A DNA stretch of 64,000 nt, taken from assembly GCF_007995015.1 (NCBI RefSeq), contig NZ_VORB01000004.1, positions 1 to 64,000 on the forward strand, read 5' to 3'. Made by a program: the position numbers and the translations under genes. The stretch comes from Luteibaculum oceani (lineage in GTDB: Bacteria > Bacteroidota > Bacteroidia > Flavobacteriales_D > Luteibaculaceae). Each line of letters starts with the position of its first letter. Position 1 is the stretch's first letter. Positions 1-64,000 of the stretch are shown here, piece by piece. The notes under the pieces were generated by a model that worked only from the letters and a program-made list of their open reading frames with translations, searched no databases and was not told the DNA's origin.

Positions 1-88
<88 letters not shown>

Positions 89-152
89 GAAAACTTTAAG
101 TTTTATTACTCTCAGGTAAACTTTTTTAATCTTAGACTTTTCGATGTCCAAA

Positions 153-170
153 CAATACTTCAAAGAACTC
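153..170 (-). promoter_or_regulatory. boxA-like antitermination site in the rRNA leader
   Basis: On the minus strand this reads GAGTTCTTTGAAGTATTG, about 65 nt before the 16S 5' end. It resembles the boxA core (consensus TGCTCTTTAACA) that loads the Nus antitermination complex on rRNA leaders. The position is right for a leader boxA. The assignment rests on motif and position only. Confidence 0.5.
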
Positions 171-237
171 TCTATTCCTTATCTTCCCTTCACTCCCACA
201 CTCAATCTCTCAAGCGTGTTTCCCGTAAAAGGGAGCG

Positions 238-271
238 CAAAGGTAAGAAGTTTTTTTCATTTAATCGCAAA
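238..271 (-). promoter_or_regulatory. rRNA promoter P3 (proximal), Bacteroidota type
   Basis: On the minus strand a -7 element TACCTTTG (238-245) lies 22 nt from a -33 element TTTG (268-271), matching TAnnTTTG/TTTG. Upstream lie long A-tracts (minus strand) that could serve as an UP-like element. The sequence after the -7 box (CGCTCCCTTTT) resembles that of P2. It sits about 150 nt upstream of 16S. Confidence 0.65.
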
Positions 272-407
272 CTTTTTTTCGATTTTTTTTCGCCGATTTC
301 TCAGTTAGTTAAATCAGAATGCCTGCTATTAAAAAGAACGTTTTCTTTTATTCCTAAGTAAACAAATTGCTTTGTTTTTCTCAGTCCCTTTCTTTCAAAA
401 GGGAGGG

Positions 408-440
408 CAAATGTAAGAAAACTTTTTCTTTATTCTCAAA
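408..440 (-). promoter_or_regulatory. rRNA promoter P2 (middle), Bacteroidota type
   Basis: On the minus strand -7 TACATTTG (408-415) and -33 TTTG (437-440) are separated by 21 nt. An A-rich tract lies upstream and CCCTCCCTTTT follows the -7 box. The whole module looks like a diverged copy of the P3 module 170 bp closer to the gene. Confidence 0.65.
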
Positions 441-528
441 CTTTTTTCAGAAATTTTTTTCTCGCAATCTCTTGCTGTACTTGACTTTCCGATAGTTTTG
501 GAAAAGAACGTTTGCCCGAAAGCGGCTG

Positions 529-561
529 CAAATATAGAGCCTTTTTCTAATTACTTCCAAA
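529..561 (-). promoter_or_regulatory. rRNA promoter P1 (distal), Bacteroidota type
   Basis: On the minus strand -7 TATATTTG (529-536) and -33 TTTG (558-561) are separated by 21 nt. It is the most distal of three promoter-like modules and begins just after the stop of the ABC transporter gene. Between 88 and 577 I see only these promoters, the boxA-like site and T/A-rich filler; there is no credible gene there. Confidence 0.6.
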
Positions 562-577
562 CACAAAATGAAAAAAA

Positions 578-2356
578 TTATCCCTCCCCAAATTGTAAAT
601 CAAACAAGGTCTTGTAATGCCCCTGATTTTCAAGCAGTTCATAATGTGAACCCTGCTCAATTATTTTTCCTTTTTCCAAAACAATGATCTTATCCGCCTT
701 CTGAATAGTACTTAAACGGTGGGCAATTACTATTGAAGTACGCCCTTTGGTAATCTTGTCAATTGCCTTCTGAATTAGTAATTCCGACTCCGTATCTATA
801 GACGATGTAGCCTCATCTAGTATTAAGATACTCGGTTTATACACGTATGCTCTTATAAAAGCAATCAATTGGCGCTGGCCAACCGACAACATGCCCCCTC
901 TTTCTTTAACATCGTAATCGTAGCCGCCTGGTAATTTCGATATAAACTCGTGTGCTTCTACCTCCTTCGCAGCAGCAATTACTTCCTCCCTGCTGATATT
1001 GGGGTTCTTTAATGTGATGTTATTATATATAGTGTCTGAGAACAAAAAGACATCCTGGAGCACTACCGCAACATTTCTCCTTAAAAAATTAAGTACGTAA
1101 TCCCTTAAATCCTTCCCATCCAATAAAATTTGCCCCTTTTGGAACTCATAAAGGCGAGAGATTAAATTGATTACACTCGTTTTTCCTGCTCCCGTAGCCC
1201 CAACAAATGCTATTGTTTGCCCTGGACTTACATCAAAACTAAGATCCTTAAGCACATAGTCCTCATCTACATAGGCAAAATGAACCCCCTGGAAGCTGAT
1301 TTCTCCTTTAATACTTCCTGTATTAATATGTCCTTGGTCCTCTATGGTTGCATTGGTATCCAATAGATTAAATACGCGTTCACTCCCAACCATACCCATT
1401 TGCAAAACATTAAATCGATCTGCCAACTGCCTAATTGGGCGAAACAGCATGTGAATCATAAGGATAAATTGAAAGAGAACACCAAAAGTTACCTCGTCAT
1501 TTATAACGCCTTTAACACCGTACCATACCAAAAGAGCAATGGAAACAGCTGAAAACAGCTCCACCAAAGGAAAGAATATGGAGTTTGCCCATACCGATTT
1601 GATATGCGCATCCATGTGTTGTTCATTAATCTTCTTGAATTTCTCGAACTCTACCTCCTCTCGGTTAAAGATTTGGACTATACTCATTCCTGTTACATGC
1701 TCCTGCACGAAAGCATTTAAGCGAGAAACCTGTTGGCGCACCGCTGTAAATGCTTTTTTAATAGCGTTTTTGAAAATGTTTGTGGCGACTAACAACAGCG
1801 GAATGCTGGCTATAGAAAGCAGAGAAAGCTCCCAATCTTTATAGAACATGTAGCCAATAACTACCACCAACTTCAAAATGTCCCCTATTATAATAAGTAT
1901 ACCTTGGGAGAAAATCTCCCCAATGGTCTCTATATCGGACACCAATCTTGTTACCAAGGTTCCGATAGGAGTGTTATCGTAAAACTTTAAGCGAAATTTA
2001 CTTACATGATTAAAAAGGATAGACCTTAAATCTATCGTTACCGCCTGTCCCAGCCAATTTGCATTGTAGGTTTGAAAAAATTGAAAAACAGACTCAATAA
2101 CCAAAACAACTATTACCAATATGGTTATATTAAGTAATCCCTGCTGATCTTGAGTTGCGATGTATTTATCAATGGCATTACCTATTAACATGGGTTTAAC
2201 TGGTGCCAAGAAGCCCAGCAAAATAGTTAACACTGCGGTTAACATAAACTTCGCCTTATACGGCCCAACAAAACGGAGAACTCTTTTAAAGAGCCCGAAA
2301 TCGAAAGCCTTACCCGCTACAGAATCCTTTTTTTCTACTGCTTTTGCTGTTGCCAT
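578..2356 (-). CDS. ABC exporter, fused permease/ATPase (MsbA/MdlB-type)
   Basis: A 592-aa half-transporter that would work as a dimer in the inner membrane, using ATP to export a lipid, drug or peptide; the substrate cannot be told from sequence. Residues about 30-330 form a six-helix ABC exporter transmembrane domain. The nucleotide-binding domain follows, with Walker A GATGAGKT (386-393), Q-loop Gln434, signature LSVGQ (490-494), Walker B ILILDE (510-515) and switch His546. All catalytic elements are intact and the length is normal for the family. Its start overlaps the end of truA by 22 bp, so the two are probably co-transcribed. The stop lies just upstream of the rRNA promoters. A lipid-flippase role is possible but unproven. 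Confidence 0.93.
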   Translation of the reverse strand: MATAKAVEKKDSVAGKAFDFGLFKRVLRFVGPYKAKFMLTAVLTILLGFLAPVKPMLIGNAIDKYIATQDQQGLLNITILVIVVLVIESVFQFFQTYNANWLGQAVTIDLRSILFNHVSKFRLKFYDNTPIGTLVTRLVSDIETIGEIFSQGILIIIGDILKLVVVIGYMFYKDWELSLLSIASIPLLLVATNIFKNAIKKAFTAVRQQVSRLNAFVQEHVTGMSIVQIFNREEVEFEKFKKINEQHMDAHIKSVWANSIFFPLVELFSAVSIALLVWYGVKGVINDEVTFGVLFQFILMIHMLFRPIRQLADRFNVLQMGMVGSERVFNLLDTNATIEDQGHINTGSIKGEISFQGVHFAYVDEDYVLKDLSFDVSPGQTIAFVGATGAGKTSVINLISRLYEFQKGQILLDGKDLRDYVLNFLRRNVAVVLQDVFLFSDTIYNNITLKNPNISREEVIAAAKEVEAHEFISKLPGGYDYDVKERGGMLSVGQRQLIAFIRAYVYKPSILILDEATSSIDTESELLIQKAIDKITKGRTSIVIAHRLSTIQKADKIIVLEKGKIIEQGSHYELLENQGHYKTLFDLQFGEG

Positions 2357-3096
2357 GTGATGTTTGGGTACTTTATTTTAGATAAGTATAATCCGCAAGC
2401 TTTTACTGATTCTCCAGCTGCAGAGCGTTTTTTAGCATTTAAAATGTCCTCAATCGCGTAGGGTGGAATTTTTCTATACCCAACTTGTAACAAGGTTCCC
2501 ACCATGGCCCTTACCATATTCCGAAGAAACCTGTTTGCAGATACATCAAATACCAGCCTATTATTATCGATCCAACTCCACTCTGCCCTTGTTACTTCAC
2601 AAATAAAATGATCTACCCCACTTTTGGTTCTTGCTAAAGATTCAAAATCCTTTTTTCCCAGAAACAACTGGGCCGCTTGATTCATAAGATCAATATCTGG
2701 AATTCTCCGCAGGTGCATTGACCTATTTAAGAGGAATGGTGCTTTTTCTAAATGACAGAAGTATTGGTAACTACGCTCGGTGGCATCGAAACGAGAGTGG
2801 AAATCTTGAGCTACAGTTTGAATTTTATGAAAGGCAATGAAATCTCCTAAAAGCCCATTAAGCTTGAATCGCAATTTTGAGGGTTCATATTTATCGGGAG
2901 CATGGAAATTGAGAACAAAGTCACTCGCGTGAACACCAGCATCTGTTCTGCCACATCCTATAACATCAATCTTTTCTTGGAAAAGGGTTTGCAGAGCATT
3001 TTCAATTTCCCCTTGCACAGAAATGGCATTGGGCTGAATTTGCCATCCATGAAAATGCGTTCCTACAAATGATATTTTTGCTGCGTAATTTTCCAC
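2335..3096 (-). CDS. truA: tRNA pseudouridine(38-40) synthase TruA
   Basis: A 253-aa enzyme that converts U38-U40 of the tRNA anticodon arm to pseudouridine. The hallmark GCGRTDAGVHA motif is present near residues 48-58, with catalytic Asp52. The FHGWQ stretch near the N-terminus and the C-terminal NRFLRNMVRAMVG segment are also typical of TruA. Length is normal. The start is a GTG (minus strand 3096-3094), chosen because the protein then begins at the usual TruA N-terminus. Only 21 bp separate it from the divergent phosphodiesterase gene. The 3' end overlaps the ABC exporter gene by 22 bp, suggesting an operon. Confidence 0.96.
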   Translation of the reverse strand: MENYAAKISFVGTHFHGWQIQPNAISVQGEIENALQTLFQEKIDVIGCGRTDAGVHASDFVLNFHAPDKYEPSKLRFKLNGLLGDFIAFHKIQTVAQDFHSRFDATERSYQYFCHLEKAPFLLNRSMHLRRIPDIDLMNQAAQLFLGKKDFESLARTKSGVDHFICEVTRAEWSWIDNNRLVFDVSANRFLRNMVRAMVGTLLQVGYRKIPPYAIEDILNAKKRSAAGESVKACGLYLSKIKYPNITWQQQKQ

Positions 3097-3117
3097 CGCA
3101 ACAAAACTAAGCTACTT

Positions 3118-3621
3118 ATGCAAATTGCCATTATTTCTGATACCCATAGTTACCTCGATAACAAAATTTGGAAGTATTTAAACGAGGTGGATGAAATTTG
3201 GCATGCTGGAGATGTGGGTGCAAAAACGGTAATTGACCAGCTGGAAAAATTAGGAAAACCCCTACGAGGAGTGTACGGCAACATCGACAACCATGAAATT
3301 CGAAAGATATTTCCTGAATTTCAATACTTCGATATCCAAGGACTACGAATTGGAATGACGCACATTGCCGGTAACCCAGGACGCTATCCAAGTAAGATAA
3401 AAGATTGGTTTAAGCAGCACCCCTGCGATCTATTTATTTGCGGGCACAGTCATATACTAAAAGTAACTCGAGACAAGGAATTTGGACACCTTCACATGAA
3501 TCCAGGTGCCGCAGGTAGGCATGGATTTCATCAAACCAAAACTATTCTGCTTTTGGATATTAATAATGGAAAACCAGAAAATTTACGGGTTGTTGAACTG
3601 GGGCCTCGCGCTAAAATTTAA
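3118..3621 (+). CDS. YfcE/MJ0936-type metallophosphoesterase
   Basis: A 167-aa single-domain calcineurin-like phosphodiesterase, probably cytosolic and two-metal dependent. Family metal ligands are visible in order: SDTH (Asp8, His10), GDV (Asp32), GN (Asn55), TH (His82) and GHSH (His110, His112). The size and compact layout match YfcE/MJ0936 proteins, which hydrolyse phosphodiesters in vitro; the cellular substrate is unknown. It is divergent from truA. Its stop codon overlaps the stop codon of the convergent DUF4293 gene by 4 bp, so there is no room for a terminator between them. Confidence 0.9.
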   Translation: MQIAIISDTHSYLDNKIWKYLNEVDEIWHAGDVGAKTVIDQLEKLGKPLRGVYGNIDNHEIRKIFPEFQYFDIQGLRIGMTHIAGNPGRYPSKIKDWFKQHPCDLFICGHSHILKVTRDKEFGHLHMNPGAAGRHGFHQTKTILLLDINNGKPENLRVVELGPRAKI

Positions 3622-4091
3622 CGCAACCTATCCATTGATCGGATAAGTTCTTCATCCTTTTTAATGGATCGATTAGCCAATATTAAAAAGGCGATTGCTA
3701 TTACCGGAAGATACGAACCCAAGTTGTAAACTACCTCTATTTTACCCATAGACTCCTCCATAAAGTCTTTAATCGACCCCATGTTAATGTACATTACAAC
3801 GGTTAAAACAAGAAGGAAGAAATAGGATATGTGCCCTAAACGAAGTTGTAGTCTTCTATTGTTATAGCGTGTTATCATAAATAAGATTACCAATGCAACG
3901 AGGTTTGCCGCTATTCCCCCAAATCGTAAAAAGTATAAAGGGGCTCCTCCCATTTCATTTCCAACAAACTGATAAGGCATTAACTCCCAGGTAGTATCAT
4001 TAAAAGAAAAATTAGCTAAAGAGAAAAAATTAAAAAGCACCAATGCTACAAAAGCAAGTAACATGTATATCGTTTGGATTCGCTGCCACAT
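3618..4091 (-). CDS. DUF4293 family four-helix membrane protein
   Basis: A 157-aa inner-membrane protein starting MWQRIQTIYML, the usual opening of the Bacteroidota DUF4293 family. Four hydrophobic segments are seen (about residues 7-27, 52-72, 86-103 and 124-142). The C-terminus (about 143-157) is charged and probably cytoplasmic. No catalytic motif is visible and the family has no assigned function. A -7-like element TATATTTG lies at 4105-4112 on the same strand, 14 bp before the start, so it may have its own promoter. It faces rho, a common neighbour of this family as I recall it. Confidence 0.85.
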   Translation of the reverse strand: MWQRIQTIYMLLAFVALVLFNFFSLANFSFNDTTWELMPYQFVGNEMGGAPLYFLRFGGIAANLVALVILFMITRYNNRRLQLRLGHISYFFLLVLTVVMYINMGSIKDFMEESMGKIEVVYNLGSYLPVIAIAFLILANRSIKKDEELIRSMDRLR

Positions 4092-4104
4092 AAGATTTTT
4101 CGGG

Positions 4105-4112
4105 CAAATATA
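4105..4112 (-). promoter_or_regulatory. -7 promoter element for the DUF4293 gene
   Basis: Minus-strand TATATTTG fits the Bacteroidota -7 consensus TAnnTTTG and ends 14 bp before the start codon at 4091. No clear TTTG is seen at the -33 distance, so the call is tentative. The rest of the 4092-4292 gap holds the rho leader, with a weak 6-bp dyad GACAGT/ACTGTC at 4204-4231. Confidence 0.4.
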
Positions 4113-4292
4113 GGTTTCAACACGGGTCTGTTAAAACATATCTTATTTTTTTTAGTTAACTTATGCGTGCTACATGGAAATTTGTCTATTATTGCAGGCA
4201 AGAGACAGTTACTAAGTTTCCTTTCACTGTCGAATCCACAAAGTCTTAATTGATTTTTCCACTCATTATTTTCTGATAATAACCAATAGTTA

Positions 4293-6107
4293 ATGTACGA
4301 CATAGAGCAACTAAAAGCCAAGAAGATTCTTGACTTACGCGAAATTGCCAAAGAGCTTAAGATAAGAGGCACTGGTTTAAAAAAAACTGACCTTGTTTAC
4401 CGCATTCTAGATAAACAGGCCGACGATCCTAAGTACGTAGAAGCTGTATACAATTTATTTGAGTCTGCCCCCGAAAAGGGAGCTGCCGAGCAACCAAAGG
4501 AGAAAAAGCCAGTTGCAAGCTCAGATCGAGATCTTTTTTCCAATAAGGAAGGACAAAATCAACGTCCTAGAAAACCAAGAAATATTGGTAAAGAAGAAGG
4601 ATCTGAAAAGTCAAATAACGAAAGAAAAGAAAATCAGAAGTCTGAGCATGGCTCACCTAGGAACCAAGAAAGACCTGAGAATAAAAGGGAATCTCGTGGT
4701 GACCAAAGAGAAGCTCGAGAACCAAGAGAGCCAAAGGAGGCTAGAGAAAACAAAGACTCTAGAGACACAAGAGATCAAAAAGACAATCGCGGGGAGCAAC
4801 AAGATAGAAAAGGTCGTGAACGTAGAAATGACCAGCGCAATGATCAAAAGAACGATCAACGCAATGATCAACGCAATGATCAGCGTAGTGACCAACGCAA
4901 TGACCGCAGAGACAACCGTCGCAACGACAACAGACAAAACCAAAACAACGATAACCGCAATCAGGAAAAAGACCCAACCGATAAATTCGACTTCGAAGGA
5001 ATCATCTATTGTGAGGGTGTTTTAGAAATGATGCAAGAGGGGTATGGTTTTCTAAGATCCTCAGACTATAACTACCTACCTTCACCCGATGATGTATACG
5101 TATCTCAATCACAGATAAAATTATTTGGATTAAAAACGGGGGACACCATTAGAGGTGAAATCAGACCTCCTAAGAATGGAGAAAAATATTTCCCCCTGGT
5201 TAAGGTGGAAGAAATAAATGGTAGAAAACCCGACTTCGTTAGAGACAGAATTCCATTTAAATATTTAACCCCATTATTTGCCCAGGAAAAGTTACAGATT
5301 GCTGAAAAGGAATCCACTACTTCGACTAGAATAATGGATTTATTCTCCCCTATTGGTAAAGGTCAGCGTGGATTAATTGTAGCGCAACCCAAAACGGGTA
5401 AAACGGTACTACTTAAAGAGGTTGCCAACGCAATTGCAGCGAATCATCCAGAGGCTTATTTAATTATTTTATTAATTGATGAACGCCCAGAAGAGGTTAC
5501 CGACATGAAGCGCTCAGTTAATGCTGAAGTAATTGCCTCTACCTTTGATGAACAAGCGAGCAACCACGTAAAAATTGCAAACATCGTTCTTGAAAAAGCG
5601 AAGCGTATGGTAGAATGCGGTCACGATGTAGTAATTCTTCTTGACTCCATAACTCGTTTAGCAAGAGCTTACAACACCGTTCAGCCAGCTTCAGGTAAGG
5701 TTCTTTCTGGAGGGGTTGACGCCAATGCTTTACACAAGCCAAAAAGATTCTTTGGTGCTGCAAGAAACGTCGAAAACGGTGGTTCATTAACCATTTTGGC
5801 TACTGCGCTTACCGAAACGGGTTCGAAAATGGATGAGGTAATTTTCGAAGAATTTAAGGGAACAGGAAACATGGAACTACAGCTAGATAGAAAACTAGCA
5901 AATCGTAGATTATTCCCTGCTATAGATCTTCAAACTTCTGGAACCCGTAGAGAAGACCTATTAATGGACAAGGAGCACCTTCAAAGAATGTGGATCCTGA
6001 GAAAATACTTAGCCGACATGAACCCAATAGAGGCTATGGAAGATATTAAAAACAGAGTTGAACAAACTCGTAACAACGAGGAGTTCTTTATAACAATGAA
6101 TGGATAA
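4293..6107 (+). CDS. rho: Transcription termination factor Rho with long disordered insert
   Basis: Rho is the hexameric RNA helicase that ends transcription of untranslated RNA. Residues 1-45 form the Rho N-terminal helical domain. Residues about 60-230 are a charged, low-complexity insert rich in Arg, Asn, Asp, Gln and Glu. The cold-shock-like RNA-binding domain follows (about 235-310, GYGFLR at 250-255), then the RecA-type ATPase with Walker A AQPKTGKT (364-371) and the R-loop around [20 protein letters not shown]. At 604 aa it is about 185 residues longer than E. coli Rho (419 aa), nearly all of it the insert. Such inserts are known in several Rho lineages and can add RNA binding. The DUF4199 gene follows after 5 bp. 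Confidence 0.97.
4824..4907 (+). repeat. Seven 12-nt tandem repeats inside rho (RNDQ units)
   Basis: Seven consecutive 12-nt units, with majority form CGCAATGATCAA, encode [24 protein letters not shown] and RNDR at Rho residues about 178-205. The units differ by a few bases. Being multiples of three they can expand or contract without a frameshift, so copy number is likely to vary between strains. Confidence 0.9.
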
Positions 6108-6112
6108 CCATT

Positions 6113-6613
6113 ATGTTATTACCCCTATTTTTTGCAATAAGTGCCATTCTAATTCGTTTGGCACTTTTTTATTTCGGATTTGAATCACAGGAAAGCGGTA
6201 GATACATTTTCCTACTTCATATTTTAATGATTCTACTCTCTGTTTTCTTCGGTATCATGGCATTTGCCCGTGCTTATCCTAACCAGAGAAATTTTACTTC
6301 TTTCATAAAGCAAGGACTTAAATCGGGAGGACTGTACACCTTTATACTAACAGGTTTCTTAATGGTGTTTTACGGGTGGATAAACCCCGAAACATTTGAA
6401 GCCAAGAAGGAAGTGCTAATTCAAAGCCAATTGGAATCAGCGGGAAACATATCTCCAGAACAACTAGAAAAAGCGCAATCCAACATGGAAGAGTTTTTTA
6501 CGGTATTCAATTACAGTACCATTAGCATGTTGGGATTTCTGGTAATTACCATATTCTACGCTGCAGGTAGTGCTGCCCTCTTTATGTACTTGAGAAAATT
6601 TTTGCCGAAATAA
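6113..6613 (+). CDS. DUF4199 family membrane protein
   Basis: A 166-aa inner-membrane protein with four hydrophobic stretches (about residues 2-20, 31-51, 74-90 and 138-158) and a charged loop at about 95-130. The layout and the FGIMAFARAYPNQ-like region after helix 2 match DUF4199, a Bacteroidota family without known function. It starts 5 bp after the rho stop, so it is almost certainly co-transcribed with rho. Nothing in the sequence suggests an enzyme. Confidence 0.82.
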   Translation: MLLPLFFAISAILIRLALFYFGFESQESGRYIFLLHILMILLSVFFGIMAFARAYPNQRNFTSFIKQGLKSGGLYTFILTGFLMVFYGWINPETFEAKKEVLIQSQLESAGNISPEQLEKAQSNMEEFFTVFNYSTISMLGFLVITIFYAAGSAALFMYLRKFLPK

Positions 6614-6652
6614 TTAAAAAGTATATTTAGAGCGGTTTTTAACAACTCTTTA

Positions 6653-8956
6653 ATGCTTTTAAGAAAATTCCTACCCTACCTAGCACTAATTTGTGCAACT
6701 CCGATTTTTTCTCAGAACAAAATTGCAGGTAAGGTAACCGACCAAACAACCGGAGAAGCTCTATATGGAGCTACCGTTTTTGATAAAATTAGTGGCAAAG
6801 GAGCCGTAACTAACAATTACGGCTTTTATGTTTTTACCACCGATTCAGCAACTATAGACCTACAGGTTTCCTTCGTTGGATATCAACCCAAAAGCCACGA
6901 AGGTAGATCCGTTTACGCAACCCAACTAGACTTTGCCCTAAGTTCTTCTATAGATTTAAACACCGTAGAAATTATTGCGGAAAGGACACCATTAAAAGCG
7001 GTTGGAACTAAAATGGATCATAAATTCATTAAGCACGTTCCCGCGTTTCTAGGTGAAAACGATGTATTAAGATCCGCACAATTTATTCCAGGAATACAAT
7101 CGGCGGGAGATGGAGCAACGGGGCTAGTGGTTAGAGGAGGTTCTCCGGATCAAAATTTAATTCTTTTAGATGGAGTACCCATTTATAACGCCTTCCACGT
7201 AATGGGCTTGTTTTCTGTATTCAATCCAGAGATGATACAAAACACCTACATCCTTAAGGGAGCATTTCCTGCAAGATATGGCGGCAGATTATCTTCCGTT
7301 ATGGACATCCAAACCAAAGAAGGGAGTAGAGAAAAACTAAATGGTAGCGTAGGTTTAGGACCTTTGGTAAGCCATGTATTTGTTGAAGGCCCAATTGGAG
7401 ATAAAAAACAAAGCAGTTTTGTGATTTCAGGACGCAGAACCTTTATGGATATCCTAATGAAACCCTTTATTTATGCTGCATCAGAGGGCGAAGCATCCGG
7501 TGGTTTTCATTTTCACGACTTTAATGCTAAGTACAATATAACCTTAGATCCCAATAACCAACTTTATGCCTCGGTTTACTTAGGGAAAGATAGATTTGGA
7601 TTTAAGACCCGCGAAGAAGATGGGTACCAAGAAAAAGCAAGTTTTGGGTGGGGAAATAATATAGGAATGGTTAGGTGGAACCACCGAAGTAACTCTGGGG
7701 TATTTATGAACCTCAACCTATATTACTCTGACTATAAATTTGCCACAGGATTTGAGTTTAAGGAACCCGATGAGACCTATAAAGAAGGATATCACAGTGG
7801 GATTAGAGATTTAGCGATAAAAGCCAATTGGGAAAGCTCTTTTTATGGAGGAATCGCACGTTGGGGCGCACATCAAACCTTTCATGAATTTAGCCCAGGG
7901 ATTATTGAAATCAGCGGGGATGGGCTTGAAATTTTTGGTGACGTAAGCTCCAATAAAATTATGAGCAGTGAGCTAATTGGATACGGGGAATGGGAAAAAC
8001 CTTGGACGAAAAAAATAAAAAGCAACATAGGGCTAAACTCCACCCGTCTTTCGGTTGAGAACAAGCAATATTTAAATTTTGATCCTCGGTTAAAGGTTTC
8101 TTATCTACCTAAGAAGGGCGAGCTTTTTCTCGGATACAGTCGACTTACTCAAACCTTGCATCTTTTAACGAACCCAGCCATCTCACTCCCTACAGATATT
8201 TGGATTACCTCAACCGATGTTTTAAAGCCGGCCAGAGCAAATGAAATTAGCGCTGGATATTTGGTTAATGTTAATGGATTTGAACTGGAGTTTGGAGCCT
8301 ACGGAAAAACCATTAACAATGTGGTTGAAGTTAAAGAAGGTGAGCAAATCTTTGTGCTAATCGATGATTGGGAAAGCAAACTGAAACAAGGAAAAGGCTA
8401 TTCATACGGAGCAGAATTTGGAGCTCGTAAATCTTACCAAAACCTGGATTTAAGCTTTGGTTTAACCTACTCTAGGTCGTTTAGAAAAATTGAGGGGGTA
8501 GATAACAATGAATACTTCCCCTACAAATACGACAGGCCCATTTATTTAACCCAAACAGGCTTATGGAACTTCGCCAAAAACAAAAGTTTTTCCTGGGCTT
8601 TTACCCTTGCCAGTGGCTACCGATTTACGGCTCCTCGAGGAAGTTATTTTTTAGGATCCAATTACCAAGGCAATGAATTCAATAATTGGTATGCCAATAG
8701 GTTTGATATCGAGGTGTATTCGGACCGAAATGGTGAAGTTATGCCTATATATCACCGGCTGGACATAGCCTACGAATCTAAAAAAGTCAAGAAAAAGGGT
8801 GAACGCATCTGGAAAATAGGGCTCACAAATGCCTATAACCGAGTTAACCCAATATTTGTAGACACCTGGGGCCTTGATTTAAACGAAAGTAATAAGGCTG
8901 ACGCATACGGATTAATACCAATTTTACCTTCTTTCAAATGGACAAGAACATTCTAA
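6653..8956 (+). CDS. TonB-dependent outer-membrane receptor (DUF4249-associated)
   Basis: A 767-aa outer-membrane active transporter. Residues 1-20 are a signal peptide ending in FSQ. Residues 22-105 form a carboxypeptidase-like regulatory domain (starting KIAGKVTDQTTGEAL). The plug follows at about 125-230, with GIQSAGDGATGLVVRGG and a QNLILLDGVPIYN stretch; the rest is a 22-strand-type barrel ending in an aromatic residue (WTRTF). No separate TonB box is obvious. The ligand is unknown. The downstream DUF4249 lipoprotein gene starts inside its last 19 nt. A paralogous receptor/lipoprotein pair with the same junction lies at 31482-34792. The two receptors share plug motifs, but their barrels are diverged. 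Confidence 0.93.
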   Translation: MLLRKFLPYLALICATPIFSQNKIAGKVTDQTTGEALYGATVFDKISGKGAVTNNYGFYVFTTDSATIDLQVSFVGYQPKSHEGRSVYATQLDFALSSSIDLNTVEIIAERTPLKAVGTKMDHKFIKHVPAFLGENDVLRSAQFIPGIQSAGDGATGLVVRGGSPDQNLILLDGVPIYNAFHVMGLFSVFNPEMIQNTYILKGAFPARYGGRLSSVMDIQTKEGSREKLNGSVGLGPLVSHVFVEGPIGDKKQSSFVISGRRTFMDILMKPFIYAASEGEASGGFHFHDFNAKYNITLDPNNQLYASVYLGKDRFGFKTREEDGYQEKASFGWGNNIGMVRWNHRSNSGVFMNLNLYYSDYKFATGFEFKEPDETYKEGYHSGIRDLAIKANWESSFYGGIARWGAHQTFHEFSPGIIEISGDGLEIFGDVSSNKIMSSELIGYGEWEKPWTKKIKSNIGLNSTRLSVENKQYLNFDPRLKVSYLPKKGELFLGYSRLTQTLHLLTNPAISLPTDIWITSTDVLKPARANEISAGYLVNVNGFELEFGAYGKTINNVVEVKEGEQIFVLIDDWESKLKQGKGYSYGAEFGARKSYQNLDLSFGLTYSRSFRKIEGVDNNEYFPYKYDRPIYLTQTGLWNFAKNKSFSWAFTLASGYRFTAPRGSYFLGSNYQGNEFNNWYANRFDIEVYSDRNGEVMPIYHRLDIAYESKKVKKKGERIWKIGLTNAYNRVNPIFVDTWGLDLNESNKADAYGLIPILPSFKWTRTF

Positions 8957-9855
8957 AACTGCTTTGTGCAATTACCGTGTTAATTGCTTCAAGCTGCGAA
9001 AAAATAATAGAGATTAAAGCCGATCCCATCCCGCCCGTATTGGTAATTAATGGGATGATTCAGACCTCTGACAGCTGCCTTATTCATGTATTTAGTACAG
9101 ATTCTAGTTACAATGAATTTAGAGATTGGAGACCTATAGACATTAAGGGAGCAAACGTTTTCCTTGAAAATCAATCTGGTGAACGCGAGCAACTTCAATA
9201 CACTAAACAATGGGGTGGATATATAGGAAAACCGAGGAATCCAGGAGACCAATTAAAACTAATTGTATCCCACACTAACTACCCTACGGTATACGCTGAG
9301 ACACTTGTTCCCAGAAACCCCAGTAGCTTTAACGCAACAAATACAATCACATACGAGGAAGAAGGCAGTAGTTTTAAAGAATATAGAGTTGATTTTGACT
9401 GGACCTACAACTCAAGACCTAGGTATATTTTAGGAGAGGTGCAACAAAAAATTAAACAAAGGAAAGGAACCTGGCCTTTGTACGATACGATCACAACATA
9501 CCACAATGAAAATTTACACACCTATGATGCCAGGGTCTTTGCTATAGTAGACCCCATAGAAGACTTGGATGGTACTCGATATCTTGGGAACCAAGCCTAT
9601 ATAGAAAATGTAGGAAATCAAGATCGCGTGAAAATCTCTCTGTATTGGGATGAATACTCAAGTGGCGAAGCAGAACAGGAAATGTATGCTACAATAAGTA
9701 TATTATCGGAAGAGGCATACCGATTCTTTACTCAAGCGATTTTACAAGATTACACCAAGTACAACCCCTTTGCCAGTGCCGTAAATGTTCAGGGAAACAT
9801 AGAAAATGGATATGGTATTTTTTATGCCGTAAATAAATCTCGAGTAAAACTATAA
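8938..9855 (+). CDS. DUF4249 family surface lipoprotein, TonB receptor partner
   Basis: A 305-aa predicted lipoprotein. The signal sequence ends in a lipobox-like IASSC with the lipidated Cys at residue 20, followed by EKIIEIKAD. The body begins with a PPVLVINGMIQTSDSC strand typical of DUF4249 and looks all-beta. In Bacteroidota DUF4249 genes commonly follow a TonB-dependent receptor, and the protein is thought to act with it at the outer membrane; the substrate is not known. Its ATG lies inside the receptor gene (19-nt overlap), which implies translational coupling. The alkylation-repair gene follows after 8 bp, so it may be in the same transcript. Confidence 0.88.
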   Translation: MDKNILKLLCAITVLIASSCEKIIEIKADPIPPVLVINGMIQTSDSCLIHVFSTDSSYNEFRDWRPIDIKGANVFLENQSGEREQLQYTKQWGGYIGKPRNPGDQLKLIVSHTNYPTVYAETLVPRNPSSFNATNTITYEEEGSSFKEYRVDFDWTYNSRPRYILGEVQQKIKQRKGTWPLYDTITTYHNENLHTYDARVFAIVDPIEDLDGTRYLGNQAYIENVGNQDRVKISLYWDEYSSGEAEQEMYATISILSEEAYRFFTQAILQDYTKYNPFASAVNVQGNIENGYGIFYAVNKSRVKL

Positions 9856-9863
9856 TCCAGTTT

Positions 9864-10565
9864 ATGCAGGTTACCACCATTTTAGAGGAGTTAAAATCCT
9901 TAGGAACTGAAGATCGAATTTTATTCAGCCATAGAAACTTTCCTTCCTCAATGGAATTTTATGGTGTTACCATGCCAGATTTAAGATTGGCATATAAAGC
10001 ATTGCGAAATGAATTAAAACTCCTTTCAGAAAATCAAAAATTAGCATTGGCTCAGGAACTGGTAGCAAGTAAAAATTTCGAGGGGCAAATATTTGTTTAT
10101 GTATGGCTGGATAGTGATAAAAAATGGAATAAATCACTAAAGGAAGAAGAAATCATCTCCCTTAGTGGATGCCAGGATAACTGGGTATCGGTGGATTACT
10201 TTGGAAGTATAGTAACTGGTCCTGCTCTAAGAGAGGAAAGAATAGAAATCAGCACACTAGGCAGTTGGATAAACCATGAAAATGTGTGGTACCGCAGACT
10301 TGCTTTAACCAGTGCCATCGGATACATGCGTGGCATCAAATATTTTAAAATCTCCCCTTCAGAATTTGTATTACCAATTTGCAAAACTTTGGTAGACGAC
10401 CACCACAAAATGATATACCAGGCGGTATCTTGGGTACTCAGATCCCTCGTTAAATTTGACAGAAACGAAGTGGATTATTTCCTTGAAGCAAATAGTAACA
10501 AACTACACCCAAGGATAATTAGGGAGGTAAACACCAAATTGGAAACGGGTCTTAAAAACGGATAG
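9864..10565 (+). CDS. AlkD-like DNA alkylation repair protein (HEAT-like)
   Basis: A 233-aa all-helical protein of the AlkD/AlkC DNA glycosylase superfamily, which removes alkylated bases through a HEAT-like repeat scaffold. Family-typical stretches are seen: GVTMPDLR near residues 34-41, WVSVDYFGS in the middle, VWYRRLALTSAIGYM (about 141-155), and VSWVLRSL near 190. Length matches AlkD (about 230 aa). It starts 8 bp after the DUF4249 gene and its last 14 nt overlap the convergent Mpl-like gene. Activity is inferred from fold; I did not verify each substrate-contact residue. Confidence 0.87.
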   Translation: MQVTTILEELKSLGTEDRILFSHRNFPSSMEFYGVTMPDLRLAYKALRNELKLLSENQKLALAQELVASKNFEGQIFVYVWLDSDKKWNKSLKEEEIISLSGCQDNWVSVDYFGSIVTGPALREERIEISTLGSWINHENVWYRRLALTSAIGYMRGIKYFKISPSEFVLPICKTLVDDHHKMIYQAVSWVLRSLVKFDRNEVDYFLEANSNKLHPRIIREVNTKLETGLKNG

Positions 10566-11919
10566 CCTCTACCCTATCGTGAAATAAATTACCACTGCTC
10601 ATTAATAGTTGAACGCTATTGCGCTCCGTATCAGCTTTATCTAAAAAAGTCATCACCTCGGATTTATCGTTGGTCACCAATAAATCTTGATTTCCAAAAG
10701 CCTTTTTAACATCTGCAATAGAGATAGGTGGAAGCTTTTTATGCTCCAACACCTTGGGATCGAAGAATACCACTCCGGCATCAACATCGTCCATTGCTCC
10801 TTTATATTGAGGGAGAAAGCGTTTGTCCAAAGATGAAAAAGTATGTAGTTCTAATGCGGCAATAAACTTTCTATCCTTAAAATTATCGCGCACGGCCTTT
10901 ACAGTTGCCTTTACTTTAGAAGGAGCATGTGCAAAGTCGTAATAAATGTTTTTATCCTCGTCTTGATAAATCAACTGAAGTCTTCTCGCTGCGCCCTTAA
11001 AATCGTGGAGTGCATTATAAAAGTAAGATCCTAAAATTTCTATTTCATTTAATAACAACCTAGCTCCCTCGGCATTAGCCAAATTGTGGTTACCAAAAAA
11101 CGGTAATTCTAAATTTTTAAAACTTTTGTTTACTAAGGTTACGCCACGGCTTGAGGATTTGGCAAGGGATGGACCGTATGGAATATAACGGATATTAGGG
11201 TTAAGTCTTTTTTCTACCAGTTTTTTTAGCTCCATATCCCCTTCGAAATATATCAGAGCTCCTCCCGGCTCAATATCCCGAATTAATCTTTCAAAGGTTG
11301 CGAGGTAGCTTTGGTAGGTTGGAAATACATTAATATGGTCCCAAGCCAAACCTGTTATTATTGCAGCATGAGGCTTGTAGTGTAAAAACTTCGATCTATT
11401 ATCCAACGGAGAACTAAGATATTCGTCTCCCTCAAAAATGGCCACATCGGCTTTAGAATCGAATCCAACCATACAATCGAACCCCTCTAACTTTGATCCT
11501 ACCAGGTAATTAAACGGTTTATTCAATTTTTTATAGGCATGTAAAAGCATTCCTGTAATAGATGTTTTCCCATGGCTACCAGCCACAATTAAACGCTTGC
11601 AAAGCCTACTCTGTTGGAACATGAATTCGGGAAAAGAATAAATAGGCAGTTGTAACCCGTTAGCTTTCGCCAGTTCTGGATTGTCTGGCCTAGCGTGCAT
11701 CCCCAAAATAACTGCATCAATATTTTCGGTAATTCTATCTGCATTCCAGCCCATCTTCTCAGGTAGTAAATTATGATCTGCAAGGCGGGATTTTGACGGA
11801 TCAAAAATAGCGTCGTCTGAACCTGACACTTTAATACCCTTATTCTTTAATGCAATTGCCATATTGTGCATTACTGCACCTCCAATGGCGATTATATGTA
11901 CCCTATTAAATGCTCTCAT
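10552..11919 (-). CDS. mpl: Mpl-like UDP-MurNAc:tripeptide ligase (murein recycling)
   Basis: A 455-aa Mur ligase family enzyme. The N-terminal domain opens with VHIIAIGGAVMHNMA, the place of the Mpl/MurC dinucleotide-like motif. The ATP-binding loop is GSHGKTS (114-120), and FEGDEY follows in the central domain. The C-terminal ligase domain has the YDFAHAPSKVKATV stretch. These features point to Mpl, which joins recovered murein tripeptide to UDP-MurNAc, rather than MurC: the HARPDNPEL segment is Mpl-like and the gene is not in a division/cell-wall cluster. It is convergent with the AlkD-like gene (14-bp overlap). Confidence 0.85.
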   Translation of the reverse strand: MRAFNRVHIIAIGGAVMHNMAIALKNKGIKVSGSDDAIFDPSKSRLADHNLLPEKMGWNADRITENIDAVILGMHARPDNPELAKANGLQLPIYSFPEFMFQQSRLCKRLIVAGSHGKTSITGMLLHAYKKLNKPFNYLVGSKLEGFDCMVGFDSKADVAIFEGDEYLSSPLDNRSKFLHYKPHAAIITGLAWDHINVFPTYQSYLATFERLIRDIEPGGALIYFEGDMELKKLVEKRLNPNIRYIPYGPSLAKSSSRGVTLVNKSFKNLELPFFGNHNLANAEGARLLLNEIEILGSYFYNALHDFKGAARRLQLIYQDEDKNIYYDFAHAPSKVKATVKAVRDNFKDRKFIAALELHTFSSLDKRFLPQYKGAMDDVDAGVVFFDPKVLEHKKLPPISIADVKKAFGNQDLLVTNDKSEVMTFLDKADTERNSVQLLMSSGNLFHDRVEAIRF

Positions 11920-12022
11920 TGCAACGAAAATATAGAAAGCAATGATGTTGAGATATACTATCGCAAATAAATTCCAACAAGGAAATTGCTGTTTCCTATA
12001 TTAGGACCTTAAACTCGGACTT

Positions 12023-12874
12023 ATGAATTTACATGTAATAGATACTGGATTTTTCAAATTGGATGGAGGAGCCATGTTTGGAGTGGTTCCTAAAAGCCTG
12101 TGGAATAAACGGCATCCGGCCGATGAGAATAACATGTGCACTTGGGCGATGCGCTGCCTTTTAATTGAGGATGGCGACAAACTAGTTCTTATCGATACAG
12201 GAATGGGAGACAAACAAAGTGAGAAGTTTTTTTCCTTTTACTACCTCCAGGACACTATTACCTTGGAGCAGTCCTTAGCAAAGAAAGGTTTTCATCCAGA
12301 CGATATAACTGATGTTGTATTAACCCATTTGCATTTCGATCATTGTGGAGGGGCAGTTAGTTTAAATGCCTCCAAAGGGAACTTTTACCCCACATTTAAA
12401 AATGCTACCTATTGGTCAAATTCGCATCATTGGGAATGGGCCATGTACCCAAATGCTAGGGAAAAAGCCAGTTTTTTAAAGGATAACTTCGAATGTCTTG
12501 AAAGCTCAGGCCAATTAAAACACTTGGATGTTAGTGACTGGATTGGCAACGGTCCTTTCCCATGGATGAACATTTTATTTGTAAATGGCCATACTGATAA
12601 ACAAATGATTCCGATTATTAAATACAAGGAAAAACAAATTGTATTTACCGCCGACCTACTACCATCTATACACCATATTCCGGTAGCTTGGGTTATGGCA
12701 TATGATACTCGCCCCTTAATTACTTTGGAAGAAAGGCAAAGATTTTTACCCGAAGCGGTTAGTAATGAGTATTATCTGTTTCTAGAGCACGATGCACATC
12801 ACGAAATGTGCACCCTAAAAGACTCGGAAAAGGGAGTGGTTTTAGATAAAACCCTTTCCCTAGATGAACTATAA
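12023..12874 (+). CDS. MBL-fold metallo-hydrolase (lactonase-like)
   Basis: A 283-aa metallo-beta-lactamase-fold hydrolase. The metal motif THLHFDHCGG (101-110) supplies His102, His104, Asp106 and His107. A strand before it, LVLIDTGMGD (55-63), is typical of the fold, and a later VNGHTDKQMIP and TADLLPS supply further ligands. The layout resembles the AHL-lactonase/AttM-like branch, but that subgroup also holds many hydrolases of unknown substrate. No signal peptide is seen, so it is probably cytosolic. It is a single gene, with convergent neighbours downstream. Confidence 0.88.
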   Translation: MNLHVIDTGFFKLDGGAMFGVVPKSLWNKRHPADENNMCTWAMRCLLIEDGDKLVLIDTGMGDKQSEKFFSFYYLQDTITLEQSLAKKGFHPDDITDVVLTHLHFDHCGGAVSLNASKGNFYPTFKNATYWSNSHHWEWAMYPNAREKASFLKDNFECLESSGQLKHLDVSDWIGNGPFPWMNILFVNGHTDKQMIPIIKYKEKQIVFTADLLPSIHHIPVAWVMAYDTRPLITLEERQRFLPEAVSNEYYLFLEHDAHHEMCTLKDSEKGVVLDKTLSLDEL

Positions 12875-12881
12875 TTGAAAA

Positions 12882-12902
12882 GGGGAGGAAATAATCCTCC
12901 CC
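12882..12902 (-). terminator. Hairpin terminator between MBL gene and 84-aa gene A
   Basis: A perfect 8-bp stem GGGGAGGA/TCCTCCCC with a 5-nt loop AATAA. On the minus strand it is followed by TTTT, so it best fits termination of the minus-strand 84-aa gene A. It may also stop the plus-strand MBL gene, though no T-tract follows on that side. Confidence 0.7.
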
Positions 12903-12939
12903 CAACCATTTCGGTTAGATTTTATTCTTTCCGAAGACC

Positions 12940-13194
12940 TCAAAAATAACTTTTGCACAAATTCTCATAACCAATTTGGTTGTGAAGTATAAAAGTATCT
13001 TCCTGCTTCGAGGGTAAATCTAAACTGATACTATATCCATAACACTTCCAAACTAAAGTTCCTTTAGCACCTCTATTTACCTCGATGAATCCTGCGGAAA
13101 TAGGACGAAGAGTTTTATAATCGGAATGCGAATGATGCATTGGAAAGGCTACTATTTTCCCGTTTTCTGTACGTACATACTTTAATGTTGCCAT
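12940..13194 (-). CDS. 84-aa protein A, tandem paralogue (function unknown)
   Basis: I do not recognise this family. The 84-aa protein begins MATLKYVRTENGKIVAFP and has a central PISAGFIE octapeptide, then a CYGYSISL stretch. It is soluble by eye, with no signal peptide, and is rich in His near residues 20-23. Protein B (13506-13760) has exactly the same length and about 37 of 84 identical positions, including MATLKY, AFP, PISAGFIE and CxGxSxSL. The start is set at 13194 rather than an in-frame ATG at 13221 because both paralogues then begin MATLKY. A -7-like TATTTTTG lies at 13265-13272 on this strand, and a conserved dyad lies about 122 bp upstream. Confidence 0.8.
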   Translation of the reverse strand: MATLKYVRTENGKIVAFPMHHSHSDYKTLRPISAGFIEVNRGAKGTLVWKCYGYSISLDLPSKQEDTFILHNQIGYENLCKSYF

Positions 13195-13315
13195 AATAAA
13201 AGGTTTTAAGTGCAATCTCATGACTGCAAAAAATTAAAACCAAATACGAGACCAGCGAGCATACCAAAAATACATTAGACTGATTTACAGCCCCTTACAT
13301 AGGTTCTGGATTTAT

Positions 13316-13350
13316 AAAAAATTTTCAAAATGAAAATCAAATTCAATTTG
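13316..13350. promoter_or_regulatory. Two-part dyad upstream of 84-aa gene A (copy 1)
   Basis: The element contains two adjacent perfect inverted repeats: TTTTCA-N3-TGAAAA, then CAAATT-N1-AATTTG. A near-identical 33-nt element lies at 13883-13915 upstream of gene B. Distances to the respective starts are 122 and 123 bp. This looks like a protein-binding site kept with the duplicated gene. Apart from this element, a -7-like box and weaker similarity to the gene B upstream region, the 13195-13439 gap shows no gene. Confidence 0.6.
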
Positions 13351-13439
13351 GGTGTCCAAAACTTATAAATATTTTTTGTTGGGTACTAAGCAATCAATAG
13401 AGCTACGTTTGTAGAATGTTAAATCAACTTTATAGGCAC

Positions 13440-13469
13440 AAAAAAGCGGGACAGATTAATCTGCCCCGC
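13440..13469 (-). terminator. Intrinsic terminator of 84-aa gene B
   Basis: On the minus strand a 12-bp stem (GCGGGGCAGATT/AATCTGTCCCGC, one G-T pair) is followed by TTTTTT. It lies 36 bp past the stop of gene B. A second hairpin, TAGGGTC/GACCCTA at 13476-13508, sits between it and the gene and overlaps the stop codon. Confidence 0.85.
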
Positions 13470-13505
13470 CCACTTTAGGGTCGCCATACCGTACCAACCT
13501 AGACC

Positions 13506-13760
13506 CTAGAAGAAACTGTATAACTCTTTCTTTACTATTTTTTTATTCAATAACTCTGTATCCTCCCTTTCCTTGGATACTATCTTAAGGCTAACACTCT
13601 CCCCAAAGCACCTAAATCGCAGGTGACCGGATTCGTCGTGATACATCTCAATAAATCCCGCTGAAATAGGATTTAGGTGAGCGTATTCGGCGTGACATTT
13701 GTACTCGGGAAATGCAATGATTTCCCCCTCTTTTGTTCTGATGTACTTTAAAGTTGCCAT
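13506..13760 (-). CDS. 84-aa protein B, tandem paralogue (function unknown)
   Basis: Paralogue of protein A, also 84 aa, beginning MATLKYIRTKEGEIIAFP with the same central PISAGFIE and CFGESVSL. The start is taken at 13760 because it matches protein A; an in-frame ATG at 13838 would add 26 residues with no counterpart in A. The C-terminal third is Lys/Glu-rich and less conserved. The upstream 120 bp resemble those of gene A in patches, so the duplication covers gene plus control region. No domain of known function is recognised. The absence of mobile-element marks suggests local duplication. Confidence 0.8.
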   Translation of the reverse strand: MATLKYIRTKEGEIIAFPEYKCHAEYAHLNPISAGFIEMYHDESGHLRFRCFGESVSLKIVSKEREDTELLNKKIVKKELYSFF

Positions 13761-13882
13761 AGCCCTTTGTTTTGTGGGCACCGAGGGAATGCCAATTAAA
13801 GCAAACCAAATTCCAGACCAAGTCCATGCCAAAAACATAAACCGCTGGATTTCTGCTAGTTACGTTTTAACACTTCTTTGCT

Positions 13883-13915
13883 AAAATTTTCAAAATGAAA
13901 ACAAATTTCAATTTG
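13883..13915. promoter_or_regulatory. Two-part dyad upstream of 84-aa gene B (copy 2)
   Basis: Same layout as 13316-13350: TTTTCA-N3-TGAAAA then CAAATT-N2-AATTTG. It lies 123 bp upstream of gene B and 145 bp upstream of the divergent kinase gene at 14061, so a factor bound here could act on both. Apart from this element, the 13761-14060 gap holds only the alternative upstream extension of that kinase. Confidence 0.6.
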
Positions 13916-14060
13916 AAAAGTCGGGCGTAAACCTAATCACCCCTAAAACCACCCCTATTAAATGTTATTAATCGACTATAAATGCCTACTCATCCTATTT
14001 ATCAGTCAATTGATTTGCTTTTCACGTCATTACTACAAACACCCCAACACAAATAGCCTA

Positions 14061-15401
14061 ATGACGCTAAAGGACCTCATACCCAAAATTGAATTCAACA
14101 GGGACTATAAATCTAGCTCCGATAGAATAAATTCGTTTCTGCTTTCGGTAATAACTGGCACCTGTATTTTAATCAATGGGGTCGTCCTTCTTTTTACCTT
14201 TTATAGTGATACAGCTTCCATAATCCAAGCTGCTTTTACTTGCACCTTGGCTGGAATGATTCTATCCTTTTTATACAATCAGGGTAAAGCTTCCCAACGG
14301 ATATTTGGGAAAAATTTCTTCATCGTTTTATGCAACTTATCCTTGGTAGTTATCAACCTGTTATTTGAAATAGAAGCAGGTTTCTTATTTTACTACTTAG
14401 CCATTGCCCCATTGTCGGTTGTCTTATTTAAACCGGGAAAAAAGGTTAGTTACTTTTATAGTGCTTTAACTGTGGCTTCCCTCGTATTTTCTCTAATCCT
14501 ATATAGCTTTATTCCTCCCATTAGTTCGATACGTCCAGAAATTCTATACATCTTTCAATGGATCAACCCAATTTTCTCTACTTCCCTTCTTATTATTATC
14601 ACCTTTAACAGTTCCCGTATTAAGTCGGAAATAATTTCAGATATAGAACGCAAAAACAAATTACTTACTGAGAGCATAGAAAGAGAGTTGTATTTAAAAC
14701 TACAATTCAAATCACTAGATGAATTTGCCTCTATTGTGGCTCATGATTTAAAAGCACCATTGAGTAACCTCAAGTACCTAGTAGATCGATTTAAAAGTAG
14801 CATCCAAAATCAAGAGACTAACAAACTAGAGGGGCTAAACAACACTTTAGAAAGCTGCGTAAATAACGCCCAATCACTAATTGAAAGCATTCTTCATTAT
14901 TCTAAAGCCAACCTGAAAAATGGCAAACTTGAACATTTTAAGTTAGTCGATTTATTTCTTGAGTTAGAAAATACGTTTAAAACAAAAGGCAAAATAAATT
15001 TCGATTCCAGCACGGCACCTAGCACAATTTTTGGGAATAAATTCCAAATCGAACAGGTATTACTAAACCTTATTGATAACGCCTTTCATCACGCTAAGTA
15101 TGGAAATACAATAAAAATAACAGTAAAGGAATTAAATCAAGGTAGCTTGGTTTTTAAGGTTACCGACTTTGCAATTGGCAGCAATATTGAAACAACAAAG
15201 GAGGATGATAGCTTTGAATTTACACCAACTCCTCCCTCGGGTAGTCACCTAGGAATAGGACTCAGTATAGTTCGTAAACTCGTATTTCAAAACGGTGGAG
15301 AATTTGGTATGGAGACCACTTCATCAATTGGAAACATTTATTGGTTTTCTTGGCCTAAAAATCAAAAGCTAACGGTGGAAAAATTAGTGTTTTTAAATTG
15401 A
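14061..15401 (+). CDS. Membrane sensor histidine kinase HK1 (six-helix sensor)
   Basis: A 446-aa kinase. Six hydrophobic segments lie at about residues 23-182, followed by a short coiled linker. The dimerisation/phosphoacceptor domain has VAHDLKAPLSNL (His228), and the ATPase domain has N-box LLNLIDNAFHHA (Asn340) and G2 box LGIGLSIV (397-404). The G1 box is abnormal: the usual DxGxG reads DFAIG (369-373). The start at 14061 is chosen because it aligns with HK2; an upstream in-frame ATG at 13962 would add 33 residues with an extra hydrophobic stretch. HK2, 146 bp downstream, is a close paralogue. No response regulator is nearby. Confidence 0.85.
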   Translation: MTLKDLIPKIEFNRDYKSSSDRINSFLLSVITGTCILINGVVLLFTFYSDTASIIQAAFTCTLAGMILSFLYNQGKASQRIFGKNFFIVLCNLSLVVINLLFEIEAGFLFYYLAIAPLSVVLFKPGKKVSYFYSALTVASLVFSLILYSFIPPISSIRPEILYIFQWINPIFSTSLLIIITFNSSRIKSEIISDIERKNKLLTESIERELYLKLQFKSLDEFASIVAHDLKAPLSNLKYLVDRFKSSIQNQETNKLEGLNNTLESCVNNAQSLIESILHYSKANLKNGKLEHFKLVDLFLELENTFKTKGKINFDSSTAPSTIFGNKFQIEQVLLNLIDNAFHHAKYGNTIKITVKELNQGSLVFKVTDFAIGSNIETTKEDDSFEFTPTPPSGSHLGIGLSIVRKLVFQNGGEFGMETTSSIGNIYWFSWPKNQKLTVEKLVFLN

Positions 15402-15520
15402 GGCCTGGTTCTAATATCCCTATTGATTAATTTTTGTTTAATACTAGTTAGACGAAATGATTTAATCGGAGATTTTAATTTACCTATCTAATAAAAATAA
15501 CAACAACCTCATTTTTACCG

Positions 15521-15542
15521 TACTTAAATTAAAAATTAAGTA
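15521..15542. promoter_or_regulatory. 7-bp inverted repeat just before HK2
   Basis: TACTTAA and TTAAGTA form a perfect 7-bp inverted repeat with an 8-nt A/T loop, ending 5 nt before the HK2 start codon. The position suits an operator or a translation-control hairpin. The surrounding sequence is AT-rich, so a chance dyad cannot be excluded. Confidence 0.3.
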
Positions 15543-15547
15543 TAAAA

Positions 15548-16873
15548 ATGGTCGCGAATCTAAAATCGACAAATTCGTATCAGGAAACAATAAAAATCCA
15601 ACAGCAACTGCTTAACATTTTCATTGCTGCATGTATGTTAGTGAATAGTTTTGTGCTGCTTATTAGTTTGTTTGGATTCGAAAATTCACCTGGTCCATCG
15701 ATCTTTACCTTATCCTTTATTTTGGCGGCATTTGCACTCTATTTAAACAACAGTGGGCATCGAAATCAAAACCTAGCCAAACATTACTTTTTAATTTTAT
15801 GTAACCTCGCTTTGATTGGCTTTGTTTTAGCCTTTGGTCAGGAGGCTATGTTTCAAATCTATTTCTTAGCCATAAGCCAATTGGGGATTGTTTTGTTCAA
15901 AGGGAGTAGCATTTCAGCCCATTTTTACGTGGCGCTTTCTTTTGGTTCTTGGCTCTTCTCTGCAGTGATTACTCAAAATATAGCCCCACAGGTAGAGGTT
16001 TCGAACGAATATATATCGCGGTTTAATTATCTTAATTTAGTATTAGTCTTTGCATTATTGGTAATGATAATGGGCTTTACCAAACGCCTAACCTTAGGGT
16101 ATATCAGAGAAATAAAAGATAAAAACCGAGAGCTTTCAGAGCAGTTAGACAGGGAAAAACAGCTGGTCAGTCAAAACAAAAATTTGGATGAATTTTCTGC
16201 TATTGTCACCCATGATTTAAAGGCACCACTGAGTAATCTTGAATATCTTTTTCAAAGATTAAAGAATAAAATGCCTCCTGAATTTAAAACAGGTGAGGAA
16301 GAATTGCTCAAACACATAAGCGGCTGTATGGGTAAAATGAAGAACTTAATATTTACTGTACTTAATTACTCTAAAGGAGAGCACGAAAACGTAAGTTTCT
16401 CTAAATACAAACTTGCAGATGCCCTTTTTGATGTTGACCTGTTACTTAAGGGAAAAGGAAATTTGAATATTGATCTTTCAACTGCTCCCAGCCATATATA
16501 TGGCAACAAATTTCAATTAGAGCAGGTGCTTTTAAATTTGGTAGATAACGCCCTTAAGCACAGCTCCTCAAACAAAAGAAAGGTATTTATAAGTGCCACC
16601 GAATTGCAGACAGATTCTGTTTTATTTAGGATTTCAGATCATGGTAAACCAATGGATCCGCTTATCGCGAAGGACATTTTCAATTTTTTTCGAGGGTTCA
16701 GCAAAAACAAAAAGCATCATTTTGGAATAGGGCTTTCTATAGTAAGGAAATTGGTCATTCAAAATGGCGGGAAGTTTGGTATGGAATCTAACTCATCGGT
16801 CGGAAATACATTTTGGTTTACATGGCCTACTGAACAAAAGACCAACGTAGATCAACTAATACACTTAAACTAG
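15548..16873 (+). CDS. Membrane sensor histidine kinase HK2 (six-helix sensor)
   Basis: A 441-aa paralogue of HK1 with the same plan: six hydrophobic segments (about residues 22-178), a linker, the phosphoacceptor region VTHDLKAPLSNL (His222), N-box LLNLVDNALKHS and G2 box FGIGLSIV. The G1 box reads DHGKP, nearer to DxGxG than in HK1 but still not canonical. Identity to HK1 is high in the kinase core and in phrases such as STAPS-IxGNKFQxEQVLLNL and QNGGxFGMExxSSxGNxxW, which shows gene duplication. The sensory region has no recognised ligand motif. The partner regulator is not encoded nearby. Confidence 0.87.
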   Translation: MVANLKSTNSYQETIKIQQQLLNIFIAACMLVNSFVLLISLFGFENSPGPSIFTLSFILAAFALYLNNSGHRNQNLAKHYFLILCNLALIGFVLAFGQEAMFQIYFLAISQLGIVLFKGSSISAHFYVALSFGSWLFSAVITQNIAPQVEVSNEYISRFNYLNLVLVFALLVMIMGFTKRLTLGYIREIKDKNRELSEQLDREKQLVSQNKNLDEFSAIVTHDLKAPLSNLEYLFQRLKNKMPPEFKTGEEELLKHISGCMGKMKNLIFTVLNYSKGEHENVSFSKYKLADALFDVDLLLKGKGNLNIDLSTAPSHIYGNKFQLEQVLLNLVDNALKHSSSNKRKVFISATELQTDSVLFRISDHGKPMDPLIAKDIFNFFRGFSKNKKHHFGIGLSIVRKLVIQNGGKFGMESNSSVGNTFWFTWPTEQKTNVDQLIHLN

Positions 16874-17007
16874 TACTTTATCCTACTAATAAATTGGCTA
16901 GTCTGTTAGAATGTACCGTTAAGCGGTTATACATATTATGCTTGCATACTAATTGTAAATTGGATAATTACTGAAAATACCTCAGTAAATCACTTATCTC
17001 CAACACT

Positions 17008-18207
17008 ATGAAAGCAGGATTAATTTTAGAATCCCCTTTCCCCTATCCCGAAAGCAATCTAGAACCCCTTGATATTCTCGAGACTACCGCCGAAAATGAA
17101 TACGATGAAATCACCCGTTTGGCGTCAAAGTTATTTGGAACGCCGATTTCCATTATTAGTTTAATTGACGGTAGAAGACTCTGGTTTAAATCCAAAGTAG
17201 GCATCCGGGTAACCGAACTTCCATTGGAATACTCATTGTGTAAAACAACAATGAAGACTAAATCAAGAGTTTTTGTTGTTTGCGACGCTAGTAAAGACGA
17301 AAATTTAGCTTCTCATCCACTGGTTTCAGGTCCGCCTTATTTGAAGTTTTACGCCGGAGCAGCCTTAATCGACAAGGAAAAAAATAAACTGGGCACCATT
17401 TGTGTTATTGACAATCAGGCAAGAGAAGTTAATTATGAAGATGTAAAATGCTTGCAGATTTTATCCAAAAAAGTTGTGGAGCTTATTGAGCGCAGAAAAA
17501 AAGAAAAGCTCTTAAAAGAGGAGCTACGAAAAGTGGAGAATTTTGCAAAAACCATGGAACGATTTGCTCTTTCCACAGCACACGATTTAAGATCACCCTT
17601 ACAAAACATGATTTCAATTTCTCAGTTTCTAGTTAACAACGGAGTTAAATTAGAACCAGAAAAGCAAATGGAGTTTTTGAGTCATATTTACCTCAACAGT
17701 AAAAACCTTTTGGAGTACATAAATGACTTACTAGACGCAAATACAGGTATTTCCGGTGGAATCAAAAACGAGTCAAAGGCCTTATCCATTCTAAAATTAG
17801 AGCATCAATTGCACAATCTGTATGGTGCCTTTCAGAAAGTACAAATAAAAGTTAAGGCCGACATAGAGATTATGCACCTGCGTGTTTTACCTTTTACTCA
17901 GATTATAAATAACCTTGTATCCAACTCCATTAAACACAGCTGCAAAAAAAATGAACTAAGTGTTATAAATCTGTCCATTAAGAGTTTTACCGATAAATAT
18001 GAATTACACATCGAGGATAATGGTATTGGATTTAAGAATACACATAAATTGAATAGCACAACAGATTATGAAATAAACTCGGGAAGCAAAAAATTGGGAT
18101 TAAGAATCGTAAACTTTTGGCTAAGTGAGTTAAATGCAAATATTGAATTTTACAACCATAGAAATGGCTCGGGAGTTTTACTGGTAGTACCCAGGATTGT
18201 CCCCTAA
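17008..18207 (+). CDS. GAF-domain sensor histidine kinase HK3
   Basis: A 399-aa cytosolic kinase without membrane segments. A GAF domain spans about residues 25-165 (PISIISLIDGRRLWFKSKVG, GTICVID). A coiled linker rich in Lys/Glu/Arg follows, then the phosphoacceptor STAHDLRSPLQN (His192), N-box IINNLVSNSIKHS, G1 IEDNGIGF and a G2 region KKLGLRIV. ATP-binding boxes look intact apart from a shortened G2. It is 134 bp downstream of HK2 and 27 bp upstream of HK4. Its GAF resembles that of HK4, so the two are probably duplicates that have diverged. The GAF ligand cannot be predicted. Confidence 0.88.
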   Translation: MKAGLILESPFPYPESNLEPLDILETTAENEYDEITRLASKLFGTPISIISLIDGRRLWFKSKVGIRVTELPLEYSLCKTTMKTKSRVFVVCDASKDENLASHPLVSGPPYLKFYAGAALIDKEKNKLGTICVIDNQAREVNYEDVKCLQILSKKVVELIERRKKEKLLKEELRKVENFAKTMERFALSTAHDLRSPLQNMISISQFLVNNGVKLEPEKQMEFLSHIYLNSKNLLEYINDLLDANTGISGGIKNESKALSILKLEHQLHNLYGAFQKVQIKVKADIEIMHLRVLPFTQIINNLVSNSIKHSCKKNELSVINLSIKSFTDKYELHIEDNGIGFKNTHKLNSTTDYEINSGSKKLGLRIVNFWLSELNANIEFYNHRNGSGVLLVVPRIVP

Positions 18208-18234
18208 ATCAAAACCCTCAAAAACGCTGAAAAT

Positions 18235-19452
18235 ATGAACCAAGCTTCTCCCCCTGTTCTCAAAGCCGAGATGGATAGATTAAATACCATAGCAGCCTAC
18301 AATATCCTTGATACACTTGAGGAAGAGGATTACGATAACATAACAAAAATCGCCTCTGCTATTTGCGAAGCCCCCATCTCATTAATAACTATTGTTGATG
18401 AAAAAAGGCAATGGTTCAAGGCTAAAGTGGGAATTCCAGTTCGGGAAACTCCAATTGAATATTCAATTTGCGCACGTGCAATCGAAAGTGGAAAAGATTT
18501 TTATGTATTAAACAACGTTGAGGAACACCCAGATTTGAATGCTTTTTACAACGAGATTAACCAATTAGGCTTCAAGTATTACGCAGGAGTTCCACTCGTG
18601 AGTGAAAAAGGCATTCCTTTTGGTACGCTTTGCGTTATAGACAAGAAAACCAGAGAACTCACCGAAAATCAGATAGCAGCACTGAGAGTCCTTTCAAAGC
18701 AAGTACTAAATATGCTTGAAAGTAGAAGGCAAACTATCGCCCATGAGAAAACGATCTCAGATTTAACCCTTCAGAATGAGGCCCTTGAAAAATTTGCCAT
18801 GCTTGCAGCCCATGACATAAAGTCTCCCTTGGCCAATATTGTTACCCTATCTGAGCTTTTGCTGTCCGACGCTCATATAGAAAAGGACGAAAACACAAGT
18901 GGATTAACTGGAATGATAAAATCTGCTTCGCACCAACTTTTTAATTACATCCAAGGTCTGATAGAATACAGCACTAGTGGTAACACTATTGATCAAGATC
19001 TGCATGTCTTTCACCTGAACGACATAAAAATGCACCTGAAATCCATTTATAAAACCTACCAAGACGCAGAGGTCGATTTCGATTTCCCTGAGGATAGAAA
19101 AATCACAAGTATTCGTGTGGTGATAGAGCAAATTCTAATTAACCTCATCACCAATTCAATTAAGTATTGCGATAAACCACAAGCAAAAATCCAAGTATCT
19201 TTCGAAGAGGATGAAAAAACCATGTTCTTTATTGTAAGTGACAATGGCCCCGGATTCCCAGATAATCTAAAGGAGTTAAGCGGACTTTTTACCACAGGTA
19301 CTCGACAAGACCGCTACGGAAAACAAGGAAATGGTATTGGACTTGCCACGGTGAAAAAGTTGGCAGAGGGTCTTAAGGGAAATCTACTTTTAGTTAAAAC
19401 CTCACCTGAAGGAAGTGTTATTCGAGTAAACATTCCGAAGTCCTTTTTATGA
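18235..19452 (+). CDS. GAF-domain sensor histidine kinase HK4
   Basis: A 405-aa cytosolic kinase with a GAF domain at about residues 30-165 (PISLITIVDEKRQWFKAKVG, GTLCVID), then the phosphoacceptor LAAHDIKSPLAN (His193), N-box ILINLITNSIKY, G1 VSDNGPGF and G2 GNGIGLATVKKL. All ATPase motifs are canonical. It starts 27 bp after HK3, so the two are likely one transcript. No receiver or DNA-binding domain is attached to it or coded nearby; it may phosphorylate a regulator elsewhere or work with the other three kinases here. Confidence 0.9.
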   Translation: MNQASPPVLKAEMDRLNTIAAYNILDTLEEEDYDNITKIASAICEAPISLITIVDEKRQWFKAKVGIPVRETPIEYSICARAIESGKDFYVLNNVEEHPDLNAFYNEINQLGFKYYAGVPLVSEKGIPFGTLCVIDKKTRELTENQIAALRVLSKQVLNMLESRRQTIAHEKTISDLTLQNEALEKFAMLAAHDIKSPLANIVTLSELLLSDAHIEKDENTSGLTGMIKSASHQLFNYIQGLIEYSTSGNTIDQDLHVFHLNDIKMHLKSIYKTYQDAEVDFDFPEDRKITSIRVVIEQILINLITNSIKYCDKPQAKIQVSFEEDEKTMFFIVSDNGPGFPDNLKELSGLFTTGTRQDRYGKQGNGIGLATVKKLAEGLKGNLLLVKTSPEGSVIRVNIPKSFL

Positions 19453-19554
19453 TCATAATCCACTAACATGATATTCCTCTTTTTCTTAAAATAATTAGGT
19501 GGTTACGTAATTCGGGGGAGATTTAATATTACCTTCGTGCCATAATTAATTTCC

Positions 19555-19746
19555 ATGAATAAGGGTACAGTAAAATTTTTCAATGAGTCTAAAGGATATG
19601 GATTCATTAAAGAAGATGCTTCTGAAAAGGAGTATTTCGTTCACATCTCAGGTCTAATCGACGAAATTAGAGAAGGAGATGCAGTAGAATTCGAATTAAA
19701 AGAAGGTCGTAAAGGTCTTAATGCTATAAGTGTTAAAGTGATTTAG
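19555..19746 (+). CDS. Cold-shock domain protein (CspA family)
   Basis: A 63-aa single cold-shock domain, slightly shorter than CspA (about 70 aa). RNP1 is KGYGFI (residues 13-18) and RNP2 is YFVHIS (27-32). Such proteins bind single-stranded RNA or DNA and melt secondary structure. The gene has its own strong terminator 26 bp downstream. It follows HK4 by 102 bp. A weak -7-like TACCTTCG at 19530-19537 suggests its own promoter. Confidence 0.93.
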   Translation: MNKGTVKFFNESKGYGFIKEDASEKEYFVHISGLIDEIREGDAVEFELKEGRKGLNAISVKVI

Positions 19747-19772
19747 TCTTAGTTATCGAATTTTTAAGGAAA

Positions 19773-19800
19773 AGGCTTCTGGAAACAGAAGCCTTTTTTT
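19773..19800 (+). terminator. Intrinsic terminator of the cold-shock gene
   Basis: A perfect 9-bp stem AGGCTTCTG/CAGAAGCCT with a GAAA tetraloop, followed by a run of T. This is a textbook Rho-independent terminator on the plus strand. Confidence 0.93.
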
Positions 19801-19812
19801 ATGGCATAAACT

Positions 19813-20004
19813 CTGGGTGATGAAATTTATGCACGACAAATTTTTGAATCGGATTTAAGGAATGACATTCTTCTTCCCCAATGGTTAAACCACAGACAAG
19901 CTATTTGGGACCGCGTTTACCGACCAAAAACTTATCCGAACGAATACGTCATTAGTTTACCGAACAAGGATCCCATCCGTATTTCCTTTAAAAAATCCAA
20001 TTAA
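19813..20004 (+). pseudogene. Possible gene remnant, 63 sense codons without a start
   Basis: An open frame of 63 codons plus stop has protein-like composition (translates with LLPQWLNHRQAIWDRVYRP and RISFKKSN at the end), but has no ATG, GTG or TTG start at its 5' side. An in-frame TAA lies 6 nt upstream of it, preceded by ATG GCA. It looks like the C-terminal remnant of a decayed gene, or a chance open frame. Its stop overlaps the stop of the convergent DUF5916 gene. I cannot assign a family. Confidence 0.3.
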
Positions 20005-22499
20005 CCAATAGGGTTTGAATTGGAACGGAATTTCTTCCTCATGGTGTGATAATCAATAAAATACAAGATTTTAAAAGAGAAAGAATCAGACCTCGGAGCT
20101 CCAAGCATGTAATCTACATTCTCTCTATACGATTCAGCCAACTTATTTCTAGAGGCCAAAATTGCATCCTTCCATACCACACTTAATTCGCTACCCGGCA
20201 AGAAAACCCAAGTAAAAACAACGTCTATATTAAAGGCATTAAAGCTTGTATTGTGCAGCGATACACCCTCGCTATTTTTCCCCTGATATTCGGTTTCAAG
20301 CATTTCTCCTTTAGGCTGCAAGCTGAAAAATTCATGGTAATTCACCTCGCTCCAATAATGACGAACTCTTGCCGTTAACCCCATTCTGTTGGTAAAGATG
20401 TACCTAGCATTTAAGATTTGCTCGTGCACTCTTCTATCCCTTCTTGCAAAGTAAACCTCATTGGGATCGTAATCAACTGCATCAGAATTGCCAAGGCCAT
20501 TAAACAAGGCATAACCATATTCATCCTGGTTTAATCTGTTATTGATTCTGTAAACGAATGAAAGCTGGTTATTAACCCTAACCCTAGGGCTAATATTTAA
20601 AGAGGTAGATGGACCTTGACGGAAAGCAAATAATTCCTGATTGAAATTTACATCTAGCGCAAATGTTTTGCGATAATCTGTGGAAATCCATCCCCTATAT
20701 GATGTACTTGGTGGATTAATAAAAACATACCCCGACCTTCTTGGCTCGAAGTAATCATATTCGCCATATGGGCTACGCTCTACTCCCATACCAAAAGCAT
20801 GGAAGTTTTTGGTAATAAAAAAACCACTCAATTCCGTTTCGAAACTCACAAAATTCTCGGGTCGATACAGGGCCTCTTGCCTAACACTTAAATTGATTCC
20901 AAATCTATTTAAGAACCACCAAGGTTTATATTGATTGAAGGATCCCCAAAACGACTTGCTAAAAGAATTGTTATTAAACAGAAAACCAAGGTCGTTTGGA
21001 TCATAGGTATCGGACTCTAAGTAATAGGAGGCACCATAATTAAAGTTTCCTGAAATTTTAGAAATACCGATGTTATGCCTAAATCCTTCCGGATCTGTTA
21101 AGTTGGCTCCGTACTTTTTGTTAAAAGCACCTCCACCACTTACCCTTACGGTATTGGAGTTATCGCGAACATCGAATTCAGTTCCGATTACATTCGCGTC
21201 GTAGGTTCCACCGTTTCTTAATACGTTGGTATTGATTAAGGTTACATAACTGTTATTTCCCAAGTTTTGATCCAAAACCAAAACAGAAAAATTCGTTAAT
21301 GGATCGGTTTGCACCTGACGTTGTTCTCCTTCGGCAGAGCGAATTACCGCGTAAGTTGGGGCAGAAACGGCATTAAATACCCCTACACCTAATCCCGATG
21401 TTGTTCGTCCAGAAACTTTCGTGGCATTCACCAGCTTACCATCACTAGGGTTGGAAATAACCTCCTCCCCTTCTTGTAACTCTTGGTAAGGTTTAGAAAA
21501 ATTTATCGGCCTTCCCCCTATTCTCCTTGAATAAAATAATCCGCCCTTGTTAAATAATTCTGTTCCCTCCGTAAAAAATTGTCTACGCTCATTAAAGCGC
21601 ACCTCAAATGGAGTAAGGTTTAACACCTGATTATCCGACTGAACCTGACCAAAATCCGGTATAAGCGTCATATCCAGAGTAAAGGCATCTGAAATTCCGT
21701 ACTTAACATCCATCCCCCCGTTTACAGAGTATGTCTGCTCTCCGTTAAACGTATTGGCATAAGCAGACATGTATGGATACAACTGCAATCGAACTGGCGT
21801 TTCAATCTCTTCAATACCCTTCAGCAGTCCTGCTTGATTGAAGAAACCATTTACCTCTGGATTAATGGGGTTCCAAAAAGAAGTTTCTCGTATGCGACGG
21901 ATATTGCGTACAAAATTTAAATGCCACTCCTGAACACTTTTGTCTGGAAAACGAAGTGCGCTGTATGGAATTTCCATCTCCACATACCAACCATCCTCTT
22001 TTATGGTTACTGCACTGTTCCATACCGCGTTCCAGGAAAAATCGTCTCCCATTGCCGACATTTTCGCATCTAACTGAACCCCTGCGGCGGTAACATAAAA
22101 ACCAACTCCGTTAATTCCATCCTTATATGCATCTATGAAAACACCAAAATGGTCGGTATTGGCAAAGTCATCTCTTTGAGAAAGCTCACGTAAAATATTG
22201 TCCTTGCCGTCTTCCTTTAGGTAGGCACCTATGAATAGAGATTCGCTATTGTAGAGGATTTTAACCTCAGTTTCTCGGTTGGCAGGATTCCCTGGATCTG
22301 GATCTCGAGTGATAAAGCCGGTAAAAATTGGGGCCGACTGCCATTCAGATTCATTTAGTTCACCATCTACTTTAATTAACCCCTCAGTTAAGGTTGCATA
22401 ACCTTCTTTTTGATTTTCATTTATCGCCTGAACGACGAAGCTTAAAAAAGTAAATATAACTAGGAAAAATACTCCTCCGGAACGCAATCTCAAACCCAA
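20001..22499 (-). CDS. DUF5916 outer-membrane protein with CBM9-like domain
   Basis: An 832-aa secreted or outer-membrane protein. After a signal sequence (GVFFLVIFTFLSFVVQA), residues about 35-220 form a carbohydrate-binding family 9-like domain (EGLIKVDGELNESEWQSA, FGVFIDAYKDGINGVGF). The rest is the DUF5916 region, rich in alternating strands that look like an outer-membrane barrel. The family is common in Bacteroidota and its function is unknown. I chose a TTG start at 22499 (others at 22493 and 22487) because the only ATG, at 22619, would overlap comEC by 79 bp and put 40 residues before the signal peptide. The gene follows comEC on the same strand. Confidence 0.82.
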   Translation of the reverse strand: MGLRLRSGGVFFLVIFTFLSFVVQAINENQKEGYATLTEGLIKVDGELNESEWQSAPIFTGFITRDPDPGNPANRETEVKILYNSESLFIGAYLKEDGKDNILRELSQRDDFANTDHFGVFIDAYKDGINGVGFYVTAAGVQLDAKMSAMGDDFSWNAVWNSAVTIKEDGWYVEMEIPYSALRFPDKSVQEWHLNFVRNIRRIRETSFWNPINPEVNGFFNQAGLLKGIEEIETPVRLQLYPYMSAYANTFNGEQTYSVNGGMDVKYGISDAFTLDMTLIPDFGQVQSDNQVLNLTPFEVRFNERRQFFTEGTELFNKGGLFYSRRIGGRPINFSKPYQELQEGEEVISNPSDGKLVNATKVSGRTTSGLGVGVFNAVSAPTYAVIRSAEGEQRQVQTDPLTNFSVLVLDQNLGNNSYVTLINTNVLRNGGTYDANVIGTEFDVRDNSNTVRVSGGGAFNKKYGANLTDPEGFRHNIGISKISGNFNYGASYYLESDTYDPNDLGFLFNNNSFSKSFWGSFNQYKPWWFLNRFGINLSVRQEALYRPENFVSFETELSGFFITKNFHAFGMGVERSPYGEYDYFEPRRSGYVFINPPSTSYRGWISTDYRKTFALDVNFNQELFAFRQGPSTSLNISPRVRVNNQLSFVYRINNRLNQDEYGYALFNGLGNSDAVDYDPNEVYFARRDRRVHEQILNARYIFTNRMGLTARVRHYWSEVNYHEFFSLQPKGEMLETEYQGKNSEGVSLHNTSFNAFNIDVVFTWVFLPGSELSVVWKDAILASRNKLAESYRENVDYMLGAPRSDSFSFKILYFIDYHTMRKKFRSNSNPIG

Positions 22500-22540
22500 A
22501 AATTTGGTGCAAATGTCCAGCTTTTTTGCCGTAAAAAAAG

Positions 22541-24493
22541 TTAAAGTTGGACGAAAAAGCCTTGTCGTTCCTTGTGTTGCAGATCTATATCGAAATTTAA
22601 TCCCTGCTTGTATAGCCAATCAGCATACCCTGCACCCAAACCGGGACCCAGAAACATAGTTTTCGGATCTATTTCGTTCAGGCAGCCTACGTCCCAAATT
22701 GGCTCGGTTAAAATGATGGTTTCTGGTTTTTTATCCTTCCTTGGCACGTATATGTTTTGAGCATTGAACACTGAGATTCGATTGTTCAGAAGGGCTAAAT
22801 CCACAAACCCTGGATGTTGATAAACCTTGAAGTCATCCAAACCCAATATGGATAAGGACTTTTGGTAATCACCAATCTTTGTTTCCGAGTTTGATTTCCA
22901 TACCCAGCCATATTTAGGAGAGGCCACTATTAAATCCCTCCCCGATTTCAAAATTGCCCAGGTTGCCTTTTCTGAAGATATGGGAATGAACATGGCTAGC
23001 AAACACAGACGCCATCCCCACCTATACAAAGCCTTTGAACCGTAGCAGGAAGCCGTTAAAAATATCAGTCCAACCAAAGAAAATACCAACTCATATATGC
23101 CAAAACTATGGGTAACCATAGAGGCATGAGGTAAACCTGCCACAAAGCTTACGAACTCATTTAAAAGCTCCACTAAAAAACCTATGCCACTGACCAAAAC
23201 ACCGCTAAGCCAGGGGAAAATCAGAAAGGAAATATTGCATATGGCTCCTACCCATACTAATAGGGTAACCAATGGTATCGCCACCAGATTTGCAAGTAAA
23301 AAATAGGTGGGAAATTGTCCGAAATAGAAGAGTGCCAAAATACCCGTACTAATTTGGGCTGCTATTGAGACCGCCATTAAATCCCATATAAACCTCCAAG
23401 GCTTAAATCTCCACGTAATTAACGCCGAGATATGGGGGTATAAAAGCAGGATACCCAGTATGGCTGTAAAGCTCATTTGAAACCCGATTTCGAATATGAT
23501 AAGTGGATTATTAATAATGAGTACTAGCGCCGCTGCAGCAAGAACATTATAAATGGAAGCTTGCCGAGCAATTTTCTTAGACACAGCCAAAAATGAAAAC
23601 ATTACTGCTGCTCGTTGCACCGACGGGCTGAATCCGGTTACCAAAGCATAAGTCCATATTACTGCCAACAACATGGCTAATTTGTAATAAGAAAAGGTAT
23701 TTTTATTCTTTAGTCGGAGCAGCACCACAGCTATCAGATATACAATCCCCAAGTGCAAACCACTTACTGCAAGTACATGCATAACTCCTGCAGTGGAAAA
23801 ATTACCCTGGATCTTACGATCTAATTCACTTTTATCTCCAAAAATTAAAGCACTCGCTATTCCTAGCTCATGGGTATCTAAACCGTATTTTTTGTATTTC
23901 CGCTTCAAATAGCTCGCAATTTTAAAAGCTAGCTTATTTAAATTGAAGGACGCAGAAGAAACAACCTGAAAATCACCTCCAGATTGGATAAACGCTTGGT
24001 AATAAATTCCATAGCGGGCGAGATAACTTGCGTAGCAAAATTGACCGGGAATTGGATTATCTACCAGGGGTTTAAACTTATTTTTAACCAATATTAAATC
24101 ACCAGGGAATACATCAACTTTTATGCTATCTGCCGGTATATATAATTCCATACCATTGGTAGAATGAAGATCTTTAACCCAAAGACGCGCATACTTTTCT
24201 CCAAACCGCACTTTTTGGATCTCTACTTTCGAATAAGGATTTAATAAATCTCCCCTTTCTTGTTGCTTAATTTTATGGTCGCAGAGCACGAAAACCAGGC
24301 AAAAAGTAAGAAGGTAAGTAAAGGCGAAGGACCAGTATTGTCTTTTGAGTTTATCTAAAAAAAGCAAAGCGAGGACGCAGACAAAGGCCAGTAATATGAC
24401 GGGAAGTGTAGCGTTAAAAATAAAAACTCGACATACAACTGCCAGAATAGCTACAAGAGTAACGCGTAAAAAGGGGACTGTGGTAGGGTTCAC
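22541..24493 (-). CDS. comEC: ComEC/Rec2 family DNA-uptake channel protein
   Basis: A 650-aa multi-pass membrane protein. It has the N-terminal DUF4131-type region (about residues 25-180) and then the Competence domain with the diagnostic GVMHVLAVSGLHLG (near residues 230-245) and many hydrophobic helices. In transformable bacteria ComEC carries single-stranded DNA across the inner membrane. The C-terminal 130 residues lack the HxHxDH motif of the metallo-beta-lactamase domain found in longer ComEC proteins, so this is the short form. It starts 13 bp after the SpoIID-domain gene. Whether the organism is transformable is not shown. Confidence 0.9.
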   Translation of the reverse strand: MNPTTVPFLRVTLVAILAVVCRVFIFNATLPVILLAFVCVLALLFLDKLKRQYWSFAFTYLLTFCLVFVLCDHKIKQQERGDLLNPYSKVEIQKVRFGEKYARLWVKDLHSTNGMELYIPADSIKVDVFPGDLILVKNKFKPLVDNPIPGQFCYASYLARYGIYYQAFIQSGGDFQVVSSASFNLNKLAFKIASYLKRKYKKYGLDTHELGIASALIFGDKSELDRKIQGNFSTAGVMHVLAVSGLHLGIVYLIAVVLLRLKNKNTFSYYKLAMLLAVIWTYALVTGFSPSVQRAAVMFSFLAVSKKIARQASIYNVLAAAALVLIINNPLIIFEIGFQMSFTAILGILLLYPHISALITWRFKPWRFIWDLMAVSIAAQISTGILALFYFGQFPTYFLLANLVAIPLVTLLVWVGAICNISFLIFPWLSGVLVSGIGFLVELLNEFVSFVAGLPHASMVTHSFGIYELVFSLVGLIFLTASCYGSKALYRWGWRLCLLAMFIPISSEKATWAILKSGRDLIVASPKYGWVWKSNSETKIGDYQKSLSILGLDDFKVYQHPGFVDLALLNNRISVFNAQNIYVPRKDKKPETIILTEPIWDVGCLNEIDPKTMFLGPGLGAGYADWLYKQGLNFDIDLQHKERQGFFVQL

Positions 24494-24506
24494 CCCTTTA
24501 AGTTAG

Positions 24507-25664
24507 CTATTTATATTTTTTATAAAAAGCTACCCGGTTTTTATCTACGATGTACACGTTTTCGTAATAGAAATGTAGGATATCGGAAAAACTCTCTTTA
24601 TCGGATCTTGCCATCGCTCCTTCTTGGCAAAGGCCCACCCCATGACCAAAACCGGTACCAATTATGGTTACAATGCCATCTTTTTCAACAACAGAAAAGT
24701 TGGTGGAGCGCAGTCTCCAGTCTTCCCTTATGGTTCGAACTGGAATTCTAAATCCAGGGTTTAAAAACCATTTACCTCTATACTGGGGATGCCAGTTTTT
24801 TGCATTGTAGGCATGGATGGTATCGTGAATGGGGAAGTTGAATTTTTGCTTTAAGTACCCCAACCATTGATCTGACTCAAGCGCAAAGGTCCAGCTCCAG
24901 TGCGGCATATTTTCGCAAAGCGAATCTAATTTCGATCGTAAATAATTTATCGAACCTCTCCAGTAATCCTCACTGTTTAAGGTTTGCCCACCACAATTGC
25001 TATGAAATACTGCTTCTATAAACCTTAGGTTACTGTCTACCAGCACCTTTCCCTGAGTTTCGCCTAGTGCCTCGTGGATATAACTTTTTGCCCTTGCCTT
25101 ACCATGGTACACTTGACAATGGGTTTGATCGCATAAATTAAATCCTTCGGTAATATGTTTGTTGATGTTGCTAAGTGCAAAGGTTCTACAAATAATTCCC
25201 TGAACCTTGTAGTATTCTTTGTTTTGGTCCACTCCCGACTCGGCTTGTACCACGCCAGCAACATATTCCTCTAGCGCTACCTCGTTTAGTAGTTTAAGTC
25301 CTTTTAATGTATACTCTACCCGTATATTTCCTCCATACCACTGTTCTAGTTTTTTCGGATTTTCTGGCAACACCTTTAACAGACTACTTGACACCGACGC
25401 ACGGATACGAAGTGTTCGGTGTAGTCCAAAATCTTGCTTAGCCCCTTGGACATGAAATGCACCTTCTTTTTTGGTAATCCTTAGCCAATCTCCAGGAGCA
25501 ATAGAAACATTTAAGTCTTTTCCCTCAACGGTATAAACCGCTCCGTCTGGATTAATGAGAACTTGCTGAAGACTACTCCGATTATAAATAGAAATAAGTA
25601 AGGTATCATCTGCCCACAGTAAATGGGTTAGAAATACACTAATTAAGCAGATGTAAAATTTCAT
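24507..25664 (-). CDS. SpoIID/LytB domain protein (probable murein enzyme)
   Basis: A 385-aa exported protein with a signal peptide (about residues 1-21, ending WADD). The SpoIID/LytB domain is seen in LEEYVAGVVQAESG, with its catalytic-type Glu in the AES motif. The HSNCGGQT stretch and the GTGFGHGVGLCQEGAMA signature near the C-terminus are also present. SpoIID is a lytic transglycosylase acting on denuded glycan strands; related proteins occur in non-sporulating Bacteroidota. I set the start at 25664, where the signal peptide begins directly; an ATG three codons earlier is possible. Its 5' end overlaps lpxB by 26 bp. Confidence 0.88.
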   Translation of the reverse strand: MKFYICLISVFLTHLLWADDTLLISIYNRSSLQQVLINPDGAVYTVEGKDLNVSIAPGDWLRITKKEGAFHVQGAKQDFGLHRTLRIRASVSSSLLKVLPENPKKLEQWYGGNIRVEYTLKGLKLLNEVALEEYVAGVVQAESGVDQNKEYYKVQGIICRTFALSNINKHITEGFNLCDQTHCQVYHGKARAKSYIHEALGETQGKVLVDSNLRFIEAVFHSNCGGQTLNSEDYWRGSINYLRSKLDSLCENMPHWSWTFALESDQWLGYLKQKFNFPIHDTIHAYNAKNWHPQYRGKWFLNPGFRIPVRTIREDWRLRSTNFSVVEKDGIVTIIGTGFGHGVGLCQEGAMARSDKESFSDILHFYYENVYIVDKNRVAFYKKYK

Positions 25665-26754
25665 TCGCGGCATTGGCTGATGCTCCTTCTCCTCCTAGTT
25701 TTTCCCTCAACTCCTCGTAATTGTTGAGCAAAGATTGGCGGTAGTCCTCCTTTAAAAGGTTGCTAAAATACTGCTCTAATTGATACGGTGTAAAGTCGTT
25801 TTGTATCAATTCTTTAACCACCTCCCTGTTCAAAACCAAATTAACGAGGCTTATGTATGGGATTTTAACCAGTCGTTTCGCTATTTGATAGGAAATATTC
25901 CCGCCTTTGTAGCAAACTACCTGGGGTACTTTAAATAACGCCGTTTCTAAAGTGGCAGTACCCGATGTAACAATTGCTGCATAAGAATGCTCAAGCAATC
26001 CATAGGTATCTCTTACCGCTTCAATTGGAGAATTTTGGGTGTATTGCGCATAAAATTCGTCTTCCTGAGAGGGTGCCTTAGCTAATACAAAAAGGTATTC
26101 TGGGTATTTTTTCTGAAGCGTTAAAAATTCGGGAAGCATTCTTTCAATTTCTTGCTTTCTACTTCCAGGTAAAACAGCTATGATCTTTTTATCGGAATCC
26201 AAATTCCATTTGGCCCGGAATTCAGCCTCCACGCCAGGGTTTCTACTAGCAATAGCATCAAGAAGTGGATGTCCAACAAAAGTGGCCTCCATATTGTGCT
26301 TGGCATAAAAATCCACCTCAAAGGGCAGGATGCAAAGCATTTTATCCACTGTGGTTTTTAACTTTTTTACTCTTCCTTCTTTCCAAGCCCATACCTGTGG
26401 TGATATGTAATACACCACCTTAATCCCGCGCTCTTTGGCCCAACTTGCGATACGCATATTAAAGCCGGGGTAATCAACTAGAATTATTAAATCGGGATTA
26501 AAATCTGATATCCAGCCTTTTACAAGCTTAAAATTTTTGGCTATAGTTCTGATATTGGCTATTACTTCGGCAAAGCCCATGAAAGCCATGGTTTTGTAGT
26601 GCTTCAAAATTTCAACACCTTGTTGCTCCATCAGCTCCCCGCCCAAACCTCTAAACTGAAGTTTTTCGCTTTGCTTATTTAAAGCCTTTACCAGGTTTGA
26701 TGCATGTAAGTCTCCCGAAGCCTCACCAGCGATTATAAAAATCTTTTCCCCCAC
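25639..26754 (-). CDS. lpxB: Lipid-A-disaccharide synthase LpxB
   Basis: A 371-aa inner-membrane-associated glycosyltransferase (GT19) that joins UDP-2,3-diacylglucosamine and lipid X to make the lipid A disaccharide. The N-terminal IIAGEASGDLHA motif and the central ISPQVWAWKEGRV and LPGSRKQEI stretches are diagnostic. A C-terminal VTSGTATLETAL segment is also typical. It begins with GTG (26754-26752), sharing one base with the TAG stop of the small upstream membrane gene (TAGTG). Length is normal. It shows that the organism makes lipopolysaccharide or lipooligosaccharide. Confidence 0.96.
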   Translation of the reverse strand: MGEKIFIIAGEASGDLHASNLVKALNKQSEKLQFRGLGGELMEQQGVEILKHYKTMAFMGFAEVIANIRTIAKNFKLVKGWISDFNPDLIILVDYPGFNMRIASWAKERGIKVVYYISPQVWAWKEGRVKKLKTTVDKMLCILPFEVDFYAKHNMEATFVGHPLLDAIASRNPGVEAEFRAKWNLDSDKKIIAVLPGSRKQEIERMLPEFLTLQKKYPEYLFVLAKAPSQEDEFYAQYTQNSPIEAVRDTYGLLEHSYAAIVTSGTATLETALFKVPQVVCYKGGNISYQIAKRLVKIPYISLVNLVLNREVVKELIQNDFTPYQLEQYFSNLLKEDYRQSLLNNYEELREKLGGEGASANAANEILHLLN

Positions 26755-27056
26755 TATACAACGTAGTTTATCAGCAACACGAAGGCAGCTAAAATGGTGG
26801 CAAAGATAACTCCATATGCATGTCTAAATTTACCCTTCCGGATAAATAAAAAGAAGGGAATGAGGTTAAATACCAGGGACAACTTTATCAGGTTAGCTTG
26901 CAACCCCTCTACTGCGGTAGCTTGCTGTAAAAAGTAAAGCGGAGCTTCTCCCCTTTGTATGCTGTATACTACCGAAATTGCAATTAATGCCACAAGAGGG
27001 CACACAATGCCCATTACAAAACCTATCCAGAAATGCTTTGAAAAATTAGATCTCAT
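26754..27056 (-). CDS. Small three-helix membrane protein (unknown)
   Basis: A 100-aa hydrophobic protein with three likely membrane helices (about residues 10-30, 57-72 and 81-98) and basic loops. I do not recognise a named family. It lies between surE and lpxB, overlapping surE by 11 bp and lpxB by 1 bp, so it is translated from the same message. Its conserved position suggests an envelope role, but nothing in the sequence proves that. Confidence 0.75.
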   Translation of the reverse strand: MRSNFSKHFWIGFVMGIVCPLVALIAISVVYSIQRGEAPLYFLQQATAVEGLQANLIKLSLVFNLIPFFLFIRKGKFRHAYGVIFATILAAFVLLINYVV

Positions 27057-27819
27057 AATTCCAGGTGTTTAGATTTGAAATTTCGTGATGTGCGGTTAAA
27101 TCAAATTGAGTAGGAACTACGGACACATAATTGTTATTCAATGCCCATATATCGGTATCGGTCCCCTTGTCTTTCCCTTCAAAAACTCCAGTAAGCCAAT
27201 AGTATTCTTTTCCGGACGGATCCAATCGCTTTTCGAAACTATCGCTCCAATGTGCTTCTGCCTGTCTACAAATTTTAATTCCTTTCAATTCGCTGGCTGG
27301 CACATCTGGAAAATTAACGTTAAGGCAAGTTTTATGTGGGAAATCTTCCTTTAACGCGTTCTCACACAGCTTTTTAATATAAGCACCTAAACCTGTAAAG
27401 TCAAGGTCGTACTGATAATTGGCATGAGAAAAACCAAGAGAAGGAACTCCCTCCATGGCACCTTCTACCGCTGCAGACATGGTTCCAGAATAAATAACAT
27501 TAATGGAGTTATTTGCACCGTGATTAATTCCACTAAGAATTAAATCGGGTTTGCGTGGCAAAACATGTGCAATTGCCAACTTAACACAATCTACGGGTGT
27601 CCCAGAACACATAAAAGCCTTTTTTACCTTTTTGTAGTAATCGGTAGGATGTAATCGAACAATATTTCCCACCGTAATGGCGTGTCCCATTCCACTCTGT
27701 GGTTTATCTGGAGCAACAACGTATACATCGCCCAATTCTTCGGCTACGGAAATAAGTGCCTTAATTCCTGGTGCAAAAATTCCATCGTCGTTGGTAACTA
27801 ATATTAAAGGTCTGGCCAT
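27046..27819 (-). CDS. surE: 5'/3'-nucleotidase SurE
   Basis: A 257-aa metal-dependent nucleotidase for 5' and 3' nucleoside monophosphates. The N-terminal ILVTNDDG motif (about residues 6-13) supplies the metal-binding Asp pair. PDKPQSGMGHAIT and LILSGINHGANN supply the other active-site residues. I set the start at 27819 because the protein then opens in the family manner (MARPLILVTNDDG); an in-frame ATG at 27840 would add seven residues. It heads the minus-strand run surE, membrane protein, lpxB, SpoIID protein, comEC and is divergent from the DUF4139 gene. Confidence 0.95.
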   Translation of the reverse strand: MARPLILVTNDDGIFAPGIKALISVAEELGDVYVVAPDKPQSGMGHAITVGNIVRLHPTDYYKKVKKAFMCSGTPVDCVKLAIAHVLPRKPDLILSGINHGANNSINVIYSGTMSAAVEGAMEGVPSLGFSHANYQYDLDFTGLGAYIKKLCENALKEDFPHKTCLNVNFPDVPASELKGIKICRQAEAHWSDSFEKRLDPSGKEYYWLTGVFEGKDKGTDTDIWALNNNYVSVVPTQFDLTAHHEISNLNTWNYEI

Positions 27820-27899
27820 GTTGCTTTGCTTTTGCCTCAAAAATCATAATTTCCGAACGAAATGCAGCCTTTTCTGCGTTTAAATGCAAAACCGATAAC

Positions 27900-29477
27900 A
27901 TGCAACTTAAATCTATTTTCTTATTAAGTCTATTAAGCATCTGTTTAACAGCTGTTTACGGACAAAACAAAAATTTAGACGCCCCCATTAAAGAAGTTCT
28001 AGTTTACCTCGAGGGTGCCGAAATCACTCGATCGGCAAAAGTTTCTTTAAGTCCTGGGCAAAATAATTTTGTGATTAAAGGAATTAGTGGTTTTGCCAAT
28101 CCCCAAAGCATACAACTTTCGGGATTAGGTAATGGAAAGATTAGTTACGTTAATATGGAGCGCGACTACTTATCCGACATTTCGGTTCCTGCGGATGTAC
28201 AAGGCCTATTAGAAAAGCATGATGAAACGGACTTTAAACTGGCTATTAGAAAACGCGTTCTAAACGCCTATAGTGAGGAAAAAAAGCTCATCCTCTCCAA
28301 TCAAAAGATTTTGGGAGAAGACAGCGATTTAAGCGTAGAAGATCTTGTTAAGCTTGCTGATTTATATAGAAATCGTCTCAAGGAGATTGAATTAAAAACC
28401 CTCGAAATATCTAGGGAAATTAGGGACCTTGAAAAGGAATTAAAAAAGGTCTCCAACCAACTTGGAAGCTGGAAAACACTGCCAGATCAAAGTCAGCAAG
28501 CCTTAGAAATCGGATTATACAGCAGCAGTGCCGCCAGCATAGATTTGGAAATAAAATATTTGGTTTACAACGCCAGATGGGAACCCACCTACGATGTTAT
28601 TGCTGGCAGCAACCAGTCTAAAATCAAATTGGTATACAAAGCTATGGTAAGCCAGCGCACTGGCGTTAATTGGGATAATGTTCAACTTAACTTTAGCACA
28701 GGTACACCAACAGTGGGAGCATTTTTACCGGAGCTGTATCCAGACTATGTAGAGATAATTAAAAACCAACCGGTAACCGCCCGCGCTGCTTACAACAAAA
28801 TGGAGTTAGCAGCAGACATGGAAATGGTTGAAGAGGAAGGCTTGTATAGAAAAACTTCAAGGGCTGCTGGCAATGTAAACACCTATTTTGAAACCAGTGG
28901 TAAACACAGCATTGCGAGTTTTAGCAAAGGGATTGCGGTTGGATTAAGCGAATTAGATTTAAACGCCGAAATGGAATATTTAGCCGTACCTAAAGTAAGC
29001 AACGAAGCCTATTTAGCTGCTATGGTTGGCGGGTTTGAGTCAGAAGCCCTTTTGCCAGGAAACGCAAGAATGTATTACGAGGGAACCCTATCGGGAAGCT
29101 CCTACATTAACCCCTTGGCTACCGATGAAAAATTAAAATTATCACTTGGTCGTGACCCGCAAATAGCGGTAAGTAGAAAGTCGGTACTAGACCGAAGTAA
29201 AGAAGGTAACTTAATCTCTTCCAATAGAAAGTCCTTTCACTACCAAATTCAACTGAAAAACAATAAGGGTAAGGCGATACAGATTAAAGTGCTTGACCAA
29301 ATTCCGCTGAGTAGAAATCAAGAAGTAGAAGTTATTACCGAGGATATTAGTGGTGCATCCTTGAACAAGGATACTGGTGAATTAACTTGGAATATTAATT
29401 TAGGGCCCTCGGAAAGCAAAACGCTTAACCTTAAATACTACATCAAGTTCCCGAAAGGGGAAAAAATAAACCGCTAG
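27900..29477 (+). CDS. DUF4139/MuiA-family exported protein
   Basis: A 525-aa protein with a signal peptide (residues 1-21, ending VYGQ). The N-terminal part (about 30-130) resembles DUF4140 (KEVLVYLEGAEITRSAKV), then a coiled-coil (about 150-190) and the DUF4139 region (LEIKYLVYNARWEPTYDV, later LKYYIKFPKGEK at the end). This matches the family called mucoidy inhibitor A, whose biochemical role is unclear. It probably sits in the periplasm or at the outer membrane. The antiporter gene follows after 7 bp. Confidence 0.88.
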   Translation: MQLKSIFLLSLLSICLTAVYGQNKNLDAPIKEVLVYLEGAEITRSAKVSLSPGQNNFVIKGISGFANPQSIQLSGLGNGKISYVNMERDYLSDISVPADVQGLLEKHDETDFKLAIRKRVLNAYSEEKKLILSNQKILGEDSDLSVEDLVKLADLYRNRLKEIELKTLEISREIRDLEKELKKVSNQLGSWKTLPDQSQQALEIGLYSSSAASIDLEIKYLVYNARWEPTYDVIAGSNQSKIKLVYKAMVSQRTGVNWDNVQLNFSTGTPTVGAFLPELYPDYVEIIKNQPVTARAAYNKMELAADMEMVEEEGLYRKTSRAAGNVNTYFETSGKHSIASFSKGIAVGLSELDLNAEMEYLAVPKVSNEAYLAAMVGGFESEALLPGNARMYYEGTLSGSSYINPLATDEKLKLSLGRDPQIAVSRKSVLDRSKEGNLISSNRKSFHYQIQLKNNKGKAIQIKVLDQIPLSRNQEVEVITEDISGASLNKDTGELTWNINLGPSESKTLNLKYYIKFPKGEKINR

Positions 29478-29484
29478 TTCCGCC

Positions 29485-31377
29485 GTGAAAAACATATTTG
29501 CTGTCCTAATTACATTTATCTCTGTACTATGCTGTACGGGCGTTAAGGCTCAAGAAAATGTAAAATTTCCAGAGTTTATCATTCAAGAAATACCCTTTGA
29601 AGTAGAAATTTCTGGAATTGACAGTGCAGCGGTTTATCACGGTGACAAAAATCTTGGAACTTTCGTCGGAAAGGAACCCATAGAAATTACCCTAACAACT
29701 GATAAAAAAAACATTGCACCATTAACTATCAATGGTAATCAATATTTATGCGAAACGAATGCTATCCCCTTATGGTTAAGCATTGTACCGCCCATGGTAG
29801 CCATTGTATTGGCACTCATATTTAAAGAAGTAGTTTCTTCCTTACTTCTAGGGATACTCTTTGGATCTATGATAATGGGAGCGTACAGCGGTGGTTTTTC
29901 CGGTGCTCTTGGCGGTTTTTTTGCCATCAGTGGTAATTATTTGATCGACGCGTTAAACGATAGCGGTCACTTATCGGTAATTGTCTTTTCGGTATTAATA
30001 GGTGGAATTGTAACTGTAATTTCCAAAAATGGAGGTATGGCAGCATTGGTTGGAAAAATTTCAAAGAAAGCTACCAGTGCAAAAAAGGGCCAAATGGCAA
30101 CCTACTTTTTGGGGGTATCTATATTTTTCGATGATTATGCCAACACTTTGGTAGTAGGAAATACCATGCGGCCTATTACCGACAAATTGAAAATTTCAAG
30201 GGAAAAACTCGCCTATCTAGTGGATTCCACTGCCGCTCCGGTTGCAGCAATAGCTTTTGTAACCACATGGATTGGCGCCGAATTGGGTTATATAAAAGAC
30301 GGATTAAACTCTGTGGCCTTAACACCCGGCCTTGAGAACTTAACTCCCTATTCCATTTTCCTGAGCAGTTTATCCTACTCTTTCTATCCCATCCTAACCC
30401 TGATTTTCATGTTTTTCTTAATCCGTAGTGGAAAGGATTTTGGGACCATGCACACGGCGGAAACTTTGGCAAGAACTGGGGATTATAACCTAGATCAGCG
30501 CAGCGGAGAAAAATCCAGTGAGTTGGAACATTACACTGCAAAAGAGGGTGTTAAATCAAGTGGATGGTACGCACTTATCCCCATCCTAATTATTGTTTTT
30601 GGAACCCTTTTAGGACTGGTTTATACAGGCTTTTCCCCTGAAATATGGAGTGGCGATTTAGGCTTTTGGCGCAAGGTGTCTGCTACCATAGGTAATTCAG
30701 ATTCATACCAGGCGCTGCTATGGAGTTCTTTTACCGCATTGGTTGTAGCCGTTCTAATGTCCATTATTGGTAAAAAGCTTAACCTAGAGGAATCGGTGAA
30801 TTCAGCTGTTAACGGTTTCAAGGGGATGCTTGATGCGGTTATCATTCTTATCCTTGCTTGGTCGCTTGCCGAGGTAACGGAGCAAATGCATACAGCAGAT
30901 TTTCTAACTGGATTACTAAGTGGAAATGTGGATATGGCATGGATTCCAGCCATTACTTTTGTTTTAAGTGCAGTAGTTGCATTTTCAACAGGTTCTTCAT
31001 GGGGAACCATGGCGATAATGTTTCCATTAAGCATACCTGCCTTGCTAACGTTGGGAGTAGAAAGCGGAGCTGCAGCCAGCGAATTCTTGCCCATTTTCTA
31101 CAATGGAGTTGCTTGTGTATTAGCGGGAGCCGTTCTAGGTGATCATTGTTCTCCAATTTCCGACACAACCATTCTAAGTTCTCTTGCAACGAGGTGTAAT
31201 CACATCGCCCACGTTAGAACTCAACTTCCCTATGCGCTAACAGTTGGAGGTACGGCCTTATTAATAGGAATTATACCTGCGGCTTTTGGAGTGCCATCGT
31301 GGATTTGTTTTGCTGTTGCGATAGCTGTTTTGCTGGGCGTAATAAAATTCCTGGGGAAGCCTGTTCCACAATCCTAA
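29485..31377 (+). CDS. NhaC-family Na+/H+ antiporter with exported N-terminal domain
   Basis: A 630-aa transporter. The C-terminal 530 residues are an NhaC-type antiporter core with about 11 hydrophobic helices and typical stretches FFDDYANTLVVG, LVDSTAAPVAAIAF, FSTGSSWGTMAIMFP and LGDHCSPISDTT. These transporters exchange sodium for protons; some carry other cations or amino acids. The N-terminal 90 residues are unusual: a signal-like segment ending in KAQ, then a small hydrophilic domain before the first helix. The start is a GTG at 29485; no upstream alternative is better. It is 7 bp downstream of the DUF4139 gene. Confidence 0.88.
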   Translation: MKNIFAVLITFISVLCCTGVKAQENVKFPEFIIQEIPFEVEISGIDSAAVYHGDKNLGTFVGKEPIEITLTTDKKNIAPLTINGNQYLCETNAIPLWLSIVPPMVAIVLALIFKEVVSSLLLGILFGSMIMGAYSGGFSGALGGFFAISGNYLIDALNDSGHLSVIVFSVLIGGIVTVISKNGGMAALVGKISKKATSAKKGQMATYFLGVSIFFDDYANTLVVGNTMRPITDKLKISREKLAYLVDSTAAPVAAIAFVTTWIGAELGYIKDGLNSVALTPGLENLTPYSIFLSSLSYSFYPILTLIFMFFLIRSGKDFGTMHTAETLARTGDYNLDQRSGEKSSELEHYTAKEGVKSSGWYALIPILIIVFGTLLGLVYTGFSPEIWSGDLGFWRKVSATIGNSDSYQALLWSSFTALVVAVLMSIIGKKLNLEESVNSAVNGFKGMLDAVIILILAWSLAEVTEQMHTADFLTGLLSGNVDMAWIPAITFVLSAVVAFSTGSSWGTMAIMFPLSIPALLTLGVESGAAASEFLPIFYNGVACVLAGAVLGDHCSPISDTTILSSLATRCNHIAHVRTQLPYALTVGGTALLIGIIPAAFGVPSWICFAVAIAVLLGVIKFLGKPVPQS

Positions 31378-31481
31378 CCCAACGAAAAATAGGAACTATT
31401 TAAAGGGCTTAACATCTATTTTATCCATGGCTAAAAACTGTGAGGTAAATTAGTCGTTATCATTAGGCAAACTCCTTAATC

Positions 31482-33833
31482 TTGATCCGACTACTACTGT
31501 ACCTCATTGTAATTTTATTGGCCATACCCGATGTATCATGGGGTCAGGAGTACGTTGTGGGTTCTATATCTGGACCTCAGGGCAAATTGATTGGAGCCAA
31601 TGTGTTCTGGAAATCATCGAATAAAGGTAGTATCAGTAATGAAGTAGGAAATTTTAAGATTAAGTTCAACGGTCCCGATAGTCTTTGTTTCCGATATATT
31701 GGATACAAAAGTATCTGTGTATGGGTTCCTAAGCCAAGCACCGTAAATATTAAACTAAAGGAGAGTGCAATAACTACTGATGAAGTAGTAATCACTGGAG
31801 CCAAAAGCGATCTTACGCGTGGCACCCAAATGAGTACTCAAACGATGAGCTTACAGCAAATCGAAGAACTCCCTTCATTTTTGGGTGAAGTGGATATTTT
31901 AAAAAGCATACAATTGTTACCTGGTGTTCAATCGGCAGGTGAAGGAAATTCAGGATTTTACGTTCGCGGTGGAGGGCCCGATCAAAATTTAATCCTTCTG
32001 GATAAAGCCCCTGTGTATAACGCTTCCCACCTTTTAGGACTGTTTTCCATATTTAATCATCAAGCCATAGGCGATCCAACTTTAATAAAAGGTGGTATGC
32101 CGGCTCGATTTGGGAATAGGCTGGCCAGTGTGTTAGAAATTCCAACTAAAAACGGGAACTTTAATAAGCACGAATTTGGTGGAGGCATTGGCTTGGTTGC
32201 AAGCCGACTTTATGCTTCGGGCCCTATTCTAAAGGATAAAGTATCCTATTTAATTACCGGACGAAGAACCTACATTGATGCTTTAGCGGCTCCCTTCATT
32301 CCCGACGATTCTCAGGCAAAGGGTTCGGCCTACTATTTTTACGACCTCAACGCTCAGATAAGTGCTAAACTCAGCGATAATGACCAGGTAAAAGTGGGTT
32401 TTTACTTGGGTGATGATGTTTTCAAGTTCCTTAATAAAGGATCGGACATCAGTTTAAGAATACCGTGGGGCAACCTTGTTCTTCAAGGGATTTACAATAG
32501 AAAATTCTCCAATAAGCTTAATGCAGACTTTTATGCTTATTACGATCAATACCAGTTTGCTCTTCAGTCTCAGTTCGACCAATTCGTTATTGGCGTTTCC
32601 TCTGAGATAAATGATTACAGTCTTGGTTCGGACTGGACTTTCCTTCCAAATTCAAATCATTTGGTAAAATTTGGCGTTCAATTAAGTAGAAACAAATACC
32701 TGCCATCTTTTGCAGAGGCAAGTTCTGGAGAAACGGATTTCGATACCGGAGAAAAGAATTACCTACACTCCAATCAGTATGCCGCATACATCCAGGATGA
32801 GTGGATTATTTCCCCAATTTTTACGGTAAATATCGGATTGAGATATTCCCTTTTCCAACACTTAGGACCCTATATACGGTACGATCAACGAGGTGAAAAC
32901 GAACTACCTATCATAAGAAGATTTGGCAAGGGGTACATAATTAAAACCTACGATGGCCTAGAACCAAGGTTGGCAGCTAAATACAGCTTAACCGAAAACT
33001 CTGCACTTAAAGCCTCTTTCACGCAAAATTATCAGTATCTCCACCTGGCTTCCATATCACCAGTTTCGCTGCCAACAGACATCTGGATACCCTCAACTAG
33101 CAGAATTAAACCGCAAAACGGACAACAATACGCCTTGGGTTACTTCCATGAACTATCCGCTATTCAGTCTCAATTTTCCATAGAGACTTACTACAAAAGC
33201 ATGAAAAACTTGGTGGAGTACAAAGACAATGTTAACCCAGAAGATAACCTCAACGACAATGTAGACAACCAATTAATCCAAGGGAAAGGGTACTCCTATG
33301 GTGTGGAATTTTACTTCAAGAAAAAAGCAGGGAAATTTAATGGATGGATTGGCTACACTTGGAGCAGAACACGGAGAATTTTTGAGGAACTAAATGAGGG
33401 AAGATCCTTTCCCGCTAAATATGATAGGACCCATGACCTTTCTTTAGCGGCAACCTATCAAGCCAGCAAAAAATGGACTTTCGGCGCAAACTTTGTTTTT
33501 GGAACGGGCAATGCTATTAGCCTTCCTACCACCCGATATTTCAGCTTTTTAGATGGTAGGGTACTAGGTGTATATAAAGATCGAAATAGCTTTAGAATGC
33601 CCAATTATCACCGCTTCGATATTAGTGCCACGCTTAGACCTAAGAAAAACGAAAATCGCAAGTATCAATCTTGGTGGGTATTCTCATTATACAATGTTTA
33701 TTCACGCCAAAACCCCTATTTCCTTTATTTCGATGCAGAGGGAACATTGGGTTCAAACGATTTAAAATTAACAGCTAAACAGGTTTCACTATTTCCAATA
33801 TTACCTTCAGTTACATGGAATTTCGCATTTTAA
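31482..33833 (+). CDS. TonB-dependent outer-membrane receptor (DUF4249-associated), second copy
   Basis: A 783-aa outer-membrane transporter, paralogous to the receptor at 6653-8956. It begins with TTG: the first codons give a signal peptide (MIRLLLYLIVILLAIPDVSWGQ). A carboxypeptidase-like domain spans about 25-95 and the plug follows, with GVQSAGEGNSGFYVRGGGPD and QNLILLDKAPVYN. The barrel ends in WNFAF. Shared plug phrases with the other copy (IQ-x-A-G-x-G, VRGGxPDQNLILLD, YNxxHxxGLFSxFN) show common descent, but the barrels differ. It has the same 19-nt overlap with its DUF4249 partner as the first pair. The ligand is unknown. Confidence 0.92.
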   Translation: MIRLLLYLIVILLAIPDVSWGQEYVVGSISGPQGKLIGANVFWKSSNKGSISNEVGNFKIKFNGPDSLCFRYIGYKSICVWVPKPSTVNIKLKESAITTDEVVITGAKSDLTRGTQMSTQTMSLQQIEELPSFLGEVDILKSIQLLPGVQSAGEGNSGFYVRGGGPDQNLILLDKAPVYNASHLLGLFSIFNHQAIGDPTLIKGGMPARFGNRLASVLEIPTKNGNFNKHEFGGGIGLVASRLYASGPILKDKVSYLITGRRTYIDALAAPFIPDDSQAKGSAYYFYDLNAQISAKLSDNDQVKVGFYLGDDVFKFLNKGSDISLRIPWGNLVLQGIYNRKFSNKLNADFYAYYDQYQFALQSQFDQFVIGVSSEINDYSLGSDWTFLPNSNHLVKFGVQLSRNKYLPSFAEASSGETDFDTGEKNYLHSNQYAAYIQDEWIISPIFTVNIGLRYSLFQHLGPYIRYDQRGENELPIIRRFGKGYIIKTYDGLEPRLAAKYSLTENSALKASFTQNYQYLHLASISPVSLPTDIWIPSTSRIKPQNGQQYALGYFHELSAIQSQFSIETYYKSMKNLVEYKDNVNPEDNLNDNVDNQLIQGKGYSYGVEFYFKKKAGKFNGWIGYTWSRTRRIFEELNEGRSFPAKYDRTHDLSLAATYQASKKWTFGANFVFGTGNAISLPTTRYFSFLDGRVLGVYKDRNSFRMPNYHRFDISATLRPKKNENRKYQSWWVFSLYNVYSRQNPYFLYFDAEGTLGSNDLKLTAKQVSLFPILPSVTWNFAF

Positions 33834-34792
33834 AATACGCTTTGGTAGCCACACTGCTACTATCCTGTGAGAAGGAAATTTTTGTGGATTTGCCTCCAGA
33901 TCCAACCAAGATTGTGGTGGAAGGTCAAATAGAGGATGGCGGATTACCCATCTTACTGCTGTCAGAAAGTCAAGCCTTTTTCCAACCTGTAGATGTAGAG
34001 TCTGTTTCGAAAACCATAATTAACGATGCAAAGGTTAGAATGGTGATTAATGAAGGGGATACCATTCCATTAAGATCTTTTTGCTCGGGAGACCTACCCG
34101 ATACGCTGCGCATCATTTTGGCAAGGCAAAGTGGGTTAGAATTTTTAGCAAACCCGGAGTCTGATATATGCATATACACCAGTCTGGACCAACGCGCAAG
34201 AGGAAAAATAAATAGTCGTTACGAGTTACTTATAAATGCTAGGGGGCAGTTTATTAAATCGAAAACGCAAATTCCTCCACCCGTTGCTTTAGACTCTTTG
34301 TGGTATAAAAAAGATGGCGCAAGAGATAGCTTGGGTTTTATTTGGGCTACGCTTTCCGATCCTGCTAATAAGTACAACGCCTACCGCTGGTTTGCACAGC
34401 GAATCAATCAATATACCTACGGCCCAAATAAGGGCGAAACTAAGGACCCTTTCCCAATTGCCCCATTTGGATCGGCATTTGAGGATGAATTCTTTGATGG
34501 ATTAAGCTTTGACTTTGTATATAATAGAGGAACTTATCCAGGTTCCACTAAAAACGATGATCAAGACATAGAAGCAGGATATTTTAAAGAAGGCGACACC
34601 ATTTTGGTAAAATTCACAACCATTGACGAAAGTGCCTTTCAATACTTTAGATCTTATTACACCGCAATAGGAAATACAGGAAGTCCATTTGCAACCCCAA
34701 CCAACATAAAAACCAATGTAGATGGGGGATTGGGAGTATGGGTGGGTTACGGTGTAGCCACCGATACGCTGGTCGCAGTCGATTTAGAATAA
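33815..34792 (+). CDS. DUF4249 family surface lipoprotein, second copy
   Basis: A 325-aa predicted lipoprotein with a lipobox LLLSC (Cys18) followed by EKEIFVDLPPDPTKIVVEG, the DUF4249 opening. The body is predicted mainly beta. It starts within the last 19 nt of the receptor gene. Compared with the copy at 8938 the N-terminal pattern is shared (CEK, then a PxxxxVVxGxI strand), but the rest is strongly diverged, so the two pairs probably handle different ligands. The trxB promoter begins 19 bp after its stop. Confidence 0.87.
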   Translation: MEFRILKYALVATLLLSCEKEIFVDLPPDPTKIVVEGQIEDGGLPILLLSESQAFFQPVDVESVSKTIINDAKVRMVINEGDTIPLRSFCSGDLPDTLRIILARQSGLEFLANPESDICIYTSLDQRARGKINSRYELLINARGQFIKSKTQIPPPVALDSLWYKKDGARDSLGFIWATLSDPANKYNAYRWFAQRINQYTYGPNKGETKDPFPIAPFGSAFEDEFFDGLSFDFVYNRGTYPGSTKNDDQDIEAGYFKEGDTILVKFTTIDESAFQYFRSYYTAIGNTGSPFATPTNIKTNVDGGLGVWVGYGVATDTLVAVDLE

Positions 34793-34810
34793 ATTATCAT
34801 CGCTAAGCCT

Positions 34811-34818
34811 TACATTTG
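34811..34818 (+). promoter_or_regulatory. -7 promoter element for trxB
   Basis: TACATTTG matches the Bacteroidota -7 consensus and ends 18 bp before the trxB ATG at 34837. This is why I reject a longer trxB start at a TTG (34816) lying inside the element. A -33 TTTG is not clear. Confidence 0.55.
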
Positions 34819-34836
34819 CCAAAATTTTTTTCTGGA

Positions 34837-35781
34837 ATGAGCGAAAGAACACATACCCCTTGCCTAATTATTGGATCGGGACCCGCAGGATATACTGCAG
34901 CTATTTATGCCGCAAGAGCAGACCTTAAACCCATGATGATAGAAGGGCTTCAACCAGGTGGCCAGTTAACTGAAACCACCGAAGTTGATAACTTCCCTGG
35001 ATACCCACAAGGGGTTACAGGACCTCAAATGATGATAGATCTTAAAGCTCAGGCTGAGCGTTTCGATGCCGAAGTAAGAAATGGTTATGTTACTAAAGTA
35101 GACTTTACCGGTCCTAAGCACAAAGTTTGGGTAGATGAAAAGCACGAAATTACAGCAGACACTATCATTATTTCCACCGGGGCTTCCGCTAAATGGTTAG
35201 GATTGGAGTCTGAAATCAGACTAAGAGATGCTGGTGGTGGTGTTTCTGCCTGTGCTGTTTGCGACGGATTCTTTTACAGAAACCAAGAGGTAGCAATTGT
35301 AGGTGCTGGAGATACTGCTTGTGAGGAAGCAAGCTATTTAGCGAAGCTTTGTAAAAAGGTTTACATGATTGTTCGTAGAGACGAGATGAGAGCTTCTAAA
35401 GCTATGCAGCATCGCGTAATGAACATGGAGAACATTGAAATTCTTTGGAATACCGAAACGGTTGAAGTTCTTGGAAAAGACGCCGTAGAAGGTGTACGTG
35501 TAATAAACAACAAAACCAAAGAAGAAAGAGATATTACGGTTACCGGATTCTTCGTTGCCATTGGTCACAAACCCAATACCGACATATTTAAAGGTTGGTT
35601 AGATATGGATGAGCAAGGATACTTGAAAGTGACTCCTGGAACAGCAAAAACCAAAATTCCTGGTGTTTTTGTCTCTGGAGATGCCGCCGATAAAGTTTAC
35701 CGTCAGGCTGTAACTGCAGCGGGAACTGGATGTATGGCTGCATTAGATGCAGAACGTTACCTAGCAGAGCAAGGACATTAA
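34837..35781 (+). CDS. trxB: Thioredoxin-disulfide reductase TrxB
   Basis: A 314-aa cytosolic flavoenzyme that passes electrons from NADPH to thioredoxin. FAD binding is shown by GSGPAG (13-18) and the C-terminal VFVSGDAAD stretch. The redox pair is CAVC (139-142), and the NAD(P) site is VGAGDTACEEA. Length is normal. The start is at 34837, after a -7 promoter element at 34811-34818. A strong terminator follows 20 bp after the stop. Confidence 0.97.
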   Translation: MSERTHTPCLIIGSGPAGYTAAIYAARADLKPMMIEGLQPGGQLTETTEVDNFPGYPQGVTGPQMMIDLKAQAERFDAEVRNGYVTKVDFTGPKHKVWVDEKHEITADTIIISTGASAKWLGLESEIRLRDAGGGVSACAVCDGFFYRNQEVAIVGAGDTACEEASYLAKLCKKVYMIVRRDEMRASKAMQHRVMNMENIEILWNTETVEVLGKDAVEGVRVINNKTKEERDITVTGFFVAIGHKPNTDIFKGWLDMDEQGYLKVTPGTAKTKIPGVFVSGDAADKVYRQAVTAAGTGCMAALDAERYLAEQGH

Positions 35782-35801
35782 AATTTTCTATACTAAATGA
35801 A

Positions 35802-35827
35802 AAAGGCCACACCGAAGTGTGGCCTTT
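35802..35827. terminator. Bidirectional terminator between trxB and the Kunitz gene
   Basis: An 11-bp perfect stem AAAGGCCACAC/GTGTGGCCTTT with a CGAA loop, with T-runs on both strands (TTTTTT on plus, TTTTT on minus). It serves trxB on plus and probably the PKD-Kunitz transcript on minus, ending 55 bp past the Kunitz stop. Confidence 0.92.
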
Positions 35828-35882
35828 TTTATTGGTGCAATCCACTAAGTTATTTACAAATAAACATAGCGGATGGAATCCA

Positions 35883-36131
35883 TCAATCTTTACACAAACA
35901 AGCGCCTTGGCAATCGGCAAGGGTATTAAACGGAACCGTCCCCTTACATCCACCCCAAGTAAATTCTAGGCATTTATTTCGCTCCCTGCTGTAGTAATAC
36001 TTTTTAATCGCAGCTTCACAGGGTCCCGCATCGGGTTTTAGACTGCAACGCTCCGCTGGGCAATCTTTTACCTCCTTCTCACAAGAAATAAGTCCAAAGG
36101 CAAAGAACAAAAGTAAAACGGCTAATCTCAT
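35883..36131 (-). CDS. Kunitz/BPTI-type lipoprotein (possible protease inhibitor)
   Basis: An 82-aa predicted lipoprotein. The signal peptide ends in the lipobox GLISC (Cys17). The rest is one Kunitz/BPTI domain: Cys29, Cys38, Cys54, Cys62, Cys74 and Cys78 match the BPTI spacing (8, 15, 7, 11 and 3 residues between them; BPTI has 12 at the fourth gap). GPC, YYY, FTWGGC and FNT/ADC positions also fit. Two further cysteines (24 and 80) flank the domain and may form an extra disulfide. The P1 position after Cys38 is Glu39, where BPTI has Lys, so trypsin inhibition is unlikely; a Glu-directed protease is one option. The ATG overlaps the stop of the upstream PKD gene by 4 nt, implying coupled translation. 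Confidence 0.88.
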   Translation of the reverse strand: MRLAVLLLFFAFGLISCEKEVKDCPAERCSLKPDAGPCEAAIKKYYYSRERNKCLEFTWGGCKGTVPFNTLADCQGACLCKD

Positions 36132-39100
36132 TGTTTTACAATTCGCAATATTCCACGAGCCCCATTTTCAGCAATAATGTCTACAAGATATACACCTTCT
36201 GGTTGATCATAAAACTCAAGTTCCACATTGCTTTCACCAGATACCGCACGCCTTCTTACGATTTGTCCTAGAACATTTCTCAACTGAAGATCTCCGGTAA
36301 TTTCTCCAATATTATTTAGCGTAATTCGACCGTTATTCGGGTTGGGATAAACCTCGAGCATCCCCAATTCAAACAGGTCTATACCAACAGTAGTGCTATC
36401 GGTAACGAAAATAAATTGACAATTGGTTTTTGCCTCACCACACCCGTTGAAAACCGTTAAGCATGCTCGATATCTTGCCGTGCTATCTGCTTTGTAGGAA
36501 TAAGTTGGATTTCTTAGCGTACTTGTTTCCCCTGCTATTCCAAAATCCCAGAACCACTGCTCTGCATTTATAGAAGAATCTCTAAAGCTGTAGTTAAAAC
36601 CATCAGCGGTAGACTTGTTAAACCTTGCCACTGGATCATTACAAGAAATAACCACCGTTTCACAGTGCGAGACGGTTGCGCATTTATTTGTCGCCGTTAT
36701 ACAAACCTCGTATTCCCCTTCTCCCGAATAGCTATAAACTGGATTAACGTGATTGCTTTTGCCTCCATCTCCAAAGGTCCAGTTAACTCCACCAATTTGA
36801 TTTTTAACCGAACTAGTAAAAGTAACGGTAGTATCATCAATGGTGTAGGTAAATCCAACCGTAGGTTTCAAGCACTTTACATTAATGGTTTTACATACTC
36901 TGTCGCTTTCTCCACAGGTATTAAATATCGTTAGACAAACCACATAAGATCGGGTAGTATCATTTCTGTAGGTGTAAGTAGGATGCTGCTGATTACTCAC
37001 AACGCGATCAGGTCCTAGTTCCCATCTCCATTTTACTGCGTTAAGCGAAGAGTCTCCAAAAGAATAGGTGTAACCATCGCTTGTAACAAAATCGAAAGAG
37101 GCAGCTGGGTCATCGCAGGTAGCTGCTACTTCTTTACAACGGGTTACTCTACCACAATCATTTTGTGCAGTTAAACATACATTGTAAACTCCATCTTCCT
37201 CGTAAGCATGGGTTGGATTTAAAATATTGGTTGTAGTTCCATCTCCAAAATCCCAAGTAATATCTCCTAAATTACCCGTAACCGTGCTTGTAAAGGTTGC
37301 ATTGGTATCCTGGGTGGTAAAGGTGAAATCCACAGATGGTTTGTTACAAGAGAAACTTAATAACTGACAATCAACCGTGGCTCCACACTGGGATATGGAT
37401 GTCATACACACATTATACGAACCCGAAGCTATGTACTTGTGCGACACCGTCTTTCCTCCCGTGGTTTGCGTTCCATCTCCAAACTCCCAGTTTGTAGTAT
37501 GGGCACCAGGAGTAGTATTGGTAAACTTTACTTCTAAGGTGTTTCCTATCTTCTGGGAGGTGAAGGATGCATTAAAGTTACAATCAACGGTAATGTTTTT
37601 CGAAAAAGTTACGGTACCACATTCATTCTTGTATGTAACTGTAACCGTGTATGTTCCTGGGGAAATATATTCGTGCACAGGAGATTTTTGTGTAGAGGTG
37701 TTTCCATCTCCAAAATCCCATAACCAGGTTGTGGTAAAATCTGAAAGGTCAAGAAAATTCACTCTCAATCCATTATTAGAATTAGTAAATCCAGGTCTTG
37801 GTGGATTACACTCAATAATGATTTCCTGACATGAGATATGACTTTGGCATTGCAAACCAGGGTTGAACGCAGTTAAACAAGCAGTAACTGTATCTGGCTG
37901 CCCGTATTTATAGGTGGGCTCGAATTGGGTGCTTGTTGAACCGTCTCCAAAATCCCATAAGTATGAAGTTGCGTCCTTAGAGAGGTTTTGAAAATTATAG
38001 GTAAGGTTAAATCCAGCTGGAAAAAACTCAGAATAGGGCCCAGTTAGAATATCTGGAACAATGGTATCCGAATAATTGATACAAACACCGGCGGTAGCGA
38101 TAACGTGAATTGTTGGATCTACCGAAAAAGTATCAACCGACATTACGTTGGAACCTGAGCTTTGAACCAATTCATTATTGATAAAGTACTGGTAATTTGC
38201 AAAGTTCTTCGACGTTGTAAAATCTATGTTAACTCCTCTACATTCCACATAATTGGGAGCCATAGCATCTATGAAATCAACCCCATTTCTGGTATCAAAA
38301 ATTTCGGTGGGTACTGGTGCAGCGTGGATGGTAGCCGAATCGATATAAACCGTACCCGTATCTCCATTATTTGGAGGGGTTCCTTGCTGTCCATTTCCTA
38401 AAAGACCACCTAACCCACCATAAGCGGAAACCAATCCTGAAATATTTAAAGTATCAGAGAAGATTTTAACTCTTCCACCTCCACCTCCACCTCCGGTTCC
38501 TTCGGAAGTTCCTGGTACTTCTCCCCCATCACCTCCATCGGCACTAAGGTCGCCAGTAATATCAATTAAAGCGGCTTGTAGCAATGCTCCACCTCCGGCT
38601 CCACCACCTCCAGATCCATTGGGTGGATTTCCTCCAAATGCCGTACCCGCAGGGATACCCGCGCCACCTTGGTTGGCTCCTTCTCCGTTGGCTCCGTCGA
38701 CAATAAGTTCATTTATAGAAATAAAGGCGGCTCTAATTCTAATCGCTCCTCCTCCATTTCCACCTGCGAAGGTGGGCTCTTGTTGGTCGTTACCCATTCC
38801 AAGTGGATCGGCAATTCCAACAAATCCATTTCCACCAGCGTGTGCGGTATCAAGGCTTACAGCTTTTCTATCTCCCTGAGCAGTTCCTGGAGCACCTGGA
38901 TCTCCAGCATTATCTGCATCGAAGCCTGGAGCACCATCGGCTCCATAACCTCCACCACCTCCACCGAAACCATCACCTCCAGTTCCAGTTCCATTTGCAG
39001 GCGCTACAACAGATTGTTGCTCCCCTAATCCTGTTAAGTCTATGGTACCGTCGATTTTAACACGAGCTGCTGTTATGTTGTAAACGATAGTTGCACTAGC

Positions 39101-39580
39101 TCCCGTTAAGGTTACACCAGGTTGCACCTCAAACCAGTCTACATCCGTAACATCTGGTAGGGTTCCATCTTCATCGTAAATAGCCTGTGTTGGGAAAGTT
39201 GCATCGAAATCTTCAGCGGATGTTGCTGCGCTATTCCCGTAAAATACATACAAGGTAATTTCCGAACGAGCTCGGATTGTATCTGGATAATATGCCCAAA
39301 CTATGGTATTATTTCCTCCAGTAGGATTTTCAATCCAGTAATTTAAAAGTGAATCTCCATCACAATCGATGGAAACTCTTAAATCACCGTAATCGCTTCT
39401 TATTTTTCCGGCTGCTTCTAAATCAGCGCCGTTTAAAACAAAAAAAACAGGAGACTGCTCTATGTCTTCTGAATTGCTCTTGTTTTCAATCTTAATTTGC
39501 TTTCGCCACTTCCAAGCATCAAGTTGCCCAAATACAGTTACAGAAAAGCAAAATAGAATGGTAGCAAGTATAAACCTCAT
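36128..39580 (-). CDS. Giant T9SS-secreted protein: DUF2341, Gly-rich region, seven PKD domains
   Basis: An 1150-aa secreted protein. Residues 1-19 are a signal peptide (ending FGQ). A DUF2341-type lectin-like region spans about 20-130, followed by a Gly-rich region (about 195-415, runs such as GFGGGGGGYGADG). Seven PKD domains of 75-80 residues span about 515-1070, each with a W-x-FGDG or related motif and cysteines near the domain ends. Domains 4/6 and 5/7 resemble each other most. The last 75 residues are a type A T9SS sorting domain (VYPNPNNGRITL, ending RIVKQ). It is probably displayed on the surface or released; adhesion or polymer binding is plausible. A -7 element lies at 39612-39619, and the Kunitz lipoprotein gene overlaps its stop. 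Confidence 0.9.
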   Translation of the reverse strand: MRFILATILFCFSVTVFGQLDAWKWRKQIKIENKSNSEDIEQSPVFFVLNGADLEAAGKIRSDYGDLRVSIDCDGDSLLNYWIENPTGGNNTIVWAYYPDTIRARSEITLYVFYGNSAATSAEDFDATFPTQAIYDEDGTLPDVTDVDWFEVQPGVTLTGASATIVYNITAARVKIDGTIDLTGLGEQQSVVAPANGTGTGGDGFGGGGGGYGADGAPGFDADNAGDPGAPGTAQGDRKAVSLDTAHAGGNGFVGIADPLGMGNDQQEPTFAGGNGGGAIRIRAAFISINELIVDGANGEGANQGGAGIPAGTAFGGNPPNGSGGGGAGGGALLQAALIDITGDLSADGGDGGEVPGTSEGTGGGGGGGRVKIFSDTLNISGLVSAYGGLGGLLGNGQQGTPPNNGDTGTVYIDSATIHAAPVPTEIFDTRNGVDFIDAMAPNYVECRGVNIDFTTSKNFANYQYFINNELVQSSGSNVMSVDTFSVDPTIHVIATAGVCINYSDTIVPDILTGPYSEFFPAGFNLTYNFQNLSKDATSYLWDFGDGSTSTQFEPTYKYGQPDTVTACLTAFNPGLQCQSHISCQEIIIECNPPRPGFTNSNNGLRVNFLDLSDFTTTWLWDFGDGNTSTQKSPVHEYISPGTYTVTVTYKNECGTVTFSKNITVDCNFNASFTSQKIGNTLEVKFTNTTPGAHTTNWEFGDGTQTTGGKTVSHKYIASGSYNVCMTSISQCGATVDCQLLSFSCNKPSVDFTFTTQDTNATFTSTVTGNLGDITWDFGDGTTTNILNPTHAYEEDGVYNVCLTAQNDCGRVTRCKEVAATCDDPAASFDFVTSDGYTYSFGDSSLNAVKWRWELGPDRVVSNQQHPTYTYRNDTTRSYVVCLTIFNTCGESDRVCKTINVKCLKPTVGFTYTIDDTTVTFTSSVKNQIGGVNWTFGDGGKSNHVNPVYSYSGEGEYEVCITATNKCATVSHCETVVISCNDPVARFNKSTADGFNYSFRDSSINAEQWFWDFGIAGETSTLRNPTYSYKADSTARYRACLTVFNGCGEAKTNCQFIFVTDSTTVGIDLFELGMLEVYPNPNNGRITLNNIGEITGDLQLRNVLGQIVRRRAVSGESNVELEFYDQPEGVYLVDIIAENGARGILRIVKQ

Positions 39581-39611
39581 AAAATGTAATTGTGGTCGAC
39601 TAATTGACGTT

Positions 39612-39619
39612 CAAATATA
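39612..39619 (-). promoter_or_regulatory. -7 promoter element for the PKD-Kunitz transcript
   Basis: Minus-strand TATATTTG, 31 bp before the start codon at 39580, in the 78-bp gap after the OmpA-family gene. No clear -33 TTTG is seen. It suggests that the PKD and Kunitz genes form their own two-gene unit. Confidence 0.45.
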
Positions 39620-39658
39620 CTTAAAGATGCTTGTAGCTAGCGTTAAAACTAGTACTAG

Positions 39659-41662
39659 CTATCGTTGTCTTAAAACAAATTCTGTTCTACGGTTTTTAGC
39701 CCTGCCCTCTTCGGTTTCGTTACTCTCAAGGGGTTGTTCTTGACCGAAACCTACATGTCCAAGGCGATTGGCTTTAATTCCTAGGCTAATTAAATACTTC
39801 TTTACCGCCAAAGCTCTGTTAATGGATAACTCCTTATTTGCGGCTGCTCCACCAATATTATCGGTGTGTCCCTGAATATCTACACTGTACGATGGGTTGA
39901 TTTTTAAAAACTCGGCGAACTGCATTAGAACAGACTTAGCAGAGCGAGTTAATTCGTAAGAGTTGGAACTAAAATTTATATCATTAATTCGATAGGGCTC
40001 ATCGGTTTGAATTTCCTTAAGGCCTAGCTTCTTACTGTCTATTAATCCAGCTTTTTCATTTTCTAAATCCACTAGTTCTGAAGTAAACGCATACCCCTTC
40101 TTTTTAACGGTAGCAACTATAGGATCTTTTAAATCTTTCTTTTTTACAATGGTGGCAAACATTCCATCACCGGATGACACGTTTATGTCCTTAATTTTCT
40201 TACCATCTACCGTTGAAAGTTCCATTGTTGCTCCGTCCGTAGGGTTATCAACAAACCCTTTGTATACCACAATTTCCTCTGGCCTTAACGCATCGGGAAG
40301 CTCAAAGGTCATAATATCATAATCTCCCCTTGAGTTGATGGTATTACTTGCGAAATAGGCATATTTTCCATCGGTACTAACAATTAAACCATGTTCATCC
40401 TTTTCGGTATTGATTGGTTTCCCCAGATTTCTAGGCTTTTCCCAAATGCCATCTTTTAGCCTGGATACAAATAAATCGTATCCACCTAGTCCCATATGAC
40501 CATCGGAGGAAAAGTATAATGTTTCGCCATCTGGGTGAAGGAAAGGTGCTTTTTCATTTCCTGCGGTATTAACCTTTCCGCCTAGCGGTTTACCATCTGA
40601 CCAAATTCCACCAATGCTATCTCTTTTCGAGATGTAGATATCAATTCCATTGGTATAATCACTGTATTTAGAATATAACATGGTTAAACCATCCGCAGAA
40701 ATAGTGGGTTGAGACTCCCATTGCTCAGGATGGTTAATTTGAGTACCCAGGGTATCAAACTCTTCCCAATAGTAATACACCCTACCATCTTCTATTGCCG
40801 AAATACGCTTTTCGGATCGAAAGATATCGCAGTTGGCATAGCCAGACTTACTTCTATTACAAATGGTTAGAAAAATTTCCTTACCCGTTAATTCAGTTGC
40901 CAAACCACCATAGTTTCCCTTTCCAGAATTAAATGGGTGTTCCATTTCAGACAATTGAAAAAATTCATTTTCCACGCCCATTCTTGAAGCAGACATTAAT
41001 TTTTCCGTCTCAACGGTTCTAAATTCGCCAAGCAATTTCTCTGGAAATTTTTTGGTAAAAAACATGGTTCTATTGTCGGGAGATATGGCTGGCAAGTATT
41101 CCTGATCTGCCGTATTGACCCCTGCCAATGGGTAGATTTTTATTTCAAAAGCTTCCTCGTCTACTTTCGCTTGAAAATCCAGGACCCCTATACTCTCCTT
41201 GGCCTCCCGCAAACGAATTAAGGGCACATTTTCTGCACCTCTTGAGTACTTAATAAATTCCTGATATCTGCTCTTTGCCTCTTCCGGGTTACCCTTTAAA
41301 TAGGCGATATTCCCTAGATAGTAATAAGATAAAGGAAATTGATCAATGCAGGTTTCGATAATTTCCAACAATTCATCTTCGAGAACCTCAACCGGCTTTT
41401 GATAAGACCAATTTCTCCAGTATTGCAGCTCGGTTTTTTGGTACAATGCCCACTTAGATTCTGGAAGTTCTCGTTTTAGCGCTATGGCTGCACTGAGTCG
41501 TTCCTCCGAGTTTTTGGTGGTATCCATTACCTCTTCCACCAAAGACCTTATTTTTCTGCTACCCTCTGGCGCATCACAAGTTTCCTGTGCGGCAATAATA
41601 TTTCCTAAAAAAAGAAGTACCCCAAACAGGATACTTCTTGCTATAAATGTTCTCAATATCAA
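39659..41662 (-). CDS. OmpA-family protein with TPR-like and PD40 repeats (PorE-like)
   Basis: A 667-aa exported protein. After the signal peptide (about 1-25) comes a helical TPR-like region (about 40-165, with YYLGNIAYLKGNPEEAKSRY), then WD40-like PD40 propeller repeats (about 180-470; AISPDNRTMFFTKK, PTISADGLTMLYSK, PFLHPDGETLYFSSDG, LIVSTDGKYAYFAS). A small carboxypeptidase-like domain follows (about 475-545), then the OmpA peptidoglycan-binding domain (SVDIQGHTDN, NRRTEFVL). This order matches PorE of the T9SS, which links the trans-envelope complex to murein, but many related proteins exist and the lipobox of PorE is not evident. It lies directly upstream of a T9SS cargo gene. Confidence 0.85.
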   Translation of the reverse strand: MILRTFIARSILFGVLLFLGNIIAAQETCDAPEGSRKIRSLVEEVMDTTKNSEERLSAAIALKRELPESKWALYQKTELQYWRNWSYQKPVEVLEDELLEIIETCIDQFPLSYYYLGNIAYLKGNPEEAKSRYQEFIKYSRGAENVPLIRLREAKESIGVLDFQAKVDEEAFEIKIYPLAGVNTADQEYLPAISPDNRTMFFTKKFPEKLLGEFRTVETEKLMSASRMGVENEFFQLSEMEHPFNSGKGNYGGLATELTGKEIFLTICNRSKSGYANCDIFRSEKRISAIEDGRVYYYWEEFDTLGTQINHPEQWESQPTISADGLTMLYSKYSDYTNGIDIYISKRDSIGGIWSDGKPLGGKVNTAGNEKAPFLHPDGETLYFSSDGHMGLGGYDLFVSRLKDGIWEKPRNLGKPINTEKDEHGLIVSTDGKYAYFASNTINSRGDYDIMTFELPDALRPEEIVVYKGFVDNPTDGATMELSTVDGKKIKDINVSSGDGMFATIVKKKDLKDPIVATVKKKGYAFTSELVDLENEKAGLIDSKKLGLKEIQTDEPYRINDINFSSNSYELTRSAKSVLMQFAEFLKINPSYSVDIQGHTDNIGGAAANKELSINRALAVKKYLISLGIKANRLGHVGFGQEQPLESNETEEGRAKNRRTEFVLRQR

Positions 41663-41666
41663 TATA

Positions 41667-44333
41667 TTACGGTCTCTTCAATGCGTCTCTAAGCTTATTC
41701 TTGGCCTCTTCCTTAAGTCTATTTTTTTCCTCTTCCGCCTTGCGTTTCGCTTCCTCCTCTAAACGGCGCTTTTCTTCCTCCAATTTTCTTTTTGCTTCTT
41801 CAGCTTCCTTTTGAGCTTTAGCTTTTTGCTCTTCCAGCTTTCTTTTTGCCTCTTCCTCTAACTCGTCTTTTTTCTCGTTAACCTTATTGGTAAGCTCTTT
41901 TTTAACCTGATTTTTAAGATCGCTAGCCATCCCAGCAAAATTGGTTCTTACCTTGGGATCGGAAACTGTGTTAGTAAAGAAAACATCTAAATTTATAGTC
42001 TCTCCTAAGGTTGAAGCTCCTCCTAACTTATTGCTTAAATTACTTAAGGCCGAAATAGCCGCGTCTCCAAGTTTCTCTTTTGGGATGCGCATATTAAAGG
42101 TATAATCGATCTCCTGAGTTATGGCGGTATATCCGGCTATTCGAGTTGGGATATCACCAATTTTAGTTTCCACTGGTTTTACAAAAACCTTACCCTCCTT
42201 AATTTCAAATTGCACATCGGTATCCGCTATCTTTTGCTTGGATAAACGATCCCAACTTAACTTTGATGCCAACCTATTGATAGGCTCAAAATTCTCGAAG
42301 AAAACATTTTTGGTTCCAACTTTTCCATCGCCCATAAAGCTTTCCCAAGCCGGGCTCATATTTTCGTCTAAAGCACCACTTATGGAAAATGCCGCGTTAA
42401 ATTTCCCTGTTGCATTTTTGGCAATCGGAGCCAACTTCTCAACAGTATTAAAAGTGGTTGCTGTTTTATTAATATCCAGCCCCTCAACTTTAAACGACAT
42501 GGCTACCATAGGCTTCTCATCAGCGGTGCTATAGGTTCCATTTACCAACATTTCTCCGCCTAACGCTTTGGCTTTTACATTCTGAAAACTCAACGTTTTA
42601 TTCTTAACCAAAACGATCCCTTTAAAATCGTTTACAATCAAATCTTCATATAGCAGCTCCTTTATATCACTTTCCAGCGTAAAATCTATATTGCCTGGAA
42701 CCTCCAAATGCCCCATAGATTCTTCGACTTCGGCAGTCTCCGCAGAAGTAATTGGCCCTGCTTCCTCCTCTGTCATAAAAGCATTTAGATTTACTAAATC
42801 ACTTTTTAGCAGCATTTTCCCTTTCAAATCTTGATCCTTGAACATGTAACCCATGTAATTTTCAAGACGACCATTTGCCTCTAATTTATTCCCTTCCAGC
42901 TCGGCTTTTAACACGTTAAGCGCAATAAACTTGGGACTTAACTCCATACGAGCGGTGTCGAGTTTAACAGGACTAGGAACACTATCTCCGCTTAGTGAAA
43001 TTCCCTGTGCAGCTATATTACCCGAAGCCTGAAAATCTTCGTAACGCTGCATTTCCAATGAAGACATTTTTCCCTTCATTACTAGATTAGCCGCAAACTT
43101 CCCCTTAAGATCGTATCCCTTCATTGGAACGGCATTCGCGAGTTCATTTAGGTTTAGTTTTGTGTAAAGCTTCCCATCTATATGTGGATCTGAAATAGGA
43201 TTAGTAATTAGAAGTGATAGGTCCACCGGATTGTTTGCGATTTCAGCATGAAAATTGGCCAAATCCACGACCAGATTATCCAAATCCGCCCCTCCTTCAG
43301 AATGCACCTTACTCTTGAGAGAAATCCGTTCTACTGATGAAGGCAATTCTGGGTAATTAATGCTTCCATCTTTTACATTTAAAGCAATATCCAGACCAGG
43401 ATAGGTGTTGTCATTGTAAATACCTTTAACCTTAGCATCCAAATCAAAAACTCCATCAACCTTTATGTTTTCATAGCCTTCCATAAAAACGCCGGGTAGG
43501 ATGGAAATAAGATGTTTAAGATTAGATTGGCTTGATGATGTGGCTAAATCCAGTTTAATATCATCATCTGGCATTGCCACACTACCATTTACGGAAAGCT
43601 TTAGATCGTTAAGCTGGATTTGATTTTGGCGAAACCCAAAAAACATTTTATCCAAATCCATATCCATCTGTGCCGTTAAATCCAACGCCACACGACTTAT
43701 ATATGAAACCCCTTCATAAGCAAGGGTAAATTCCTTGGCTTTTGCCTTGGTTTCCAGAATAAATTGACTTAAGGTAAAATCACCTTTTCCTTCATTTTCT
43801 AATCCCTGGATATCTGTATAAAAACCTAAGGAACGATCATCGTACACCACACTTGCGTCTGATACAGTCCATCCCTGAAGGGAAATTTTTAAATCTGAAT
43901 CGCCAGATGCAGCATCAGATGTTTCCTCCGTGCCACCATCTATTGCAATATCATAATTGGCTTTACCTTCCTCGGTAATAAATACGTAAAGATTAGGCTG
44001 GGTTAGATTGACGCTTTTTACCTGAACAGCATCTCCCCCAAGCAATTTGAAAATATCTACAGTAATAGAACAGTCTTTGCCATTCACCAGGGAAACCCCT
44101 TGAAACTCTCCCCTACCTGAAACGTCGAAGTTTACAAGTGAAACCGTAAGATCTGGGAAGCTTTTAATAATGCTAACCTTAAAATCTTCAATTTTTACAA
44201 CCGCATCAAGATTTTTATTCGCTTCATTGGTAATTAGCGTTACCAACTTATCCTTAAAAATAACGGGAACAGCAATAACCATGGTTCCAAAAAGAACCAA
44301 TAGTATTAGTAGGGCAATAAAGACTTTTCTCAT
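41667..44333 (-). CDS. AsmA-family protein with charged coiled-coil tail
   Basis: An 888-aa protein with a single N-terminal membrane helix (about residues 4-25). A long beta-rich AsmA-like region follows (opening KLVTLITNEANKNLDAVVKI, with an AsmA C-terminal type segment around 600-790). AsmA proteins bridge the envelope and are linked to lipid transport and outer-membrane assembly. The last 80 residues are a striking run of Glu, Lys, Arg and Ala that reads as a long charged helix or coiled coil (repeats like EEAKRKLEEEKRR). This tail is not standard for the family and could bind another protein or the cell wall. The gene lies 4 bp upstream of the OmpA-family gene, so the two are probably co-transcribed. 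Confidence 0.87.
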   Translation of the reverse strand: MRKVFIALLILLVLFGTMVIAVPVIFKDKLVTLITNEANKNLDAVVKIEDFKVSIIKSFPDLTVSLVNFDVSGRGEFQGVSLVNGKDCSITVDIFKLLGGDAVQVKSVNLTQPNLYVFITEEGKANYDIAIDGGTEETSDAASGDSDLKISLQGWTVSDASVVYDDRSLGFYTDIQGLENEGKGDFTLSQFILETKAKAKEFTLAYEGVSYISRVALDLTAQMDMDLDKMFFGFRQNQIQLNDLKLSVNGSVAMPDDDIKLDLATSSSQSNLKHLISILPGVFMEGYENIKVDGVFDLDAKVKGIYNDNTYPGLDIALNVKDGSINYPELPSSVERISLKSKVHSEGGADLDNLVVDLANFHAEIANNPVDLSLLITNPISDPHIDGKLYTKLNLNELANAVPMKGYDLKGKFAANLVMKGKMSSLEMQRYEDFQASGNIAAQGISLSGDSVPSPVKLDTARMELSPKFIALNVLKAELEGNKLEANGRLENYMGYMFKDQDLKGKMLLKSDLVNLNAFMTEEEAGPITSAETAEVEESMGHLEVPGNIDFTLESDIKELLYEDLIVNDFKGIVLVKNKTLSFQNVKAKALGGEMLVNGTYSTADEKPMVAMSFKVEGLDINKTATTFNTVEKLAPIAKNATGKFNAAFSISGALDENMSPAWESFMGDGKVGTKNVFFENFEPINRLASKLSWDRLSKQKIADTDVQFEIKEGKVFVKPVETKIGDIPTRIAGYTAITQEIDYTFNMRIPKEKLGDAAISALSNLSNKLGGASTLGETINLDVFFTNTVSDPKVRTNFAGMASDLKNQVKKELTNKVNEKKDELEEEAKRKLEEQKAKAQKEAEEAKRKLEEEKRRLEEEAKRKAEEEKNRLKEEAKNKLRDALKRP

Positions 44334-44372
44334 AGGGTTCGGAGTTAGCGGCCTTAAAGTTAATAAGCAAAA

Positions 44373-45773
44373 TCAATCTTTCGCCAATTCGCCTTCGCTT
44401 TGTGCAATGATTGTAGAAACCGTTGCATCTCCTGTTACGTTCACTACCGTTCTACACATGTCTAGAATCCTATCAACTGGGAAAATAATGGCAATCCAGG
44501 CTGGATTCAAGCCAACGCTTTCCAAAACAATTATTAACATTATCAACCCTGCACTCGGAACCGCAGCAGACCCAATAGATGCTAAAGTTGCCGTTAGAAT
44601 TATCATAAGCTGCTGGCCTAAGGTTAAATCTACCATGTGAAACTGAGCAAGGAAAATTACTGCCACAGCTTGGTACAAAGAGGTACCATCCATATTTACG
44701 GTTGCTCCAATAGGAAGTACAAAACTGCTTATAGATTTAGGAACCTTTAAATTCTCATTTACACATTCCATTGTTACAGGAAGCGTGGCAGCACTTGAGC
44801 TAGTTGAAAAAGCTAACATCTGTGCAGGCCCAAGAGCTTTAAAGAACTTCTTGTAGGACATTTTCTTTTTTAAGGAAGTTAAAACCAAGGGGTAAATTCC
44901 AAATACCATGGCTGCTAAACCTACAACTACCGTTAAGGAGTACCATCCCAATCCTTTGAAAATTTCAATAACCTTTCCGGGGTCATCGCCAGCCATTTTA
45001 GAGACCACTCCAGCTAACAAGGCAAATACAAAAAAGGGTGCTGCTTTCATGATAACATCCACCATCTTTAAAAACACCTCATTCATTCCATCCACAAAAT
45101 CTATTACCGGTTTGGCATATTTTTTCTCTATGGATAAAAGGCAAACCCCAAAAAATAAGGCGAAGCAAATCACCTGTAACATCAAGCCATTATTAGACAG
45201 TGACAGGAACAAGTTTCCAGGAACCATATCTACCAAAAATTGAAGAGGGCCAGCCTCCTTTTGTTTCTTAGCCTGCTCCATTTTATCACTTAAATCTGGA
45301 CCAGATGCAGGTTTAGACTCCACCGCTTCTCCAGATTCTGAAGCTACTTTTTGCTCGCCATCTATAAGTTCAACACCATCTTTTTGCGCAACCCAATTCT
45401 CATAGGCTCGCCTATTTTCGATACGCTGATTTTCATCCACCAACTTACCTGGTTGTACAGTATTTACTAAGGCTAAACCTATAGAAACAGCGGTTACCGT
45501 AGTAACGAGATATATTAGAATGGTCTTTAATCCCAGTCGCCCCAGTTTGCTAACATCGTGCAAACCTGTTATCCCTTTTATAATGGAGAACAACACAAGA
45601 GGTACTGCTATCATTTTAAGTGCACGGATAAATATGGTTCCAAAAGGATCTATCCAGTCTACCGTAAACTGACTAATTCCCAATGCACTACTTACAACTG
45701 CAAATATGATTCCCGCAACTAAACCGGCTATGATTTTAATATGAAGAGGACTCTTCTTGTATTTTTTCCACAT
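44373..45773 (-). CDS. Dicarboxylate/amino acid:cation symporter (DAACS family)
   Basis: A 466-aa inner-membrane transporter of the GltP/DctA family, driven by Na+ or H+. The family's Ser-rich hairpin region (AFSTSSSAATLPVTMECV), the GATVNMDGTSLYQAVAVIFLAQ region and the C-terminal GLNPAWIAIIFPVDRILDMCRT segment are all present. A hydrophilic loop of about 70 residues near position 110-185 is longer than in E. coli GltP. Substrates in the family include glutamate, aspartate and C4-dicarboxylates. It is divergent from hutI, whose pathway makes glutamate, a suggestive but unproven link. Confidence 0.93.
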   Translation of the reverse strand: MWKKYKKSPLHIKIIAGLVAGIIFAVVSSALGISQFTVDWIDPFGTIFIRALKMIAVPLVLFSIIKGITGLHDVSKLGRLGLKTILIYLVTTVTAVSIGLALVNTVQPGKLVDENQRIENRRAYENWVAQKDGVELIDGEQKVASESGEAVESKPASGPDLSDKMEQAKKQKEAGPLQFLVDMVPGNLFLSLSNNGLMLQVICFALFFGVCLLSIEKKYAKPVIDFVDGMNEVFLKMVDVIMKAAPFFVFALLAGVVSKMAGDDPGKVIEIFKGLGWYSLTVVVGLAAMVFGIYPLVLTSLKKKMSYKKFFKALGPAQMLAFSTSSSAATLPVTMECVNENLKVPKSISSFVLPIGATVNMDGTSLYQAVAVIFLAQFHMVDLTLGQQLMIILTATLASIGSAAVPSAGLIMLIIVLESVGLNPAWIAIIFPVDRILDMCRTVVNVTGDATVSTIIAQSEGELAKD

Positions 45774-45792
45774 AAATTTTTGGCTATAGCTG

Positions 45793-45800
45793 CAAAAATA
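45793..45800 (-). promoter_or_regulatory. -7 promoter element for the symporter gene
   Basis: Minus-strand TATTTTTG fits TAnnTTTG and lies 19 bp before the start codon at 45773. The 83-bp gap also holds a weak plus-strand -7-like TATATTCG (45844-45851) for hutI. Confidence 0.4.
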
Positions 45801-45856
45801 GAATTCTATTAAGATCAGAGCAGGTAGTAATTTCCTAATGAGATATATTCGCGATT

Positions 45857-47113
45857 ATGGAGCAAACCAAGGTACTTATAAAGAATATCAAGGCACTTTA
45901 TCTCGCCGATGAAAATATAGCTGCCCCCCTAGTAGGATCAAAGATGAAGGACCTACCCTTCCTTGAAAATGCATACTTAGCAGTAGAAGGCGATCACATA
46001 GTAGGTTATGGCCTTATGGAGGACTGGGAAGGCATAACCGATTGGAACAACCTAGAAATTATAGACGCGGACAACCAAATTATATATCCCACCTACTGTG
46101 ATAGCCATACCCACATGGTTTTTGCAAATTCTCGAGAAGAAGAATTCGAGGATAGAATAAAGGGACTTAGCTACGAGGAAATTGCCCAGAGAGGTGGCGG
46201 TATTTTAAACTCTGCAAAAGCACTTCAACAAAAAGATGAAGACACACTTTTCCAGGAGGCAAAACAGCGGTTAGATAAACTCATTAAGTTAGGTACCGGT
46301 GCCATAGAAATAAAAAGTGGATACGGCCTTACGAAAGATGCAGAACTAAAGATGTTGCGTGTGGCTAAGCGGCTTCAGAAAGAAATGCCTATACCCATTA
46401 AGACTACATTCCTAGGCGCTCATGCCATTCCACCCGAATACAAAGAAAAACCAGATGCCTATGTTGACTTAATCATAAACGAAATGCTACCCGCTGTAGC
46501 CGAAGAGAAACTAGCAGATTACATAGATGCCTTTTGCGAGAAGGGATATTTTACAGCCGAACAGACTGAACGCGTTATTGATGCAGGTGCCAAATACGGT
46601 CTTAAAGCAAAAATTCACGTTAACCAATTTAATGCCATGGGCGGTGTAGAACTTTGCTGCAAAAAGGGCGCTATAAGTGTAGACCACCTGGAAATTCTAA
46701 CCGATAAAGACATAGCCGCATTAAAAAATAGCTCAACTATGGCGGTTGGACTCCCCTCCTGTTCTTTTTTCTTGGGGCTAGACTACACCGATGGGAAAAA
46801 ATTAATTTCGGAGAATATACCCCTTGCCATTGCAAGTGATTTTAACCCAGGATCTACACCCAGTGGAAATATGAACTTCGTATTTTCCTTAGCATGTGTT
46901 AAAATGAAGCTACTTCCTACCGAAGCTTTGGCAGCGCTTACAATAAACGGTGCAAAAGCTATGGAGTTAGACAAGGAAGTGGGTAGTATTAGCGTTGGTA
47001 AGAAGGCAAATTTCATTATCACCAAACCCGTTAAGAATTTAGCATATATCCCGTATTCATTCGGAGAAAACAATATCGACAAGGTCTTCATCAACGGAAA
47101 AGAATACAAATAA
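45857..47113 (+). CDS. hutI: Imidazolonepropionase HutI
   Basis: A 418-aa amidohydrolase that opens 4-imidazolone-5-propionate to formiminoglutamate, the third step of histidine breakdown. Metal ligands are visible in DSHTHMVFA (His84, His86), FLGAHAIPPEY, KIHVNQFNAMGG and ASDFNPGS. YEEIAQRGGGI is also typical. Length is normal. hutG starts in the last base of its stop codon (TAATG). hutH and hutU, the first two pathway steps, are not in this window. Confidence 0.96.
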   Translation: MEQTKVLIKNIKALYLADENIAAPLVGSKMKDLPFLENAYLAVEGDHIVGYGLMEDWEGITDWNNLEIIDADNQIIYPTYCDSHTHMVFANSREEEFEDRIKGLSYEEIAQRGGGILNSAKALQQKDEDTLFQEAKQRLDKLIKLGTGAIEIKSGYGLTKDAELKMLRVAKRLQKEMPIPIKTTFLGAHAIPPEYKEKPDAYVDLIINEMLPAVAEEKLADYIDAFCEKGYFTAEQTERVIDAGAKYGLKAKIHVNQFNAMGGVELCCKKGAISVDHLEILTDKDIAALKNSSTMAVGLPSCSFFLGLDYTDGKKLISENIPLAIASDFNPGSTPSGNMNFVFSLACVKMKLLPTEALAALTINGAKAMELDKEVGSISVGKKANFIITKPVKNLAYIPYSFGENNIDKVFINGKEYK

Positions 47114-48087
47114 TGTTAGAGCACCTAAACAAAGGAGATTATATAAAACCCAGACAGGGCGAAACCAAATTAGGAGAAGATTTCATCTGGTTGGGTAGAG
47201 ATTGGCGAGATGAGATGACTTCCGATCAATTGAAATATGTAATTGTAGGTGTGCGGGAGGATTTTGGACCCAGAGCCAACTTGGGCAAGCCAGGGGCGAA
47301 GGACTTTTTCGATGCTTTTCTTACTACTTGGTGTAATTTTCAATCAAACCAGTTCCTAAATGGCAAGGAAGTGGCAGTGCTTGGCTGTGTTGATTTTGCC
47401 AAAAATTTAAAGATTTCAAAAAGCTCCACCTATAGCCTCTCAGAATTGCGCCAAGGGGTTGAGAAAATGGATGAAATTTTGTGGACCATCCTTAAAGATG
47501 TCTACAAGCAAAACAAAATCCCAATTTTGGTAGGAGGCGGTCATAACAATGCTTTCCCACTTATTAAAGGAGCAGCCGTAGCTTTTAACAACGCCATTCA
47601 GGCACTTAACTTTGATGCGCACAGCGACTTTAGAAATACCCAGGAAGGAAGACATTCGGGAAACAGCTTTTCTTTAGCCATGGAGTCAGGTTTTTTGGAT
47701 TATTACTGCGTGGCGGGACTCCACAAAAACTACAACAGCCAATATTTAATAGATACCATGGATGCTAAAAAGATAGCAACTTTGTATCTCGAAGACATTC
47801 CGATCGGTGCCTCCGAAGAATTTCTAAATCAGTGGATAGAGGTAAAATTAAAATCAAACCGAAAGTTGGGGATAGAAATTGATATGGATGGCATTGAAAA
47901 TATAAAATCAAGCGCCCAAAGCCCCTATGGATTTTCATTGAGGACAATGAGAAATTTAATCCAGTATCTTGCAGGCGACAAAAGAATCTGTTACCTTAAT
48001 ATCACCGAAGCAATTCCGGACGAAAACAACCAGAGTGCAAAGGCTGCATCATATTTAGTTGGCGATTTTATTAACCGAAAAACTTAA
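47113..48087 (+). CDS. hutG: Formimidoylglutamase (HutG), arginase family
   Basis: A 324-aa ureohydrolase-fold enzyme, expected to split formiminoglutamate into glutamate and formamide. Manganese ligands are seen as GGGHNN (His144), NFDAHSD (Asp168, His170, Asp172) and EIDMDG (Asp257, Asp259). The first motif departs from the GGDHS of arginase; the Gly and Asn there are seen in formimidoylglutamase-like members. The position directly after hutI (TAATG junction) supports the role. It is followed by the patatin gene with another TAATG junction. Confidence 0.92.
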   Translation: MLEHLNKGDYIKPRQGETKLGEDFIWLGRDWRDEMTSDQLKYVIVGVREDFGPRANLGKPGAKDFFDAFLTTWCNFQSNQFLNGKEVAVLGCVDFAKNLKISKSSTYSLSELRQGVEKMDEILWTILKDVYKQNKIPILVGGGHNNAFPLIKGAAVAFNNAIQALNFDAHSDFRNTQEGRHSGNSFSLAMESGFLDYYCVAGLHKNYNSQYLIDTMDAKKIATLYLEDIPIGASEEFLNQWIEVKLKSNRKLGIEIDMDGIENIKSSAQSPYGFSLRTMRNLIQYLAGDKRICYLNITEAIPDENNQSAKAASYLVGDFINRKT

Positions 48088-50357
48088 TGGCATTAACGAG
48101 AATTTCCATACGAGAGAGGCTACTTAGGTTTTTCTATTTTTTCCCTTTCCAATTGATGATTCTTCACATCAAAAAGAATCATCTTTTACTTTTTAGTTGG
48201 ATTATAATTTTCGCCTATTTATCTGGAAATTTAGCAACCAAATACGGGGTATCCATTTTATTCTTGTACCCAGAATATTTAGGGGAAAACAACTATATCG
48301 CCTTTGCCATTTTAGGATTTTCCGCAGGCGGATTTATAATGGCCTTTAACCTTTATAGCTATATAATGCATGGCTTTAGATTCCCATTTATTGCCTCACT
48401 GTCTCGCCCCTTTCTTAAGTTTTCCATCAACAATTTTATAATCCCACTCCTATTTGTAATCTATTACTGCTACTATTCAGCAGATTATCAATTAAACAAA
48501 GAGTTAATTCCTGGAGACAAGGTATTCTTTAATTTACTTGGTTTTATTGGCGGATTATTTCTTTTCTGCCTCATTTCCTTCGCCTACTTTCTCTCTACCA
48601 ATAAAGATGTCTTTCGATTTGTGAAAGCTAGAAAAGGACTTTCTGAAGGCTTTGGTTTAATAAAAGACAAAAAGAGCTTAAAGAAAGAAAATCAGCGTTG
48701 GCAGAATTTAAGGCAAAACAGAAGAACCTGGAGGGTTGAGACCTACCTTAAAAGTTTTTTAAAAGTAGGATTAGCAAGAGATAGCATTCATTATAACAAT
48801 GAGATTATTGCTAAGATTTTAGCTCAAAATCACATAAACGCATCCATCTTCGAAATCATTGTAATTATATCGTTTTTGGTAATTGGGTCTTTAAGAGAGT
48901 ATGCGCTTTTTATGATTCCAGCAGCCGCAAGTTTATTCCTTCTTTTTACCATGTTATTAATGATTATTAGCGCATTGTACTCTTGGTTTAAAGGATGGAC
49001 CATTTCGGTTATTATACTCCTGGTGCTTATTATCAATTCGGCATCTTCCGAAACCAACATACTAAACAAAGAGAGTAGAGGATTTGGATTGAACTATGAC
49101 AGTAGAACTCCATACAACGAATATGTACGTTCTGGATTCCCAGATGAAGAGAAGCGTGAGCAGGACAGGGCGATAACCCTAGAGATGCTTAATAATTGGA
49201 AGGATAAGATTCGTAAAAAATACGGAAAGCGTAAGCCTAAAATGATCCTGCTTAATTCTAGTGGAGGCGGGATGCGTTCTGCGCTATGGAATTTTAAACT
49301 CCTAAATTATTTGGATAGTGTTACTCAGGGTGCTTTCTACGATCACGTTGTTTTAATCACCGGTTCATCAGGAGGGATGCTGGGGCAATCATATTTCAGA
49401 GAGATTAAACTAAGAACCCAACAAGGACATGACATCCAAGCCCCCTTGAATTATTACCCGAAATTGGGGAAAGATATTCTAAACCCTATTGCCTTTAGCT
49501 TGGTAACAAATGACTTGTTCATTCGATATCAAAGAATTAAAGACAACGACTTTTCTTACGTTAAAGACCGAGGCTATGCATTTGAGAAAGCCTTTAACGA
49601 AAACACCAATTACTTTCTAGACAAACGGATGGGAGATTACACAATGCCTGAACGAAAGGCGGAGATCCCCATGATGATTATTACCCCGTCTATTGTTAAC
49701 GATGCTCGGAAATTATTAATCGCTAGTAACCCCGTAGGTTACCTTACGACAAATCCCGATGAGGAGTCTCGTCCTCTGCTGGAAAACATTGAAATGGCAC
49801 ATTTACTCGCGGCCAGTCAACCTTTGGATTTAAAATTTACATCGGCCTTACGGATGAGTTCAACCTTTCCCTACATCCTACCTTCGGTAACCCTTCCTAC
49901 TTACCCAGGAATAGATGTTATAGATGCCGGGTTGAGAGATAATTACGGGCTCACCACCTCCATTGCATTTGCATCTGAATTCGAAGACTGGATAGCGAGA
50001 AATACTTCCGGAGTAATATTTCTTCAAATGAGGGATTTACAAAAAGTGGCATCGGTAAATAAAAACATCAATTCCACCTTCCTCAAAAAACTAATATCTC
50101 CCTTAGAGACGGTTTATGGAAATATTTTTAATGTCCATAATTTCAACCAGGATCAAATTTGGAAACAATTTACAAGTGGAAGTAAAATCAAGGCTGAAAC
50201 AGTTATCATTACCTTGCAGCGTTCTAGAAAAGATAAGATTTCCCTTTCCTGGCATTTAAGTCAAAAAGAAAAACAATACATAACGCAGAGTTTACAAGAA
50301 CCCGGCAACTATCCGGAGATTGAAAACCTGCTCAATAAATTATCCAATGGGCGCTAA
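48087..50357 (+). CDS. Membrane-anchored patatin-like phospholipase
   Basis: A 756-aa protein. The N-terminal half holds about six to seven hydrophobic helices in two blocks (about residues 31-170 and 254-318). The C-terminal half is a patatin-type serine hydrolase: oxyanion loop SGGGMRS (392-398), nucleophile elbow GSSGG with Ser428, and catalytic Asp613 in DAGLRD. The Ser-Asp dyad is intact, so it is probably an active lipase or lysophospholipase facing one side of the inner membrane. Its start shares one base with the hutG stop, and the DinB gene starts within its last 11 nt. No functional link to histidine breakdown is evident. Confidence 0.87.
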   Translation: MALTRISIRERLLRFFYFFPFQLMILHIKKNHLLLFSWIIIFAYLSGNLATKYGVSILFLYPEYLGENNYIAFAILGFSAGGFIMAFNLYSYIMHGFRFPFIASLSRPFLKFSINNFIIPLLFVIYYCYYSADYQLNKELIPGDKVFFNLLGFIGGLFLFCLISFAYFLSTNKDVFRFVKARKGLSEGFGLIKDKKSLKKENQRWQNLRQNRRTWRVETYLKSFLKVGLARDSIHYNNEIIAKILAQNHINASIFEIIVIISFLVIGSLREYALFMIPAAASLFLLFTMLLMIISALYSWFKGWTISVIILLVLIINSASSETNILNKESRGFGLNYDSRTPYNEYVRSGFPDEEKREQDRAITLEMLNNWKDKIRKKYGKRKPKMILLNSSGGGMRSALWNFKLLNYLDSVTQGAFYDHVVLITGSSGGMLGQSYFREIKLRTQQGHDIQAPLNYYPKLGKDILNPIAFSLVTNDLFIRYQRIKDNDFSYVKDRGYAFEKAFNENTNYFLDKRMGDYTMPERKAEIPMMIITPSIVNDARKLLIASNPVGYLTTNPDEESRPLLENIEMAHLLAASQPLDLKFTSALRMSSTFPYILPSVTLPTYPGIDVIDAGLRDNYGLTTSIAFASEFEDWIARNTSGVIFLQMRDLQKVASVNKNINSTFLKKLISPLETVYGNIFNVHNFNQDQIWKQFTSGSKIKAETVIITLQRSRKDKISLSWHLSQKEKQYITQSLQEPGNYPEIENLLNKLSNGR

Positions 50358-50886
50358 CAAGCTTTCAAAAATCCATAATAAGCTAACCCTTATGCAAATT
50401 GAGGATTTAGACCGATTATCAGAGTTTCAAGACATCGATCTTCAAAGAGAAACAAGTGAAAGTAAATGGTCTGCTATACAGGTTTTAAACCATTTGTACA
50501 TGACCGAAAAGGGCACCATAAATTTCCTGGAAAAATCTTTGGGCAAGTCGGATGAATTGGGAAAGGTTAATTTCAAAAATAGATTTAGAGCTTATCTTTT
50601 GCAGCGGTTTTTAAAATCGAAGAGAAAAGCAAAAGCCCCATCGAAACTTCCCGACCCTAAAAATGACACTAGCCTAGAAGAGTTAAAATCTAAGTTCGAT
50701 CGGCTACATAGTCAGCACGATGAATTTCTTAACAAAGTACCTTCTAATATATTTGGTAAAACCGTATTCAAGCACCCCTACATAGGGTGGATGGAAATAA
50801 ATGATGTCTACAGGTTTATGGCTAATCACTGGGCCCACCACAGACATCAATTAGAAAGAATTGAGAAAGATTTAAAAAATGGGTAA
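50347..50886 (+). CDS. DinB-like four-helix protein
   Basis: A 179-aa helical protein of the DinB/YfiT-like superfamily, which often bind a metal through three histidines. Candidate ligands are the His in QVLNHLY and the His cluster in ANHWAHHRHQ near the C-terminus. Members include thiol transferases and proteins of unknown function. The start at 50347 is chosen over an ATG 9 codons upstream because it overlaps the patatin gene by only 11 bp. The SUI1 gene starts inside its last 8 nt. Confidence 0.82.
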   Translation: MGANKLSKIHNKLTLMQIEDLDRLSEFQDIDLQRETSESKWSAIQVLNHLYMTEKGTINFLEKSLGKSDELGKVNFKNRFRAYLLQRFLKSKRKAKAPSKLPDPKNDTSLEELKSKFDRLHSQHDEFLNKVPSNIFGKTVFKHPYIGWMEINDVYRFMANHWAHHRHQLERIEKDLKNG

Positions 50887-51223
50887 AAGCAAAAAGAACC
50901 GCGTAAATGTAGTTTACTCTACAAATCCAGATTTTGATTACGACCACGACGATCACGAAGAGGAAGAAACACTTCCTCCATCGGAGCAACAGCTTAAAGT
51001 GTGGATAGACAAGAAACAAAGAGCCGGAAAAGAAGCTTCCATTGTAAAAGGGTTTGTGGGTAGCGCAGACGATTTAAAGCAGTTAGCTAAGGAAATAAAA
51101 CAAGCGTGTGGAACGGGCGGCTCCGCTAAGGATGGAGAAATTATTATACAAGGGGATAAGAGAGACGCAATCGTAAATTATTTAATAAAAAAGGGATATA
51201 AAGCCAAAAAGGCAGGTGGATAA
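50879..51223 (+). CDS. SUI1/eIF1-like translation factor (YciH family)
   Basis: A 114-aa protein with the SUI1 domain in residues about 40-110 (RAGKEASIVKGFVG, GTGGSAKDGEIIIQGD, YLIKKGYKAKK). Bacterial YciH proteins resemble eukaryotic eIF1 and influence start-codon selection on the ribosome. The N-terminal 35 residues include an acidic stretch (Asp/Glu/His-rich, about 18-29). It overlaps DinB by 8 bp and is 2 bp from the RNA methyltransferase gene, a setting that supports a translation role. Confidence 0.93.
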   Translation: MGKSKKNRVNVVYSTNPDFDYDHDDHEEEETLPPSEQQLKVWIDKKQRAGKEASIVKGFVGSADDLKQLAKEIKQACGTGGSAKDGEIIIQGDKRDAIVNYLIKKGYKAKKAGG

Positions 51224-51225
51224 AT

Positions 51226-52407
51226 ATGGCGCATAAATCGCATTGGATTGCAAAAACCTTCTTCGGATTAGAAGATGTGGTTGCGGAAGAACTCGAAGAG
51301 TTTGGAGCAACAGATATAGAACCAATTAAAAGGGCAGTTGCATTTTCAGCAGAACCAAAAACACTTTATAAAATTTTAATGGGCATTAGATCTGCCCATT
51401 TTGTGCTTAAGGAACTATACCAATTTCAAGCCAGCAATCCAGAGGAATTGTACCAAGGTATTATGTCTCGAAATTGGGATAAGCATTTAGATGTCGACGG
51501 AACTTTTAAAGTTGAATCTGTCTGCTCCGGTGATCTGTTCACCCATAGCAAGTTTGTAGCGTTAAAAACCAAAGACGCCATTGCAGACTATTTTAGAGAT
51601 CGCTTCGATAAAAGACCAAGCGTAGACTTCGACAATCCCCAGCTTATTGTGCACGTTCACATTAATCAGGATAAGGTAAGGGTATTGCTAAACACCTGCA
51701 ACGAGCCATTATTTAAAAGGTCCTACCGACAGGAAACGGGCAAAGCTCCAATTAATGAGTGCTTGGCCGCTGGAATTCTATTAAAGGCAGGCTGGAAAAA
51801 ATACGACACCCTGTGGGACCCCATGTGTGGTGCGGGTACATTCGGAATTGAAGCTGCCATGATAAAACGCAACATTGCACCTAATCTGGACCGTAGATTC
51901 TTCGGGATTGAGCATTGGCCAGATTTTGTTAAGGATGATTTTGTTGCCGCCAAAAGAGAGTTACGAAACCAAATTGATGGAGCTGTAAACTTTAAAATAA
52001 ACGCCTCAGATATCGATCGCCGCGTGCTGGATGCTGCAAGAAGAAATGCAGAAAACGCAGGTGTGGAACACGATATAAAATACTACCGATCAGACATAAG
52101 AAATCCACTCATTACAGATGACGAGAATGGTTTGGTAGTTGTTAACCCGCCCTACGACCACCGTTTGAACCCACAGAATATTCTGGACCTTTACCAGGCT
52201 ATGGGCGACTCGTTTAAAAAGAATTTTACGGGTAAAAAAGTTTACGTGATTTCTTCTAACCGGGAAGCCATGAAGAATATTGCTTTGCGGCCATCGAAGA
52301 AACATACCGTATTTAATGGAGGACTGGAATGTATGCTATATAAATACGAGATTTTTTCCGGCGATCTTAAAAGTCACAAATCCAAGCAAAACAGAGATAA
52401 AAGTTAA
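51226..52407 (+). CDS. THUMP-domain RNA methyltransferase (RlmL N-terminal type)
   Basis: A 393-aa SAM-dependent RNA methyltransferase. A ferredoxin-like/THUMP region spans about residues 1-165. The methyltransferase domain has motif I DPMCGAGTFGIEAA and the catalytic motif IV NPPYDHRL. This matches the N-terminal half of E. coli RlmL, which makes m2G2445 in 23S rRNA; the C-terminal RlmK half is absent. The exact target here is an inference. It closes the overlapping run of six genes beginning at hutI. Confidence 0.9.
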   Translation: MAHKSHWIAKTFFGLEDVVAEELEEFGATDIEPIKRAVAFSAEPKTLYKILMGIRSAHFVLKELYQFQASNPEELYQGIMSRNWDKHLDVDGTFKVESVCSGDLFTHSKFVALKTKDAIADYFRDRFDKRPSVDFDNPQLIVHVHINQDKVRVLLNTCNEPLFKRSYRQETGKAPINECLAAGILLKAGWKKYDTLWDPMCGAGTFGIEAAMIKRNIAPNLDRRFFGIEHWPDFVKDDFVAAKRELRNQIDGAVNFKINASDIDRRVLDAARRNAENAGVEHDIKYYRSDIRNPLITDDENGLVVVNPPYDHRLNPQNILDLYQAMGDSFKKNFTGKKVYVISSNREAMKNIALRPSKKHTVFNGGLECMLYKYEIFSGDLKSHKSKQNRDKS

Positions 52408-52502
52408 ATAAAGACCGACGGGAGATTTACATTACCAAAAAAATAAATTTATTTAGCGGGTGAATCATTTAACCTTACTCGGACCCCAATAGAATAAAGC
52501 TG

Positions 52503-55313
52503 ATGAGAGGATTTATAACGTTAGTATTTGCATTATCTATCTGCCTAATAACCAACGGTCAGTATAAAGTTTCAGGTGTTGTAAAAGATGCTAGAAGCAA
52601 AGAAACACTGATCGGTGCAGCAGTAATTATTAAAGGAAAATCTAGTGGTGTAACCACGGATATTGACGGGAATTTCGAATTAAATATTCCTGGAAATGCA
52701 CCAACGGTTATTATGGTTAGCTACTTAGGTTACCAACCTCAAGAAAAAACTGTTAGTCCATCGAATAACAAGGTTGACTTCCTTCTGGAGACCAACCAAG
52801 TGGTAATGAAAGAGGTTAAAATTGTTGGACAGAGGGTTGAGGAAAAATTAAGAGAAGCTCCTGTAACCATCGAAAGAATGGGTATTAAGGAAATTAAACA
52901 AACCCCCGCTGCCGGTTTCTACGAAGGTCTGGCAAATTTAAAGGGTGTGGATATGACCTCTGCTTCCTTAGGGTTTAAGGTAATTAATACCAGAGGATTC
53001 AACTCCACCAGCCCTGTTAGAACCATACAGCTTATTGATGGTGTAGACAACCAAGCTCCTGGTCTTAATTTCTCATTAGGGAACTTTGTTGGAGTATCAG
53101 AATTAGATGTAGAGAAAGTAGATATTGTAGTTGGAGCGAACTCTGCAACCTACGGCCCCAATGCATTTAATGGTGTTATCTCCATGACAACCAAGGATCC
53201 TTATAAGTATGAAGGATTAGAACTACAGGTTAAAGGTGCGGAAAGAAACTTTGCCGAAATAGCAATGCGTTACGCTCACGTATCCGGAGAGTTAAATGAG
53301 GATGGTACCGATGAACTCCAAAATGCATTAGCTAGATTCAACAACAAGGTTCTTAAAGATAGATTTGCATACAAATTCAATGCATACTATCTAACTGCAG
53401 ATGACTGGGAAGCAACCAATTACGACACCACACTCGGAGTAAAAGAAGTATTAGACTCAGAGATTAAAACTTCCGCAGAAGGCTACGACGCTATTAACAT
53501 TTATGGGGAATCCCTTTACGGTTCTAGAACAGCAGTATATAATCCAGCAATCCTTCCAGGAACTGTTGGAAGAACTGCTGTGTACAGAACTGGATATAGA
53601 GAAGAAGACCTTACCAACTACGAAACCTACTCCCTAAAATTATCGGGTGCAGCATATTACAAGCTTCCAGAGAATTTTGGTACCGTAAGTTATTGGCAAA
53701 ACTATGCCTTAGGAACTACGGTTTATCAGGGTGATAACCGTTATTCGGTTAAGGACATTACCTTCCGCCAGCAAAAGTTAGAGTGGGATCACAAAAACTT
53801 TAATATTAAGGCATACCAAACCAAAGAGGACGCAGGAAACTCATACGACCTTGTATTTACCGCGCAACAGCTTTTAAGAAGACAAAAAGAAGATTTCCGT
53901 TGGTTTAACGATTATACTCGTGGGTATCGCGAGGCATACAGGGATAGTGGATACTCGGTTCAACAATCTTTTGAATACGCAAGAGCATTTGCGAATAGTG
54001 AAACCAACAATGGTGGTAAGTATTTAGTGCCAGGAACTCCAGAGTTTGAAGCGGAGTTTAATAAGATTACCTCCAACCCTTCTTTTCAAGATGGAGGTAC
54101 CCGTTTTGCAGATGCATCCAGCCTAAAACACATTGAGTTTAAAACGAATTTCGATTTAACTAAGATTAAATCGTGGTTACCGGAGACCTTTAAGTTTGGT
54201 GGTAACTATAGATTGTACGACCCAAACTCATTTGGAACCATTTTCTCGGATACCTTAATTGATAGAAATGACATCAGCAAGGGATTCGTTGACATTTCGG
54301 TATGGGAATATGGAGCTTTTACCAATTTCGAGAAAGATGTAACCACACTAGAAAAGAGTAAAGTAGGAGTTAAATTAATCGGTTCATTGCGCTACGATAA
54401 CCACCAAAATTTCGATCCTTTCTTCACGCCAGCATTAAGTGCAGTAATTTCTACCTCTAATACCGACAATATTCGTTTAACCTATACCACCGCAAGAAGA
54501 AACCCAACACTTCAGGATCAATATCTATTGTATGATATTGGTGTTGCTAGATTAAAGGGTAATATCAATGGTGAAGCTATTGTTTCTCTTGAAAATTACT
54601 TCGATCCAGAAGACGGTTACCTTGCTACAGGACGTCCAAAGGTGGAAACTATCGCGCCAGTTAGACCCGAGCGTGTTGAAACTTTTGAAATTGGATATAA
54701 AGGAATCATGTTTAGAAACCTTTATGTGGATGCAAGTTATTATCAAAGTAAATACAACGATTTCTTAGGATATATCATTGCTTTTGATTTCAATGATAGT
54801 ACCCAGGTACAAGGTGGAACATACGTATACGACATAGATAGCAAGCCAACGCGTTTTGCAGCTAACTCGATTTCCACTGTTGAAACGCAAGGATTCTCGG
54901 TTGGATTAAATTACTACTTCCCACAGTACTTTAGCATAAATGGTAACTACACATGGTCTAAATTAACTAAGACCAATGAGGATGATCCACTTATCCCATT
55001 CTTCAACACACCAGAGCATAAATTCAATATTGGTGTTGGGTTAAGAGGATGGAAGAACTTTGGAGCTAACATTACATATAGATGGGTGGAAGGCTTTGAT
55101 TATTTTGGTTCACCACAGTTTTCAGGTCCTGTTCCAACCTATGGTTTAGTAGATGCACAGGTGAATTACGAAATACCTGATTACAACCTAACCTTTAAAT
55201 TAGGAGCGTCAAATATTCTTAATAATTTACATTTTGAAGCATATGGTGCGCCATTTATTGGTAGATTGGCATACTTTTCAGTAAATTATGGCTTTAACAA
55301 AAACGGAAAATAA
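52503..55313 (+). CDS. TonB-dependent outer-membrane receptor with partner hydrolase-like gene
   Basis: A 936-aa outer-membrane transporter. Signal peptide residues 1-19 end in NGQ. A carboxypeptidase-like domain spans about 22-100 (VSGVVKDARSKETLIGAAV), then the plug (about 115-240, with TRGFNSTSPVRTIQLIDGVDNQ and ANSATYGPNAFNG). The barrel ends in FSVNYGFNKNGK. Its stop codon touches the start of the downstream secreted esterase-like gene with no spacer, so the two are an obligate pair. The pairing suggests uptake of something the secreted partner binds; the ligand is unknown. Confidence 0.92.
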   Translation: MRGFITLVFALSICLITNGQYKVSGVVKDARSKETLIGAAVIIKGKSSGVTTDIDGNFELNIPGNAPTVIMVSYLGYQPQEKTVSPSNNKVDFLLETNQVVMKEVKIVGQRVEEKLREAPVTIERMGIKEIKQTPAAGFYEGLANLKGVDMTSASLGFKVINTRGFNSTSPVRTIQLIDGVDNQAPGLNFSLGNFVGVSELDVEKVDIVVGANSATYGPNAFNGVISMTTKDPYKYEGLELQVKGAERNFAEIAMRYAHVSGELNEDGTDELQNALARFNNKVLKDRFAYKFNAYYLTADDWEATNYDTTLGVKEVLDSEIKTSAEGYDAINIYGESLYGSRTAVYNPAILPGTVGRTAVYRTGYREEDLTNYETYSLKLSGAAYYKLPENFGTVSYWQNYALGTTVYQGDNRYSVKDITFRQQKLEWDHKNFNIKAYQTKEDAGNSYDLVFTAQQLLRRQKEDFRWFNDYTRGYREAYRDSGYSVQQSFEYARAFANSETNNGGKYLVPGTPEFEAEFNKITSNPSFQDGGTRFADASSLKHIEFKTNFDLTKIKSWLPETFKFGGNYRLYDPNSFGTIFSDTLIDRNDISKGFVDISVWEYGAFTNFEKDVTTLEKSKVGVKLIGSLRYDNHQNFDPFFTPALSAVISTSNTDNIRLTYTTARRNPTLQDQYLLYDIGVARLKGNINGEAIVSLENYFDPEDGYLATGRPKVETIAPVRPERVETFEIGYKGIMFRNLYVDASYYQSKYNDFLGYIIAFDFNDSTQVQGGTYVYDIDSKPTRFAANSISTVETQGFSVGLNYYFPQYFSINGNYTWSKLTKTNEDDPLIPFFNTPEHKFNIGVGLRGWKNFGANITYRWVEGFDYFGSPQFSGPVPTYGLVDAQVNYEIPDYNLTFKLGASNILNNLHFEAYGAPFIGRLAYFSVNYGFNKNGK

Positions 55314-56726
55314 ATGATGAAAAAATTACTATTTATCGCGGTTTGCTTGGCTTGTTTTGCTTTGAGCACCAACGCACAAACTCGTTATTACAACGATGTT
55401 TTCACTGAAGTAACCGTTACTTCTGATGTACAGTATGGAGTTGGATTGAACGCCCAAAACCAATCGGTAGATTTGTTTTTGGACATCTATGAACCAACTG
55501 GAGATAACATCAATAAGCGTATTCCTATTATTGTTTCTCACGGTGGTTCTTTCCTACCTGGACAAGGAGCTAAAACGGATCCTTACATTGTAGATTACGC
55601 AAATGCAATGGCGAAAAAAGGATATGTTGTATTTGCTATTACCTACAGAGTTGGATGGGTACCTAACATTTCTTCTCAAGAACAATCTTCTAGACAAATT
55701 CTTCCTGCGGCTTGGAGAGCAATTCAAGATTACAAATCTGCAGTTCGCTTTTTAAGAAAAACAGTTGCAGAGGATGGAAACCTGTACAGAATTGATGGTA
55801 CCAACATTATTGGTGCTGGATTCGGTGCGGGTGGATACCTTCCAACAAACATGGAGGCTATTGACAGAGGAGCTGAATTATTCCTTCCAGAATTACAGCA
55901 AAAAAATGAATTAACTGGACAGCCTAACGGAACTCCTTACATCGATACTACCATCCAAAACCTTGGTGGTGTAGCGTACAAATCCGGACCAAACTCTAGC
56001 TACGATTGGTCTATTCCTTTCATTGCTAACTATTCTGGTGCTGTACCAACGCTTAAAGTATTTGATACCGGTGATTTCCCATTGATTATTTCTGTTCACT
56101 CGGAAGATGATGAGGCAACTCCGTACAGAACTGACTTAGTATACGCATCTGGAACTTTCCCTATTATCGAGGTTAGTGGTTCTTACTCCATCCACGAAAA
56201 ACTTGATGGAATGGGTAAAAATGGATTCTTTAAAACAGAAAACAGGGATGGTTACAAGCAAGTAAGAATTCCAGAAGACACTCCAGAAAGCAACATGTAC
56301 AAGAAAGGCTTATTAACTTTCCCTGGCGAAGTATACATGTGGTCTTCTAGCAACGACACTTACGATCAAAACTACGACCCTACTTATAAAGCTTGGATGG
56401 ATAGTGTTACTACTTTCTCTGCAGCTCGTATGCAAAAGTGGATTGCAACTACTACAGGTATTGAAACTGTTAGCATTAACGAAAGTGCTACCAAATTCTC
56501 TGTTTTCCCTAACCCAGGTAAGGACCTTGTTACTGTAAAAAGTAATGACTTCTCTCTAAACCCTGAGCGTATTGAGTTTATGGATATTGCTGGACGTGTA
56601 GCATTGAGTACAGAAATGAACAGCATGAAAGAAACCATTAATATTTCAAATCTAAAATCAGGTATATACTACATTAAAGTTCACGCGAACAACAAGCAGT
56701 ATATCCACCGTTTTGTTAAAGATTAG
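55314..56726 (+). CDS. Secreted alpha/beta-hydrolase-fold protein without nucleophile Ser, T9SS cargo
   Basis: A 470-aa exported protein. Signal peptide residues 1-21 end in NAQ. An esterase/lipase-type alpha/beta-hydrolase domain spans about 35-385, with oxyanion-loop HGGSF (76-80). Where related esterases have GFSAGG, this protein has GFGAGG: the nucleophile position is Gly171 (codon GGT at 55824-55826). Hydrolysis by the usual mechanism is therefore unlikely. The last 80 residues are a type A T9SS sorting domain (VFPNPGKDLVTV, ending FVKD). It follows the TonB receptor gene directly and may bind or present a ligand. A strong terminator follows. Confidence 0.87.
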   Translation: MMKKLLFIAVCLACFALSTNAQTRYYNDVFTEVTVTSDVQYGVGLNAQNQSVDLFLDIYEPTGDNINKRIPIIVSHGGSFLPGQGAKTDPYIVDYANAMAKKGYVVFAITYRVGWVPNISSQEQSSRQILPAAWRAIQDYKSAVRFLRKTVAEDGNLYRIDGTNIIGAGFGAGGYLPTNMEAIDRGAELFLPELQQKNELTGQPNGTPYIDTTIQNLGGVAYKSGPNSSYDWSIPFIANYSGAVPTLKVFDTGDFPLIISVHSEDDEATPYRTDLVYASGTFPIIEVSGSYSIHEKLDGMGKNGFFKTENRDGYKQVRIPEDTPESNMYKKGLLTFPGEVYMWSSSNDTYDQNYDPTYKAWMDSVTTFSAARMQKWIATTTGIETVSINESATKFSVFPNPGKDLVTVKSNDFSLNPERIEFMDIAGRVALSTEMNSMKETINISNLKSGIYYIKVHANNKQYIHRFVKD

Positions 56727-56751
56727 GTTCAGTTAAGAATCAAATTAGAAG

Positions 56752-56781
56752 AGCCCTTCGCAATGCGAGGGGCTTTTTTTT
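56752..56781 (+). terminator. Intrinsic terminator after the receptor/hydrolase pair
   Basis: A 10-bp stem AGCCCTTCGC/GCGAGGGGCT (one G-T pair) with an AAT loop, then seven T. It ends the 52503-56726 transcript and shows that an ATG at 56763, inside the hairpin, is not the start of the next gene. Confidence 0.92.
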
Positions 56782-56870
56782 GCCCTAAATCCAATTGTGA
56801 AATATTGCCAAAGCCTCCACATTTTGACCATCCAATTAGATTTTACCCCAGTAATCCCAATTTGGAGCTG

Positions 56871-56878
56871 TACTTTTG
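56871..56878 (+). promoter_or_regulatory. -7 promoter element for the OMP_b-brl_3 receptor
   Basis: TACTTTTG fits TAnnTTTG and lies 34 bp before the ATG at 56913. The -33 position carries TTTT rather than TTTG, so the call is tentative. Confidence 0.45.
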
Positions 56879-56912
56879 CCGCTCTTTTTTCCTTTGTATA
56901 AAATACCGTACC

Positions 56913-59375
56913 ATGGCAAAGTCTACATACCTTTTACTCCTACCCCTCTTTCTAGTTCAATTAGCATTTGGGCAGCAGCAATATACTGGTGCTAAGCTTG
57001 GATCAATTTCGGGAACTATAATCGATGCGGAAACCAAAAAAGGCATAGAATACGCCACCATATCATTACACCTGGTAAATGATTCGAGTCTTGTAACCGG
57101 AACAACTGCTAAATCAGATGGATCTTTCGAGTTATCAAAGGTTAATCTAGGTAAGTATTATCTCAGAATCGGGTTTATCGGTTATCAAGCCAAGTATGTC
57201 CCTAATGTTAACCTTACCAAGGAATTAAATGAAATCGAATTGGGTGTTATTGCCCTTTCCGGCTCCTATAGCGACCTCCAAGAGGTAGAGGTTACCGCCG
57301 AAAAGCGCCAGATGGAAACCATGATCGACAAAAAAATCTTCAACGTAGACAAAACTCCTGCAGCTGCCGGAGGAGATGGTTTAGAAGTATTAAGAAATGT
57401 ACCCTCAGTGGAGGTAGATATAGACGGAAACATTAGTTTAAGGGGTGAATCCAATGTAAATATATTAGTAGATGGACGCCCTATTAATATGTCTGCTTCT
57501 CAATATTTACAAAGTGTACCAGCTTCCTCAATTGAAAAAATAGAGTTGATTACCAACCCATCTGCTAAATATGATCCAGAAGGGACTTCAGGTATCATTA
57601 ACATTATCATGAAAAAGGACCGGAAAGGTGGATTTAACGGGAGTTTAAATAGCTCTATTGGACATGGTATCTACACAAAAACGAACAACTCACTTGCACT
57701 TAATTATAGAAAAGGAAAATTCAATGTTTCCAGCTCTTTAAGTGCCAACCTTTCTAAGACCTGGTATGGAGGTAATAACGATAGGGACATCTTTTTGCCA
57801 GACACCAACTTTTACCAAACAACACGGGATAGCGGTTTCAATAAAAACAACAACTTAACAGGTAAAATAGGCCTCGACTATTTCTTAAATAATAAAACCA
57901 CGCTTTACTTCTCTGGAACGGTAATGGACATAAGTGGAAACGGGGAACGCAAGATGAATTACCTCAACTACACTTCCGAAAGGAACTTGGTAAACGAATC
58001 AGGCAGAGACGCTTTTGCAGAATATACTATTGATGGCTATGCTCTTAATGGTGGAGTGCAACATAAATTTGAAAAAGAAGGGCATACCCTAGATTTAGAT
58101 ATTAACTACTCAGATAACGACCAGGCAACAAGCGAAAAATTCAGCCAACAATTCATCGATCCAAATGGAGAGTCTTTCGAGGCTCCCCTTTTTCAAAGAC
58201 AAAGCAATACGGAGCTGAGAAGCGTATTCAACTCCAGGTTAGATTACGTTAACCCCCTTACCGATTCGGTAATATTTGAGGCGGGATTCCATACCACACT
58301 GAGAGATTTTGATAATGACATTTATCTGGATCAACAGGATAGCACCGGAACCTATCAGCCTATAGACTCCTTAAACAATAGATTCTTGTACGACGAAACG
58401 GTATATGCGTTATATACCACGCTAAGTAAAGAGTTTAAAAAATGGACTTTAAAGGGTGGGTTAAGATATGAGTACACCGGAATTAGAGGGAAATTGGTAA
58501 ATACTGGTGAGGAAGCAAAGCCAACCTATAATTCTTTATTCCCCTCAGCATACATTTCTTATAAGCTAAGCCCTACAAACAATGTACAGGTAAGTTATAC
58601 GAGAAGAATTAACCGCCCAAGCGAAAATCAGTTAAACCCATTTGCATCTTACGCAGACCCATACACAATTAGAACAGGTAACCCATTTTTACGTCCAGAA
58701 TACATAGACGTTTATGAGCTGGGTTACAACAGCTACGGGAAAAAGGTGAACATAAACGCGTCGGTTTACATGCGAAAAGTAAATGACAGAATAGGTCGTT
58801 TCCTTCAGCTTAACGAGAATGGAACCAACGTGGTGTTATTCAGAAATTTTGATGATTCCTACGTATACGGAAGCGAGTTGATTCTTACCTACAACCCTTT
58901 CTCATGGTGGCGTACCACAACCAGTTTCAATTATTGGCACAGTAAATTCTCTAAGGAGGGAATTCTTGAAAACGTTGTTAACTTAAATAATAATGGATAT
59001 TCCGTTTTCTTCAACTCCATGCACAACCTTAAAAAAGGGTGGATACTTCAGTGGAATGTAATGTATCGAGGTAAAATGAAAGTATTACAAGGTAACATTA
59101 CCCCTATGTACGGTATGGACTTAAGCGCAAGAAAATCGATCCTAAACAATAAGGGTTCTATCTCCCTGAGAGTAAGCGACATTTTCAATATGCGCAGATT
59201 TGGTTTTGAAAGCATGCGCCTGGAAAATTACCAATACGAAACACTAAGAAGATGGGAATCTAGAACTGTATACCTAAGTTTCAACTACAATTTTGGTAAG
59301 CAGGATATGCCTCGTATCAATAGAAGACGAAACGACAATAGAGGTGGGGACGACTTACCTTCAACAGGATTTTAA
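56913..59375 (+). CDS. TonB-dependent receptor, outer-membrane beta-barrel (OMP_b-brl_3) type
   Basis: An 820-aa outer-membrane protein. Signal peptide residues 1-20 end in FGQ. A carboxypeptidase-like domain spans about 30-115 (ISGTIIDAETKKGIEYATI), then the plug (DKTPAAAGGDGLEVLRNVPSVEV, LVDGRPINMSAS, YDPEGTSGIINIIMKK) and a barrel of the OMP_b-brl_3 type. The C-terminus is basic (RINRRRNDNRGG). This receptor class differs from the three others in the window. The start at 56913 gives a proper signal peptide; an upstream ATG at 56763 is inside a terminator. A -7 element TACTTTTG lies at 56871-56878. The ligand is unknown. Confidence 0.9.
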   Translation: MAKSTYLLLLPLFLVQLAFGQQQYTGAKLGSISGTIIDAETKKGIEYATISLHLVNDSSLVTGTTAKSDGSFELSKVNLGKYYLRIGFIGYQAKYVPNVNLTKELNEIELGVIALSGSYSDLQEVEVTAEKRQMETMIDKKIFNVDKTPAAAGGDGLEVLRNVPSVEVDIDGNISLRGESNVNILVDGRPINMSASQYLQSVPASSIEKIELITNPSAKYDPEGTSGIINIIMKKDRKGGFNGSLNSSIGHGIYTKTNNSLALNYRKGKFNVSSSLSANLSKTWYGGNNDRDIFLPDTNFYQTTRDSGFNKNNNLTGKIGLDYFLNNKTTLYFSGTVMDISGNGERKMNYLNYTSERNLVNESGRDAFAEYTIDGYALNGGVQHKFEKEGHTLDLDINYSDNDQATSEKFSQQFIDPNGESFEAPLFQRQSNTELRSVFNSRLDYVNPLTDSVIFEAGFHTTLRDFDNDIYLDQQDSTGTYQPIDSLNNRFLYDETVYALYTTLSKEFKKWTLKGGLRYEYTGIRGKLVNTGEEAKPTYNSLFPSAYISYKLSPTNNVQVSYTRRINRPSENQLNPFASYADPYTIRTGNPFLRPEYIDVYELGYNSYGKKVNINASVYMRKVNDRIGRFLQLNENGTNVVLFRNFDDSYVYGSELILTYNPFSWWRTTTSFNYWHSKFSKEGILENVVNLNNNGYSVFFNSMHNLKKGWILQWNVMYRGKMKVLQGNITPMYGMDLSARKSILNNKGSISLRVSDIFNMRRFGFESMRLENYQYETLRRWESRTVYLSFNYNFGKQDMPRINRRRNDNRGGDDLPSTGF

Positions 59376-59397
59376 TATTTAATCAAAAAGCATTAAT

Positions 59398-59430
59398 AAA
59401 GACCGTAAACCTTCTGTTAGCGGTCTTTTT
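59398..59430 (+). terminator. Terminator after the OMP_b-brl_3 receptor
   Basis: A hairpin of AAAGACCG/CGGTCTTT extended by further pairs with one mismatch, loop CTTCT, followed by TT. It lies 22 bp past the receptor stop and 65 bp before the convergent E1 gene end, and could act for both strands. Confidence 0.75.
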
Positions 59431-59495
59431 GCTTTTCAGTATCCTAGTTTTGTATCTAATTGACCATCACACCGTTTTATTTAAACTGAGGAAGA

Positions 59496-61508
59496 CTATA
59501 GTTGCAAAAGCTTTTCCACTGCCAATTTCAACCTCTCCTTTGGTAAAAACTGATTTTCTAAGTTCTTAGCAAAAGGAACTGGTGTATCTAAAGATCCCAC
59601 TTTCATAACCGGTGCATCCAGATTAAAAAAGCAGTTCTCTTGAATTTTAGACACAATCTCTGAGGCCACTCCATAGGAAATGGTGTCCTCCTGAAGTACT
59701 ATGGCCTTGTTACACTTATTTACAGAAGCATAAATACTGTCCCAGTCCATAGGAACCAATGTTCTCAGATCTAAGACTTCAATGGAAGCATCTACGGAAT
59801 CGGCAACTTCCATAGCCCAATGCACACCGAGACCATAAGTAATTATAGTAAGTGCATCTCCCTCTATGGCAATAGATGCTTTCCCTTCATCTACTGTATA
59901 AAATCCACTTGGAACTTGGGACTTTACCGTACGGTATAGATACTTATGCTCGAAGAATAACACTGGATTGTTATCTGCAATCGCTCGCAAAAGCAATCCT
60001 TTAGCGTCGTATGCATTAGAAGGAAAATAAACTTTTAATCCTGGAATTTTGGTAAACCAAGCCTCTAGGGACTGCGAATGGAAGGGGCCCGCCCCTACTC
60101 CTGCTCCCGTTGGCATTCTTACCACCACTTTTGGCTCGGCTCCCCAGCGATAATGGATTTTAGCTAAATTATTGGCTATTTGTGTCATTCCACAGGATAC
60201 GAAATCGGCAAATTGCATTTCCACCATAGATCGCCCTCCTGCAATACCAAAACCAAGTGAAGTACCCAAAATAGCACTTTCACACAGCGGAGTATTGCGC
60301 ACCCTTTCTTTGCCAAACTTTTCAGCCAAGCCTTCGGTAGCCTTAAAAACCCCACCATAATCGGCAATATCTTGCCCCATAAGAACCAATTCGGGATAGG
60401 AATCGAGCGCAACATCGAGCGCATCTTTAATTGCGTCAATCATGCGCATTTCAATTTTCTCTCCCGGTGACTCCTCCTTTAATTCAATATTCGAAGTGTA
60501 CACATCGCGCATTTCCACCTCAGGATCTGGAATAATTTCGTCGTAGGCCAAAGCTTCATCCAAAGCCGTTTTAACCTTTTTCGCGTAGCTTTCTTCCATA
60601 GCGGCTAATTCCTCTAATCCAGCTATCCCCTCTCTGAGTAACAGCTCTTTTAAAGCCTCAACACCGTCCCTTTTACTCCATGTTTCACCTAGCCCTTCGG
60701 GGTAATACGCCGTACCCGACGCTTCTTCGTGTCCCCGCATTCGAAAGGTTACACATTCCGCCAGTAAAGGCTTACCGGTAGTTCTAACATAATCAGCAAT
60801 GTCAGATAACTTTTGTTTAAGCTCCGTTGGATTATTCCCATCCAATTGCACAGCTTCCATACCGTAACCAACCGCCTTATCTATAAATTGCTTGCACTTA
60901 TATTGCTCGTAATAAGGAGTAGACAATCCCCAATAATTATTCTCTACCACAAATAAAACGGGAAGGTCCCAAACCGCTGCCACATTCATAGCCTCATGGA
61001 AATCACCTTCACTGGTAGCTCCATCGCCAGTAAAGGCCAAAACGGCCTTTTTATCCTCTCTTAATTTATGGTTCAAGGCTAAGCCATCCGCTACACCTAA
61101 CTGAGGGCCCAAGTGAGAAATCATTCCCACGAGATTATGTTCGGGAGCTCCGAAATGAAAAGACCTATCTCTTCCTTTGGTATAACCCTCAGCCTTACCC
61201 ATAAATTGGGCAAACAATCTATTCAAGGGTACCTTCCTCGTAGTAAATACCCCCAAATTTCTATGCATGGTACAGATATATTCATCTGGATGCATAGCAG
61301 CTGCAGCACAGACTGAAAGAGTTTCTTGACCGAAGCCTGAAAACCACTTCGATATTTTACCTCCACGCAAGGCTGACAACATTTTATTTTCAATTACCCG
61401 AGGAAGTAACAGCTGCTTATACAGATTAAGCAATTCCTTATCTGAAAATCCACTCTTCCCTACACTTAGTGGGCTAAAGGCATTTATGGGTCTATTGTCT
61501 ACGAACAT
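59496..61508 (-). CDS. 2-oxo acid dehydrogenase E1, fused alpha and beta subunits
   Basis: A 670-aa thiamine-diphosphate enzyme that decarboxylates a 2-oxo acid and passes the acyl group to an E2 lipoyl protein. The alpha part (about residues 1-330) has the ThDP motif GDGATSEGDFHEA...ENN near 160-190. The beta part (about 345-670) has GQDIADYGGVFKATEGL and NTPLCESAILG. The sequence resembles branched-chain 2-oxoisovalerate or pyruvate types; the substrate cannot be settled here. Alpha-beta fusions are common in Bacteroidota. The gene is alone: E2 and E3 are not in the window. It ends convergently to the receptor gene at 56913. Confidence 0.92.
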   Translation of the reverse strand: MFVDNRPINAFSPLSVGKSGFSDKELLNLYKQLLLPRVIENKMLSALRGGKISKWFSGFGQETLSVCAAAAMHPDEYICTMHRNLGVFTTRKVPLNRLFAQFMGKAEGYTKGRDRSFHFGAPEHNLVGMISHLGPQLGVADGLALNHKLREDKKAVLAFTGDGATSEGDFHEAMNVAAVWDLPVLFVVENNYWGLSTPYYEQYKCKQFIDKAVGYGMEAVQLDGNNPTELKQKLSDIADYVRTTGKPLLAECVTFRMRGHEEASGTAYYPEGLGETWSKRDGVEALKELLLREGIAGLEELAAMEESYAKKVKTALDEALAYDEIIPDPEVEMRDVYTSNIELKEESPGEKIEMRMIDAIKDALDVALDSYPELVLMGQDIADYGGVFKATEGLAEKFGKERVRNTPLCESAILGTSLGFGIAGGRSMVEMQFADFVSCGMTQIANNLAKIHYRWGAEPKVVVRMPTGAGVGAGPFHSQSLEAWFTKIPGLKVYFPSNAYDAKGLLLRAIADNNPVLFFEHKYLYRTVKSQVPSGFYTVDEGKASIAIEGDALTIITYGLGVHWAMEVADSVDASIEVLDLRTLVPMDWDSIYASVNKCNKAIVLQEDTISYGVASEIVSKIQENCFFNLDAPVMKVGSLDTPVPFAKNLENQFLPKERLKLAVEKLLQL

Positions 61509-61556
61509 GCCGCCAATTTAAATAATACTTGACGGCATAAACAATTAGAAAATAAA

Positions 61557-61584
61557 AAAGCCCCACGCTGGAGCGTGGGGCTTT
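61557..61584. terminator. Terminator between the helicase and E1 genes
   Basis: A perfect 12-bp stem AAAGCCCCACGC/GCGTGGGGCTTT with a TGGA loop. On the minus strand it follows the DEAD helicase stop by 3 bp and is followed by TTTTTT-rich sequence, so it ends the helicase transcript just before the E1 gene. Confidence 0.92.
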
Positions 61585-61587
61585 GTT

Positions 61588-63354
61588 TTATTTGTGTTGG
61601 GTTCTTTTATGATAAGATTCATAAGGCTTTCGGTTTCCACCGCCGCTTCCACCATCTCTCCTTCGAGACGACCCACGGTCCTTGGATTTATATCCTCCGC
61701 CATCTCTTCTACGTCCTCCACCAGAGCGAGATCCTCCCCCTCTTGGTTCCTGACTTGAAAATTCGGCGCGAACTTCTCTTCCATCTATTTCTGCGCCGCG
61801 AAGGCTATCTACAACTTCGGATGCGAATTTATTTTCAACCTCTACAAAGCTGAATTGGTTTTTTAAATCAATTCTTCCAACAGCCTGAGCTGTTACTGCT
61901 GATCTAGAACAAACTAATCTTAGGATTGCTCCTTTATCAATACCATCCATTGTTCCAACGTTTACAAAAATACGTTGGAAGTTTCCATTTGATCTACTTT
62001 CTCTTCCACCCGACATACGAGACCTACTAGCGTCTACATTAAGATCTGGAGCGTTCTTGTAGTAATCGAATAGATTATTAAAATGGTTGGATACAAAGAG
62101 TGCGATAATTTCTTCGCGATCAAAATCTGCCAACTCCTCCGAAATATTCTCCAGATAAGTTTCCATCTCTTGCTGGTTAACTTCTGTGTTAACCACACGG
62201 TTAATGTATGCTCCAAGTTGACGACCACAGATATCTTTGGGCTCAGGAAGTTTCTCGTGCGCCAAAGATTGCTTCATAATGCGCTCGATATCTCTTACCT
62301 TACCCATATCTCTTGGGTCTACAATGGCAATAGACATTCCTTTTTTACCTGCTCTACCTGTTCTACCACTTCTATGTGTGTAGTTTTCTACATCGTCTGG
62401 TAACATATAGTGAATTACGTGGGTAATTTCATCCACGTCTATTCCACGTGCCGCAACATCCGTTGCAACCAGTACTTTGGTAGTCTTAGAACGGAATTTA
62501 GACATTACAGAATCCCTTTCTGCCTGAGAAAGATCTCCGTGTAATGGCTCTGCATTATAACCGTCTCTAGCAAGCTTTTCAGCTACTTCTCTAGTGTGGT
62601 TACGTGTGTTACAGAATACAATACCATAGATATCTGGATTAAAATCCAAAATTCGCTTCAAAGCTGGATATCTATTTCTTCCGTGTACAGTGATATACTT
62701 GTGAGAAATGGTTGTTGCGCTACTGTTTTTAGATCCTACCGTTATTTCCAACGGATCGGTCATAAAATTCTTAGCAATAGCCGCTACCTCTTTTGGCATG
62801 GTAGCAGAAAACAACCAAGTTCTTTTAGAATGTGGAGTATGAGAAAGGATAAAATCAATATCCTCCTTGAATCCCATGTTCAACATTTCATCGGCTTCAT
62901 CTAACACGGCTATTTCCACCTGGTTAAAATCTACCTTTCCACGATTAATCAAATCGATTAACCTTCCTGGTGTTGCAACAACAATTTGAGACCCCTTTCT
63001 CAAATCCCTAATTTGTTTTTCTATGGAAGATCCTCCATAAACTGGGGTAATTCTTGCACCTACAAATTGACTACTGTACTCTTTAAGATCGCCCGAAATT
63101 TGCAAACACAACTCTCGAGTTGGACAGAGTACTACTGCTTGCGTAACTGGTTTACTAAAGTTAATAAGGTGCACAATTGGCAAACCGAAAGCAGCTGTTT
63201 TCCCTGTACCCGTCTGGGCCAATCCAACGAGATCTCTGTTGCTTTCGATTAGACTTGGGATAGCTTTTTCCTGTATTGCTGTCGGGTTTTCAAACCCAAG
63301 AGGAACAATAGCTTTTAAAACTTCTTCCCTAAGTCCTAACGATTCAAATGACAT
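61588..63354 (-). CDS. DEAD-box RNA helicase (DeaD/CsdA type)
   Basis: A 588-aa ATP-dependent RNA helicase. The N-terminal motifs are all present: Q motif GFENPTAIQ, Walker A AQTGTGKT (46-53), DEAD (about 151-154), SAT, and HRSGRTGR in domain 2. A DbpA-type RNA-binding domain follows (about 450-530, FVNVGTMDGIDKGAILRLV), then a Gly/Arg/Ser-rich RGG-like tail (about 535-588). Such helicases unwind rRNA during ribosome assembly and at low temperature. A -7-like TACATTTG (63372-63379, minus) precedes the start by 17 bp. Its upstream neighbour is rnpB. Confidence 0.95.
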   Translation of the reverse strand: MSFESLGLREEVLKAIVPLGFENPTAIQEKAIPSLIESNRDLVGLAQTGTGKTAAFGLPIVHLINFSKPVTQAVVLCPTRELCLQISGDLKEYSSQFVGARITPVYGGSSIEKQIRDLRKGSQIVVATPGRLIDLINRGKVDFNQVEIAVLDEADEMLNMGFKEDIDFILSHTPHSKRTWLFSATMPKEVAAIAKNFMTDPLEITVGSKNSSATTISHKYITVHGRNRYPALKRILDFNPDIYGIVFCNTRNHTREVAEKLARDGYNAEPLHGDLSQAERDSVMSKFRSKTTKVLVATDVAARGIDVDEITHVIHYMLPDDVENYTHRSGRTGRAGKKGMSIAIVDPRDMGKVRDIERIMKQSLAHEKLPEPKDICGRQLGAYINRVVNTEVNQQEMETYLENISEELADFDREEIIALFVSNHFNNLFDYYKNAPDLNVDASRSRMSGGRESRSNGNFQRIFVNVGTMDGIDKGAILRLVCSRSAVTAQAVGRIDLKNQFSFVEVENKFASEVVDSLRGAEIDGREVRAEFSSQEPRGGGSRSGGGRRRDGGGYKSKDRGSSRRRDGGSGGGNRKPYESYHKRTQHK

Positions 63355-63371
63355 AAAAAAATATTAAGCGG

Positions 63372-63379
63372 CAAATGTA
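63372..63379 (-). promoter_or_regulatory. -7 promoter element for the DEAD helicase
   Basis: Minus-strand TACATTTG matches TAnnTTTG, 17 bp before the ATG at 63354. It lies after the rnpB terminator, so the helicase is transcribed on its own. No clear -33 element. Confidence 0.5.
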
Positions 63380-63403
63380 CGATTAAAAAATGGGTAAAAT
63401 GGT

Positions 63404-63427
63404 AAAGGCGCCCGGAAGGGCGCCTTT
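63404..63427 (-). terminator. Terminator of rnpB
   Basis: A perfect 10-bp stem AAAGGCGCCC/GGGCGCCTTT with a 4-nt loop. It starts 7 nt after the 3' end of RNase P RNA. The T-run on the minus strand is short (TTT within the stem end, then ACC), so termination is supported mainly by hairpin and position. Confidence 0.8.
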
Positions 63428-63433
63428 ATTTCG

Positions 63434-63816
63434 TTCCAATACCTATAAGCCGGGTTCTGTACCACGCCGCAAGCGTGATGCCCATCATTTATCTAGCTGT
63501 AGCGTCACCACTACAGTCCATCGATCCACCCTCCTTGTCAATAAATTGTAGCCGGACAAGCTAGCACCCGAAGATGCACAAGGTTTACTTGATCTTTCAG
63601 CCCGTGAGGTTTACCATGCGCCTTATGTCACCACTCGGCCGGTGGGCTCTTACCCCACCTTTTCACCCTTACCGCGCCGGAGCGTGGCGGTTTGTTTTCT
63701 GCTGCACTGTCTGTACCACGCCCTAGGCGTGGTCCTTCCTGTTAGGAAGCACGGTTGTCCTATGCTGCCCAGACTTTCCTCCACGCCTAAGGCATGGCGA
63801 TGAGCCAGTATTGGAA
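63434..63816 (-). ncRNA. rnpB: RNase P RNA (bacterial type A)
   Basis: The catalytic RNA that trims tRNA 5' leaders. On the minus strand the universal core GAGGAAAGTCTGGGC is at 63767-63781, with the matching 3' core ending AGAACCCGGCTTATAGG near the 3' end. GTGAAAAGGTGGGGTAAGAG and the ACCGGCCGAGTGG region are also present. Ends are set by the P1 helix: TTCCAATAC (63434-63442) pairs with GTATTGGAA (63808-63816), 9 bp, giving about 383 nt. Several helices carry related CCACGCC/GGCGTGG arms. It sits 5 bp downstream of an Smr-domain gene and has its own terminator. Confidence 0.96.
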
Positions 63817-63821
63817 TATCG

Positions 63822-64000
63822 TTAACGGTTTAGACCAAATAACTCAACGCTAATTGCTCCACCACCATATTTGTCAAATGATGCATCACTATATTGGATG
63901 TCCTCCAATTGATGTAACAAATTTAGTATTTCTGTACGTAGTATCCCTTTTCCCTTACCATGAATTACTGTAATAAACTTTACCCGATTTTTTCTGGCCA
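63822..64000 (-). CDS. Smr-domain protein, C-terminal end (partial)
   Basis: The last 58 codons of a gene that runs off the right edge (reading frame starts at 63998). The translation contains FITVIHGKGKGIL and YGGGAISVELFGL, the signature HGxGxG and GGG segments of the Smr domain found at the end of MutS2 and in stand-alone Smr proteins. Smr domains cleave RNA or branched nucleic acid. Whether the full protein is MutS2-like or a shorter DUF2027-type protein cannot be told from this fragment. It ends 5 bp before rnpB. Confidence 0.85.
   Translation of the reverse strand, partial: ARKNRVKFITVIHGKGKGILRTEILNLLHQLEDIQYSDASFDKYGGGAISVELFGLNR

Follow-up and report, generated by a model that had tools for sequence, protein, structure and literature searches.

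BPTI has one of the best-studied protein folds, treated as essentially animal, and the locus described here raises the question of whether a small lipoprotein of Luteibaculum oceani shares that fold, what it would do in the cell envelope and whether the large secreted protein encoded next to it is its partner. The gene encodes 82 residues and lies at 35883..36131 on the minus strand (start 36131, stop codon 35883-35885; assigned by ORF and Pfam) of the window, the whole 64,000-nt stretch of DNA analysed; all window features below are on the same strand. The signal peptide and lipobox, MRLAVLLLFFAFGLISC, are followed by the linker EKEVKDCPAER and then by the Kunitz domain. By sequence-based prediction, the signal peptide comprises residues 1-16 (36084..36131) and ends in LIS-C, and Cys17 (36081-36083), the predicted lipidated residue, is invariant in 37 aligned relatives, in line with the lipobox of the original prediction. 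The domain itself, located by profile, alignment and structure model, covers residues 28-78 (35898..36050), with Glu39 as the P1-equivalent and the signature WGGCKGTVPF.

The profile search that had been proposed as a check gave a significant match of the ORF to Kunitz_BPTI (Pfam PF00014; E=2.3e-14, 53.8 bits vs a gathering cut-off of 21), the sole PF00014 match in the 2.92-Mb genome, while none of the NCBIfam models matched the protein. By phmmer, 107 distinct PDB chains were found at E<=0.001, and the 60 of them listed are Kunitz-domain proteins. The cysteine spacing, originally described as near-exact, is so in part: all six cysteines are present, spaced 8/15/7/11/3 vs 8/15/7/12/3 in BPTI (whose disulfides pair 5-55, 14-38 and 30-51), and the C38-C51 interval is one residue short, 11 and not 12. 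AlphaFold2, given the window protein aligned with 36 relatives, returned the BPTI fold, with a mean pLDDT of 82, about 90-95 for residues 31-80 (core above 90) and about 60 at the N-terminus. Searched against the PDB by Foldseek, this model matched Kunitz folds in all of the best 50 rows listed (TM normalised by target up to 0.87), among them boophilin, textilinin, TFPI, the APP inhibitor and BPTI, including 1t7c, a chymotrypsin-bound BPTI with a P1 Glu. As modelled, then, the lipoprotein carries a true Kunitz/BPTI fold.

Relatives came from an alignment-based scan of one genome per species (84,980 species) with the patterns WGGC and CxA(A/V)I, leaving the VPF loop out of the search. The scan gave 124 relatives, 80 of which were retrieved for analysis, and the full cysteine frame is present in 73 of these 80 loci. 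Position statistics were computed over 64 non-redundant domains in a fixed register that presets the 11-residue C38-C51 spacing. G12, C14, G36, G37 and C38 are invariant and A16 is kept in 60/64, and P1 is occupied by many residues (E17 K12 R9 F6 N5 D5 L5 M3 Q2). The basic P1 that is the trypsin-inhibitory hallmark (Lys or Arg at position 15) occurs in 21/64 relatives; the window protein has Glu, which suits the best-known S1 targets poorly and makes trypsin an unlikely target. A variable P1 between conserved flanks is consistent with a canonical inhibitor whose specificity has been retuned, but is no proof of one; as a unique proof of inhibition, P1 hypervariability is weakened by positions 6, 8 and 39, which are as variable. 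In the GxVPF stretch, P is found in 64/64 domains, preceded by V or I, and the loop is without the position-43 Asn of BPTI and the aligned animal sequences; in the printed PDB alignments, known structures need an extra residue here wherever the stretch is covered. The window domain has a further cysteine on either side, C24 and C80. Across the 37 aligned proteins, both extra cysteines are present in 15, neither in 14 and a single one in 8 (Fisher p=0.0009, with relatedness ignored), and this co-occurrence suggests a fourth disulfide in many members.

The fusions and gene neighbours of the relatives bear on function. One protein of a Nitrosopumilaceae archaeon (L136:7791-9311) has a Kunitz domain followed by a full serpin domain (E=5.6e-121), a lipoprotein-like protein of Methanophagales (L081:150-1466; a similar gene is in L071) combines one Kunitz with six Kazal domains, and in a Saprospiraceae genome (L143) a serpin lipoprotein gene (E=5.9e-71) is separated by 23 nt from the Kunitz lipoprotein gene that follows. 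As relatives are fused to or lie beside other protease inhibitors, the window protein is most likely a protease inhibitor as well. Another Saprospiraceae protein (L072) has six Kunitz domains, T9SS tails are found on the Kunitz proteins of L127 and L103, and further fusions involve DUF4377/DUF6438 and PAD domains. The upstream partner of the Kunitz gene varies by lineage (LVIVD, serpin, SurA-like, GH3, metabolic genes). In Flavobacteriaceae, an LVIVD-repeat lipoprotein gene lies directly 5' of the Kunitz gene in 11/37 upstream genes scanned, and most of these pairs are spaced by roughly -10 to +10 nt; the Pfam tally of these 37 genes covers 25 of 41 families, and single-member families may be hidden.

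Several loci are worth recording in their own right. An LVIVD lipoprotein gene followed by a Kunitz lipoprotein gene forms a conserved pair at L120:6728-8237 and other Flavobacteriaceae loci. A Flavobacteriales MAG (L107:6336-8309) encodes a Porphyromonas-type peptidyl-arginine deiminase domain fused to a Kunitz domain. Proteins of about 250 aa with an N-terminal Kunitz domain, a conserved second domain and a T9SS-like YDLLGR...KV tail are encoded at L013-L031, L061 and L062; in the one tested, L068, Pfam recognises the Kunitz domain only.

Taking the evidence together, we consider it fairly probable that the window protein is an envelope-tethered canonical serine-protease inhibitor, with a target that is probably not trypsin. 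It would be an outer-envelope lipoprotein with a mature part made up of a short linker and a single Kunitz/BPTI domain. The convex loop around C14 would mimic a substrate, placing P1 in the active site of a serine protease of the chymotrypsin or subtilisin type and remaining bound there. The P1 Glu speaks against a trypsin-like target and in favour of a protease that tolerates Glu, is specific for it or is unusual in some other way; this would most likely be an extracellular enzyme, made by a competitor, a predator or the bacterium itself. We counted against this reading the P1 Glu, the loss of N43, the variability of positions 6, 8 and 39 and the fact that the lone S1-family gene of the genome encodes an HtrA-like protease.

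Kunitz proteins that do not inhibit proteases are known from animals, and the domain could instead be a binding scaffold without inhibitory activity, as in Kunitz-fold channel blockers or in adhesion modules, and could for example hold a partner lipoprotein at the surface. The P1 Glu and the missing N43 would suit such a role, as would the conserved LVIVD pairing and the fusions to DUF4377/DUF6438 and PAD domains; however, serpins and Kazal domains are fused to or neighbour the relatives, and the flanks C14, A16, G36 and G37 are kept while P1 varies, and we regard a scaffold as unlikely.

Computation shows the fold, the lipobox, the clade, the overlap with the PKD gene and the association of relatives with other inhibitors; inhibition, target and location are inferred. 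The surface-export signal (LES) of Bacteroidota lipoproteins is acid-rich at positions +2 to +6, with QKDDE in Capnocytophaga, SDDDD in B. fragilis and SDDFE in F. johnsoniae (PMC5080379). The window protein has EKEVK at these positions, a weak match without K-(D/E)2, and several relatives start acid-rich with strong matches (CSDDDN, CDNEDD), making surface exposure of the family plausible as judged from these motifs. Besides the HtrA-like protease, the same genome has six subtilase-family loci, and it gave no match to serpin PF00079. The target may be internal or foreign.

We then considered the neighbouring gene as a functional partner. It occupies 36128..39580 and encodes a 1150-aa secreted protein with a signal peptide, DUF2341, a Gly-rich region, seven PKD domains and a T9SS tail; Pfam recognises seven PKD_4 stretches, DUF2341 and Por_Secre_tail, and the T9SS type A sorting domain (residues 1077-1150, 36131..36352) is matched by TIGR04183 (E=1.5e-9) and PF18962 (E=8e-8). 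The original description of this gene pair was accurate: the neighbour has seven PKD domains and a T9SS sorting tail, its TGA stop overlaps the Kunitz ATG by 4 nt (ATGA, 36128..36131), a candidate -7 element lies upstream and a putative terminator downstream. The former, TATATTTG at 39612..39619, about 31 nt ahead of the PKD start, matches TAnnTTTG, the consensus of the Bacteroidota -7 promoter element; with 29 such matches on the minus strand in 64 kb, the chance of one in the 78-nt gap is a few percent only. The latter is a terminator-like hairpin of 13 pairs with a T-rich tail (35800..35829), downstream of the Kunitz gene and probably shared with a convergent trxB-like gene.

It had been proposed that the lipoprotein could protect the PKD protein, or the T9SS surface, from proteases. 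In a specific form of this reading, the PKD/T9SS protein would be the one client of the lipoprotein, and the ATGA overlap would keep the two at a constant ratio. The overlap and terminator do frame a two-gene unit, and the LVIVD pairing in Flavobacteriaceae (11/37) means that tight coupling to exported proteins recurs. Short overlaps are ordinary for this window: of 32 pairs of adjacent genes on the same strand, one overlaps by 4 nt and three by 1 nt. Against a guarding role, a motif-based survey of the sampled flanks of 85 Kunitz ORFs (some loci duplicated under different names) found a multi-PKD gene, defined as an ORF with at least two PKD motifs, beside none of the 84 others, although a distant PKD could escape it, and upstream partners change between lineages. 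Within this survey the pair does not recur, the result set beforehand as refuting. A search of 60 relatives with the N-terminal 541 residues of the mature PKD protein gave nothing at E<=1e-10; this N-terminal half has one paralog in the same genome, at 32% identity, and no Kunitz gene lies on the paralog's downstream side. The paralog, at G000:C2:253500-259500 (L153:1618-4707), is the second large T9SS-type protein of the genome. A conserved pairing was rejected on the 0/84 and the missing N-terminal ortholog, and protection of the PKD/T9SS protein, unsupported by the survey and by a paralog standing without a Kunitz neighbour, is quite improbable. The pairing is unique in our data set and probably incidental to the L. 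oceani genome. The relatives searched all came from outside Luteibaculum's own family, so a pairing confined to close kin is possible; we take the overlap as ordinary co-transcription, not as a functional partnership.

Kunitz domains had been called rare in bacteria, and this holds for a phylum-wide sample (PF00014 in 6/395) and fails for Luteibaculum's order (64/399 genomes, 22/70 genera); 11/60 near relatives have the domain, and none of 14 control genomes does. The species scan found relatives in Flavobacteriales, Saprospiraceae, Cytophagales, Hymenobacter and Marinimicrobia, in Alcanivorax/Alloalcanivorax, an Arcobacter MAG, a deltaproteobacterial (Myxococcota) MAG and a Patescibacteria bin, and in the archaea Nitrosopumilus and Methanophagales; several of these are MAGs, so an isolated unexpected placement may reflect faulty binning. 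No relative of the protein was found in viral contigs or phage records. In a maximum-likelihood tree of 61 domains, the VPF domains are grouped across one branch (support 99/96), outside of which fall nine animal domains and a second prokaryotic group, GYSGC...GF (100/99); the tree rests on 46 columns, is unrooted with unresolved inner branching, and takes its animal domains from printed PDB alignments. By sequence, the window domain belongs to a prokaryote-only clade marked WGGCxGxVPF that spans Bacteroidota, Marinimicrobia, Alcanivorax, Nitrosopumilaceae and Methanophagales.

The second group (L005-L012, L041, L042), with a C38-C51 interval that is shorter still, consists mostly of small lipoproteins and is common in Luteibaculum's order. 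At L051:6908-7114, a Kunitz lipoprotein gene is broken inside the domain, apparently by a frameshift.

That the window gene came recently from a eukaryote and is functionally neutral or decaying, or that it is a contaminant, is very improbable and largely refuted, since the patchy distribution and the interrupted copy in a same-class relative (L051), which would speak for it, are set against a 303-kb contig, a genome contamination of 0.06%, a prokaryote-only clade (99/96) apart from nine animal domains, a normal lipobox, the operon context and the 22/70 genera of the order that carry Kunitz domains; eukaryotic contamination was rejected on the long contig, the low contamination and the clade.

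In conclusion, the Kunitz/BPTI family is known, and its prokaryotic branch is widespread and little-noticed; a search of an open-access library of papers found none describing such a clade. We put forward tentatively the possible generalization that prokaryotes own a BPTI-type branch, with a short GxVPF loop and often a fourth disulfide, which would act as a shield against proteases, anchored by lipid or displayed by the T9SS. In Bacteroidota, Marinimicrobia and archaea this branch would be combined with serpins and Kazal domains, and its P1 would be retuned to local proteases. If true, a coherent prokaryotic clade would bear on the history of the BPTI fold, indicate that conflicts involving proteases take place on the surfaces of bacteria and archaea, and provide new inhibitor scaffolds with unusual P1 residues.

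Compared with known systems, the PKD gene resembles the T9SS-sorted PKD/DUF2341 surface proteins of Bacteroidota in carrying their defining Por_Secre_tail, whereas the Kunitz protein has a lipobox and is without a T9SS tail. Bacterial serpin lipoproteins (PF00079) and Kazal domains (PF00050), fused or adjacent to some relatives, presumably share their task, but their folds are unrelated to Kunitz and serpins use a suicide mechanism. The closest likeness is to the Kunitz/BPTI family itself (PF00014; MEROPS I2; BPTI, TFPI, boophilin, SmCI), with which the window protein has in common the six core cysteines, the predicted fold, F33, G36-G37-C38 and the reactive-loop frame GPC-x-A. In contrast to that family, the window protein has a C38-C51 stretch that is shorter by one residue (GxVPF where the family has GNxNxF), Trp in place of Tyr at position 35, an extra cysteine pair, a single domain that is predicted to be lipid-anchored, and Glu at P1.
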